Assembly (NCBI GenBank): GCA_902552475.1
Contig: CACDJC010000006.1
Location: 1 to 57,079 of the forward strand
Origin: an uncultured Pelagibacteraceae bacterium
GTDB lineage: Bacteria > Pseudomonadota > Alphaproteobacteria > Pelagibacterales > Pelagibacteraceae
Direction: 5' to 3'
Length of the DNA stretch: 57,079 nucleotides
Every line of letters begins with the position of its first letter. The stretch's first letter is position 1. This document shows positions 1 through 57,079 of this stretch, piece after piece. The notes under the pieces were generated by a model. It was given only the letters and a program-made list of their open reading frames with translations. It did not search any database and was not told the DNA's origin. Made by a program: the position numbers and the translations under genes.

Positions 1-1
1 T

Positions 2-337
2 GAAAATATTAATATTAAATTTCTAAAGAAAAAATATAATCAACAATCAGATGTTAGTATTGGTGATTATAAATTAAATTTAAATGCAAGAATAATTTTT
101 TATAAAAATTACTCTTTGGATTTAACTGAAAAAGAAATACAAATTATTACTTTTCTTAATGATGCCCAAAAACCAGTTAAAGTTAATCAATTACAGTCTA
201 AAGTTTGGGGGCACAATTCCAAATTGGATACCCATACTGTTGAGACACATATTTATAGATTGAGAAAAAAAATAAGTGATACTTTTAAAGATGATGATTT
301 TATTAAAAGCTCAAAGCTTGGTTATAAAATTAAATGA
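2..337 (+). CDS. Response regulator, OmpR/PhoB-type winged-helix C-terminal domain (5' partial)
   Basis: The frame is open from base 2; LTEKEIQIITFL...VWGHNSKLDTHTVETHIYRLRKKI...GYKI is a typical trans_reg_C signature. Confidence 0.85.
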   Translation, partial: ENINIKFLKKKYNQQSDVSIGDYKLNLNARIIFYKNYSLDLTEKEIQIITFLNDAQKPVKVNQLQSKVWGHNSKLDTHTVETHIYRLRKKISDTFKDDDFIKSSKLGYKIK

Positions 338-441
338 AAAAAAAAAATTTTATTGCAAAAGACTTGTTAACAAGAAAATATAAACCACGGATAATTAAAC
401 CTAAAAAAGGAAAAGGCAGTTTTAAAAGAAAAAAGAAATAA
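334..441 (+). CDS. 35-aa basic microprotein, ArfA-like (candidate alternative ribosome-rescue factor)
   Basis: MKKKNFIAKDLLTRKYKPRIIKPKKGKGSFKRKKK*; ATGA overlap with the upstream stop; KGKGSFxRK resembles the ArfA KGKGSYxRK motif. Not in the ORF track. Confidence 0.6.
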   Translation: MKKKNFIAKDLLTRKYKPRIIKPKKGKGSFKRKKK

Positions 442-445
442 TTTT

Positions 446-1375
446 CTAAAGCCTTGCACCGATTTGTTGAATTACTTTTGATGACATTTCTGTACCTTTT
501 TCCAAGCTTTCTTTTAATGACATATTATTTACATGTCCGTGTAAAAAGCCTGCAGCAAAAAGATCACCTGCCCCAGTCAAATCAACAATTTTAAGATCAT
601 GTTTAATTCCACACTCAACAACATTCTTATCATTAATTGCCACTGCACCTTTTTCTCCTCTAGTTATAACTATAGTTTTTCCTAGAGATTTTGAAAAAGT
701 AATTACTTCATCAAAACTTTTTGCGTCAATTAGTGATACAATCTCTTGTTCATTTGCAAAGGTTATATCTAACTTATTTTTAACTAACTCTAAAAAATGA
801 GGTTTATGTCTGTCTACACAAAACTGATCTGATAAAGACATTGCAACTTGGTTTGCGCTTTCGATTGCTTTTTCAAATGCTTTTTTTGGTTCTCCTTCAT
901 CCCAAAGATATCCTTCAAGAAATATTATTTCACTTTTTTTAACAGCATCTGAACTTACATCATTTTCATTTATTTTACCTGCTATACCTAAAAAAGTGCA
1001 CATAGTTCTTTCAGAGTCTGGAGTAACTAATATTAAACAAGTTCCAGTAGGTAATTCTTCTTTCTTTTTTGAATAAAAGTATTTGACATTTTCTTGTTTA
1101 AGTCCATCTTCATATTTGCTTCCAAGCTCATCATCACTAACTTTCCCTATAAATCCAACTTCATTTTCTAGTTGAGATAAACCAACAATAGAGTTGGCCA
1201 CTGATCCTCCTGAAACTGTTTTTTCAATTTTAAGATTAGATAATAGATTTTTAAACTCGTTTTCATCAAAAATTAGTTTCATGGTACTTTTTGTTAAATC
1301 ATTTTTTGTTATAAAATCATCATCTACTTTGCAAATAACGTCTACAATTGCATTACCTATTCCTAAAATTTTCAT
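446..1375 (-). CDS. PfkB-family sugar kinase (adenosine kinase-like)
   Basis: GNAIVDVI start, GGSVANS, DLTGAGDLFAAGFLHG C-terminal PfkB motif. Confidence 0.85.
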   Translation of the reverse strand: MKILGIGNAIVDVICKVDDDFITKNDLTKSTMKLIFDENEFKNLLSNLKIEKTVSGGSVANSIVGLSQLENEVGFIGKVSDDELGSKYEDGLKQENVKYFYSKKKEELPTGTCLILVTPDSERTMCTFLGIAGKINENDVSSDAVKKSEIIFLEGYLWDEGEPKKAFEKAIESANQVAMSLSDQFCVDRHKPHFLELVKNKLDITFANEQEIVSLIDAKSFDEVITFSKSLGKTIVITRGEKGAVAINDKNVVECGIKHDLKIVDLTGAGDLFAAGFLHGHVNNMSLKESLEKGTEMSSKVIQQIGARL

Positions 1376-1376
1376 G

Positions 1377-2030
1377 TTAAGCTTTCTTTGTTTTGATTGG
1401 TTTTTTTCTATTAGGATAACAAGTAGTACAAATTTTACAAGTTAAACCGTAACATTCTCTAGACTTGCAATATTCTCTTCCATAATAAATTATTTGAAGA
1501 TGTAGTTTATTCCAATATTTTTTTGGAAAAATTCTTTTTAAATCTAGTTCTGTTTGAATAACATTTTTACCATTAGTCAGACCCCATCTTTGAGCTAATC
1601 GATGAATGTGAGTATCAACTGGAAACGCTGGATAACCAAAGCCTTGCGACATAACTACGCTAGCAGTTTTATGTCCAACACCTGGTAATTTTTCCAGATC
1701 TTCAAAATTATCAGGAACTTTTCCGTTATGTTTTTCAATTAATTGTTTTGACAACAAATATACACTCTTAGCCTTTATTCTAAATATACCTATACTTTTA
1801 ATTAAATTTTCAATTTTTTTTCTTCCTAATTTTATAAAATGCTCTGGCTTATTATGTTTTGGATAAATATTTTTTGTTACATTATTAACATTAACATCTG
1901 TAGTCTGAGCAGACAAAAGAACAGAAACTAATAAAGTAAATTTATTTCTATGTTTTAAAGGAATAGGTGTTTTTGGATAAATTTTATTTAAAATTTTTAA
2001 TATTATTTTAGATCTCTGAATTTCATTCAT
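1377..2030 (-). CDS. nth: Endonuclease III
   Basis: LLSAQTTDVNVN, LPGVGHKTASVV, VDTHIHRLAQRWG, C-terminal CxxxxxxCxxCxxC FeS cluster. Confidence 0.93.
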   Translation of the reverse strand: MNEIQRSKIILKILNKIYPKTPIPLKHRNKFTLLVSVLLSAQTTDVNVNNVTKNIYPKHNKPEHFIKLGRKKIENLIKSIGIFRIKAKSVYLLSKQLIEKHNGKVPDNFEDLEKLPGVGHKTASVVMSQGFGYPAFPVDTHIHRLAQRWGLTNGKNVIQTELDLKRIFPKKYWNKLHLQIIYYGREYCKSRECYGLTCKICTTCYPNRKKPIKTKKA

Positions 2031-2806
2031 TATTTGAAATTCAAAACATCTCTCATTGAATAAAGTCCTGGTTTTTTATTCATTAACCATTTAGCCGCCG
2101 TAAATGCTCCCTCTGAGTAAAGTGCTCTATCAAAAGCCTCATGATTAAGTGTAATAATTTCTTTACCACTTGAGAAAGTTACTTCGTGTTCACCTACAAT
2201 TTCACCTTTTCTTATAGAATTAAAATTGATTTTTTTGCTGTATGGGAAGTTTTTTTTATTAAGATATTTTTTTCCCATCAGTTTGTAAAAATCTTTATTT
2301 TTTCCAACAGCTATGCCTTTACCAAGCATTAGTGCTGTTCCAGAAGGGTAATCTTTTTTATATTTATGATGAATTTCAAAAACTTTACTTAAAAAATTAT
2401 TTCCTAAAGATTTTGAAGTTACTTCAGTTAGATACATTAAAAGATTAATACCCAAACTCATATTGCCTGCTTTAAGAATAGGTATTTTTTTTGAAAATTT
2501 CTTAATTAAATTTTCTTCTTTTTTTGTAAAACCTGTTGTTCCAATAACAACTTTTTTATTTAGTTTTGATGCAATTTTAAGAATTTCAAATGTACACTTT
2601 GGTATTGTAAAATCTATGATTACATTTGCTTTTTTAAATGCGCTTTCACTGTTAAGACTAGGCTTAATTCCACCTATTTTTTTCTTTATAATTCTATTTT
2701 CAGTAACAGTAACTAATTTAAATTTTTTATCTAATTTTGAAGATTTAATGAGTTGTTGACCCATTCTTCCCATGCATCCAGTAATTGCTAAATTAATTTT
2801 TTTCAT
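2030..2806 (-). CDS. dapB: 4-hydroxy-tetrahydrodipicolinate reductase
   Basis: AITGCMGRMGQ, IGTTGFTKKE, EIHHKYKKDYPSGTAL. Confidence 0.93.
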   Translation of the reverse strand: MKKINLAITGCMGRMGQQLIKSSKLDKKFKLVTVTENRIIKKKIGGIKPSLNSESAFKKANVIIDFTIPKCTFEILKIASKLNKKVVIGTTGFTKKEENLIKKFSKKIPILKAGNMSLGINLLMYLTEVTSKSLGNNFLSKVFEIHHKYKKDYPSGTALMLGKGIAVGKNKDFYKLMGKKYLNKKNFPYSKKINFNSIRKGEIVGEHEVTFSSGKEIITLNHEAFDRALYSEGAFTAAKWLMNKKPGLYSMRDVLNFK

Positions 2807-4736
2807 TTATTAATTTTAGAAAAAGGTTTTCTATATCTTTAGTGAATTTAACACTATCAAATAATGTTGATTTTGATAATGAAATTTTAAGATCATCTTT
2901 AATTTTTTTCAATTTTTTTTTATCTTTTGCTAAGTTGATAGCAAAATTTTGAAAATCATCTTTGTTAGTTGTTATTAGTTCCATTAAATTTACTTGATTT
3001 AGTATGCTCGCTGATACTCTTGAAGCAAATGATTTTCCTTTTAAAGTGATTATTGGTACCCCCATTCTAATTGCATCACTTGCTGTAGTATGAGCATTAT
3101 ATGGAAATGTATCAAGAAATAAGTCTGCGAATTTTATTCTTTTTAGATGTTCATCTTTTGGTAAGTATTCAGCAAATATAATTCTATTTTTTTCAACATT
3201 TCTTTTTTCTGCTTCTTTACAAAGATTTTTGGATGCTATAGAGTTTGATTTCATTAACCATAGAACACTATCTGGTACCTTCTTTAAAATATTTATCCAT
3301 AAATCATAAATTTCAGGGGTTATCTTGTGGCTTGAATTAAAGTTACAAAATATAAAACCTTTATCAGGCAATCCAAAATCAGTTCTTTTAAAATTTTTTT
3401 TACTTATATTATTATTTTTAATATTTGCTTGATAACAATTTGGTAAATAAATTACTTTTTCAGAATAATTAATTCTATCTTCATCAGTTATTAATGTTTT
3501 ATCAGCTAAAATATAATCGATAAATTTAGAACCCATTGTACCCGGGTATCCTAAATAGTTTATTTGGATTGGTGCTGCACGATGCAAAAAAATTTCTGCT
3601 CTATTCCAAGCTGTATATCCACAAAGATCAACAGCAATATCCAAACCAATTTTTCTACAAATTTTAGCCACTTCTTCATTTGAAGTCTTTCTAATATCTA
3701 TAAATTTTGTAAAATAGTTTTTTATTTCTTCAGCCATTTTATCATCATTTTCTGGACTGAATGAAAAAGCATAAATTTCAAATTTTGATTTATCATGGTT
3801 TTTAAAAACATCCATAATTAAATGTAAAACTGCATGATCACGAAAATCTGGAGAAAAATATCCTATTTTAGTTTTAGAACTTTTTTTTAACTTAAATTTT
3901 TCTTCATTTTTTAATTTTAAGAACTTATCTTTAGCAAAAATTTCAGAACATATTTTATGGTAGTTAGGATTATCAACTAAACTTAATAATTGGTAAGGTG
4001 ATATAGTTTTATTATTATTGTTTAAAGAATTAATTAAACTATTAATTTCATTATCAAAATTAGTCCAATCACAAATTAACATTTTAGTATGAATAATTTT
4101 ACCAGCTATATATTTATAATTGGGTTTTAACTTAATTAAATTTTTATAAATATTTAAAGCTTCTTCGTATTTTTTAATATCAGAAAGTGCATTTCCTAAA
4201 TTGCTATATACCATATAATAATTAGGGTTTATATTTATAGCTTTTTTGTAATAATTTATTGCTTCTTCATAATTATTTATTTCTTTAAATGTATTACCCA
4301 AATTGTTTAAAGCTACAAAATTTTCAGAATTAATTTTTAAAGATTTTTTATAATTTTCAATAGCATTTTCGTATTTCTTAAGACTTAAAAAACAATTTCC
4401 TAAGTTGTTATATAAATCTGAATAATCAGGATTAATTTTTATTGCTTCATTATAAATATTAATAGCTTGTTCGTAACGTTTTAAATTTTGTAAAGCATTT
4501 CCAAGATTATTGTATGCTCCTAAATTATTTTGGTTTATAGAAATACTTTTTTTTAAATAATCAATAGCTAAATCATATTTTTTAATTTGAATATAAGCAG
4601 TTCCTAAAACAAACAATAGCTGGGAATTTTTATTTTGTTCTGGAAGTATTTTAAGATAAATAGAAATTGCATCATTAAATTTACCTTTTTTATGATATTC
4701 TAATGCTTTATTTAATATTTTTTGTTTATCTTCCAT
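2793..4736 (-). CDS. TPR-repeat protein with SPINDLY/O-GlcNAc-transferase-like catalytic domain
   Basis: Tandem TPRs (AYNNLGNAL..Y..AI..Y..AI.INP) followed by KIGYFSPDFRDHAV, LCGYTAWNRAEIFLHRAAPIQINYLGYPGTMG, DTFPYNAHTTASDA; start set at the TAATG overlap with the dnaJ stop. Confidence 0.85.
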   Translation of the reverse strand: MEDKQKILNKALEYHKKGKFNDAISIYLKILPEQNKNSQLLFVLGTAYIQIKKYDLAIDYLKKSISINQNNLGAYNNLGNALQNLKRYEQAINIYNEAIKINPDYSDLYNNLGNCFLSLKKYENAIENYKKSLKINSENFVALNNLGNTFKEINNYEEAINYYKKAININPNYYMVYSNLGNALSDIKKYEEALNIYKNLIKLKPNYKYIAGKIIHTKMLICDWTNFDNEINSLINSLNNNNKTISPYQLLSLVDNPNYHKICSEIFAKDKFLKLKNEEKFKLKKSSKTKIGYFSPDFRDHAVLHLIMDVFKNHDKSKFEIYAFSFSPENDDKMAEEIKNYFTKFIDIRKTSNEEVAKICRKIGLDIAVDLCGYTAWNRAEIFLHRAAPIQINYLGYPGTMGSKFIDYILADKTLITDEDRINYSEKVIYLPNCYQANIKNNNISKKNFKRTDFGLPDKGFIFCNFNSSHKITPEIYDLWINILKKVPDSVLWLMKSNSIASKNLCKEAEKRNVEKNRIIFAEYLPKDEHLKRIKFADLFLDTFPYNAHTTASDAIRMGVPIITLKGKSFASRVSASILNQVNLMELITTNKDDFQNFAINLAKDKKKLKKIKDDLKISLSKSTLFDSVKFTKDIENLFLKLINEKN

Positions 4737-5863
4737 TAATTTTTCCAAAAACTCTTAGCTTTTTGGAAGAATTTTTTAATACTTGGATTTGATTTTTCGT
4801 TTTCAATCTCTCTAAATTTTTCTAATAATTCTTTTTGTTCTTTATTTAAAGATATTGGTACTTCTGTATTAACTTGCACATATAGATCGCCATTGCCATT
4901 TCCTCTCATATATGGCATTCCTTTACCTTTAAGTCTAAATTGTTTTCCACTTTGAGTTCCCTGTGGAATTTTAATTTTTGCTTTTCCGCCGTCTATTGTT
5001 GGAATTTCTATTGACGTTCCTAAAGCTGCATCGGCTATAGATATTGGACATTCAAAAAATAAGTTTTCATCAGACCTTTTAAAAAGTTCATGAGAATAAA
5101 CATTTATGAATAAGTATAAGTCACCATTACTTCCTCCTCTAGAGCCAGCCTCTCCTTTTCCTGCCAATCTTATTCTTGTTCCGTCATCAACTCCTTTAGG
5201 AATTGTTACAGAAAGTCTTTTAGATGCTTGTTTTTTACCTTGTCCACTACAACTTGAACAAGGATTGGTTATTTCTTCACCAGATCCTGAGCATTGTGGA
5301 CATGTTTGTTGTACTGTAAAAAATCCTTGACTAGATCTTACTTGACCATGGCCTCCACACATAGAACAAGCTCCTGCATTATGACCAGGTTTAGAGCCAG
5401 ACCCACTACAAGTATCACATTTTTCAGATGTAGAAAATTTTATATCTTGTTTTTTGCCACTATAAGCTTCTTCCAAGCTGATAGATAAATCATATCTAAG
5501 ATCTGTGCCTCTATTATTAGATCTTCTTGACCTTCTTCTACCTCCACCAAATCCTTCCCCAAAAAAATCCTCAAATATATCGGAGAATGAACCTGAAAAG
5601 TCAAAATTACCAAATCCACCTCTTCCTCCACCTCCATTTTCAAATGCAGCATGTCCAAAGTTATCATAGCTTTGTTTTCTTTCTGCATTAGAAAGAACAT
5701 GATACGCTTCTGAAGCTTCTTTAAATTTTTCTTCAGCCGCTTTATCACCCTTGTTTTTGTCAGGATGAAATTTAACTGCAAGTTTTCTATATGCTGATTT
5801 TATCTGATCTGGATTAGCACTTTTATCAACGCCTAATACTTCATAATAATCTCTTTTTGCCAT
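4736..5863 (-). CDS. dnaJ: Chaperone DnaJ
   Basis: J-domain HPDKN, G/F region, four CxxCxGxG zinc motifs. Confidence 0.97.
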
Positions 5864-5892
5864 AACTAATTATAGACAAATAGGTTGTTATC

Positions 5893-7815
5893 TTAGGCGC
5901 TTTTTTCTTTATTATCGTCTTTTACTTCTTCAAAGTCTGCATCAACAACGTTATCGTCCTTCTTTCCTTCTTCTTTCGCATCTTTTGGTGCATCACCAGG
6001 TTTAGCACTTTGTTGTGACTTATAAATTGCTTCACCTAATTTCATTGAAGCTTGAACTAAATCTTGTGTTTTTTTCTTTATTTCTTCAATCTCGGTTCCT
6101 TTTAATGCATTTCTAAGATTTGCAGATGCGTCTTCAATAGCTTTTTTATCTGCATCAGAAACTTTGCTACCATGCTCCTTGAGGTTCTTTTCAGTTGAGT
6201 GTAATAATGTATCTGCTTGATTTCTAGCATCTACAGCCTCTCTTTTCTTTTTATCAGCTTCTTTGTTTGACTCTGCATCTTTAACCATCTGGTTAATTTC
6301 TTCTTCACTTAAACCACCAGATGCCTGAATTTGAATTTTTTGTTCTTTTCCTGTTCCTTTATCTTTTGCTGATACGTTTACTATACCATTAGCATCAATA
6401 TCAAAAGTGACCTCAATTTGTGGAACTCCTCTTGGTGCTGGTGCAATTCCTACAAGTTCAAAGTTTCCTAATATTTTATTGTCAGCTGCCATATCTCTTT
6501 CTCCTTGAAGAACTCTAATTGATACTGCGGGCTGATTGTCTTCAGCTGTAGAAAATACCTGACTTTTTTTAGTTGGTATTGTTGTATTTTTTTCAATAAG
6601 TTTTGTGGAAACACCTCCAAGCGTTTCAATTCCTAATGAAAGAGGAGTCACATCAAGAAGCAACACATCTTTAACATCTCCTTGTAATACACCGGCTTGA
6701 ATAGCAGCACCCATTGCAACTACTTCATCAGGGTTAACTGATTTATTTGGTTCTTTTCCAAAGAAATTTTTAACTTCTTCTATTACTTTAGGCATTCTTG
6801 TCATACCACCTACAAGAATTACTTCATGTATTTCACTTGCAGATAAACCAGCATCTTTAAGAGCTGTTTTGCATGGTGGGATTGTTCTTAAAATTAGATC
6901 TTCAACTAGCGCTTCTAATTTAGCTCTAGTCATTTTTAAGTTTATATGTTTAGGACCAGTTTTGTCTGCTGTAATAAATGGTAAATTTATTTCAGTTTGT
7001 GTAGCTGACGATAATTCAATTTTTGCTTTTTCAGCAGACTCTTTTAATCTTTGTAAGGCCAATTTATCAGATTTTAAATCAATTCCATTTTCTTTTTTAA
7101 ATTCAGTTAGTAGATAATCAACTATTGTATTATCAAAATCTTCTCCTCCTAAAAAAGTATCTCCGTTTGTTGACTTTACCTCAAACACACCATCACCAAG
7201 TTCTAAAATTGAAACATCAAATGTACCACCACCTAAATCATAGACTGCAATTTTTTTATTTGCTTTTTTGTCCAAACCATATGCAAGTGATGCAGCAGTT
7301 GGCTCATTTATAATTCTTAAAACTTCTAAGCCTGCAATCTTTCCAGCATCTTTAGTGGCTTGTCTTTGTGCGTCATTAAAATAAGCTGGAACTGTAATTA
7401 CAGCTTGTGAAACTTCTTGACCTAAATATTTTTCTGCAGTTTCTTTCATTTTCTGTAAAACAAAAGCTGAAATTTGTGATGGAGAATATTTATTATTTTT
7501 AGCCTCAATCCAAGCATCTCCTTTATCTGAATTTATAATTTTAAAAGGTGCAGTTTCTACATCTTTTTTAACTGATGGATCATCAAAGTTTCTACCTATT
7601 AATCTTTTAACTGCAAAAATTGTATTTTCTGGATTTGTTACAGCCTGTCTTTTTGCAGGTTGTCCAATTAACTTTTCGTCATTATCTGTGAATGCCACAA
7701 CCGATGGAGTTGTTCTGGCTCCCTCAGCATTTTCTAAAACTTTAGCTTGTGTTCCTTCCATTACAGCAACACAAGAGTTTGTTGTTCCTAAATCTATTCC
7801 TATTACTTTACCCAT
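5893..7815 (-). CDS. dnaK: Chaperone DnaK
   Basis: [21 protein letters not shown], full Hsp70. Confidence 0.98.
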
Positions 7816-7881
7816 AATATTTACCTGTCCTTCATATAAGTGTTAATTTTTTAACTACAACCTTCATCAAAAATTAATTTT

Positions 7882-8526
7882 TTACGTTTTTTCTTGATTT
7901 TCCTCACCTTTTTTGTGATCTTCAATCTCCTTTTCTGCTTTTTTCTTAGATACACCAACAAGAGAAGGTCTTAATAATCTATCCTTCATCATAAAACCCT
8001 TTTGTATTTCTTGAATTATCGTTCCTTGTTCCTTCGAATCATCTTCTATTTCCATCATTGCTTGATGTAAATTTGGATCAAGTTTTTCATTAATTGATTT
8101 TATTGGTTCTATATTATTTTTTTTAAATATAGAAAGCATATCTTTATTTATTATTTCTAAATGCTCTAAAACTTTTTTTAAAGTATCTGTATTTTTTAAT
8201 TTATCATCATTTTCTAAAGAAGTTTTTGATCTTTCTAAATTATCTAACAAATTTAATGTTTCTCTTGCAAAAGCAAAACCTCCATATTCAAAAGCATCAT
8301 CTTTTTCTTTTTCATACCTTCTTCTTTGATTTTCCATTTCTGCAAAGGTTCTAGCTACCTTATCTTTAAGTATTTCAATCTCTTTTTCTGGCGTTAATTC
8401 TTCTAAATTTTTGTCTTTATTTTCTAAATTTTTTTCACTATCATCAGGTTTATTCTCATCATGTTTAATAGGATCTTCTTCGGTTTCTAGTTGAGTTTCT
8501 TTCTTTTTTATTTCTTCTTTGTTCAT
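7882..8526 (-). CDS. grpE: Nucleotide exchange factor GrpE
   Basis: AEMENQRRRYEKEK, position upstream of dnaK. Confidence 0.92.
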   Translation of the reverse strand: MNKEEIKKKETQLETEEDPIKHDENKPDDSEKNLENKDKNLEELTPEKEIEILKDKVARTFAEMENQRRRYEKEKDDAFEYGGFAFARETLNLLDNLERSKTSLENDDKLKNTDTLKKVLEHLEIINKDMLSIFKKNNIEPIKSINEKLDPNLHQAMMEIEDDSKEQGTIIQEIQKGFMMKDRLLRPSLVGVSKKKAEKEIEDHKKGEENQEKT

Positions 8527-8562
8527 ATTTATCTATATGGTAAGTAAATATTTAATTTCTAG

Positions 8563-9165
8563 ATGTTACAAAAAAAAATTAAAAAAATTTTTATCGGTTC
8601 GAATAATCGCGGAAAATTGAAGGAAATAGCAGATTTATTACCAAAAAATATTAAAATTTATTCTAATTTGGATTTTAAATTTTCAAGCCCAAGAGAAACA
8701 GGTAAAACTTTTCAAGAAAATTCTTTGTTAAAAGCTAAATATTTTTCAAAAAAATCTAAAAAAATATGTTTATCAGATGACTCAGGTATAGAAGTAGATA
8801 TTTTGAACAAAGAGCCAGGCATATATTCTGCTGATTGGGCTGGTAAAAAAAGGAATTTTAACTTAGCTATAAAAAAACTTTACAGAAGAATTTTAAATAA
8901 AGATAAGAATTGGAAAAATAAAAAAATCAAAGCTAGATTTGTTTGTGCTTTAACTATTTATTGGCCTAATGGAAAGTTTGTAAGTAAAATAGGTAAAGTT
9001 GAAGGACGAATATCAAATTCAAAAAAAGGAAATAATGGTTTTGGCTATGATCCTATTTTTATTCCGGATAGCAATCTAATGACTTTTGGTCAAATGAAAC
9101 CTTCAAAAAAATATAGATTAGACCATCGGTATAAAGCATTCAATAAAATTAAAAAATTTTTTTAA
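8563..9165 (+). CDS. rdgB: XTP/dITP diphosphatase
   Basis: SNNRGKLKEI, LSDDSGIEVD, GFGYDPIF. Confidence 0.92.
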   Translation: MLQKKIKKIFIGSNNRGKLKEIADLLPKNIKIYSNLDFKFSSPRETGKTFQENSLLKAKYFSKKSKKICLSDDSGIEVDILNKEPGIYSADWAGKKRNFNLAIKKLYRRILNKDKNWKNKKIKARFVCALTIYWPNGKFVSKIGKVEGRISNSKKGNNGFGYDPIFIPDSNLMTFGQMKPSKKYRLDHRYKAFNKIKKFF

Positions 9166-10300
9166 ATTTATTATTTTCTATACTATAGAAATTTAATTTG
9201 TGAGTAATAACGTTTTTATTAATTTCAAAGATACCTATTTTTCCTTTAAATTTATTTTTTTTATAAAATATTTTTTTAGATATTTTAAAATTGTTATCGT
9301 ATAATAAAAAATATACCAAACCTATTAAATCATAGCTTAAAAATGATAATTGATTTGGCTTGGAATTATAAATATTTGAGAAATTTTTTGTAAATTCTAT
9401 GAAATTTTTTTTATTTATAGATGGAAAATAAATCGGATGCAGAGTTGTTTCTTTTAGTAAAGTCTCATCAAACCACTGATTTAAAGTTATATAATAAATT
9501 CTTTTTGAAGATACATCAGTATAAAGTAAAGAAGTGGCAACACTTTTTAAGCTTTCATCAAAATCAGCAATTATTACTGAGTCAAAATTAATACCTCCAA
9601 TTGTGTCTTTTTTTTTTAATTTTTCAATTTTTTTTTCTTTATTTTTAACAGATGAATTTTCTAGTTTTTTTATTTCATCTTTTAATCTTTTTTTTCTTTC
9701 TGAATATCTAGTTAATAATTCTATTTGTTTTGTTAATAAAGTTGGTTCTTTGTCATAAAAGAAAACATCTTTAAGTTTAATGTTGGTTTTATCAATAGCT
9801 TTTTCTATTTCTTTTTTATAATCAGTTTTTGGAATTAAAAAGATAGTCTTATTTAAATTATTATTAACACTAAATTCTTTTATTGTATTGATCTGAGATA
9901 CAGCATTTACTCCTGCACTTATTACATTGATTGGATTATTAATAATTTTATTCGTAAATGATAAAAATGTAATATCTTTTAGTTCATCAAGATATTTAGT
10001 ACTTTCATTAAATACAGGTCCAATAATAATTCTGACACCTGTCTTGTAAAGTATTTTTGATACTCTTAAAGCATCAATAGGATTTGATCTTGTGTCCATA
10101 GGAATAATTTCAATTCGATCATCATTAATTTTATTAACTGCCATTCTAGTGGATTTAACAATTGAATTTCCAATTTCTGAATATTCTCCACTTAAAGGAA
10201 CTATTAAACCAATTTTAATCTTATCTGATGATAAGGCATTCTGATAAAACACGCATAAACTTACAATTATTACTGAAAAAATTTTAATTAAAGTTTTCAT
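9149..10300 (-). CDS. Periplasmic-binding-fold protein, LpoA/penicillin-binding-protein-activator-like
   Basis: Signal peptide, KIGLIVPLSGEYSEIGNSI, divergent from rsmI as is common for lpoA. Confidence 0.7.
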   Translation of the reverse strand: MKTLIKIFSVIIVSLCVFYQNALSSDKIKIGLIVPLSGEYSEIGNSIVKSTRMAVNKINDDRIEIIPMDTRSNPIDALRVSKILYKTGVRIIIGPVFNESTKYLDELKDITFLSFTNKIINNPINVISAGVNAVSQINTIKEFSVNNNLNKTIFLIPKTDYKKEIEKAIDKTNIKLKDVFFYDKEPTLLTKQIELLTRYSERKKRLKDEIKKLENSSVKNKEKKIEKLKKKDTIGGINFDSVIIADFDESLKSVATSLLYTDVSSKRIYYITLNQWFDETLLKETTLHPIYFPSINKKNFIEFTKNFSNIYNSKPNQLSFLSYDLIGLVYFLLYDNNFKISKKIFYKKNKFKGKIGIFEINKNVITHKLNFYSIENNKFKKIF

Positions 10301-10320
10301 TTAGTTTTTAATAATATAAT

Positions 10321-11181
10321 TTGAAAATAATGCATAAAGATGAAAACTTAAATAAGTTAAAACCTGGGCTATATTGTGTTTCAACACCGATAGGAAATTT
10401 AGGAGATATAACATTTAGAGCGATAGAAATACTTAAAAAATCTGATTTAATACTCTGTGAAGATACCAGAGTTTCAAAAAAATTAATGATCAAATTTAAT
10501 ATTGATAAAAAATTAGTCTCAAATCATAAATTTAATGAAAAAAAAAATTTAAAACCAATAATAGAATTATTAAAAAAACAGAAAATAATATCATTAATAT
10601 CTGATGCTGGGACGCCTGGAATTTCTGATCCTGGAAGAATTTTGATTAATGAGTGCATAAATAATAAAATTGATGTTTATCCTATACCTGGTGCATCAGC
10701 TATTAATTCTGCAATATCTATTAGTGGTTTTTCAGACAATTTTTATTTTTGTGGCTTTCTTCCAGAAAAAAGATCAGAAATAATTAATTTACTAAATTCT
10801 TTATCAAAATTAAATTGTTCTATAGTTTTTTTTATTTCACCAAAAAAAATAATAAAAATTATTGAATATCTAAAAAGTTATTTTTTAAATCGAAAAATAC
10901 TAATTTGTAGAGAAATAACAAAATATTATGAGGAATACATAAGATCTGATGTAAAAGATTTATCAAACCTAAAATTGTCAAAAAAAGGTGAGATTACTGT
11001 TGTTATATCAGAAAATTCAAATTTAAATTTTAATCAATTAGAAGAATCAGATAAAAAAAAGATAAAAAAGCTTATAAAAAAAATGTCAGTAAAAGATATT
11101 ATTAATGAAATTAACTATGATAAAAAAATTTCTAAAAAGTTAATTTATGAATATTGTTTAGGTTTAAAAAATGAGAATTAA
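10321..11181 (+). CDS. rsmI: 16S rRNA (cytidine1402-2'-O)-methyltransferase
   Basis: GLYCVSTPIGNLGDITFRAIEIL, CEDTRVSKKL, SDAGTPGISDPG. Confidence 0.95.
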   Translation: MKIMHKDENLNKLKPGLYCVSTPIGNLGDITFRAIEILKKSDLILCEDTRVSKKLMIKFNIDKKLVSNHKFNEKKNLKPIIELLKKQKIISLISDAGTPGISDPGRILINECINNKIDVYPIPGASAINSAISISGFSDNFYFCGFLPEKRSEIINLLNSLSKLNCSIVFFISPKKIIKIIEYLKSYFLNRKILICREITKYYEEYIRSDVKDLSNLKLSKKGEITVVISENSNLNFNQLEESDKKKIKKLIKKMSVKDIINEINYDKKISKKLIYEYCLGLKNEN

Positions 11182-11764
11182 AAAAATATTTTTATTAGTA
11201 ATTTTTATATTTTTGACTGGATGTGTAGGCTACTCCTCTACTGGAGTTTTAGGAACCGGTGTAACAATTGCACTAGATCCAAGAACATTAGGTACACAAA
11301 TAGATGACTCTGTTATGCAACAAAACTTAAAAGCAAAAATAGTTGCGCTAGATACTAGTAATTTATTATCTGTGAAAGCAAAAGTTTTAGATGGAAGAAT
11401 TTTTATTACAGGTAAAGTAAATTCAGTTGAAGATAAACTCAAAATCACAAAACTTGCATGGGAAATAAAAGGTGCCCGTTCAGCTAAAAATGATCTACGT
11501 ATCAAAGAAAAGTTCGATTTCAAAAGAGCAGCAAAAGATGTTTTGATTACTTCACAATTAAGAGCTGCATTAATTTCTAGCAAAAAAATTAAATCTGTTA
11601 ATTATAATATAGATACTTATAAGAAAAAAATTTATGTTTATGGAATTGCCGCAGATGAAGATGAGAGAAAAGAAGTAATCAAAGAAGCAAAAGAAATACT
11701 AGATGTAGAAGATGTAATAACAAGTATTTTTCTTATTGAGGATTTGAGAGTAGTAAAAAAATAA
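11171..11764 (+). CDS. BON-domain lipoprotein, DolP-like
   Basis: Lipobox LTGC, DPRTLGTQIDDSVMQ, two BON-like repeats, next to rsmI. Confidence 0.8.
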   Translation: MRIKKIFLLVIFIFLTGCVGYSSTGVLGTGVTIALDPRTLGTQIDDSVMQQNLKAKIVALDTSNLLSVKAKVLDGRIFITGKVNSVEDKLKITKLAWEIKGARSAKNDLRIKEKFDFKRAAKDVLITSQLRAALISSKKIKSVNYNIDTYKKKIYVYGIAADEDERKEVIKEAKEILDVEDVITSIFLIEDLRVVKK

Positions 11765-14062
11765 TTAGTTAATTTTATTATAATTTATTATTTCTGCAGA
11801 ATAAGCAGCAACAGATGCTAGATTTAATATATCTGAAGTAGAAGATCTTAATGGTGCAATTTCTATTGGTTGACCTAAGCCAATTAATAACGGTCCAATA
11901 ACTTTAGCACCTCCAAGAGATTTCATTATTTTATATGAAATTGCAGCACTATGCTGGCCTGGCATAATTAATATATTTGCATTTCCTACAATTTCAGAAA
12001 ATGGATATAATTCAGAGTATTCATTATTTAAAGCTACATCGGGTTGCATATCCCCATCAAATTTAAAATCCACTTTTTTATTTTTAAGTATTTCAACAGC
12101 ATCTCTTATATGTTTTGTTCTACTTGTAATTGGTTGACCAAATGTAGAATGAGATAAAAAAGCAACTTTTGGATCAAAGCCAAATAATCTTACTACTCTT
12201 GCAGATGAAATTGCTATTTCTGCTAATTGTTGTGAAGAAGGATATTCATTAACCGTAGTGTCACCAATAAATACAGTTTTACCCTTATTCACGACCATAT
12301 TTAGTCCAAACATAATTTCACCTGGTCTTGGGCTAACCACTTTTTTAATTTTATCTAGAGATTGTGAATATCTTCTAGTATTTCCAGTTACCATAGCATC
12401 TGCATCTCCACACTCCACCATACATGACGCCCATATAACTCTGTCATTTCTAATCAATCTATCACAATCTCGTTCAAGTAAGCCTTGATCTCTGTGTAGT
12501 TTTTTAAAAAGAAAATTTACATATTTGTCTCTTTTATCTTTGTCAGTAGAGTTAACTATTTTAATATCAAAGTTGTCTTCATAACCAATTTCTTTTAATC
12601 TTTGTTTTACTACCTTTTCTTTTGCTACAATTATTGGTTTACCTAGTCCACTATTTTTAAAAGCAATTGCTGCTTTAAGAGTATTTTCATCTTCACCATC
12701 AGCAAATACTACTGTTTTTTGATTTTTCTTAATTTGTGAATTAATTCCTTGCATAATTGTTACTGAAGGATCTAATCTTTGTTTTAATTGTTCTGAATAA
12801 ATATTAAAATTTTCAATTTTTTTTCTAGCAACACCACTTTTAATTGCTGCTTTTGCTACAGCAACTGGAATTACGCTTATTAGTCTTGGATCAAATGTTG
12901 ATGGAATGATATAATTTTTTCCATATTTAGGTCTGTCACCACCCATAGCCGCAGAAACTTCATCCGGAACTCTTTCTCTTGCTAACTTTGCTATTGAATT
13001 TGCGGCTGCTATTTTCATTTCTTCATTAATTGTTTTTGCTCTAACATCTAATGCGCCTCTAAAAATATAAGGAAAACCAATTAGATTATTTACTTGGTTT
13101 GGGTAATCAGATCTACCAGTAGCAATTATTGCATCACTTCTAACTTTTTCTACTTCTTCAGGCTTTATTTCTGGATCAGGATTTGCACAAGCAAATATAA
13201 TTGGATTTTTTGACATTTTTTTTATCATTTCTTTTTTTAAAACACCAGCTGAAGATAAACCTAAAAAAACATCTGAATTTTTCATTACATCATCTAAATT
13301 TCTATATTTGGTTTTTATTGCATAATTTTTTTTCCATTCATTTAAATCTTTTCTTTCATTATGAATAACTCCTTTACTATCAAGCATGATTAAATTTTTT
13401 TTTTCTACTCCTAGTTTTACAAATAAATTTGCACAAGCCATTGCTGAAGCCCCAGCTCCATTCACTACAACTTTAATTTTTTCAATTTTTTTTTTGGTTA
13501 TATCGATAGCATTTATTAATGCTGCGCAAGTTATTATTGCTGTTCCATGTTGATCATCATGAAATACAGGGATATCCAAAATTTTTTTCAATTTTTTTTC
13601 AATTATAAAACAATCTGGAGCCGCTATATCCTCAAGATTAATTCCACCAAAGCTTTTTGAAAAATTTTTTATGCTGTTTATTATTTCTTCTGAATTACTT
13701 GAGTCTATTTCGAGATCAATCGCATCAATATCCGCAAATCTTTTAAATAAAACTGCCTTACCTTCCATTACAGGTTTTGAAGCAATGGCACCAAGATTTC
13801 CAAGTCCTAATATTGCTGAACCATTGCTAATTACTGCAACTAAATTTCCTTTTGTTGTATAATCGTAAGCTAGTTCAGGATTTTTATGTATAGCTTTAAC
13901 TGGTGCAGCAACTCCTGGCGAATAAGCTAGAGCCAAATCTCTTTTTGTTGTCATTGGCTTTGATGAAATTATCTCAATCTTGCCAGATTTATTGGTATTA
14001 TGAAATTCTAAAGCTTCTTTATCAGAGTAATGTTCAATTTTATTTTTTTTCATTTTGTGCAA
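11765..14062 (-). CDS. maeB: NADP-dependent malic enzyme with phosphotransacetylase-like C-terminal domain
   Basis: AYSPGVAAPVKAI, FHDDQHGTAIIT, C-terminal PTA-like region. Confidence 0.92.
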   Translation of the reverse strand: MHKMKKNKIEHYSDKEALEFHNTNKSGKIEIISSKPMTTKRDLALAYSPGVAAPVKAIHKNPELAYDYTTKGNLVAVISNGSAILGLGNLGAIASKPVMEGKAVLFKRFADIDAIDLEIDSSNSEEIINSIKNFSKSFGGINLEDIAAPDCFIIEKKLKKILDIPVFHDDQHGTAIITCAALINAIDITKKKIEKIKVVVNGAGASAMACANLFVKLGVEKKNLIMLDSKGVIHNERKDLNEWKKNYAIKTKYRNLDDVMKNSDVFLGLSSAGVLKKEMIKKMSKNPIIFACANPDPEIKPEEVEKVRSDAIIATGRSDYPNQVNNLIGFPYIFRGALDVRAKTINEEMKIAAANSIAKLARERVPDEVSAAMGGDRPKYGKNYIIPSTFDPRLISVIPVAVAKAAIKSGVARKKIENFNIYSEQLKQRLDPSVTIMQGINSQIKKNQKTVVFADGEDENTLKAAIAFKNSGLGKPIIVAKEKVVKQRLKEIGYEDNFDIKIVNSTDKDKRDKYVNFLFKKLHRDQGLLERDCDRLIRNDRVIWASCMVECGDADAMVTGNTRRYSQSLDKIKKVVSPRPGEIMFGLNMVVNKGKTVFIGDTTVNEYPSSQQLAEIAISSARVVRLFGFDPKVAFLSHSTFGQPITSRTKHIRDAVEILKNKKVDFKFDGDMQPDVALNNEYSELYPFSEIVGNANILIMPGQHSAAISYKIMKSLGGAKVIGPLLIGLGQPIEIAPLRSSTSDILNLASVAAYSAEIINYNKIN

Positions 14063-14102
14063 TTAGATATACAAAAGAGTAAATATAATACTAATATGAT
14101 TT

Positions 14103-15632
14103 ATGAACCTTATTAAGTCAACTAGCACGTTTAGTTTCTTTACTCTAATTAGCAGAATTCTTGGATATTGTAGAGATTTATTAATTGCAATCTATCTTGG
14201 TTCAGGACCTATAGCAGATGCCTTTTTTGTTGCTTTTAAAATACCTCATACTTTTAGAAGACTATTTTCAGAAGGAACTTTTAATGCTGCTTTTGTTCCT
14301 AGCTACTCTTCAGAACTTGTTCTAGGAAAAAAAAGATCAGAATTATTTGCAAATAAAGTTTTTAACTTACTTTTATTCTTTTTGCTTTTGATAGTTTTAA
14401 TAATTGAAGTTTTCATGCCTTCCTTTGTATATATTATAGCTCCAGGTTTTACTGAAAATTCTGATAAACTTGATTTAACAATTTCACTTACAAGAATTAC
14501 TTTCCCTTTTTTATTATTTGTTTGTGTTTCTTCATTTTTTTCAGCAATATTGAATTCTCATAATAAATTTGCAGTTGCTGCCGCAGTTCCTATAATTTTA
14601 AATATTTTTTTAATATTAACTTTGTTATTTCAAAATTATTTAAATGATCGGTTAGTATTTTATCTTTCTTATGCAGTTACATTTGCCGGATTAATACAAT
14701 TAGTTTTATTATATTTTTTTGTTAAAAAATATTTTTCACCAAAAATTACTTTAAATTTTAAAGTTGAAAAAAATATTAAGCTTTTTTTTAAAAAACTTTT
14801 GCCAAGCATTTTTTCATCTGGCGTTACTCAAATAAATATTTTAGTTGGCACAATTATTGCATCATTCCAAGCAAGTGCTGTTTCATATCTTTACTATGCA
14901 GACAGAATATACCAAATAAATTTAGCCATAGCAGGAATTGCAATTGGTACTGTACTTTTACCAAACTTAAGTAAAAATATTCAGTCAAAAAATAAAAAAA
15001 AAATAGATTCTATTCAAAGTAAATCTTTAGAGCTTTGTTTGTTTTTAAGTTTGCCAGCATCAGCAGCATTATTAATTGCATCTGAAGAAATAACATCTTC
15101 TTTGTTTGGATATGGATCATTTGATTTAACAAGTGTAAAAAATTCTTCAAAAGCTTTATTTTATTTTGCTTTAGGATTGCCAGCTTTTGCTACTATAAAA
15201 ATATTTTCAAGTTTTTTATTTGCTAGACATAATACCAAGTTACCATTTTATTTCTCTTTATTTTCGGTATTTTTAAATATTATTATTAGTATTTATTTTT
15301 TCAGTAAAATTGGATTTATAATAATTCCTATTGCAACAACAATATCATCTTGGTTTAATTCAATCATACTTTTGGTTTATCTTATGAATAAAAACTATTT
15401 TTCTTTACAAATTGTTTTATTTAAATCGCTTGTAAAAATTATTTTATCAACAATTCTAACGTCTTTTATTTTTTTAAGTTTAATAAAATTTTTTAAAGAA
15501 AATTTAGAATATGAAAGTGAATATAAACTTATAACTACTGTTTCTTTAGTTATTCTAACTTTTATCATTTATATTTTAATTTCTATAGTTACTAAAACCT
15601 TTAAAATTTCAGATATTAATTTAAAGTATTAA
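14103..15632 (+). CDS. murJ: Lipid II flippase MurJ
   Basis: [42 protein letters not shown], multi-TM. Confidence 0.92.
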
Positions 15633-15636
15633 GAAT

Positions 15637-16638
15637 ATGGGAAAAAAAATTTTTTCTGGAGTACAACCAACTGGAAATCTTCATTTAGGAAATTACATTG
15701 GAGCAATAAAAAATTTTGTTGACCTTCAAAATGAAAAAGAAAATGAATGTATTTATTGCGTGGTTGATTTACATGCAATTACTGTTAAACAAGATCCAAA
15801 AATACTTAAATCAAACATAAGAGAAACTACAGCTACATTTCTAGCAAGTGGTATAGATCCAAATAAAAGTATTATTTTTAATCAATCTTTAGTACCAGCT
15901 CATTCAGAAGGATCTTGGATACTTGGATGTATTGCTAGAATGGGATGGTTGAATAGAATGACACAATTTAAGGAAAAAGCAGGTAAGGATAAAGAAAAAG
16001 CTAGCGTAGGTTTATATATTTATCCAGTACTAATGACGGCTGATATATTATTATATGATGCATCTCATGTTCCTGTAGGAGAGGACCAAAAACAACATCT
16101 TGAACTTTCAAGAGACATAGCTCAAAAATTTAATTTAGATTTTAATGCTCCTAATTTTCTTAGAGTGCCAGAACCATTAATTCAAAAAAATTTTTCTAGA
16201 ATAATGAGTTTAAAAGATGGAACAAAAAAAATGAGTAAATCTGAAGCTTCAGATTTAAGCAGAATTAATTTAACTGATAGCAAAGATCAAATTGTAAATA
16301 AAATTAGAAAAGCTAAAACTGATACATATCCTTTACCAGTTGACGAAAAAAATTTGGATCAAAGGCCTGAAGTTGAAAACCTCTTAGGAATTTATTCGAG
16401 TTTAAATAAACAAAGTTTAAAAGATACCATTAATGATTTTAGTGGAAAAAATTTTTCAGATTTTAAAGAAAAATTAGCAGATTTAGTGGTAGAAAAAATT
16501 TTACCAATATCTAATGAAATTAACAAATTGAAAAAAAATAATGATTATATAGATTCAATTTTAGAAAAAGGAGGTGAAAAAGCTAATAAAATTGCCTCAA
16601 GAAAAATTCTAGAAATTAAAAAAATATTAGGATTTTAA
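15637..16638 (+). CDS. trpS: Tryptophanyl-tRNA synthetase
   Basis: [22 protein letters not shown]. Confidence 0.97.
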
Positions 16639-16683
16639 AATATAAGGTATTTAAATAAAATATAAAATGCATATATAATATTT

Positions 16684-17226
16684 ATGTTTGTGCAAACTCA
16701 AAAAACACCCAATCCAAATTCGCTTAAGTTTTTACCTGGAAAAAAAGTTTCAAATGATGGCCCTTATGAAATTTTAAACAAAGATGAAACTAACAATAGT
16801 CTTTTAAGAAATATTTTGTCAATAAATGGAGTTACAGGAATTTTTTTAAGTGAAGAATTTTTATCTGTTAATAAGTTAGATAATGAAAAATGGGAAAATA
16901 TACAGCACATAGTTATTTCTTACATAAATGAATATTATTCTGAGGGTAACGAATTTATCATTAACGAGTCTGAAAGCCAAAAAGACCTAAATAAATATGG
17001 AGATATTGAAAAAAAAATCATCAAAATTTTAGAAACTAAAATTAGACCAGCAGTTGCTAGGGATGGTGGAGATATTACATTTAAAGAATTTAAAAATGGG
17101 AAAGTAACTGTTATGTTAAAAGGAAGTTGTTCTGGATGTCCATCTTCAACTCTGACTTTAAAACAAGGTGTTCAGAATCTGCTTTGCCATTATATTCCTG
17201 AAGTAAAAGAAGTTTTAGCTGTATAA
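16684..17226 (+). CDS. NifU-family Fe-S scaffold (Nfu N + NifU C domains)
   Basis: QTQKTPNPNSLKFLPG, RDGGDITFKEF, CSGCPSS. Confidence 0.9.
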   Translation: MFVQTQKTPNPNSLKFLPGKKVSNDGPYEILNKDETNNSLLRNILSINGVTGIFLSEEFLSVNKLDNEKWENIQHIVISYINEYYSEGNEFIINESESQKDLNKYGDIEKKIIKILETKIRPAVARDGGDITFKEFKNGKVTVMLKGSCSGCPSSTLTLKQGVQNLLCHYIPEVKEVLAV

Positions 17227-17276
17227 TAGCATTTGATATTAAATTATAGTAAGCTATTAAGTGATTCTTCAAAGTT

Positions 17277-18377
17277 ATGGTAAAAAAAAAAATTTTTAAA
17301 AAAAATAATTTTAAAAGTAAAGATAGTTTAGAAAATCATTATCAGAGTCTTATAAGAATAGTTCCATTTAGTATAATTATAATATTTTTATTTTCCGTTA
17401 TGCCAATTTCATTCAATTATTTAAAAGAAAATTTTAAATCTAATAAAATTATTATAAATGCATCCAAACAAAATTTTGATGAAACTTTTAAAAAAAAAAT
17501 TGATAAAAAGGAAAAAATAAAATTTAAAAATCAATTTTCATGGAGTATTTTTGATGACATAGATGTTTTTGGAAAAGACGAGGAAATTACTGATCCAGAA
17601 AGATTGAGCGCATCAACTATAGATCAGTTGTTCATTGACACTGGATATGATTTAAAAAAAGTTAAAGAAACAAAAAGAGTTAATATCGGTAACCAACTCA
17701 CCGAACTTCCAAAAGAATTAAAAAACATTCAAAGTGTTAAAAAAAGAAAAGAATTATTTATTAAAATTGTTTTACCTTTAGTACTTGAAGAAAATACAAG
17801 AATTAAACTTGACAGAAAAAAACTTTTTAGAATTTTAAATAAGAATAATACTTCTTCAATGGATAAAAAATGGCTAGATATCAAATTTAAACAATATGGA
17901 ATAAAAAATAAAGATATTGCATCTCTTAAAATTAGAATGGATGAAATTCCAGCATCTTTAGCAATTGCTCAAGCAGCAAAAGAAACTGGATGGGGAAGCT
18001 CTAGATTTGCTCAAGAAGGAAATGCATTATTTGGACAATGGACATGGACTGGAGAAGGGATTAAACCAGCAAGTGTTGATAAAAATGCAAAACATAAAGT
18101 TGCAAAATTTAAAATTCTTAAAGCATCAGTCGAAGCATATCAAAGAAATTTAAATACTCACCCAAGCTATAAAAAGTTTAGAAAAGAAAGAGCTATCCAA
18201 AGAGATAATAATGGAAAATTGAATAGTTTAAAACTTGTAAGGTATTTAGATAAATATGCTGAAACTGGTGTTGAATATACAAAAGTATTAATTAAAATTA
18301 TTGAACAAAATTCTTTGACTGATTATGACGATGTTAGAATTCTTCCAACAAGTTTAAAAATAAAAAATTTAATTTAA
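17277..18377 (+). CDS. Bax-like mannosyl-glycoprotein endo-beta-N-acetylglucosaminidase family protein
   Basis: PASLAIAQAAKETGWGSSRFAQEGNALFGQWTW, N-terminal TM. Confidence 0.8.
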   Translation: MVKKKIFKKNNFKSKDSLENHYQSLIRIVPFSIIIIFLFSVMPISFNYLKENFKSNKIIINASKQNFDETFKKKIDKKEKIKFKNQFSWSIFDDIDVFGKDEEITDPERLSASTIDQLFIDTGYDLKKVKETKRVNIGNQLTELPKELKNIQSVKKRKELFIKIVLPLVLEENTRIKLDRKKLFRILNKNNTSSMDKKWLDIKFKQYGIKNKDIASLKIRMDEIPASLAIAQAAKETGWGSSRFAQEGNALFGQWTWTGEGIKPASVDKNAKHKVAKFKILKASVEAYQRNLNTHPSYKKFRKERAIQRDNNGKLNSLKLVRYLDKYAETGVEYTKVLIKIIEQNSLTDYDDVRILPTSLKIKNLI

Positions 18378-19426
18378 TCTACAGAGAACTGTATTCCCAA
18401 CCATCTCCAACCATTTTTATCATTAAGAGAACAATTAATTCTTCCTCTACGAAAATTAAACTTTTCAGAAAAATTAATTATTAGCTTGTTATTATTAAGA
18501 AATATTTCTGTATCTTTCCAAGTTCCACCTTCATTTGAAAAACAATTAATTAAATTTAAATTTTTTTGTTCTTTAAAAAAATCAATATACATATTTGGGG
18601 GATTGTTAGATTTAGTTAAAAATTTGTCTTCAGGATTAATTGATCTGTATTGCAATGGTAATAGTTTTACCAAAAAATTGAATCTTTTAAGATCTCCATA
18701 TTTTTCGTTAATTGGAAATCTTGGTAGTTCATACCTATCTTTATTTAGATCAATAACCCCTGAATTTTGTCCAAAAGCATAATCAAATTTTTCTGAAATA
18801 TATTTTTTTTGTTCAAGACTATATTCACCGAAAGGATAAGAGAAAAATTTAGGGTTATATCCAATTTTTTTTTCAAAAATTTTTATAGATTTATTAATAT
18901 CATCTGTAAATTTTTTAAAATCATAATTAATTAAATACTCATGAGAATGAGAATGATTACCTATGAAAGCAAAATCTTCTTTTGCCACATCCATAATTTC
19001 TTTCCAATTCATATAACCATTTTTACCTACTGGTTCTGTTGACACAAATAAAATGAATGGAATTTTATTTTCTTTTAGATAAGGCCAAGCATTTTTATAA
19101 AATGATGAAAATGCGTCATCAATTGTAAGTAGAATTTTTTTTTGACTTTTTACCTTATTAAATTCAATATTAAAATTTTTTGGATTTAAAAACTCAAAAT
19201 TATTATTTTTGATTATTTTTATGTGTTCCTTAAACACATCCATTTGAATATTTGTTGAAGGATATTTATTTTCATCAAATCTATGATACATTAATGATAA
19301 AATACCTTGTTCTAAGTGTTCATATTTTTTATTTACAGTTTCGGCATAAGCATTTAAAAAAAATAAATAAAATATGAAAAATTTAGTAATAGATGCAGCA
19401 AATGATAAAATTATTTTTTTAATCAT
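18374..19426 (-). CDS. Exported polysaccharide deacetylase (NodB-like)
   Basis: MIKKIILSFAASITKFFIFYLFFLNAYA signal peptide, SLMYHRF, LLTIDDAFSSFY, GNHSHSHEYL; start shortened from the track. Confidence 0.82.
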   Translation of the reverse strand: MIKKIILSFAASITKFFIFYLFFLNAYAETVNKKYEHLEQGILSLMYHRFDENKYPSTNIQMDVFKEHIKIIKNNNFEFLNPKNFNIEFNKVKSQKKILLTIDDAFSSFYKNAWPYLKENKIPFILFVSTEPVGKNGYMNWKEIMDVAKEDFAFIGNHSHSHEYLINYDFKKFTDDINKSIKIFEKKIGYNPKFFSYPFGEYSLEQKKYISEKFDYAFGQNSGVIDLNKDRYELPRFPINEKYGDLKRFNFLVKLLPLQYRSINPEDKFLTKSNNPPNMYIDFFKEQKNLNLINCFSNEGGTWKDTEIFLNNNKLIINFSEKFNFRRGRINCSLNDKNGWRWLGIQFSVD

Positions 19427-19751
19427 TAATGAAAAACAATCATATACTACCACTCACATAAACAGTAGAGAAAATTTTGATAGATTTATGAATCTTCTTT
19501 TAAGTTTTTTGAAAAAAAATAAAATAAATTTAGATGATATTGAAAGGATTTTTGTTAATCAGGGTCCTGGAAAATTCTCATCGCTTCGAATTTCATTATC
19601 AGTAGCTAAAGCTATTTCTTTATCAAAAAATATTAATTTAATAGGTTTTGATCAAAAAGTTATAAAAAATGGAAATTACAATGATTTATTGAAATTATAT
19701 AAAAAAAATTTGCTAATTAAAAGTTTGATAAAACCTAATTATTCGAGTTAA
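19374..19751 (+). CDS. tsaB: TsaB-like t6A biosynthesis protein, N-terminal lobe only (125 aa)
   Basis: FVNQGPGKFSSLRISLSVAKAISLSKNINLIG matches the TsaB core; fur begins 8 nt downstream. Confidence 0.75.
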   Translation: MKNLVIDAANDKIIFLIINEKQSYTTTHINSRENFDRFMNLLLSFLKKNKINLDDIERIFVNQGPGKFSSLRISLSVAKAISLSKNINLIGFDQKVIKNGNYNDLLKLYKKNLLIKSLIKPNYSS

Positions 19752-19759
19752 AATAAGAT

Positions 19760-20185
19760 ATGTCAGAAACAATAGAGCAAATATGTATTAAAAAAGGTGT
19801 TAAACTAACTGATCAAAGAAAGATAATAGCTAAAGTATTATCTGAGTCTAAAGAAAATTACGGAGAGTCTGATCATCCAGATGTAGATGAATTGTATAAA
19901 AGAGTTTCTAAAATAGACTCTAAAATAAGTATCGCAACAGTTTACAGAACAGTTAAACTTTTTGAAGAGTCAGGCATACTTACTAAACATGATTTTAAAG
20001 GCGGAAAGGCAAGATACGAGGCAATTGTAGAAAGTCATCACGATCATCTTATAGATATAAAAACTGGAGAAATATTAGAATTTGTTGATGAAGAGATAGA
20101 AAAATTGCAAAAAAAAGTTGCAGAAAAATATGGTTATAAATTAGTTGACCATAAACTTGAATTGTATGGAATCAAAAAAAAATAA
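19760..20185 (+). CDS. fur: Fur-family regulator
   Basis: GVKLTDQRKIIAKVL, ISIATVYRTVKLFEESGI, ESHHDHLI. Confidence 0.92.
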   Translation: MSETIEQICIKKGVKLTDQRKIIAKVLSESKENYGESDHPDVDELYKRVSKIDSKISIATVYRTVKLFEESGILTKHDFKGGKARYEAIVESHHDHLIDIKTGEILEFVDEEIEKLQKKVAEKYGYKLVDHKLELYGIKKK

Positions 20186-20782
20186 ATGGACAATTACGAA
20201 GTATTAAAACCTTTTGGCCCATCAATTATAAAAATTAGAATGTCTACAGATATGATTTCCGAAATAAATAATTATGTAGATTTGATAATTTTAGACAAAG
20301 AAAAAAGTAAAAATCTTATTGGAAAGGTAAGACAAGAATTTCTCATGGAAGTAGAATTTATGAAGAAAATTAAATGGGCAGAGTTTTTAGCTGAACCAAC
20401 CTCAAAATGGTTGAGTGATGAAGTAAATAAAAAAATTAAAAATTTTCAATTAATAAAATCTTGGGTTGTAAGGCAATTTCAAAATGATTATAATCCTGTT
20501 CATTGGCATACAGGCCATATTTCAGGAGTTGGATATTTAAAAGTGCCTTCTGATTTAGGTAACACATCTCAACCTAACAAAAGAACCAACGAAAACGGAA
20601 AACTACAATTAATATTTGGTTCTCCTAATCTGCTTTCAAAATCAACATATTTAATAAAACCTGAAGTCGGTGATTTTTATCTGTTTCCAAATTATTTAAT
20701 GCATACTGTTTATCCATTTTCAGGCACTAACGAAGAAAGAAGATCAGTTTCATTTAATGCTAATCTTGAATTCTCTAATTAA
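20186..20782 (+). CDS. Putative 2OG-Fe(II) oxygenase family protein
   Basis: NPVHWHTGHISGVGYL...GDFYLFPNYLMHTVYPFSGTNEERRSVSFNA (HxH...H...RxS). Confidence 0.72.
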   Translation: MDNYEVLKPFGPSIIKIRMSTDMISEINNYVDLIILDKEKSKNLIGKVRQEFLMEVEFMKKIKWAEFLAEPTSKWLSDEVNKKIKNFQLIKSWVVRQFQNDYNPVHWHTGHISGVGYLKVPSDLGNTSQPNKRTNENGKLQLIFGSPNLLSKSTYLIKPEVGDFYLFPNYLMHTVYPFSGTNEERRSVSFNANLEFSN

Positions 20783-20786
20783 AATT

Positions 20787-22121
20787 ATGATTTCAAAAAA
20801 TATATTTATTAAAACTTTTGGTTGTCAAATGAATGAATATGATTCTAATAGAATTTATGACTCTGTGAGCAAATTAGGATTTAATAAAACAAAAGATCAA
20901 TCTAATGCTGAGTGTTATATATTAAATACCTGTCATATTAGAGATAAAGCTAAAGAAAAAGTTTATCATGAAATAGGTAGAATTAAAAAGTTATACAGAG
21001 GGAAAAAAAAACCAATTATGGTTGTTGCAGGGTGCGTAGCGCAAGCAGAAAACGAAGAAATGCTTAAAAGAGAACCTTATATAGATATAGTTATTGGACC
21101 ACAGTCTTACCATAAAATTAATAGTCTTTTAGAAAAATATGTAGAAGAAAAAAAAGAGGAAGAAACTGAATTTGATACTGTTTCCAAATTTAATTATTTT
21201 GATGATATAAAAAACAAAGATAGTAAAATATCAGCCTACCTTACAATTCAAGAGGGCTGTGATAAGTTTTGCCACTTTTGTGTAGTGCCTTATACTAGGG
21301 GGCCAGAGTATTCTAGACCGTTTAATCAAATAATAAAAGAAGCTGAGCAGTTAATTAAAAATGGAGTTAAAGAGATAACACTTTTGGGTCAAAATGTTAA
21401 TGCATATTCATATAAAGAAAACTCAAAAGAATATAGAATTTCTGATTTAATAAATTATCTTAATCAATACAATGAGTTAAGTAGAATTAGATATACAACA
21501 TCCCATCCAAAAGATATGACAGATGATTTAATTGATTGTTATTCTTCGTCTAAAAAATTGATGCCATTTGTTCACTTACCTATACAAAGTGGATCTGACA
21601 AAATTTTAAAATTAATGAATAGAAAACATACAGTAGAAGATTATTTATTAATTTATAAAAAGTTGCAAAAAATAAACCCTGAAATTAAATTTTCTAGTGA
21701 TTTTATTATTGGTTATCCGGGAGAAACAGAAAAAGAATTTAATGAAACTTTAAATTTATTGGAAAAAATTAATTTTATTAACTCTTTTTCATTTATTTTT
21801 AGCCCAAGACCGGGAACAAAAGCTGCAAATCTAAAGACAATAAATAACGATTTAACAAAAGAAAGATTGATTATAATTCAAAAAAAATTATTTAATAATC
21901 AAATAGAGATTAATAAATCTATGGAAAAAAGTTCAATAGAAGTTCTAGTAGAAAATAAACTTGAAAATCAAAATAAATATTTTGGAAGAAACAAGTTTTT
22001 ATCGTCAGTTATCTTTGATGCTGATAAAAATTATATTGGCAAGTTAATTAAAGTGAATATTGAAAAAAGTAATCAAAGCTCTTTATTTGGCAAAGTAGAA
22101 AAAAACATGAAAGCAGCTTAA
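20787..22121 (+). CDS. miaB: tRNA-2-methylthio-N6-dimethylallyladenosine synthase
   Basis: FIKTFGCQMNEYDS, EGCDKFCHFCVVPYTRG; start refined to ATG 20787. Confidence 0.95.
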   Translation: MISKNIFIKTFGCQMNEYDSNRIYDSVSKLGFNKTKDQSNAECYILNTCHIRDKAKEKVYHEIGRIKKLYRGKKKPIMVVAGCVAQAENEEMLKREPYIDIVIGPQSYHKINSLLEKYVEEKKEEETEFDTVSKFNYFDDIKNKDSKISAYLTIQEGCDKFCHFCVVPYTRGPEYSRPFNQIIKEAEQLIKNGVKEITLLGQNVNAYSYKENSKEYRISDLINYLNQYNELSRIRYTTSHPKDMTDDLIDCYSSSKKLMPFVHLPIQSGSDKILKLMNRKHTVEDYLLIYKKLQKINPEIKFSSDFIIGYPGETEKEFNETLNLLEKINFINSFSFIFSPRPGTKAANLKTINNDLTKERLIIIQKKLFNNQIEINKSMEKSSIEVLVENKLENQNKYFGRNKFLSSVIFDADKNYIGKLIKVNIEKSNQSSLFGKVEKNMKAA

Positions 22122-22122
22122 A

Positions 22123-23130
22123 TTGAATACTATTGCCCAAAAAAATATAAAGTCAGAGTTAAAATTTGTATACTCGGGTAATAATACTTTAAGTATTGTA
22201 TTTCAAAATAATAATTTACTTTTAGGAGTTGTAGGTGAGTTTAATAATAATTTAAAAGAATTAGAAAAAATAACTAAAACTAATATTTATTCAAGAGGAA
22301 ATTCTATATTGGTGAAAAGTGATATTAAAAAAAACGATTTGGTTAAAAATGCAATAGAATTTCTTACTAATCAATTTATAAATAATGGAACTATTGAAAA
22401 AAAAGATATATTTTCTTCCGTAAATAAATTTATGATTGATGAAAAAATTAATAGCTCAAAAAAGAATATAGAATATATAATAAAGACTCCAAAAAAGTCA
22501 GTAATTCCAAGATCCGAAAAACAAAAGAATTATGTTAGAGCTTTAAAAGAATCTGACATTACAATCTCAGCAGGACCCGCAGGTACAGGCAAAACTTTTC
22601 TTGCTGTTGCAGTTGCCCTTACAATGTTATTGGATAAAAAAATAGAAAGAATTATTCTATCAAGACCAGCTGTTGAAGCCGGGGAAAGGCTAGGCTTTCT
22701 CCCAGGAGATATGAGAGAAAAAGTTGATCCTTATCTTAGACCATTATATGACTCATTGTATGATTTATTAGATTATGAAAAAATTCAAAAAAAAATTGAA
22801 ATTGGAGATATAGAAATAGCTCCAATTGCATTTATGAGAGGTAGAACTCTTAAAAACTCATTTGCTATTCTTGATGAAGCTCAAAATGCAACAGATACTC
22901 AAATTAAAATGTTTTTAACAAGAATTGGAGAAAATTCTAAAATTGTTATTAATGGTGATCCATCCCAAATAGACTTACCAAATAAATCTTTATCTGGCCT
23001 AAATAGATCAAAAAAATTATTAGGACATTTAAAAGAGATATCTGTTGTTGATTTTGATCATTCTGATGTAGTTAGACATCCATTGGTTTCAAAAATAGTT
23101 AAAGCATATTCTGATAAAAATACAGACTAA
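22123..23130 (+). CDS. PhoH-like ATPase (YbeZ)
   Basis: SAGPAGTGKTFLAVAVAL, LDEAQNATDTQIKMFLTRIG, TTG start. Confidence 0.93.
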   Translation: MNTIAQKNIKSELKFVYSGNNTLSIVFQNNNLLLGVVGEFNNNLKELEKITKTNIYSRGNSILVKSDIKKNDLVKNAIEFLTNQFINNGTIEKKDIFSSVNKFMIDEKINSSKKNIEYIIKTPKKSVIPRSEKQKNYVRALKESDITISAGPAGTGKTFLAVAVALTMLLDKKIERIILSRPAVEAGERLGFLPGDMREKVDPYLRPLYDSLYDLLDYEKIQKKIEIGDIEIAPIAFMRGRTLKNSFAILDEAQNATDTQIKMFLTRIGENSKIVINGDPSQIDLPNKSLSGLNRSKKLLGHLKEISVVDFDHSDVVRHPLVSKIVKAYSDKNTD

Positions 23131-23564
23131 TGATTAAGGCCAACGTACTTATAGGTCACTTCAAATGGAAAAAAAAAATAAAAAACCCAAATGATTATTT
23201 TAAAAATAAACTTAGAAAAATATCAAAAATTTCTTCTTTTAAAAAAAAAAAACAAGAATTTTCAATTCTATTGACCAACAATAAAGAAATGAAAAGTTTA
23301 AATTATAAATTTAGAAAAAAAAATATACCTACAGATGTATTATCATTTCCTTTAAAAAATAAAAATTATATTGGTGATATAGCTATTTCATTTGAAATAA
23401 TTAATAAAAGGTCAAAAAAAACAAATTTTTTTTTAGAATTAGATAAAATGTGGATACATGGATATTTTCATTTAATTGGCTATGATCATAAAAAATTTAA
23501 TGATTATAAAAAAATGTTAAAAAAAGAAAAAGAAGTTTTAAAATATTTTCATAAACCAAATTGA
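23130..23564 (+). CDS. ybeY: Endoribonuclease YbeY
   Basis: NIPTDVLSFP, HGYFHLIGYDHKK. Confidence 0.92.
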   Translation: MIKANVLIGHFKWKKKIKNPNDYFKNKLRKISKISSFKKKKQEFSILLTNNKEMKSLNYKFRKKNIPTDVLSFPLKNKNYIGDIAISFEIINKRSKKTNFFLELDKMWIHGYFHLIGYDHKKFNDYKKMLKKEKEVLKYFHKPN

Positions 23565-25093
23565 CTTTGTTAAAGACCAATAAAATAAAATTTTACTTAA
23601 TACCTTTTTTTTTAGGTTTAATATCTTCTTTCAGTCTTCCGCCATATAGTTTTTTTTTTATAAATTTTTTTACTTTTCCATTTTTATTATTTTATCTGAT
23701 ATCCAATAAACATTTGGGTAAATCATCATCTTTTTGTATAGGTTGGATGTTTGGGTTTGGATATTTTATATCCAATTTATATTGGATAACAAACTCACTA
23801 ACTTTTGATGAAACTTTTAAGCCATTAATTCCTTTTGCTTTAATTTTAATTCCTCTCTTTTTAGGAGCTTTTTATGGACTTGCATCTTTATTATCTTTCA
23901 TTATTGGTTTAAATAAAAATTTTTCTTCTATAATTATTTTCTCAACATTTCTTTCGTTATCTGAATATTTAAGAGGTTTTATATTTGGCGGGTTTCCTTG
24001 GAATCTAATAGTTTTTAGTTTAACAGATAATTTACCTTTAATACAAATTCTCTCATTTGTAGGAACTTATACATTAAATCTTATATTTATTACTTTATGT
24101 TTAATACCAACTATTATTTTTTTTAAATATTCAAATAAGATTAAAATATTTTATTTAACTTTTACTTTTTTAATTTTCATAATAAACTTTATATTTGGCA
24201 ATTTAATAATTAAAAATTATGAAAAAATAGAAGGAACTGATTTAGAAAATTCAATAAAAGTTATTTCACCAAAAATTGATATAAATAGATTTTTACAAGA
24301 TATAAACCCTGAAAAAATTTTATTGGACTTAATAAAAATAAGTAAACCAGATAAAACAAAAAAAACTATTTTTATATTTCCAGAGGGAATTCTTTCCAAT
24401 ATTTATTTATACGATTTAAAAAAATATAATTATTTATTTTTAGAAAATTTTTCCAATAATCATAAAATTATTTTAGGAATAAATAGCTATGAAGACTCAA
24501 AAATTTTTAACTCTTTAGTAGTTATAGATAATAATACAAATGTTTTATCAAAATATGATAAAAATAAATTAGTCCCATTTGGTGAATTTCTACCATTTGA
24601 AAATTTTTTTAAAAAATTAGGTTTTAAAAAAATAACTCATGGCTATCTTTCATTTTCTTCAAGCTACACAAGGGACTTAATAAATATAAACAGACTAAAT
24701 TTTCTTCCACTGATATGTTATGAAATAATCTATTCTGGAAATCTAAAAAATAGTATTAATTTAGATTATGACTTTATTTTAAATATATCTGAAGATGGTT
24801 GGTTTGGTAAGTCAGTCGGGCCTCACCAGCATTTTTCACATTCAATATTTAGATCAATTGAGGAGGGAAAAAATGTTATTCGTTCAGCAAACAATGGTAT
24901 TTCGGCATTTATTAATTCAAAAGGTCAAGTAATTAGTAAAATTATAACAACCAAAAAGGGATTTATTGAGATCAAAAGTTTTAAACAGGTTAAAAAGACT
25001 CATTTTAGTTCATATGGTAACAAGATATTCTTTTATTTTTTAATAATTTATATTAGTTTGATTGCTTTTTTAAAAATAAGGGAGAACAAATGA
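23561..25093 (+). CDS. lnt: Apolipoprotein N-acyltransferase
   Basis: [59 protein letters not shown]. Confidence 0.93.
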
Positions 25094-26250
25094 AGAAAGA
25101 TTTTTTATTTACAAGTGAGTCGGTTTCCGAAGGTCATCCAGATAAGGTATGTGACAGAATTTCAGACATGGTTGTTGATACTTACTTAGGTATGGAACCA
25201 CAAGCTAGGGTAGCTTGTGAAACCTTAACAACTACAAACAAAGTCGTATTGGCAGGAGAAACAAGAGGACCTGATATCAATAAAGAACAATTAATTTCTC
25301 AAGTAAGAGATTGCATTAAGGATATTGGTTATGATCAAGAAGGTTTTACTTGGAAAGAAGCTACTAGGATAGAAAGTCATCTTCATTCTCAATCAGCTGA
25401 TATAGCAATGGGAGTAGATTCATCGGGAAATAAAGATGAAGGAGCAGGAGACCAGGGAATAATGTTTGGTTATGCTTGCAACGAAACTGATGTTTTAATG
25501 CCAGCTCCTATTCATTATTCACATAAAATTTTAAGATTGATGGCTGAAGATAGAAAATCTGGAAATCTAAATGGAATAGAGCCAGATTCAAAAAGTCAAA
25601 TTACTATTGAATATAAAGATGGCAAACCATCAGCGGTAAAATCAGTAGTGATTTCTACACAACATTCCAAAGATGTTAACTTAGCAAAAGTAAAAGATCT
25701 TTGTATGCCATACATTGAGAAATCTATTCCAAAAAATTTATTAGGAAATCTTGATGAAAATGAAATTTATATAAATCCTACCGGAAACTTTGTAATTGGT
25801 GGACCAGATGGAGATAGTGGTTTAACTGGTAGAAAAATTATTGTTGATACATATGGAGGTGCAGCACCTCATGGTGGTGGAGCATTTTCAGGAAAAGATC
25901 CAACAAAAGTAGATAGATCAGCAGCATATGCTTCAAGATATCTCGCAAAAAATGTTGTAGCTTCAGGAATTGCTAACAAGTGTTTAATTCAATTAGCATA
26001 TGCTATAGGTGTCTCAAAACCTTTATCAATATATGTAGATTTATTTGATAATGATGAGGAAAAAAACATCCATGTTGAGAAATTAATAAATGAAAATTTT
26101 GATTTAAGCCCTAGAGGAATTAGAGAAATGCTAGGTTTAAACAAAGCAATATATCAAAAAACAGCTGCATACGGCCATTTTGGAAGAGAACCAGAATCAG
26201 ATGGTTCATTTTCATGGGAAAAAACCGATAAATCTGAGGTTTTTAAATAA
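25090..26250 (+). CDS. metK: S-adenosylmethionine synthetase
   Basis: [47 protein letters not shown]. Confidence 0.98.
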
Positions 26251-26310
26251 GCAATTAAAGTTGAAAATATAAAAAAAACACATATATTCCAGGTACATTG
26301 TTGAAATTTC

Positions 26311-26337
26311 AAAATGGGCCTAGGCCCATTTTTTTTT
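26311..26337 (+). terminator. Intrinsic terminator/attenuator between metK and nusA
   Basis: AAAATGGGC-CTAG-GCCCATTTT perfect stem followed by a T run; GGAG Shine-Dalgarno immediately after. Confidence 0.8.
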
Positions 26338-26350
26338 GGAGTAAATAAAT

Positions 26351-27904
26351 ATGCTAAATAGAAGAGCAGATAAATTAGAACTATTAAGAATTGCAGAAGC
26401 AGTTGCTTTAGAAAAATCTATTGATAAGGAACTTATTATTGGGTCAATGGAAACAGGAATCGCAAAGGCTGCTAAATCAAAATTTGGATCGGAAAATGAA
26501 ATCAAAGTTGAAATTAATAGAGATAATGGTGATATTGGAATATTTAGAAAATTGTTAATTGTTGAAAATCCAGAAAATGCAAACATAGAAATTAGCCTTG
26601 AGGATGCAGTCAAATTAAACGAATTAAATAAAGATAAAAAAGTTGGAGATGAAATTCTACAACCTCTTCCATCTTTTGATTTTGGAAGAATTGCAGCTCA
26701 AACTGCTAAGCAAGTTATAAGTTTTAATGTAAGAGAGGCAGAAAGAGAAAGACAATTCAATGATTTTATTGATAAAAAAGATTCTATATTAAGTGGTATC
26801 GTTAAACGTTTAGAGTTTGGAAATGTAATTGTTGATCTAGGAAGAACAGAAGCAATTATCCAAAAAAATGAAATGATACCAAGAGAAAATATTAAAGCTG
26901 GTGATAGAGTAAAAGCTTATTGTTTAGATGTAAGAAGAGAACCTAGGGGACAACAAATATTTTTATCTAGAGCTCATCCTAAATTTATGGAAAAATTATT
27001 TATTCAAGAGGTTCCAGAGATTTATGATGGTTTAATTGAAATTAAATGTTCATCAAGAGATCCAGGAAGTAGAGCTAAAATTTGTGTCAAGGCCATTGAC
27101 ACTTCATTGGATCCAGTCGGAGCATGTGTGGGTATGAGAGGAAGCAGAGTACAAGCAGTTGTGAATGAGCTTCAAGGAGAAAAAATTGATATTGTAAATT
27201 GGTCGGAAGATCCTGCCGTTGTAGTTGCAAATGCTCTTTCTCCTGCCGAAGTACAAAGAGTTAATGTTGATAATGATTCAAAAAAACTTGATGTAATTCT
27301 AACTGAAGAGAACTTAAGTAAAGCAATAGGTAGACGAGGTCAAAACGTAAGATTAGCTACAAAATTATTAAATTATGAAATTAATATAATGACTGAGCAG
27401 GAAGACTCTGAGAGAAGACAATTAGAGTTTAAGGAAAAAACAGACAATTTTGTTAAAAACCTAGAACTAGATGAAACTTTAGGCCAACTTTTAGTTGCCG
27501 AGGGCTTTTCATCAATTGATGATATAAAAGATAGTGAGCCGGAGGCATTAACAAAAATAGAAGGAATAGAAGAGGACACAGCAAAGGAATTAATTGAAAG
27601 AGCATTAGAATTTTATCAAAAAGATCAAGAAGAAATTTCAAAAAGAATAAAGGATCTTGGTTTAGAGAATGATTTGATTAATCACCAAGGATTAACTCCT
27701 GGTATGTTGGTAACTCTTGGTGAGCAGAAAATTTTAACTTTAAATGATCTAGCTGATTTGGCTTCAGATGAATTAACGGGAAGTTATGATGTTGTAAAAG
27801 GAGAAAGAATCAAAATTAAGGGTTATTTGGAAGATTTTGCTTTATCAAAAAAAGAAGCAGATGATATAATTATGTCAGCTAGAGATGTAGTTTATAAAGA
27901 TTGA
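26351..27904 (+). CDS. nusA: Transcription termination/antitermination factor NusA
   Basis: S1 domain, DPVGACVGMRGSRVQAVVNELQGEKIDIV, AIGRRGQNVRLA. Confidence 0.97.
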   Translation: MLNRRADKLELLRIAEAVALEKSIDKELIIGSMETGIAKAAKSKFGSENEIKVEINRDNGDIGIFRKLLIVENPENANIEISLEDAVKLNELNKDKKVGDEILQPLPSFDFGRIAAQTAKQVISFNVREAERERQFNDFIDKKDSILSGIVKRLEFGNVIVDLGRTEAIIQKNEMIPRENIKAGDRVKAYCLDVRREPRGQQIFLSRAHPKFMEKLFIQEVPEIYDGLIEIKCSSRDPGSRAKICVKAIDTSLDPVGACVGMRGSRVQAVVNELQGEKIDIVNWSEDPAVVVANALSPAEVQRVNVDNDSKKLDVILTEENLSKAIGRRGQNVRLATKLLNYEINIMTEQEDSERRQLEFKEKTDNFVKNLELDETLGQLLVAEGFSSIDDIKDSEPEALTKIEGIEEDTAKELIERALEFYQKDQEEISKRIKDLGLENDLINHQGLTPGMLVTLGEQKILTLNDLADLASDELTGSYDVVKGERIKIKGYLEDFALSKKEADDIIMSARDVVYKD

Positions 27905-27914
27905 AAGATGGAAA

Positions 27915-30137
27915 ATGGAAAAGAAAAAATTAAAATTATCAATTTCTGGGAGTTCCAAAAAAACTTTTAGTAGTATAGAACAAGCAAAGACACAATCTAA
28001 AAATACTGTAGTTATTGAAAAAAAATCTTCAAAATTTCCAGGCAAATCTCAATTTTCAAGACAAAATAATAGGAATGAAAAACCTAGAACTTCTAATTTT
28101 TTAACAAAAAAACCAAGTTTTACAAAACCTTCTTTACCATCTTCAGCATCAGACTTTGAAAAAAGAAAATTAGCAGAACAAAGAGCCACAAGACGATTAA
28201 AAGGTGAAGTAGCTCCAAGAGAAACCAAACCAAATAAACTTGGTGAAAAAAGAAGAGAATTAAAATTAACTATATCTCGGGCCTTAAGTGATGAACACAT
28301 TGAAAAAAAATCAAGAAGTTTAGCTTCTTTAAGAAGAGCTAAACAAAAAGAAAATCGTAATTTAAACCAAATAGATGCAAAGGAAAATTTTAAGCAGGTA
28401 AAAAGAGATATTAATTTACCAGAAGTTATAACTATAAGAGAACTTGCTAATAGAATGGCCGAGCAATCAAGCAATATAATTAAACATTTATTGAGTATGG
28501 GGGTAACAGCAACAATTAATCATACAATAGATGCTGATACAGCAGAATATTTAGTTAAAGAATTTGGTCATAACCCAATTAGAGAAGAAAAAGCAGAGGA
28601 GATTATTGAAAAAATAAAAGAAGTTAAAACAGATAATTTAAAAAATCGTGCACCTATAGTGACAGTAATGGGACATGTTGATCATGGAAAGACATCTGTG
28701 TTGGATGTTTTAAGAAAGGCAAATGTAGTATCAGGGGAATTTGGTGGAATAACTCAGCATATAGGAGCCTATCAAATAAAACATGATAATAGTAAGATTA
28801 CTTTCATAGATACACCTGGGCATGCGGCATTTACTGAAATGAGAGCAAGAGGTTCTAAACTTACAGATGTTGTAATTTTAGTTGTTGCAGCAGATGATGG
28901 AGTAAAACCACAAACAATTGAGTCAATAAAACACGCAAAAGCTGCCAAGGTACCTATAGTTGTTGCAATTAATAAGTGTGATTTACCAGAAGCCGATCCA
29001 CAAAAAGTAAAAAATCAATTACTAGAATATGAATTAATTGCTGAAGATCTTTCAGGAGATACTTTGATGGTTGAAATATCAACTAAAACAAAAAAAAATC
29101 TAGATAAACTAGTTGAGGCAGTCTTACTTCAGGCTGAACTTTTAGATCTAAAGACAGACTTTGAGATGAATGCCAAAGGTATAGTTTTGGAGTCAAAAAT
29201 AGACATTGGAAGAGGTCCTATTGCAAATGTTATAATTACAGCAGGAACTTTAAAAAAAGGAGATTTTTTTGTAAGTGGACTTAAATGGGGAAAGATAAGA
29301 GCAATAATTAGTGATTTAGGTGAGAATATTGAATTTGCAGAACCTGCAACCCCTATAGAAATTATTGGAATTAATGGAGCTGCAAAAGCTGGGGATGATT
29401 TTATAGTATTATCAAATGAAAAAGAGGCAAAGTCTTTATGTGAAGCAAGAATACAAGAGTCAAAAGAAGGAAAAAATCCTTTAACTTTTGTTACACAAGA
29501 TTCGGCATTTAAAACAACTATTTCAGAAGAATTAAATATTATTATTAAATCTGATGTGCATGGTTCTTCAGAAGCAATTAAAAATGCAATAAATCAAATA
29601 AAACACGAAGAAGTTAAACCAAAAATACTTCTTTCTGACATAGGTATGGTTACCGAAACTGATGTAACTTTGGCCAAAGCATCAAAAGCAATATTAATTG
29701 CTTTTAATGTAAAACCAAGCAAAGAAGCAAAAAAGAGAGCTGAACAAGAAAAGATTACAATATCTTCATTTAATATTATTTATGAAGTTCTTGATTTTAT
29801 AAAATCAAAAATGGGAGGGTTATTATCACCAGATATTGATGAAAAAGTTATTGGAAGTGCTGAAATTCTTGAAATATTTAAAGTATCAAAAGTTGGAAAA
29901 GTTGCAGGCTCCAAAGTTGTTGAAGGAGAAATTACACAAGATTCTAATGCAAGAGTAATTAGAGATGGTACAATTATATTTAGTGGGAAAATTGGATCTA
30001 TTTTCAGAGAAAAAAATCAAACAAAACAAGTTTCAGCAGGTTTAGAATGTGGAATTACACTCAAAGATTTTGGGGACTTTCAAAAAAAAGACATTATCGA
30101 AGTATACAACTCAACAATTACAGAAAGAACAATTTAA
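27915..30137 (+). CDS. infB: Translation initiation factor IF-2
   Basis: [34 protein letters not shown]. Confidence 0.98.
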
Positions 30138-30509
30138 ATGGCTAGTCTAGGAAAACCAGTGACACAAAGACAATTAAGAGTTGGAGAAATGATCAAGCAA
30201 GCTCTTGGAATGATTTTTATAAGAGATGAAGCAAAATTAACTGATTTATCAACAAAAGAAATTACAGTGACCGAAGTTAGAATGTCTCAAGATTTAAAAA
30301 CAGCTAAAATTTTTGTTATGCCCTTAGGTGGCAAAAATGCTGACGAAACTGTTGATAAATTAAAAGAATTTTCATTTGTAATTAGAAAAGTTTTATCAAA
30401 AAAAATAATAATGAAGTTTTTACCAAAACTTTATTTTGTTAAGGATAATTCATTTGATTATGCTGAAAAAATTGAAAACTTAATAAAACAAACTAATAAA
30501 CAAGGATAA
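30138..30509 (+). CDS. rbfA: Ribosome-binding factor A
   Basis: QRQLRVGEMIKQAL, position after infB. Confidence 0.92.
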   Translation: MASLGKPVTQRQLRVGEMIKQALGMIFIRDEAKLTDLSTKEITVTEVRMSQDLKTAKIFVMPLGGKNADETVDKLKEFSFVIRKVLSKKIIMKFLPKLYFVKDNSFDYAEKIENLIKQTNKQG

Positions 30510-30510
30510 T

Positions 30511-30762
30511 ATGATGGCAAAAAAAGCAACAGAACTAGCGATCCATGAGAAAGATACAGGTTCGTCAGAAGTTCAAGTAGCTCAATTGACAAATAAAATT
30601 GAGAACTTATCAAAACATATTAAACAGTATAAGAAAGATAAACACTCATCAGTAGGTTTATTGAGAGCTGTTAATAGAAGAAAAAAACTATTAGACTATT
30701 TGAAGAAAAATAAAATTGAGTCTTATAAAGAAGTAATATCGAAACTAAATTTAAGGAAGTAA
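30511..30762 (+). CDS. rpsO: 30S ribosomal protein S15
   Basis: DTGSSEVQVAQLTNKI, LLRAVNRRKKLLDYLKK. Confidence 0.96.
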   Translation: MMAKKATELAIHEKDTGSSEVQVAQLTNKIENLSKHIKQYKKDKHSSVGLLRAVNRRKKLLDYLKKNKIESYKEVISKLNLRK

Positions 30763-32835
30763 ATGTTTAAAGTAGTAAAAAAAGAAGTAGAAATAGCAGG
30801 AAAAAAAATAAGTTTAGAGACAGGAAAAATAGCAAGACAAGCAGATGGTTCAATTGTTGCACAATGTGGTGAGACAGTTGTATTGGCTACAGCAGTTGGT
30901 GCAAAAAAAGTAAATCCAGATGTAGATTACTTTCCTTTATCAGTAAATTATCAAGAAAAATATTATGCAGCAGGTAAAATTCCTGGTGGTTATTTTAAAA
31001 GAGAAGCAAGGCCAACAGAAAGTGAAACTTTAATTTCAAGATTAATAGACAGACCTATAAGACCTTTGTTTCCAGATGAATTCAAAAATGAAGTACAGGT
31101 ACTTCCAACAGTAATTTCATATGATAAAGAAAATGAAGCAGATGTTCTTTCTATCATTGCTTCATCAGCAGCTTTAGCAATCTCAGGAATGCCTTTTATG
31201 GGACCTGTAGGTGCTTCTAGAGTTGGTTTTATTGAAGGAAAATACGTACTTAACCCCTCTAAGGAAGATCTTAAAAATTCTAAATTAGATTTAGTAGTAG
31301 CAGGAACCAAAGATGCAGTTCTTATGGTTGAATCTGAAGCAAATGGTTTAACCGAAGAAGAAATGTTAAATGCAGTAAAATTTGGTCATGAAGGTTTTGT
31401 GCCTGTAATTCAGATGATAGAAGATTTATCTAAAGAATGTAAAAAACCTGCTTGGGAAGTGGAGAAGAAAGATCTTTCTGAAGTTAAAAAAAAGCTTGAA
31501 GATGAATTTACAGCTGATTTAACAAAAGCTTTTGCTACAAGGGACAAGCAAGATAGATCAAATCAAATTTCAGAAATAACAGACAAAGCTAAAAAATTGT
31601 TTGAAGAAAATGAAAATTATACTGAACTTGATGTTAACTATGAACTTAAAAATCTTGAGAAAAGAATAGTTAGAACAGATATTCTTAAAAATAAAAATCG
31701 TATTGATGGAAGAGGTCTTGCAGATGTAAGACCAATAATGTGTGAAGTAGGTATTTTACCAAGAACTCATGGTTCAGCATTATTTACTAGAGGAGAAACT
31801 CAGGCAATAGTTACAACAACTTTAGGAACATCGGATGACGAACAAAGGATAGAAAGTTTAGATGGTCTCCAAAAAGAAAGATTTATGCTTCATTATAACT
31901 TTCCACCATTTTCAGTTGGAGAAACTGGAAGAATTGGAACTGGAAGAAGAGAAATTGGACATGGAAAACTTGCTTGGAGAGCAATCAACTCATCATTACC
32001 ATCTAAAGAAAGTTTCCCTTACACTTTTAGAATTGTTTCTGAGATTACTGAGTCAAATGGTTCTTCTTCTATGGCGACAGTATGTGGAACATCATTAGCA
32101 TTAATGGATGCGGGTGTACCAATGAAAGAGCCAGTAGCAGGAATTGCAATGGGACTAATAAAAGAAGGAGATGAGTTTAGTGTATTGTCAGACATTTTAG
32201 GAGATGAAGATCATTTAGGTGATATGGATTTTAAAGTTGCTGGAACAAAAGATGGAATTACATCTCTTCAAATGGATATCAAAATTACAGGTATTACTTT
32301 TGAAATTATGGAGCAAGCTTTAAATCAGGCTAAAGATGGAAGAATTCATATCTTAGGCGAAATGAATAAAGCTCTTGATAAATCAAGAGATGATGTTGGT
32401 AAACATACTCCAAAAATGGAAAAAATAACTGTTGATAAAAAAGATATAGCAGCCGTTATTGGTAAGGGTGGAGCAACAATAAGAGAAATCGTTGAACACT
32501 CAGGTGCTAAAGTTGATGTTAATGATGAAGGTGTAGTAACAGTTGCTGCTCCTGACGAAGAGTCTAGAAATAAAGCAATGCAAATGATCAAAGACATTAC
32601 GGCTAAGGCTGAATTGAATAAGATTTATAACGGAAAAGTTATGAAAATTATGGAATTTGGTGCATTTGTTAACTTTTTAGGCAAGCAAGATGGTCTTGTA
32701 CATATATCAGAACTTGCCGATAAAAGAGTTGCCAAGGTAACTGATGTTGTTAAAGAAGGTGATGAAGTAAAAGTCAAAGTCATCGGATTTGATAGAGGAA
32801 AAGTAAAACTTTCTATTAAACAAGCGGCAGTTTAA
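30763..32835 (+). CDS. pnp: Polyribonucleotide nucleotidyltransferase
   Basis: Full PNPase with KH ([12 protein letters not shown]) and S1 domains. Confidence 0.98.
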
Positions 32836-32836
32836 T

Positions 32837-33067
32837 ATGCAAAATCAAGAAATAATTAAAATAATTGAAAATCTTAAGGGTCGTAGAGATTACGAGCAAA
32901 AAAAAGCAACAAAATTAGGCTTTAATTCACTTTATGCATATTTTGAAGATAAAATTTTAAAAGAAAAAAGAGCTATAGAAGATAAGAAAAAAGAATTAGA
33001 AGAAACAAAAAATCATAGTGAATTAATAATCAAAGATAAAAAGAAAAAAAGTTGTAGCTGTTGTTAA
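32837..33067 (+). CDS. 76-aa coiled-coil-like small protein with SCSCC C-terminus
   Basis: Starts 1 nt after the pnp stop; charged helical body; KKKKSCSCC tail. Confidence 0.7.
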   Translation: MQNQEIIKIIENLKGRRDYEQKKATKLGFNSLYAYFEDKILKEKRAIEDKKKELEETKNHSELIIKDKKKKSCSCC

Positions 33068-33079
33068 ATAAATCCCTTT

Positions 33080-33229
33080 TTATTTTGTCCTTTTTGAAAA
33101 CTTATTAATTAAAAATAGAGCTATTGCAGTTAAAAGGGCAAATACCTCTATTGCGTGTCCAGAGTCTCCTAGGATTAGTTGGACAAATGCAAAAATAATA
33201 CAGACTATAAACCATACTAAAATTAGCAT
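33080..33229 (-). CDS. 49-aa putative small membrane protein downstream of fabI
   Basis: MLILVWFIVCIIFAFVQLILGDSGHAIEVFALLTAIALFLINKFSKRTK*; two hydrophobic segments. Not in the ORF track. Confidence 0.6.
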   Translation of the reverse strand: MLILVWFIVCIIFAFVQLILGDSGHAIEVFALLTAIALFLINKFSKRTK

Positions 33230-33241
33230 AATTGCTGACTT

Positions 33242-34027
33242 TTATGTGATATTCTTAGGATCTGGCATCCCTACTTTATTATATCCAGCATCTACATAGT
33301 GAATTTCGCCAGTAACACCACCTGCCATATCGCTCAATAGATATAATGCTGAGTTTCCAACGTCTAAATTATCAACATTTCTCTTTAAAAATGAGTGATC
33401 TGCATTCCATTTATATAGGAATTTAGCGTCTCCTATTGCTGATGCCGCAAGGGTTTTAATAGGTCCAGCACTGATTGCATTCACCCTAATACCTTTAGCT
33501 CCCAAGTCTCTTGCTAGATATTTAACACTAGACTCTAATGCTGCTTTACATACGCCCATTACATTATAATTGGGGATAGCTTTATTAGCTTCATAACTTA
33601 AGGTAATCATACTTCCACCTTCTTTCATTACTTTAGATGCTTCTTTTGCAACTTCTGTAAACGAAAAACATGAAATTAACATACTTCTTAAAAAATTTTC
33701 TCTAGTTGTATTTAAATATTCTCCTGATAATTCTGATTTATCTGAAAATGCAATTGCATGTACAACAAAATCAATTTCACCCCAATTAGATTTAACATCC
33801 TCAAATAATTTTATAACATCTTCTTTTTTCTCAACATCACAACTAAAAGTAACATTTGAATTTAATTTTTTTGCCAAAGGGACCACTCTTTTTTTTAATG
33901 CATCTCCTAAATACGTAAATGCTAGCTCAGCTCCTGCTTCAGACAGTTTTTGTGCAATACCCCAGGCAATAGATCTTTCATTTGCAACACCCATTATTAA
34001 TCCTTTTTTACCTTTCATTAGACTCAT
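33242..34027 (-). CDS. fabI: Enoyl-ACP reductase (FabI)
   Basis: GLIMGVANERSIAWGIA, YNVMGVCKAALESSVKYLA. Confidence 0.95.
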   Translation of the reverse strand: MSLMKGKKGLIMGVANERSIAWGIAQKLSEAGAELAFTYLGDALKKRVVPLAKKLNSNVTFSCDVEKKEDVIKLFEDVKSNWGEIDFVVHAIAFSDKSELSGEYLNTTRENFLRSMLISCFSFTEVAKEASKVMKEGGSMITLSYEANKAIPNYNVMGVCKAALESSVKYLARDLGAKGIRVNAISAGPIKTLAASAIGDAKFLYKWNADHSFLKRNVDNLDVGNSALYLLSDMAGGVTGEIHYVDAGYNKVGMPDPKNIT

Positions 34028-34030
34028 TGA

Positions 34031-35242
34031 TTACACTTTCTCAAAAACTAATGTTGCGTTTGTTCCACCAAAACCAAAACTATTAGACATTATAGCATTA
34101 AGCTGAACATCTTTTTCTACTTGAGTTACTATAGGATAATTTTTAGCTTCGTCATCCATATCAGTGATATTTACAGAGGCAGATATAAAATTATTTTTCA
34201 TCATTATTAAGCTATAGATCGCTTCATGAACTGAAGTGGCTCCTAAGGAGTGTCCAGCTAAAGATTTAGTTGAACTAATCTTAGGTTTATAGTCTGGGAA
34301 AGCTTCTCCAACAGCTTTTAACTCAGTAATATCCCCAACAGGCGTTGAAGTTCCATGAGTATTTATGTAATCAATTTTATTTTTTGCTGTACTTAAAGCC
34401 ATATTCATACATCTGACCGCTCCTTCTCCTGACGGAGCTACCATGTCGTATCCATCAGATGTTGCTCCATAACCAGTTATTTCTGCGTATATTTTAGCAC
34501 CTCTTGCTTTAGCATGTTCATATTCTTCGAGGACTAAAACTCCACCACCGCCAGAAATTACAAATCCATCTCTCGTTTTATCATAAGGCCTTGATGCTTT
34601 CTCCGGAGTATCATTATATTTTGAAGATAAAGCAGTCATTGCATCAAACATTGCAGTCATTGCAAAATGAACTTCATCACTTCCCCCTGCAAAAATTATA
34701 TTTTGTTTTCCAAGTTGAATTAATTCCATTGCATTTCCAATACAGTGACCACTAGTTGCACATGCAGAACTAATTGTATAGTTTACTCCCTTTATTTTAA
34801 ATGGAACTGCAAGAGTAGCAGATGCCGTGCTTGCCATTGTTCTTGGAACTACAAAAGGTCCCATCTTTTTTGGATTTTTGTCTCTCGTTTTATCAGCGGC
34901 CAAAATAACATTTTCAATTGAAGGTCCTCCAGAACCCATTACCATTCCAGTAGAAGTATTACTTACATCTTTTTCTTCTAAACCAGAATCTTTCACAGCT
35001 TCGGCCATTGCTACATAATTGTAAGCAGACCCATTACCCATAAATCTAATAACTTTTCTATCAACATGATCTTCCAATTTTATATTTGGTAAGCCATGCA
35101 CATGACTTTTTAAATTATGCTCTTTGTATTCTTCAGAAAAAGTTATTCCTGATTTAGAATTAATTAGAGATTGATAAACTTCTTCTTGATTATTTCCTAA
35201 ACACGAAACTACACCAAGTCCTGTAATAACTACTCTTTTCAT
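34031..35242 (-). CDS. fabB: Beta-ketoacyl-ACP synthase I
   Basis: [36 protein letters not shown]. Confidence 0.95.
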
Positions 35243-35742
35243 TATTTAAATAATCCCACTTTTAAATTTTCAGCACTATATATTTTTTTCCCATCAGCTA
35301 GCAAAATACCATTTGCTAAACCAACTGTAGTACCTTCCTTAATAAGTATCCTTTTCATATCAATTTCATAAGTAGCCATTTTGACATTTTTAAGAACTTC
35401 ACCAGTAAATTTTACACTATTTACACCTAACGCTCGACCTCTTCCTGGGTTTCCAAGCCAACCTAAATAAAAACCTACTAACTGCCACATAGCATCTAGT
35501 CCTAGGCACCCCGGCATAACTGGATCTTCTTTAAAATGACAATTAAAAAACCAAAGTTCATCTTTAATGTCTAATTCTGCTTTAATATAGCCCTTTTTAA
35601 AAAATCCCTTATTATCGTTGATTTCTGTAATTCTATCGAACATTAACATAGGAGGCAAAGGCAATTTAGCGTTTCCAGGGCCAAAAAGACCTCCATTTGC
35701 ACAATTTATAAGCTCATCATAACTAAAGGACTTTTTTTTCAT
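35242..35742 (-). CDS. fabA: 3-hydroxydecanoyl-ACP dehydratase
   Basis: [42 protein letters not shown]. Confidence 0.96.
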
Positions 35743-35818
35743 ATAAATGTAATCTTATTACTTGATTTAGTAACATTATAATATAGAAATTCTTCAAAAT
35801 AATTGCAATTGAGAACTA

Positions 35819-36235
35819 ATGAATAAATCTCAAAAATACTTTGATAAATTAAGGTTTTCTGGTTTAAGGCCAACCAAACAAAGAATAAAAATCTGTGAGG
35901 TTTTGTTTGGTTCAAGTCAAACATTTCATTTTACTATAAGAGAACTGTCTAAAATGATTGAAAATCAAGCAAATATTAAGATTTCTCTTGCTACCGTCTA
36001 CAATACAATTCATGCGTTCAAAAACAAAGGCTATCTTAAAGAAATATCAATAAATTCTTCACATAGTTACTTTGATACTAACACTTCGCACCACCACCAT
36101 TTCTTTGACTTAAGTGAAAAAAAATTAATAGATTTAGAAGACAATGATGTGGAGCCAATTGAAATAAAAAAAACTATTCCTGGTAAAAAAATTAAGTCAG
36201 TTGAAGTTCTTGTTAAAATTGATAATGAGAACTAG
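35819..36235 (+). CDS. irr: Fur-family iron response regulator (Irr)
   Basis: LRPTKQRIKICEVLF, SLATVYNTIHAFKNKGYLKEI, HHHHFFD; divergent from fabA as in other alphaproteobacteria. Confidence 0.85.
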   Translation: MNKSQKYFDKLRFSGLRPTKQRIKICEVLFGSSQTFHFTIRELSKMIENQANIKISLATVYNTIHAFKNKGYLKEISINSSHSYFDTNTSHHHHFFDLSEKKLIDLEDNDVEPIEIKKTIPGKKIKSVEVLVKIDNEN

Positions 36236-36296
36236 TATCAATAATAAGTTAATAATATCAATACTTTAAATTATAATCTAAAATAATTCTAAACTA

Positions 36297-36324
36297 TTGA
36301 CATCTTTTTTAGAATTATTATAAA
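36297..36324 (+). promoter_or_regulatory. Sigma70-like promoter of the peroxiredoxin gene, with inverted repeat AATTCTAAA-N14-TTTAGAATT (36285-36316)
   Basis: TTGACA (36297-36302), N16, TATAAA (36319-36324), 8 nt before the ATG. Confidence 0.6.
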
Positions 36325-36332
36325 GTAATTTC

Positions 36333-36860
36333 ATGAAAATCCCTGAAGTTACATTTAAAACTAGAATAGGTGACAATGAAGCCTTAGGCGGCGCTTGTTC
36401 CATTGGTGGTGAGTGGAAAAATGTTTCCACCAGTGACTTATTTAAAGGGAAAAAGATAGTACTATTTTCATTGCCTGGCGCGTTTACCCCCACTTGTTCT
36501 TCCCAACAATTGCCAGGCTATGAAACTAGATATGAGGATTTAAAAAAATTCGTAGATGAAATTTATTGTTTATCAGTAAATGATGCATTTGTAATGAATG
36601 CATGGTTTAGAGATCAAAATATATCAAAAGTTAAACCAATTGGAGATGGCGAAGGTAAATTTACAGAAGGCATGGGTATGCTCGTAAAAAAACCAAAACA
36701 AGGATTTGGAAAAAGATCATGGAGATATTCTGCGCTAATAGACAATTGTGAAGTTATAAAAAAATTTGTAGAGGATGGAAAAAATGATGAAAGTAATGAT
36801 GAAGACCCTTTTAAAGTAAGTGACGTTGATACAATGTTAAATTATTTAAAGAAGAATTAA
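36333..36860 (+). CDS. Peroxiredoxin (Prx5-like)
   Basis: VLFSLPGAFTPTCSSQQLPGYE, FVMNAWFRDQ. Confidence 0.93.
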   Translation: MKIPEVTFKTRIGDNEALGGACSIGGEWKNVSTSDLFKGKKIVLFSLPGAFTPTCSSQQLPGYETRYEDLKKFVDEIYCLSVNDAFVMNAWFRDQNISKVKPIGDGEGKFTEGMGMLVKKPKQGFGKRSWRYSALIDNCEVIKKFVEDGKNDESNDEDPFKVSDVDTMLNYLKKN

Positions 36861-37306
36861 ATACCCCATATATTATTTTTTTCAATCCAGCCCGAATAAT
36901 TATCAGTCCTAACATTACACCAATCTTTTTCACATTTTTTAATTATTAGAAGTCTTCCTTTATCTAATTTTGCCAAAGGTTTTGAAAATTTTGTAGGTCT
37001 TTTGAATAGAATTTTAGAAGAGGTAGTAATTAAAGATTTAGATTTTTTTAATTGCGATCTATGTATCCATCCACTATTTTTTTTATGATCAATAATTTTT
37101 CTAAAATTATCTTTTCTATCAATTACTTCTAAAGGTAAATTAATTTTTCTATAAATATATTTAATAGGATAATCAAGGCTTGGTCCATATCTCACATTAA
37201 CTTTATTATTCTTTAGCATTAAAAAAGCCTTGTCATCAGCTGCATTTGAAACATTACAAAAAATAATTAAAAAATAAAAAAAAATAATTTTTTTTAACAT
37301 ATGCAT
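36857..37306 (-). CDS. Secreted bacterial SH3-domain protein
   Basis: Signal peptide, NVRYGPSLDYPIKYIYRK, SGWIHRSQLKK. Confidence 0.8.
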   Translation of the reverse strand: MHMLKKIIFFYFLIIFCNVSNAADDKAFLMLKNNKVNVRYGPSLDYPIKYIYRKINLPLEVIDRKDNFRKIIDHKKNSGWIHRSQLKKSKSLITTSSKILFKRPTKFSKPLAKLDKGRLLIIKKCEKDWCNVRTDNYSGWIEKNNIWGI

Positions 37307-38043
37307 TTTTTTCTTTTTTTATAAAAAACCTTTCTGAAATTTAAGTTTAAAAAATCTAGGATTAAAATATTTGACTTTAAATTATTACGAATATTTAAAA
37401 TCGTTTTCAAAACTTCATTTGCTTGAATAGCACCTACAATATTTGAAGTAGAACCAACTATTCCTTCAGTTTCACAATTTAAGATTTCATCAGAAGGTTC
37501 AGATTGATAAAAACATTTTAGACATGGACTGTTTTTTTCATTAAAGTTAAAAGAAAAAATGTGACCATCAAATTTACTAATTGCTCCAACAATTAATTTT
37601 TTTTTATATTTTACTGAAATTTTATTTAGTAGAAATTTTGTCTTAAAATTATCACTTCCATCGATAATAATTTCATATTTGTTTATTATTTTTTTTAAAA
37701 TTGTTTCGTCAGCTTTTTGATTATATATATTAATCTTTACTTCTTTATTTATTAAATTTAACTTTTTTTTTGCTATTTTTACTTTAAACTTACCAACATC
37801 ATACGTTGAAAACAAAGTTTGTCGATGAATATTTGATAAGTTTATTTTATCATAATCAATAATACCAATCTCACCTACCCCAGCTCTTGTTAATAAATCT
37901 GCAATTGGACAACCTAGTCCCCCAATACCTACAATTAAAATCTTTGAATTTTTTATTTTTTTTTGACCAACAATACCGATATCTTTTAAAATTATTTGTC
38001 TTGAATATCTTATTAATGAATTTTTGTTTAAGATTTTATTCAT
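37294..38043 (-). CDS. moeB: MoeB/ThiF-family adenylyltransferase
   Basis: RYSRQIILKDIGIVGQKKI, GIGGLGCPIADLLTRAGVG, CLKC. Confidence 0.88.
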   Translation of the reverse strand: MNKILNKNSLIRYSRQIILKDIGIVGQKKIKNSKILIVGIGGLGCPIADLLTRAGVGEIGIIDYDKINLSNIHRQTLFSTYDVGKFKVKIAKKKLNLINKEVKINIYNQKADETILKKIINKYEIIIDGSDNFKTKFLLNKISVKYKKKLIVGAISKFDGHIFSFNFNEKNSPCLKCFYQSEPSDEILNCETEGIVGSTSNIVGAIQANEVLKTILNIRNNLKSNILILDFLNLNFRKVFYKKRKKCIC

Positions 38044-38477
38044 TTACCAGTAGATCCAAATCCTCCTGAACCTCTTATAGTTTTTGGTAAATCATCAACT
38101 TCATCAAATTCAATTTTCAAAATAGGCATTAAAACCATCTGAGCAATTCTATCATCATTGTTTACTATAAATTCTTCTTTACCATGATTAAACAATATGA
38201 TTTTAATTTCACCTCTATAGTCACTATCAATAGTACCAGGTGTATTTAAGACACTAATGTTAGATTTAGCTGCTAATCCAGATCTAGGTCTTATTTGAAT
38301 TTCAGTATCTTGAGGTATAGCAACAGAAATACCTGTTGGAATTAATTCTGACTGTTGTGGTTTAATTATAATAGGTTTTTTAATTAATGCCATTAAATCT
38401 AAACCTGAGGATCCATCAGTTTTATACTTAGGAACTTTAGCTTTTGGATCAAGTCTTTTAAATAAAACTTTTACCAT
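38040..38477 (-). CDS. dut: dUTP diphosphatase
   Basis: GSSGLDLMA, RPRSGLAAK, GTIDSDYRGEI, RGSGGFGSTGK. Confidence 0.96.
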   Translation of the reverse strand: MVKVLFKRLDPKAKVPKYKTDGSSGLDLMALIKKPIIIKPQQSELIPTGISVAIPQDTEIQIRPRSGLAAKSNISVLNTPGTIDSDYRGEIKIILFNHGKEEFIVNNDDRIAQMVLMPILKIEFDEVDDLPKTIRGSGGFGSTGK

Positions 38478-38481
38478 TTAA

Positions 38482-39213
38482 CTAATTTAATTTAGTAATT
38501 ACTCTTTTTACAATTTCTGAAGCAATTAATGATTTATTCATTTTATTTAATTTTTCATTTGAATTATCTTTATAGAAAATTGAAACTTCATTATCATCAG
38601 AGTCAAAACCTATTTCTTTATTAGAAACATCATTTGCAATTATCCAATCACAATTTTTTTCTTCTAGTTTTTTTAAAGAATTCTCATATAAATTATTAGT
38701 TTCAGCAGCAAATCCAATAGTTAATTTAGGTCTTAACTCATTGTGCTTTGAAACATGAGATATAATGTCAATATTTTTTTCTAAAATAAGATTTAAATTT
38801 TCTACTTTCTTTATTTTTTCATCATTAAAATTTTTAATTTTATAATCAGCTACAGCTGCAGAAAAAACTGCAACATCGACTGGTAAATTATTAAGTGTTT
38901 CTTTGAACATTTCTTCTGCAGTTTTAACAGAAATAAACTTAACTCCATTTATAGGACTTAAATTAGTTTCACCAGATATTAATGTTGTTTCAAATCCATT
39001 ATCTCTAAACGATCTTGCAATTGCATATCCTTGTTTCCCGCTAGATTTATTTGTTATAAATCTTACCGGATCAATGTATTCTCTTGTTGGGCCTGCTGTT
39101 ACCAAAGCTTTCAATTTATTGTTCTTAGATTTGTTATTAAAGTAAGACAGTATTTCTTTAATAATTTCATTAGGTTCAGTCATTTTTCCTTCGCCATACT
39201 CTCCGCAGGCCAT
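38482..39213 (-). CDS. coaBC: CoaBC C-terminal part (phosphopantothenate-cysteine ligase), downstream half of a split gene
   Basis: MACGEYGEGKMTEP, VTAGPTREYIDPVRFITNKSSGKQGYAIA. Confidence 0.88.
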   Translation of the reverse strand: MACGEYGEGKMTEPNEIIKEILSYFNNKSKNNKLKALVTAGPTREYIDPVRFITNKSSGKQGYAIARSFRDNGFETTLISGETNLSPINGVKFISVKTAEEMFKETLNNLPVDVAVFSAAVADYKIKNFNDEKIKKVENLNLILEKNIDIISHVSKHNELRPKLTIGFAAETNNLYENSLKKLEEKNCDWIIANDVSNKEIGFDSDDNEVSIFYKDNSNEKLNKMNKSLIASEIVKRVITKLN

Positions 39214-39238
39214 TTCTCCAATATCGGGACCAATAATT

Positions 39239-39682
39239 TTATAACCATAATTTTTTTAATTTATTTAAATTTTCTTTAGTTGAAGGATGTTCCCACATTC
39301 TTACATTCATCGCTGGGGCTAAATATATATCTTTATTTGATGCTAACATTACAGTCGAAGCAAGATCATCTGACGTGCCAGAACTTAATTTTGAAATTGT
39401 ATTTGCAGTTGCAGGACATACAATAATTAAGTCAGCCCATCTTGATAAAGAAATATGATCCATTTCAGACTCATTTTCTATACTAAAAATATCTTCATAA
39501 ACTTTTTCTTTAGAAAGTGAAGTTATGGATAAAGGTGTAACAAAATTTTTAGCACTTTTTGTTAAAATAGTTTTTACTTTAAAATTTATTTTTTTTAAAC
39601 CTCTAATGATTTCTAAACTTTTATAAGCAGCAATTCCTCCACATATAATTAAAAGAACTTTTTTATCTGTCAAATTTTCCAT
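39239..39682 (-). CDS. coaBC: CoaBC N-terminal part (phosphopantothenoylcysteine decarboxylase), ending early at an A7 run
   Basis: VLLIICGGIAAYKSLEIIR, CPATANTISKLSSGTSDDLAS, APAMNVRMWEHP. Confidence 0.88.
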   Translation of the reverse strand: MENLTDKKVLLIICGGIAAYKSLEIIRGLKKINFKVKTILTKSAKNFVTPLSITSLSKEKVYEDIFSIENESEMDHISLSRWADLIIVCPATANTISKLSSGTSDDLASTVMLASNKDIYLAPAMNVRMWEHPSTKENLNKLKKLWL

Positions 39683-39690
39683 CGTACGAA

Positions 39691-41259
39691 TTAAAATACC
39701 AACACACCTAAAATTACAAGTAATAATAATCCAATAATAGATTGATTTCTAAATGTTTTCATTTCCAATTTTTTAATATTTAATTCGCTGTAAGAGTTTG
39801 AGTCATGAGGTATTTGACCACTTGATAGATAGTTAAGAGCTTGATTGGCTTTATCCACTATTTCAGGTAAATTAGGCATTCGTTTTATAGCTTCTGCTGT
39901 ATCTCCAAGAGTTTCGTTTAAAGAATTAATAGGATCTTTTGTTTCTTTTAGCCACTTCTCCAAAACAGGTTTTGAAGTTTCCCAAATATTAGTTTCAGGA
40001 TTTAGTCTTCTTGCAACTCCTTCAACTACAACCATAGTTTTTTGGAGCATAAGTAATTGTGGTTGAGTTTGCATATTAAATTTTTCTGTAACATCAAACA
40101 ATTGTTTAAGTAATTTTCCACCAGAAATATCTTTTACTGAATGCCCAAAAATTGGTTCCCCTATAGATCTTAGAGCTTGAGAGAGGTCACTAACCGGTAT
40201 ATTCTTTGGCACTAATCCTGCTGCCAAATGAACTTCAGCAACTTTTTTATAATCCCTCTGTATAAATCCATATAATATTTCAGCTAAGAATCTTTGGCTT
40301 AATTTATCTAATCTACCCATTATACCAAAATCAATAGGAACAATTTGCCCTTCATTATCTATAAAAATATTTCCTTGATGCATGTCTGCATGAAAAAAAC
40401 CATCTCTAACCGCATGTCTTAAAAAATGTTGAATTATATCTGAAGCTATTTTTTTTATATCTATTGATTTTTCTTCTAATTTTTCTTTTTCTCTGATTGA
40501 AATTCCTTCAATCCAATCAAGAGTCATGACATTTTCGCTTGTAAAATTCCAATAAATTTTAGGAACTTTAAAACCTGCATCATTTTTAGTATTTTCAGCA
40601 TATTCATTTGCTGCAGCTGCTTCAAATCTTAGATCCATTTCTAAATTTGTTATTTCTTTTAATAAAAAAACTACTTCTATTAATTTTAATCTTTTAGTTT
40701 TTTTTACAAATGACTCTACAAAAAAAGCAAAAAGCATAAGAGCATCTATCTCTTCATTAAATATTTTTTTTATATCTGGTCTTAGTATTTTAATTGCCAC
40801 ATCCTTAATTGTGCCATTATCATTTATTTGGGCTTTATGTACTTGTGCGATTGATGCTGCAGCAATAGGATCACTTAAATTAATTATTGAATTAAAATTT
40901 TCATTTCCTAGATCTTTTTTTATCATTTCTTTAGCTTTAGATAATTCAAATGGAGGAAGTTTATCTTGTAGAGTTTCTAAATGTTTTGATAACTTTTCTC
41001 CAATAATGTCTGGTCTAGTTGCTAAAAATTGACCAAGTTTTATAAAAGTTGTTCCCATTGATTGTAAGGATTTTGATAGTCTTATTCCTTCATTTTCATT
41101 TTTGCTTATCACTTCTTTTCTTACTAAGGAAAATCCTAAAATTTTAAAAACTATTTTTATTGATAGTGGTGGATTAATAAATTTTGAAACTATAACTAAT
41201 GCATCTGATTTTGCTAGTTTTCTTCCTAATTTAAATAAAGTAATTATTTTTTTTATCAT
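39691..41259 (-). CDS. ubiB: Ubiquinone biosynthesis kinase-like UbiB
   Basis: LGQFLATRPDIIG, AAASIAQVHKA, FFHADMHQGNIFID; start set at the TAATG overlap with the ubiE stop. Confidence 0.94.
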   Translation of the reverse strand: MIKKIITLFKLGRKLAKSDALVIVSKFINPPLSIKIVFKILGFSLVRKEVISKNENEGIRLSKSLQSMGTTFIKLGQFLATRPDIIGEKLSKHLETLQDKLPPFELSKAKEMIKKDLGNENFNSIINLSDPIAAASIAQVHKAQINDNGTIKDVAIKILRPDIKKIFNEEIDALMLFAFFVESFVKKTKRLKLIEVVFLLKEITNLEMDLRFEAAAANEYAENTKNDAGFKVPKIYWNFTSENVMTLDWIEGISIREKEKLEEKSIDIKKIASDIIQHFLRHAVRDGFFHADMHQGNIFIDNEGQIVPIDFGIMGRLDKLSQRFLAEILYGFIQRDYKKVAEVHLAAGLVPKNIPVSDLSQALRSIGEPIFGHSVKDISGGKLLKQLFDVTEKFNMQTQPQLLMLQKTMVVVEGVARRLNPETNIWETSKPVLEKWLKETKDPINSLNETLGDTAEAIKRMPNLPEIVDKANQALNYLSSGQIPHDSNSYSELNIKKLEMKTFRNQSIIGLLLLVILGVLVF

Positions 41260-41963
41260 TAAATCTTCCATCCCGAATGAATAGCAACTATTCCTCCCGA
41301 TAAATTTCTATAACTTGCATTTTCAAATTTATTTTGTTTCATTAAATGAATAATTTCATCTTGATGAGCAAATTCATCAATACTTTTAGTTAAGTATTCA
41401 TATGGTTCTCTTTCACCTATTACTAATTTTCCAATGTGAGGTATTATTTTAGAATAATATTTATAAATTAACTCTAAGTTTGAATTTTGAATTTTAGAAA
41501 ACTCTAAACAGAGATATCTGCCACCAGGCTTTAATACTCTATAAGCTTCAGATATTGACTCGTTTAAATTTTTTGTATTTCTAAGTCCAAAGCTTATTGT
41601 GTAGTAGTCAAATGAACTTTCTTTAAATGGAAGTTTTTCTGCAGAACCAACACTCCAATTAATATTTTTATATTTTTTAAGTTTTGCTTTTCCTTGTTTA
41701 ATCATCCCTTTATTAGGATCTAAACAATATATATTTTCATCATTATTTGTATAATCTAAAAATAATTTTGCTATATCTCCCGTTCCACATGCCACATCAA
41801 TCAGTTTTTTACCATTAGAAGGATTCATCCAATTCATAAGATTTTTTTTCCAAATTCTATGAATGCCAAAAGACATAAAATCATTCATAAGGTCATATCT
41901 GCCATAAACCTTATTGAATACATTTTCAACTAGTCCTTTTTTATTTTGAAGATATTGTTGCAT
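41259..41963 (-). CDS. ubiE: Demethylmenaquinone/ubiquinone methyltransferase
   Basis: YDLMNDFMSFGIHRIWKK, DVACGTGDIA, SFGLRN. Confidence 0.95.
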   Translation of the reverse strand: MQQYLQNKKGLVENVFNKVYGRYDLMNDFMSFGIHRIWKKNLMNWMNPSNGKKLIDVACGTGDIAKLFLDYTNNDENIYCLDPNKGMIKQGKAKLKKYKNINWSVGSAEKLPFKESSFDYYTISFGLRNTKNLNESISEAYRVLKPGGRYLCLEFSKIQNSNLELIYKYYSKIIPHIGKLVIGEREPYEYLTKSIDEFAHQDEIIHLMKQNKFENASYRNLSGGIVAIHSGWKI

Positions 41964-41995
41964 AAAAAAATAAATAAAGATTAATATAGTATTAA

Positions 41996-42859
41996 ATGCC
42001 AGAATTGCCAGAAGTAGAAATTGTAAAACAATCTTTGAATAAGAAGATTAGAGGAAAAACTATTAAAAAAGTATCAGTAAAAAATAGAAATTTAAGGTTT
42101 AAACTTGCAAGCAATTTTGAAAAAAAAATAATAAATAAAAAAATAGATCGAATTAATAGATTTTCGAAATATATAATTTTAAAATTTGACGATAATTCTG
42201 GGTTTGTTATTCATCTTGGAATGTCTGGAACTATTCATTTGATAGGTAAAGTTAAAAAAAATACCATTACTAATTCAAGTTTTTATCACTCTCCCAATCT
42301 ACCTAAAAAACATAATCATATAGAAATAAACTTTGAAAAAATAAAATTAATTTACAATGATCCCAGAAGGTTTGGTTACTTATTAATTTTTAAAAATGAA
42401 GAAGAATTAAAAAAAAAATTTACTAACTTTGGACCTGAGCCTTTTTCAAAAAATTTTACTTCAATATACATTTATAACTATTTTAGAAATAAGAAAAAAA
42501 ATATTAAAAGTTTCTTGCTAGATCAAAAATTTGTCTCTGGAATTGGAAATATTTATGCAAGTGAAATCTTATTTTTTTGTAGAATAAATCCATCAAAAAA
42601 AGCAAAAAATTTGTCATTAAATGATTGTAAAAAAATTTTTTATTTTTCTAAATTAGTATTAAAAAAAGCTATCAAACAAGGAGGATCTAGCATAAGAGAT
42701 TTTAAAAATACGACTGGAAACCAAGGTAAATTTCAAAAAAATTTTAAAGTTTATCAAAGGGAAAATTTAAATTGCTTAAAGGGTGGATGCAAGGGAGTTA
42801 TAAAAAAAAAGTTTATTTCAAATAGATCTAGTTTTTTTTGTAATATTTGTCAAAAATAA
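41996..42859 (+). CDS. mutM: Formamidopyrimidine-DNA glycosylase
   Basis: MPELPEVEIV, HLGMSG, GIGNIYASEIL, C-terminal zinc finger. Confidence 0.95.
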   Translation: MPELPEVEIVKQSLNKKIRGKTIKKVSVKNRNLRFKLASNFEKKIINKKIDRINRFSKYIILKFDDNSGFVIHLGMSGTIHLIGKVKKNTITNSSFYHSPNLPKKHNHIEINFEKIKLIYNDPRRFGYLLIFKNEEELKKKFTNFGPEPFSKNFTSIYIYNYFRNKKKNIKSFLLDQKFVSGIGNIYASEILFFCRINPSKKAKNLSLNDCKKIFYFSKLVLKKAIKQGGSSIRDFKNTTGNQGKFQKNFKVYQRENLNCLKGGCKGVIKKKFISNRSSFFCNICQK

Positions 42860-42909
42860 ATAATTATTCTATTGACCCTAATAAATTCTCAATATATACA
42901 ATCGCGCTT

Positions 42910-43170
42910 ATGGCAAATACAAAATCTGCAATCAAACGTACAAGAAAAATTTCTAGACAAACTAAAGTTAATAAATCTAGAAAAAGTAAATTCAAATCTG
43001 CTTTAAAAAAAATGAACGTATTAATTGAAAAAAAGGATAAAAAAGAGGCTTTAGCTTTTTTACCAAAATTAAATTCAGATTTAATGAGAGTTGCAAAAAC
43101 AGGAATTATAAAGAGACAAAATGTGTCAAGGAATGTTTCTAGAATTACAAAAAAAATAAATTCACTTTAA
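42910..43170 (+). CDS. rpsT: 30S ribosomal protein S20
   Basis: MANTKSAIKRTRKISRQTKVNKSRKSKFK; start refined. Confidence 0.95.
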   Translation: MANTKSAIKRTRKISRQTKVNKSRKSKFKSALKKMNVLIEKKDKKEALAFLPKLNSDLMRVAKTGIIKRQNVSRNVSRITKKINSL

Positions 43171-43370
43171 CAACCTATAGTAGTTATATAAAATATTTAT
43201 TAATAAATAATTTTTTTCAACTCTTAGTGTCAATTTAATTTAAAATAACTATATCTAAAATTTTTTGAAAATAAATTACTATATATAGAATATTTTTTGG
43301 TTAAATGTAATGAGTCTAAAATTACTACATGAAGTTGTAGAAATAATTTAAATAAAAAAAGATTCAATTA

Positions 43371-43394
43371 AAAATTTATACACTTGTAAATTTT
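43371..43394 (+). promoter_or_regulatory. Inverted repeat upstream of dnaA with a near-consensus DnaA-box-like TTATACACT
   Basis: AAAATTTATA-CACT-TGTAAATTTT stem-loop (one G-U pair). Confidence 0.35.
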
Positions 43395-43462
43395 ATATTT
43401 TTTTATTTTTTTAAATTAATTTATTGAAAAAAATTGCCATAAGTCTTAAGTGGAATTCCTTC

Positions 43463-44884
43463 ATGAAAAATATTTTACAAAATTCTGACAAAGCTTTAGA
43501 AAAAAAGATTAATTGGGAAACTATTCAAAATGCTATGAGAGAAAAGTTCGGTGATGACATCTTTGAAAGCTGGATTAAAAAAATTGAACTAGAAGAAGAA
43601 TATAACAATTATATTTTGTTTTCAGTATCTACGAGATTTATAAGAGATTGGATAGTATCAAGATATCTTGATCAAATATTGCAAATTATTAAGAATTATA
43701 AAAAGGATATTTTAAGAATTGAGTTTGTTGTTAAAGATAAAAAAGTAGAAAAAACAAATAACTTTGAGAAAATTTCAGATGATAAAAAAGATTTTAAAAA
43801 TAATCAAAATGTTTCATTCATTAAAGACTCTTTTCTTCAATATAATAGAATAGATCCAAATAAAAATTTTGATAATTTTATTACCGGTTCAAGTAATAAA
43901 TTGGCGTTTGAAGCGTCAAAAAAAGTTGTTCAAGATATAGCACACTATAATCCACTTTATCTTTTTGGTGGAGTTGGAATGGGTAAAACACATTTATTAA
44001 ATGCAATTGGGTTGAGTTTAAAAGAAAAAAATAAAGTTATGTTTATTTCAGCCGAAAGGTTTATGTACCAATTTGTTAAATCAATAAAATCTAATGAGAT
44101 GGTTAAATTTAAGGAATATTTTAGAAATACAGATATTCTTTTAATTGATGATATTCAGTTTATGAATGGCAAAGAAGCAATGCAGGAAGAATTTTTTCAT
44201 ACATTCAATGCTCTGTTAGAAAAAAATTCACAAATTATAGTTTCGGCGGATAGACCTCCAAATAAACTTTCTAGGATACAAGAAAGAATTAAGTCTAGAT
44301 TTTCAGGTGGTTTGGTTGTTGATATTCAAAATCCTGATTATGAATTAAGATATAAAATAATTAAGACTAAAACTGATGAACTTAGATTATTTTATTCAAA
44401 TCAAATAAAAATTACCGAAGATATTCAGAAATTTATAAGCAAAGAAATTAAAACAAGTATTAGAGAATTAGTGGGTGCTTTAAATAGAATTGTTTCTTTT
44501 TCTAGAATTTATAATAAAACACCGAGTTTGTCAGAAGTAAAAGTAATTTTAAAAGATTTATTAAATTTATCAGAAAATAAAGTAACGATAGACTCAATTC
44601 AAACAATTGTTTGTAAATTTTATAAGATTAGTAAGAATGAAATGCTTTCTCCAAGAAGATCCCGATATCTCGTTAGACCGAGACAAACAGCAATATATTT
44701 AGCCAAAATGTTAACTTCTAAATCCTTACCAGAAATTGGAAGATCTTTTGCAAATCGAGATCATACAACTGTTATTCACTCTGTTAAGACTATTGATAAA
44801 CTTAGAAAAGAAGACAATGAGTTAAATATCAATATTGATAGTTTAAAGAATAAGATTTTATATAATCAAGAAAATGAAATTTAG
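43463..44884 (+). CDS. dnaA: Chromosomal replication initiator DnaA
   Basis: PLYLFGGVGMGKTHLLNAIG, ILLIDDIQFM, FANRDHTTVIHSVKTI; start refined to ATG 43463. Confidence 0.97.
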   Translation: MKNILQNSDKALEKKINWETIQNAMREKFGDDIFESWIKKIELEEEYNNYILFSVSTRFIRDWIVSRYLDQILQIIKNYKKDILRIEFVVKDKKVEKTNNFEKISDDKKDFKNNQNVSFIKDSFLQYNRIDPNKNFDNFITGSSNKLAFEASKKVVQDIAHYNPLYLFGGVGMGKTHLLNAIGLSLKEKNKVMFISAERFMYQFVKSIKSNEMVKFKEYFRNTDILLIDDIQFMNGKEAMQEEFFHTFNALLEKNSQIIVSADRPPNKLSRIQERIKSRFSGGLVVDIQNPDYELRYKIIKTKTDELRLFYSNQIKITEDIQKFISKEIKTSIRELVGALNRIVSFSRIYNKTPSLSEVKVILKDLLNLSENKVTIDSIQTIVCKFYKISKNEMLSPRRSRYLVRPRQTAIYLAKMLTSKSLPEIGRSFANRDHTTVIHSVKTIDKLRKEDNELNINIDSLKNKILYNQENEI

Positions 44885-45986
44885 TTTAAATCAGCAAGAT
44901 CTTCAAAAATCTTTAAACTATTGTCAAGGAGTAATCGAAAAAAGAAGCACACTACCAATTTTATCTAACGTATTGTTAGATGTGAGTAATGGAAAATTAA
45001 CAATTACAGCTACAGATCTTGATTTAATTTTTGTTCATCAAATTTCTAATGTCGAAATATTGGAAGAAGGAAAAACAACCACTTCTTCGTCTATAATGTA
45101 TGATATTGTAAGAAAATTTTCTTCTGGAAGTAAAATTAATTTTTCAAGTTCTAGTGAAAATAAATTACATCTTGAGTCAGATAAATCAATTTTTAATCTA
45201 AATTGTATAAGTGCTTCAGAATTTCCGATAACAGATGAGAATTTTAACCAAAATGAATTTTCAATTAAATCAAAAGAATTATTAAAATTATTAAATAAAT
45301 GTAAATTTTCAGTTTCAAATGATGAGACAAGACATTATTTAAGCGGAATTTTTTTTCATCAGACACAAGCTGATGAAAAAATATTTTTGACTGCCGCCGC
45401 TACAGATAGTCATAGAATGTCTATTTCAAAAATAAGACTTCAAAATAAAATTGAATTTGAACAAATAATTCTCCCAAAAAAAACAATTTTTCAATTATGT
45501 TCATTGTTAGAAGATTACGAAGGAGAAGTAAAAATTTCTAATATAAAATCAAAAATAAAATTTGAATTAAATGATAGTATTCTAATTTCTAAGTTAATAG
45601 ATGGTAAATTTCCTAACTATGTTCAGGTTATACCAAAAGAAAATCAAAAAAAATTAGAAGTTGAATTAAATTCTTTTTTAAATTCTGTGGATAGAGTTGC
45701 ATCAGTTTCATTAGATAAGAAGGATGGTGTAAAATTTAATCTTTCAAAAAATTTACTTAATTTATCTGTTAATAATACAAATAGTGGTGATGGAAAAGAA
45801 AGCTTAACTGTTAAATTTGATCATCAGCTAGATATAAGTTTCAATTCAAGATATTTAATTGATGTTGCATCTCAATTAGATGGTGATTTAATTGAAATTT
45901 ATTTAAAAGATTCAGGATCGCCGGCTTTGATAAGAGATCCAGCTGATTTTGATAGTATTTATGTTGTAATGCCTATGAAAGGTTAA
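44874..45986 (+). CDS. dnaN: DNA polymerase III beta clamp
   Basis: LPILSNVLLDVS, DSHRMSISKI, C-terminal VMPM. Confidence 0.97.
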   Translation: MKFSLNQQDLQKSLNYCQGVIEKRSTLPILSNVLLDVSNGKLTITATDLDLIFVHQISNVEILEEGKTTTSSSIMYDIVRKFSSGSKINFSSSSENKLHLESDKSIFNLNCISASEFPITDENFNQNEFSIKSKELLKLLNKCKFSVSNDETRHYLSGIFFHQTQADEKIFLTAAATDSHRMSISKIRLQNKIEFEQIILPKKTIFQLCSLLEDYEGEVKISNIKSKIKFELNDSILISKLIDGKFPNYVQVIPKENQKKLEVELNSFLNSVDRVASVSLDKKDGVKFNLSKNLLNLSVNNTNSGDGKESLTVKFDHQLDISFNSRYLIDVASQLDGDLIEIYLKDSGSPALIRDPADFDSIYVVMPMKG

Positions 45987-46693
45987 TCGATTAAATCTAA
46001 TTCAGAATATATTTGTTTTTCAATAATTTCTATAAAATCATTAGGTCCTATACCAGGTTCAATTGGTTTTAAAATTGAAACTGTTATTAATTTATTTAAT
46101 TTTAAACTTCCATTTTTTGGCCAAACATTTCCTGAATTGATTGCTACTGGTTGACATTTTATTCCAAGCTCTTTGTAAATTCTACCAACACCTTTTTTAA
46201 AAGGAATCCTATCTTTTGGCAAAACACGAGTTGCTTGTGGAAATATAATTATTGGTCTTTTTGAACTCTCTACTGATTTTTTAATTTTATCTATTAAACC
46301 TAAATTATCCTTACTTATCTTGTTTCTATTAACTGAGATAGATCCTATTTTTTTTAAATACCATCCAAATATAGGTATTTTTATCAACTCATTTTTTAAA
46401 ATAAATATTGGAGAGTTAAAAATTGTTTGAAGAAAAAAAGTTTCAAACATTGATTGATGAGATGAGGCTATAAAAAACTTTTCATTAGATATAATATTTT
46501 CTTTTCCCTTGATTATTATTTTAGTTGATAAAAAATATTCTAAACAAATTTTAGACCATTGACCCATAATTTTTCCTCCTATTAATACAATTTTTTGAGG
46601 CATCAATAGACTTGGTAAAAAAATTATAGAAATAAAAATTATACCTATAAAGAAAAAAAACAAAAATAGAGATTTTCTTATCATTTTTTTCAA
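45983..46693 (-). CDS. plsC: 1-acyl-sn-glycerol-3-phosphate acyltransferase
   Basis: SSHQSMFETFFL, IFPQATR. Confidence 0.88.
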   Translation of the reverse strand: MKKMIRKSLFLFFFFIGIIFISIIFLPSLLMPQKIVLIGGKIMGQWSKICLEYFLSTKIIIKGKENIISNEKFFIASSHQSMFETFFLQTIFNSPIFILKNELIKIPIFGWYLKKIGSISVNRNKISKDNLGLIDKIKKSVESSKRPIIIFPQATRVLPKDRIPFKKGVGRIYKELGIKCQPVAINSGNVWPKNGSLKLNKLITVSILKPIEPGIGPNDFIEIIEKQIYSELDLID

Positions 46694-46696
46694 AAA

Positions 46697-47911
46697 CTAA
46701 ATTAGATCTTTTAGTTTTTGTCTTTTTTTAATAACAATTAATTTTGAACCTTTTATTAATATTTCAGCAGGATTAGGTCTAACATTATAATTTGATCCTA
46801 GTGATGATCCATAAGCCCCAGTATCACAAATTATCAATAAATCTTTTTCACTTAACTTTTGAAAATTATTTGTACTTAAAAATTTGTCAGTAGTTTCGCA
46901 AATTGGTCCTACAAAATCATAGGTTTTTTTTGATTTTTTTTTATTTTTTGTAATTGGAATGATTTGATGTCTAGCTCCATATAAAGCTGGTCTCATTAGG
47001 TCATTCATTGCAGCATCAAGAATGATAAAATTTTTTTTTGGATTTTCTTTTATATAAATTATTTTTGTAATAAGAACTCCTGCGTTGCCAATAATAGATC
47101 TTCCTGGTTCAAAAATAATTTTACTATTATGTTTTTTTAAAAAATTTTTAATTGCTTGATTATATTTTTCATAATTAAGTTTTTTTTTATTATTTTCATA
47201 TGAAATTCCCATACCTCCGCCCAAATCTATGAATTCAAAATCAAATTTTATTTTTTTTATTAATTTGCTTACAGCTTTAAGCATTTTTTCATAGGGTCTA
47301 TAATCGAGTATTTGACTTCCGATATGAACACTTAAACATTTTAAGTTTATATTTTTTTTATTTTTTATAATTTTAAATATTTCGATGAAAGTTTTTTCAT
47401 TTACTCCAAATTTATTTTCTTTTTTTCCAGTTGATATTTGTTTTAATGTATTAGCATCAGTATTCGGATTAAGTCTTATTCCAATATCTACAATTTTTTT
47501 TTTTGATTTTGCTATTTTTTCAATTTCCAAAACTTCACTTTTTGACTCAGAGTTTATTAATAAAATATTTTTATCAATTGCATAACTTAATTCCTCTGAA
47601 GTTTTACCTACTCCTGAAAAAACAATTTTTTTTGAATTAATTCCTGCTTTAAGTGCTTTCATTAATTCACCTTTAGACACAACATCTGCACCTAGTCCAT
47701 TTTTTTTTATTTCTTTTAAAATTTTTAGATTAGAATTAGCTTTAGTCGCAAAACATATTAAAGGAGAAAATGTTTTAAAATTTAGTTTAAAGTCATTTAT
47801 ATTTTGTTTTAATTTTTTATGTGAGTAGCAATACAGTGGAGTTCCAAATTTGATCGCTAAATTTTTAAAATATAAATTTTCAATTTTTAGGTTATTATTA
47901 ATATATTTCAT
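46697..47911 (-). CDS. lysA: Diaminopimelate decarboxylase
   Basis: FATKANSNLKIL, SVHIGSQI, LGGGMGISY, CETTDKFL. Confidence 0.95.
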   Translation of the reverse strand: MKYINNNLKIENLYFKNLAIKFGTPLYCYSHKKLKQNINDFKLNFKTFSPLICFATKANSNLKILKEIKKNGLGADVVSKGELMKALKAGINSKKIVFSGVGKTSEELSYAIDKNILLINSESKSEVLEIEKIAKSKKKIVDIGIRLNPNTDANTLKQISTGKKENKFGVNEKTFIEIFKIIKNKKNINLKCLSVHIGSQILDYRPYEKMLKAVSKLIKKIKFDFEFIDLGGGMGISYENNKKKLNYEKYNQAIKNFLKKHNSKIIFEPGRSIIGNAGVLITKIIYIKENPKKNFIILDAAMNDLMRPALYGARHQIIPITKNKKKSKKTYDFVGPICETTDKFLSTNNFQKLSEKDLLIICDTGAYGSSLGSNYNVRPNPAEILIKGSKLIVIKKRQKLKDLI

Positions 47912-48027
47912 TAAACGTTTTTTACGATTACAAATTGATTATTTGCTTCATACTTTGGATCATTTTTTCTACCGCAAGATGACAATATAATTAAACAAAC
48001 AAACAATAAAATAATCTTTTTAATCAT
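47911..48027 (-). CDS. 38-aa LptM-like lipoprotein
   Basis: MIKKIILLFVCLIILSSCGRKNDPKYEANNQFVIVKNV*; ATGA overlap with argH, TAATG overlap with lysA, lipobox LSSC. Not in the ORF track. Confidence 0.75.
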   Translation of the reverse strand: MIKKIILLFVCLIILSSCGRKNDPKYEANNQFVIVKNV

Positions 48028-49418
48028 TTTTTATCTTTTTTATAACTTAATATCATTTTCTTAATATTCTCAAAAGAAGTTCCTCCATAAGAGGTTTTTG
48101 AATTTATTGAATTTTTTAGGTCAAAAACTTTCATTACATCATAAGTTAATTTTTTTTCAATTATTTGTAATTCTTCAATACTAAGTTCAGATAGTTTTTT
48201 TTTATTTTTCTCTGCAAAGTTAACTATTTTTGCAGTTTGTAAATAAGCTTTTCTGAATGGATAATTTAATTCTCTAACCATATAGTCAGCTAGATCAGTT
48301 GCAGTTAAGAATCCACTTTCTGCAAGTTCAAGCATTCTTTTTTTATCTGCTGAAAAATTTTTTAAAATATCATTTAATATTATTAAAGAATTTTTTAATT
48401 GATCAAATGATTTAAAAGCTAATTCTTTATCATCTTGTAAATCTTTGAAATATGATAATGGTAGTCCTTTTAAGATTGTTAACATTGAAAATAAATTACC
48501 GAATATCCCACCTGTTTTTCCTCTTAAATATTCTAGTGGATCAGGATTTTTTTTCTGAGGCATTATAGAAGATCCTGTTACGATTTTATCATTTAATATA
48601 ATTAGTTTAAAAGCATCTGAATTCCATATAATAAACTCTTCAGCAATTCTAGAAATATGAATTGCACATGCAGAACACGAATATAAAAAATCAATAACAA
48701 AATCTCTGTCCGAAACAGTATCAATAGAGTTTTTAGTTGGATTTTTAAAATTTAATTTTTTTGTAGTATAAAATCTATCAATATTAAATGAAGTACCAGT
48801 GAGTGCTGCAACACCTAAGGGATTTTCATTTAAACCACCAAGATTGTTGTTAAATCTTTTTTTATCTCTGTTAAACATTTCAACATATGCTAATAAATAA
48901 TGAGCAAATGAAACTGGTTGAGCATTTTTTAAATGTGTAAAACCCGGCATAATTGTTTCAATATTTTTATCTGCTTTTTTTAAAATATTATTAATTATTG
49001 CATCTAAACTTTTTACTATTTCTTTATTTGCTTTTTTTAGCCAAATTTTAAAATCAGTAATAACCTGATCATTTCTAGATCTAGCAGTATGAATATAGCC
49101 TGCATCTTCACCAATTATATCAAAAAGTCTTTTTTCAATATTCATATGAATATCTTCTAATTTTTCATCATATAAAAATTTTTTTTTTATAATTTCATTT
49201 CTTATTTTATTTAAACCCCAAACTATTTTATTTTTAATTTTAAAGTTAATTATTTTTTGTTTAAATAACATTTCAACATGTGCAATTGAGGCATCAATAT
49301 CTTCATTAAACAATCTTTTATCTATTGATAATGAACCACCAATTTTTTTAAATAAACTTGTGGAACTTTTTTTAATCCTAGTGCCCCAAATTGGTTTATT
49401 GTTTTTATTTTTACTCAT
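48024..49418 (-). CDS. argH: Argininosuccinate lyase
   Basis: HTARSRNDQV, GSSIMPQKKNPDPLEYLRG. Confidence 0.96.
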   Translation of the reverse strand: MSKNKNNKPIWGTRIKKSSTSLFKKIGGSLSIDKRLFNEDIDASIAHVEMLFKQKIINFKIKNKIVWGLNKIRNEIIKKKFLYDEKLEDIHMNIEKRLFDIIGEDAGYIHTARSRNDQVITDFKIWLKKANKEIVKSLDAIINNILKKADKNIETIMPGFTHLKNAQPVSFAHYLLAYVEMFNRDKKRFNNNLGGLNENPLGVAALTGTSFNIDRFYTTKKLNFKNPTKNSIDTVSDRDFVIDFLYSCSACAIHISRIAEEFIIWNSDAFKLIILNDKIVTGSSIMPQKKNPDPLEYLRGKTGGIFGNLFSMLTILKGLPLSYFKDLQDDKELAFKSFDQLKNSLIILNDILKNFSADKKRMLELAESGFLTATDLADYMVRELNYPFRKAYLQTAKIVNFAEKNKKKLSELSIEELQIIEKKLTYDVMKVFDLKNSINSKTSYGGTSFENIKKMILSYKKDKK

Positions 49419-49442
49419 GGTATCTAACTATACATTTTAAAA

Positions 49443-49970
49443 ATGAAATTCATAAATTTTAATTATTTAGTAATAATAGTTTACTTAATATCATCTAACT
49501 TTTCATATTCAATAGAACCTCCTGATATTAAAAATTTAATAATACATAAGGATAAGAAAAAAATTGAAAATGTAGAATTTTTCAATTTTGAAGGCCAAAA
49601 GATAAGCATTAACAATTTTAGCAATGCTAAAATAATAAATTTTTGGGCAACTTGGTGTGCTCCTTGTAGGAAAGAAATGCCTTCTCTAAATAGACTTAAA
49701 TTATTAAACGAATTTAAGGATGTTGACATAATCCCAATTAATATTGGTGGTGAGCCAAATGAAAAATCTAAAAAGTTTTTTGAAGATTTAAACATTAATA
49801 ATTTGAAAATTTTTTCAGGTTCTGGGCAAAAAATTTCAGAGAAATTTAAAATACGTGGATTACCTACTACAATCTTAATAGATAAAAATGGTTATGAATT
49901 TGCAAGAATTATAGGTTACATTGATTTTGAAAATAAATCTTTTTTAGATTGGTTAATAAATAATTTATGA
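49443..49970 (+). CDS. TlpA-like periplasmic thioredoxin
   Basis: NFWATWCAPCRKEMPSL, GLPTTILID. Confidence 0.92.
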   Translation: MKFINFNYLVIIVYLISSNFSYSIEPPDIKNLIIHKDKKKIENVEFFNFEGQKISINNFSNAKIINFWATWCAPCRKEMPSLNRLKLLNEFKDVDIIPINIGGEPNEKSKKFFEDLNINNLKIFSGSGQKISEKFKIRGLPTTILIDKNGYEFARIIGYIDFENKSFLDWLINNL

Positions 49971-50623
49971 AATTTTCACTTAACACAACAATTATAAAAC
50001 CAAATGATGGTGAAGAAATAAAAAATGCTATAATTTTGCTACATGGATATGGAGGCGATGGAAAAGATATAAGCATGTTAACTTTTAATTGGAAAAGATT
50101 TTTAAAAAATACTATTTTTTTATGTCCTGATGCTCATGAGGTTTGCAACATTAATCCCACAGGTTTTCAGTGGTTTGATCTTAGTTCAGAAGATTCAGAG
50201 CAAATTATAAATGAGTCTAAGAAAGCAGAAAATAAAATTAAAGAATATATAGAAGAAATTAATTCTTATTATAAACTAACAAATTCTCAAATTTGTATTT
50301 CTGGATTTAGTCAGGGTTGTATGATGTCAATAAATGTTGGACTTACATCAGAAGAATGTTTTAATTGTATAGTCGGTTTTTCTGGCAAGATAATTGATAA
50401 AGACTACCTTAAGGATAGGATAAAATCAAAAACAAAAATTTTAATGATCCATGGTGACTCTGATGAAATAGTTGCTCCTAATAATTTGTTGGATTCAAAA
50501 GATTTTTTTATTAGAAATAAAGTAGATGTTGAAACTTTAATGATAAAAAATTGTGGTCATAATATACCTATTGAAGCATCAAGTGCAGCATTAAATTTTA
50601 TCAAAAAAAATTTTAAAAATTAA
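49967..50623 (+). CDS. Phospholipase/carboxylesterase family hydrolase
   Basis: ILLHGYGGDGKD, GFSQGCMMSINVG, GHNIP. Confidence 0.85.
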   Translation: MKFSLNTTIIKPNDGEEIKNAIILLHGYGGDGKDISMLTFNWKRFLKNTIFLCPDAHEVCNINPTGFQWFDLSSEDSEQIINESKKAENKIKEYIEEINSYYKLTNSQICISGFSQGCMMSINVGLTSEECFNCIVGFSGKIIDKDYLKDRIKSKTKILMIHGDSDEIVAPNNLLDSKDFFIRNKVDVETLMIKNCGHNIPIEASSAALNFIKKNFKN

Positions 50624-50685
50624 TAAAATTTTAATGTCAAATTAGTAATGTTGATATGATAAATTTTATATTGTATTATTAAATT

Positions 50686-51255
50686 ATGATTGAACTATCT
50701 GACAAAGAGATATCATTAGAAAAATGTCCTGCGCTTGTTTTAAATGCAGATTATAGACCATTGAGTTATTATCCATTATCATTATGGAGTTGGCAGGATT
50801 CAATCAAGTCTGTTTTTTTGGACAGAGTTTCTATCGTAAGTTATTATGATAGAACTATAAGAAGCCCTTCTTTTAGTATGAAGCTTCCTAGCGTAATTGC
50901 TCTTAAATCTTTTATAAGGCCACAATCTAATCCTAATTTTACAAGATTTAATGTCTTTTTAAGAGATAAGTTTAGCTGTCAATATTGTGGTAGTAACAAT
51001 GAATTAACATTTGATCATCTTTTACCAAGATCGAAGGGTGGAAAAACAGACTGGGATAATGTGGTAACAGCATGCTCATCTTGTAATGTAAAAAAAGGTG
51101 GAAAACTTTTTAAAAATTCAGGTATGACTTTAAGTCAATGGCCCTATCAACCAACAACAGAAGATTTACATAAAAATGGCAAAAATTTTCCACCAAATTT
51201 TCTTCATAAAAGTTGGATAGATTATTTATATTGGGATGTTGAATTAGAACCTTAA
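50686..51255 (+). CDS. HNH endonuclease family protein
   Basis: CQYCGSNNELTFDHLLPRSKGGKTDWDNVVTACSSCNVKKG. Confidence 0.92.
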   Translation: MIELSDKEISLEKCPALVLNADYRPLSYYPLSLWSWQDSIKSVFLDRVSIVSYYDRTIRSPSFSMKLPSVIALKSFIRPQSNPNFTRFNVFLRDKFSCQYCGSNNELTFDHLLPRSKGGKTDWDNVVTACSSCNVKKGGKLFKNSGMTLSQWPYQPTTEDLHKNGKNFPPNFLHKSWIDYLYWDVELEP

Positions 51256-51789
51256 CTAGATTTTTTCAGATATACTTATTGCTAATCTAGAGCCAGTCTT
51301 AATAACTTTGTCCATTAAAGAGTAAACCCCTTTTTTTGTTGCACCTTCTTCATAAGCAATATCTTTATGATGTAATTCATCATTTCTAAATTTTGTAATT
51401 ACTTCTTTTAAGTTTTTTTCGTCACTTTGTAGCTGATCTATTTGGTTTTTGTAATGTTCATCTATTACTTCTTCTACCGATGCTGTACAAAGCATAGCAG
51501 CTTTTTTACCCAATATAGTTGATCCAAAACCAAGACCTAATCCAAGCAAATCCCATAATGGTAATAGTTTTGTTGGATTTATATTTCTTTTTTTAATTTC
51601 ATCTTCAAAGAAATTACAGTGTTCTTCTTCATGTTTTTTCATTTCATTAATAGTATTTTTTAAATCTTCATTTTTTATGATAGTATTTAAAGCTAATAAT
51701 TGGCCTTCATATATTTTAATTGCTCCTCTTTCTCCTGCATGATCGACCCTTATGAACTCTTCTATTTTTTTTGGATTAGTTTTTTTCAT
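51256..51789 (-). CDS. coq7: COQ7-type demethoxyubiquinone hydroxylase
   Basis: VDHAGERGAIKIYEGQ, KHEEEHCNFFE, DELHHKDIAYEEGA di-iron ligands. Confidence 0.92.
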   Translation of the reverse strand: MKKTNPKKIEEFIRVDHAGERGAIKIYEGQLLALNTIIKNEDLKNTINEMKKHEEEHCNFFEDEIKKRNINPTKLLPLWDLLGLGLGFGSTILGKKAAMLCTASVEEVIDEHYKNQIDQLQSDEKNLKEVITKFRNDELHHKDIAYEEGATKKGVYSLMDKVIKTGSRLAISISEKI

Positions 51790-52255
51790 ATACTAAAGTT
51801 CTTAATGAATAAATTAAGATTAATAAAGATAATACTGAATTAATACCAGCCAATGAAATACCAAATAATTTAAAATTTACATCTTTACAACTATTTGGAA
51901 TGCTTTCACTTAATGTTTTTAATAATTTTGTTTTATCTGTAATATCAATATTATTTGTCGCACATCCAGAAAATTCCTCAAATATATTTTTTTCTATTCC
52001 ATAATGGTATCCAGAAATTAAAAAACTTAAGATAAAGATCAAAATAACTAATAATAAAATGCTATCATTTTTGTAATAATTGTAGCCAACGAAACTTATA
52101 AAAATTGCAATTATGTAAGGAATTCTTTGATAAAGACATAGTTTGCAGGCTTTATATTGCAAGTAATATTCAACATACAATGCAAAAAAAATTGCTAAGA
52201 TTGAGAAAATAAAAATTAATAGATAAAAACTTTTTCTTTTTACAAATATATTCAT
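51776..52255 (-). CDS. dsbB: Disulfide bond formation protein DsbB-like
   Basis: CKLCLYQRIPY, multi-TM. Confidence 0.85.
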   Translation of the reverse strand: MNIFVKRKSFYLLIFIFSILAIFFALYVEYYLQYKACKLCLYQRIPYIIAIFISFVGYNYYKNDSILLLVILIFILSFLISGYHYGIEKNIFEEFSGCATNNIDITDKTKLLKTLSESIPNSCKDVNFKLFGISLAGINSVLSLLILIYSLRTLVYEKN

Positions 52256-52258
52256 TTT

Positions 52259-52867
52259 TTAACTCATAAAATTTACTAAAAATTTATAAACTAAGTAAGC
52301 AAATATTATTATTAAAATAGATAGTATAATTGAAACTTTTAATAATTTTTTTTCTATAATTTTTTTCATAGCTGGTCCAAAATTTCCAATTAAAAAAGCT
52401 ATTATAAAAAATCTAGAACCTCTTGTTAAAAGAGATACAATTATAAAATAGAATATATTAAAATGAACAAATCCACTCATGATTGTGAGTAGTTTAAATG
52501 GAACAGGTGAGAATCCGGCTATTGCTAGTAAGGTCATCCATGCAAATACACCTCCTTCTGATGCCATTTTATCTTTTAAAAAAGATGCATTATCAACTCC
52601 ATATATTTCAAATATCTTAATTCCAATTTCATTGAAAAAAACATATCCAATAAAATAACCTAAGCAGGCACCCAGGATAGATCCAATTGTTGCAATTAAA
52701 GCGATTCTTATCCATTCTTCTCTTTTTGCTATCGTTATTGGTATTATAAGAACATCAGGGGGAATTGGAAAAATAAAGCTTTCAATAAATGAAACAAATC
52801 CCAAAATAGATTTGGATTTTTTATGTCCTGCAAGTTTAATAGTTTTATTGTAAAGTGATTTAAACAT
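52259..52867 (-). CDS. DedA/YqaA-family membrane protein
   Basis: FIFPIPPDVLIIP, GACLGYFIGYVF. Confidence 0.85.
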   Translation of the reverse strand: MFKSLYNKTIKLAGHKKSKSILGFVSFIESFIFPIPPDVLIIPITIAKREEWIRIALIATIGSILGACLGYFIGYVFFNEIGIKIFEIYGVDNASFLKDKMASEGGVFAWMTLLAIAGFSPVPFKLLTIMSGFVHFNIFYFIIVSLLTRGSRFFIIAFLIGNFGPAMKKIIEKKLLKVSIILSILIIIFAYLVYKFLVNFMS

Positions 52868-52936
52868 ATTTTCTTTTAGTATAATTAATGTTTTAATACT
52901 ATGAGTTTAAATATGTAAAATTATTATGTATAATAG

Positions 52937-53022
52937 GGCGAATGGCGGAATTGGTAGACGCGTTGGACTCAAAATCCAATAGTAGCAATACTGTGAGAGT
53001 TCGATTCTCTCTTTGCCCACCA
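52937..53022 (+). tRNA. tRNA-Leu(CAA), CCA encoded
   Basis: GGGCGAA acceptor pairs with TTTGCCC; anticodon stem TTGGA-CTCAAAA-TCCAA; long variable arm; GTTCGATTC T-loop; ACCA end. Confidence 0.95.
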
Positions 53023-53030
53023 GAAAAAAT

Positions 53031-54761
53031 ATGAATTTAGACAATTTAAATAGCTTAGTTGAATTATTTTTTATTCAATCTGATAAACAAAATAAAAAAA
53101 GCGTTTTTTTGCAATGGTTAAATCCAAACAATAAAAAATCCTTTACATGGGAAGAAACAAAAATAAATATATTCAAACTTTCTAAAATTATTAAAAAAAA
53201 TATAAAAGAAGGCGATAGATGCCTTTTAGTATCAGAGAATAGACCTGAATGGTTTATTTCTGATTTAGCCATCATGTTGTCAGGTGGAATCACAGTACCA
53301 GCCTACACAACTTATACAGAAGAGGATTATAAGTATTTAATTGAAGATTGCGAGCCTAGCTTAGTCATAGTTTCAAATAATGAAATGCTAAAAAAATTAA
53401 GCAATACTATTAATGAAAAAGATTTTATTAAAAAAGTTATTACAATAGATGAAGTCAATAAAGTAACTTATAATTTAAATTTAACTCGTAAAGAAAAATA
53501 TTTAGACTTTAATACAATATTAAAAGATAATTTATTAGAAGAAGATAAAATCCAAAATAATAAATTAAAAAGAATTTCTCCTGCTTGCATAATTTATACT
53601 TCTGGAACTGGCGGAAATCCAAAAGGAGTAATCCTGAGTCATGGTGGTATTTTAAATAATCTTGTAGGAGCTTGTGAAATTATGAAACCATTATTTAATT
53701 CAAGGCCAGTATTTTTAACTTGGCTTCCTCTTTCTCATTCTTATGAGCACTGTGTACAATTTGCTCAGATAGCTGTGGGAGCAAAAGTTTTTTATGCTGA
53801 AAAAATAGAAAAACTTTTAGAAAATATATCTGAGGCAAAACCTACAATTATGACAGCTGTTCCAAGATTTTATCAAAATCTTTATAACAAAATTAATATT
53901 AACTTAAAAAAACAAACAGGTTTTAAAGCTAAATTAATTAATGCAACTCTTCGATTGGGTAAGAAAAAATTATTAAATCAAAAAATGACATTTTTTGAAA
54001 AATTACTAAATTCAATAGTTGAGATATTAGTTAGAAAAAAAATAAAAAAGCAATTTGGTGGTAATTTAAAAGCTTTTGTTTCTGGTGGAGGCGCTTTAGA
54101 TAAAGAAATAGGAGAATTTTTAAATTCCGTAGGATTACCTACGCTCCAAGGCTATGGTTTAACAGAAACATCGCCAGTAGTAAGCTGCAATCCTATACAT
54201 AAGATAAAAGTTGAAACTGTTGGTCCTCCTTTCAAAGGAAACCAGGTTAAAATTGCAGATGATGGAGAAATTTTAGTTAAAGGTGAAAATGTAATGTTGG
54301 GTTATTGGAATAAAAAAGAAGAAACTGAAAAAGTAATTATTGATGGATGGCTTCATACAGGTGATATAGGCGAAATAGATGCTGAAGATGGTTATTTAAA
54401 AATCACTGATAGAAAAAAAGATATTATTGTAAGTGCAGGAGGAGATAATATTTCACCCGCTAAAATTGAAAATATGATTACAAATGAGTCAGAGATTGAT
54501 CAATGCATGGTTTATGGAGATAAAAAAAATTATTTAGTTGCTTTAATAGTACCGAATAAAGATTTTTTAAATGAAAAAGAAAAAATTAATAATGTAATTG
54601 AGAAAATAAATAAAAAATTAACTTTATTAGAGAAAATAAAAAAAATTCAATTAATAGACGAAAGTTTTTCTATAGAAAATGGTTTAATGACACCAACAAT
54701 GAAAGTAAAAAGAAAAAAAGTTACTGAAAAATATAAAAATCAATTAGAAAAACTTTATTAA
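53031..54761 (+). CDS. Long-chain fatty-acid-CoA ligase / AMP-forming synthetase
   Basis: IIYTSGTGGNPKGVILSHGG, GYGLTETSPVVS, GWLHTGDIGE; start refined (track start lies inside the tRNA). Confidence 0.93.
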   Translation: MNLDNLNSLVELFFIQSDKQNKKSVFLQWLNPNNKKSFTWEETKINIFKLSKIIKKNIKEGDRCLLVSENRPEWFISDLAIMLSGGITVPAYTTYTEEDYKYLIEDCEPSLVIVSNNEMLKKLSNTINEKDFIKKVITIDEVNKVTYNLNLTRKEKYLDFNTILKDNLLEEDKIQNNKLKRISPACIIYTSGTGGNPKGVILSHGGILNNLVGACEIMKPLFNSRPVFLTWLPLSHSYEHCVQFAQIAVGAKVFYAEKIEKLLENISEAKPTIMTAVPRFYQNLYNKININLKKQTGFKAKLINATLRLGKKKLLNQKMTFFEKLLNSIVEILVRKKIKKQFGGNLKAFVSGGGALDKEIGEFLNSVGLPTLQGYGLTETSPVVSCNPIHKIKVETVGPPFKGNQVKIADDGEILVKGENVMLGYWNKKEETEKVIIDGWLHTGDIGEIDAEDGYLKITDRKKDIIVSAGGDNISPAKIENMITNESEIDQCMVYGDKKNYLVALIVPNKDFLNEKEKINNVIEKINKKLTLLEKIKKIQLIDESFSIENGLMTPTMKVKRKKVTEKYKNQLEKLY

Positions 54762-54870
54762 TTTAATTTTATAAAACAGTTTATTAATCGCAATTTACTT
54801 AACTTTTTTTTGTTTTATAAAAAATAAAAAAATATAAATTTTTTTTTAAACAATATTTAAAATTATATAT

Positions 54871-54899
54871 TTGACATAACTATTCAAAAAAAATACAAA
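54871..54899 (+). promoter_or_regulatory. Sigma70-like promoter of the H1-like microprotein gene
   Basis: TTGACA-N17-TACAAA. Confidence 0.55.
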
Positions 54900-54951
54900 A
54901 AGATAAGTAAACGAATCAAAAAGATTCGTTAATAAAAAAAGGGAGCTAAAG

Positions 54952-55035
54952 ATGGCTAAAAGAAGAAAAAAAGCTGCTAAAAAGAAAACTAAGAAAAAAG
55001 CTAAGAAAAAAGCTAAGAAAAGAAGAAGAAAGTAA
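54952..55035 (+). CDS. 27-aa Lys/Arg-rich histone-H1-tail-like microprotein
   Basis: GGGAG SD then MAKRRKKAAKKKTKKKAKKKAKKRRRK*; promoter, 5' hairpin (54910-54930) and 3' terminator. Not in the ORF track. Confidence 0.75.
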   Translation: MAKRRKKAAKKKTKKKAKKKAKKRRRK

Positions 55036-55058
55036 ATTAGTATTCTTTTTAATTGATT

Positions 55059-55096
55059 ACGCTTCTCATGGCGCTTGCGTGGGAAGCGTTTTTTTT
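55059..55096 (+). terminator. Strong intrinsic terminator after the microprotein gene, abutting the carD stop
   Basis: ACGCTTCTCA/TGGGAAGCGT 10-bp stem followed by T8. Confidence 0.9.
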
Positions 55097-55913
55097 ATTT
55101 AGCTACTTCTTGTTCAGAAAATTCTTCTGCTATAACTTTAGACTCAGGTTTTTGAATTTGTTTTTCTAAATTTCTTTTTAAAGCTTTGTCTAGTTTTTTT
55201 TGTGTGTCTTCGAGATTTGTGTTCATAACTATTTGAAATTCAGTCAATAATCTATCATAAGCTTTTTCAAATAATTGTCTTTCACTATAAGATTGATCAA
55301 CCATAAGATCATCTCCTTTATTTAAATCTCTTACAACTTCTGCTAAATCATATATTTTGCCAGACGAAATTTTTGCTTCATATTCTTGAGCTCTTCTACT
55401 CCACATTGATCTTTTAATTTTAGGTTTACTTTTTAGTATACTCACACATTTGTTGACTTGATTTATTGATGCCAATGGTCTCAAATTTGATTGTTTGTTT
55501 ACAGGAACCATTCCATTGGCTTTATCCTTTTCAAATTTCAACACATAAGTTTCTACTTCAATTCCGCCTATATTAACTTTTTTGAATTCAGTAATTTGGC
55601 CTACACCATGCTTTGGATATACAACATAATCTTTTACTTTATATAATTTTTTTTCAGACTCTTGTTTTTTTACTTTTTTTATTTCTGGTTTTTGCTCGTT
55701 GCTTTTTGGTATTCTTAAATTATCATTTTTTGATTGTAATTTTTCTGATTTTTCATTTTTTTTTAAAATTTGTTTTGTTTTTTTTGGCTTGATATTTTTA
55801 GTTAATTTTTTAACTTTTTTAACTTTAGGTTTTTTTTTAGTTTTAACTGATTTCTTAACAACCTTTTTTTTTGTTGATTTCTTATTCAAGATTTTCTTTA
55901 AAATATTTTTCAT
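55095..55913 (-). CDS. carD: CarD-family transcription regulator with Lys-rich N-terminal extension
   Basis: [43 protein letters not shown]; about 90 residues of KK-rich sequence precede the CarD domain. Confidence 0.9.
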
Positions 55914-56211
55914 ACTTATCTTTTACACCTTTAAATTGTTCGTGATCCTCAGGTGGATCTTTTTTTTCGTTTATGTTTGGCCATATTTCAGAATATTTTT
56001 TATTTACATCTAACCATTTGTCACTACCTTCTTCTGTATCTGAAATTATAGCGTCTACTGGGCATTCTGGTTCACAAACGCCACAATCTATACACTCATC
56101 AGGTTTAATTACAAGCATATTTTTTCCTTCATAGAAACAATCCACAGGACAAACTTCGACACAATCCATTAGCTTACATTTTATGCATTTGTCATTAACT
56201 AAGTATGTCAC
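55882..56211 (-). CDS. fdxA: FdxA-type ferredoxin
   Basis: [34 protein letters not shown]. Confidence 0.93.
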
Positions 56212-56630
56212 AACTTCTTAATCCGAACTTTTTTCTTAATATCACCAACTATTTTATTATCCAAATATAACAAACCTGTAATTCGTCTCATAAGATTTGT
56301 TTCATACATATCAGCATTTTCATCTGAGTAAATAATATTCCAAAGTGACTCAATAATTACTATTTTATCTTCTTCATCTATATTTTTTATTTCTCTAGTA
56401 AAATCTAATATTTGGTTTGAGTCTTTTTCTTTTTTTTCAGCTTCCAACATAATATCATTAATATTATTACTATTTGCTCCCATCTCGATAAGTGCATTTT
56501 TTATAATTATTTTTTCCTTCTCAGTAAAATTTTCATCAATTTTTGCAGAATGTATTAAAAGAGATGCAACAGCTATCAACGATACATCTTTTTTTTCCCC
56601 AGTTTCTTTTTTTTTAAATATATTAAACAT
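56208..56630 (-). CDS. TerB-like (tellurite-resistance TerB family) protein
   Basis: [51 protein letters not shown]. Confidence 0.75.
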
Positions 56631-56764
56631 TATTTCAAATTAAGTTGACTTAGTATACCAAAAGGATTGTCTTTAAAATCTTTTTTATTTTGTTTTTTTT
56701 TAGTTATTTTTTTTGCTGGGGTATATTTAAAATATAAATTAAATTCATATTTACAAAAATGGAT
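56630..56764 (-). pseudogene. Start-less C-terminal remnant, probable helicase C-terminal tail (expected upstream of terB-fdxA-carD)
   Basis: ...YTPAKKITKKKQNKKDFKDNPFGILSQLNLK*; TAATG overlap with the terB start; no in-frame start, stop just upstream. Confidence 0.45.
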
Positions 56765-57079
56765 TTATACAAAAATTGAAACAGAATTAAAGAGTCTTAT
56801 AGATTTAAAAAATATAAAAGAGACAAATCCTGATCTTAGAGCTTTGGCTTACCATCTATATGAAAATAATGGGGTAGTTAAAAGGGATGAAGTTTCAGAT
56901 TTTTTAAAAAAATTAAATCAGGATCAAAGAAAAGTTTTAAGAAAAATTGGAGTTAAATTTGGAAGATATCATATTTTTTTATTTAAACTATTTAAACCGT
57001 CTTCGGTTTCACTAAGAATACTTTTATGGAAAATTTTTAAAGAAAAAAATTTGGATATGTATCCACCTACTTTCGGATT
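56736..57079 (+). pseudogene. Helicase C-terminal-region fragment in inverted orientation, running off the window
   Basis: KLNSYLQKWIYTKIETELKSL...NPDLRALAYHLYENNGVVKRDEVSDFLKKLNQDQRKVLRKIGVKFGRYHIFLFKLFKPSSVSLRILLW resembles the C-terminal domain of alphaproteobacterial SF2 helicases. Confidence 0.5.

Follow-up and report, generated by a model that had tools for sequence, protein, structure and literature searches.

A very short ArfA-family gene of SAR11 bacteria, adjoining a winged-helix regulator gene and shared with marine phages

In Escherichia coli, the ribosome-rescue factor ArfA (YhdL) is strictly dependent on RF2 (PMC8012679) and binds Trp319 in the switch loop of that release factor (PMC5378476). 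Its gene is expressed as a non-stop mRNA truncated at a hairpin, so that the product is normally disposed of by tmRNA. The tail of the full-length protein is unstable; ArfA without its last 17-18 residues is fully active, while ArfA shortened to 40 residues is inactive (PMC8012679). Within the protein, Thr7 and Lys8 touch h44, Leu19, Leu24 and Phe25 form the hydrophobic patch that binds RF2, and the A18T substitution abolishes activity (PMC5378476). A 2024 survey of 2,376 Alphaproteobacteria recorded arfA in none and ArfB in 2,022 (PMC11633108). Among phages, gp30 of the pelagiphage HTVC027P has previously been called ArfA (PMC12753301).

Here we analyze an arfA-like gene in a 57,079-nucleotide stretch of DNA (hereafter the window) from a SAR11 (Pelagibacteraceae) genome of 1.04 Mb that is 71% complete. 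The gene lies at 334..441 on the forward strand, and direct translation gives a product of 35 residues, MKKKNFIAKDLLTRKYKPRIIKPKKGKGSFKRKKK, equivalent to about residues 10-44 of E. coli ArfA. Its ATG overlaps the TGA (335-337) of the preceding gene in a four-nucleotide ATGA (334..337, forward strand) that can be read directly, and the codons for KKGKGSFKR, the mRNA-channel motif of ArfA as placed by alignment of 30 relatives and E. coli ArfA, occupy 403..429 on the same strand. A first-pass annotation, made from the letters and their open reading frames, had pointed to this ORF as a minimal ArfA in an alphaproteobacterium; its coordinates, translation and overlap are all confirmed, and the host is indeed alphaproteobacterial. 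The same annotation called the upstream gene a response regulator. The 3′ part of this gene, cut by the contig edge (2..337, forward strand), encodes an OmpR-type winged helix (PF00486, 1.4e-14). However, a full-length homologue matches the Pfam Trans_reg_C (winged helix) model with no match to a receiver domain, and “response regulator” thus describes it only in part. The regulator gene (in a relative, L062:3378-4004) adjoins genes for an L,D-transpeptidase (YkuD) and a YggS-like protein. On the other side, a convergent gene for a PfkB-family sugar kinase (446..1375, reverse strand; read here as an ORF, with PF00294 matched at 3.8e-46 in a relative) has its stop 4 nt past that of arfA and is the conserved downstream boundary of the locus. 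Eleven consecutive A residues directly follow the arfA ATG (337-347), and the longest such runs in relatives are 6-11. We considered these runs as a slippage device and rejected the idea: AAA makes up 0.80-0.85 of the lysine codons in arfA and 0.87 in the kinase gene, and since its share in arfA is not the higher, composition accounts for the runs; the use of lysine codons is typical of the genome.

The assignment to the ArfA family was assessed with family models and with a profile of our own. In the HMM search that the first-pass annotation had suggested, the window peptide scored 26.5 bits against Pfam ArfA (PF03889; curated cut-off 25.5), all 30 relatives tested matched the model at E ≤ 0.01, and a relative from genus g5 scored 32.8. 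Profile A1, built from 30 relatives found by plain protein search with no use of the motif, retrieved nothing from the full set of PDB sequences except E. coli ArfA chains of rescue complexes (E of 3.8e-6 to 1.2e-5), with an ungapped alignment of 33 residues to E. coli residues 12-44; hhalign of the A1 profile with E. coli ArfA gave an E value of 1.1e-6. A single-sequence phmmer search reached the same PDB entries weakly (E of 0.085), and the distant homology thus depends on the profile. SAR11 ArfA is lysine-rich and of low complexity. The peptide matched no NCBIfam model, and in PHROGs it matched only families of unknown function. The Pfam score above cut-off and the ungapped profile match, together with the conservation, synteny and selection described below, support the ORF as a genuine member of the ArfA family in a very short form, in keeping with the identity first proposed for it. 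Beyond that proposal, we found carriage by phages, loss in some SAR11 lineages, absence of ArfB and lack of a tmRNA-gating hairpin.

SAR11 ArfA and E. coli ArfA have in common the KKGKGS[F/Y]xR motif, a basic tail and genomes with RF2, tmRNA and SmpB. They differ in size, with 35 residues against 72; E. coli residues 1-9 and 45-72 are absent, and Thr7 and Lys8 have no counterpart, as they fall within the missing N-terminal residues. The SAR11 protein, most often terminating in KKK, stops at the position of residue 44 in E. coli ArfA, slightly beyond the length that fails in E. coli. At the position of A18 it has an almost invariant K9, and the RF2-binding patch L19/L24/F25 is replaced by D10/K15/Y16, in which only the aromatic Tyr16 is clearly kept. 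These differences make RF2 activation the least certain step of the proposed mechanism. The loci differ as well, in that SAR11 arfA follows a winged-helix regulator gene and resides in an alphaproteobacterium, whereas ArfA is mainly known from gamma- and betaproteobacteria.

We consider it very probable that the gene encodes a real, minimal ArfA that brings RF2 to non-stop ribosomes and is expressed through coupling to the upstream regulator gene. When a ribosome stalls at the 3′ end of a broken mRNA, its mRNA channel is empty, and the basic tail (KPKKGKGSFKRKKK) would insert there. RF2, recruited and opened by the N-terminal part (KKNxIAKDLxxxKYKPRIV), would then hydrolyze the peptidyl-tRNA. 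In this account, binding, the need for RF2, the release activity and the way the gene is expressed are predictions. An alternative that starts from the same ancestry is that the peptide is an ArfA descendant that enters the mRNA channel without activating RF2 and acts as a hibernation, anti-stalling or inhibitory peptide. The shortening and alteration of the RF2-opening N-terminal minidomain (A18 to K9, L19 to D10, L24 to K15), alongside a retained channel-binding tail, would fit this idea. However, N5, K9, L11, Y16 and R/K19 are strongly conserved, L11 being invariant, which argues that the N-terminal half is itself under selection. The pattern NPxAKxLxxxxY is also common to several phage and other alphaproteobacterial ArfAs, and RF2 is present everywhere, and we therefore regard a non-activating peptide as improbable. 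Still less likely, in our judgement, is a rescue factor that uses RF1, either alone or alongside RF2, as ArfT of Francisella does. The poor conservation of the RF2-specific hydrophobic patch and the presence of both release factors in these genomes would allow it; against it, the sequence matches ArfA, which was the sole family recovered from the PDB, and E. coli ArfA is strictly RF2-dependent (PMC8012679).

Returning to the reading as a minimal, RF2-recruiting ArfA, we asked how widely the gene and its position are conserved. A plain protein search detected the ORF in 30 of 61 relatives. With profile A1, 252 of 298 Pelagibacterales genomes were matched at E ≤ 0.1 and about 224 of the 298 at E ≤ 1e-10 (rows counted); the strong matches span seven genera, and those weaker than E ≤ 1e-10 are mostly something else. 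In the fetched SAR11 loci, arfA usually lies between the regulator and the convergent PfkB kinase. The first-pass annotation had proposed looking for the ORF downstream of the regulator in related genomes, and it is found there: among 114 relatives with a detectable regulator, 107 have an arfA start -29 to +1 nt from the regulator stop, with -4 the commonest offset (34 cases). A different arrangement occurs in genus g5 (G061), where about 1.5 kb, including another gene, separates arfA from the regulator.

The coding sequence itself is constrained. Across 127 distinct arfA sequences dN/dS was about 0.18, with third codon positions the most variable, and G26, G28 and S29 are each encoded by four synonymous codons with the residue fixed, in a sample that is partly biased. 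In the 30 aligned relatives found without the motif, K24, K25, G26, G28, S29 and R32 are invariant and KKGKGS has a single exception, KGRGS. The motif does not, then, vary freely; this and the conservation of the ORF in relatives are outcomes in favor of the initial reading. In the larger set, where 80 loci were retrieved with the KKGKGS pattern and the others were top scorers, the invariance of the motif is partly a selection effect of choosing loci in this way. A chance lysine-rich ORF resembling ArfA by composition, for which one could cite the A- and K-rich SAR11 genomes and a K-rich segment in phage HTVC023P, out of frame, that weakly matches Pfam DUF7230 as proof that such accidents happen, is refuted by this dN/dS, the constant locus and overlap, the clean presence or absence of the gene, and the lack of strong matches in gene-less genomes of similar composition. 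The ORF is a gene under purifying selection.

The partners that a minimal ArfA would work with or back up were sought in 49 SAR11 genomes. The alphaproteobacterial tmRNA (RF01849) and SmpB were each found in 48 of the 49, and the genome from which the window comes encodes tmRNA, SmpB, RF1 and RF2; its tmRNA was missed by the plain bacterial model RF00023 and found by RF01849. RF2 of this genome and its relatives carries SPF, GAGGQ and the switch-loop Trp in GWGHQIRSY. Proteins with an RF-1 domain number at most two per genome, with open frames of 310-379 residues, corresponding to RF1 and RF2. As all are of RF1 or RF2 size, this search revealed no ArfB in the 49 genomes, an unusual combination given how many Alphaproteobacteria in the survey have ArfB. 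The SAR11 peptide resembles ArfB (YaeJ/ICT1) in the proposed role, backup rescue of non-stop ribosomes; however, ArfB has its own GGQ catalytic (RF-1) domain and the peptide has none. With BrfA of Bacillus it would share the nature of a short, RF2-dependent rescue factor, but BrfA was not matched in the PDB profile search, which gave only ArfA at E values up to 10.

The control of the gene also appears to differ from that in E. coli. SAR11 arfA has no RNase III/terminator hairpin (mean z of +0.41 over 40 ORFs), compared with z of -3.42 and -19.5 kcal/mol for the E. coli arfA control, and a terminator search within the window found none. With both the self-truncating hairpin and the unstable tail absent, the active short ArfA would be encoded directly. 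Judging from the overlap, translational coupling to the winged-helix regulator gene probably determines how much of it is made, in place of tmRNA-controlled mRNA truncation.

About a quarter of the sampled Pelagibacterales yielded no strong match, and arfA is thus dispensable in some lineages. Where arfA is missing, the locus is otherwise intact, with -4 to +35 nt between the end of the regulator gene and that of the kinase gene. In the kinase tree, the absences are nested among carriers; four changes are needed, at least three of them forced by well-supported branches. The gene has been cleanly deleted at least three times in SAR11. Lineages lacking arfA keep tmRNA, and ArfB was likewise not detected in them. 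ArfA-less genomes of genus g6 (L317, L320, L307; G065, G265, G086) encode a protein of 35-37 residues starting MKRNPIAKALRTPKFKKKVIKDKKKYNRKK, which belongs to Pfam DUF7230 (PF23876), of unknown function. This small protein has an ArfA-like start (NPxAKxLRTPKF), and some sequences weakly match both models, but it lacks KGKGS and its tail is KYNRKK; DUF7230 may be a distant ArfA-like family. It was confined to genus g6 among 77 genomes searched, and we rejected it as a general substitute in SAR11 without arfA. Genomes of a second family of the order, f2 (L308-L316, L318), have conserved ORFs of 42-47 residues, such as MVEKRRLKSNPIARELRTTKYKPHKIQNKKKLQERKRVKIKI, that resemble the N-terminal half of ArfA, have a different tail and match nothing in Pfam.

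Across the class, PF03889 was matched in 10 of 386 sampled Alphaproteobacteria, of which three belong to SAR11 and seven are scattered elsewhere in the class. The non-SAR11 matches are mostly short, believable ArfAs, such as MRKVKRRRNPVAARLSKSRFKPKTVLARKGKGSYRRRS; some of these seven (L222, L225-L230) have KGKRAY, KGRKVY, RGKGAY or KGKASY instead of KGKGSY. ArfA is thus present in Alphaproteobacteria, contrary to the survey, though rare outside SAR11. That the survey missed it may be due to its use of nucleotide profiles (PMC11633108).

Relatives of the gene also occur in phages. The ArfA profile found them in at least 175 viral stretches, and among the matches listed the cellular neighbors of arfA were absent from all 80 viral loci. 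Endolysin, tail fibre, GroES or terminase genes lie near arfA in four of the five viral contigs sampled, and the Pfam cut-off was passed by nine of ten viral proteins tested, of 33-48 residues. In many marine phages (IMG/VR, L142-L221) the arfA gene is very short, encoding for instance MKNPMAKSLLDKKYKQRKVKPKKGKGSYKRGSY (33 residues), and some of these genes are near an endolysin gene. HTVC027P, a phage with a SAR11 host, has a PF03889-type core in gp30, NPVAKEVRTPKYKSQIIKPKKGRGSFKR; gp30 differs from SAR11 ArfA in its length (58 residues against 35), its longer N-terminus and its position beside the terminase small subunit. Its sequence supports the published ArfA call, yet its score of 20.2 bits is below the Pfam cut-off. 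A tblastn search of the peptide against named phages gave no match, probably because the low-complexity filter masks the peptide, and known pelagiphages were reached through the neighboring endolysin. In the parts read of HTVC010P, HTVC026P, HTVC112P and HTVC202P, the endolysin has no ArfA next to it. The HTVC023P segment resembling DUF7230 is embedded in a different gene and in another reading frame, and we dismissed it as a chance match.

The ArfA of SAR11 is a short variant with an unexpected distribution; it shows no sign of being controlled as in E. coli, and it is carried by phages. Its function as a rescue factor is the part we predict. A broader scenario, which we put forward tentatively, is that SAR11 exchanged ArfB, the common backup in Alphaproteobacteria, for an always-active minimal ArfA that escapes tmRNA-controlled truncation, with its dose set by translational coupling to a winged-helix regulator. 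This ArfA would be shared with phages and would have been lost more than once, so that some lineages have only trans-translation. Few groups of cells in the ocean are as abundant as SAR11 bacteria, and their class has been recorded as lacking ArfA (PMC11633108). An ArfA of 33-42 residues, if functional, would be close to the smallest workable size of the factor. It would exemplify a version that is not gated by tmRNA, and it would bear on why marine phages carry ArfA. Related lineages with and without arfA, with ArfB undetected in all of them, provide a natural comparison for when trans-translation needs a backup.
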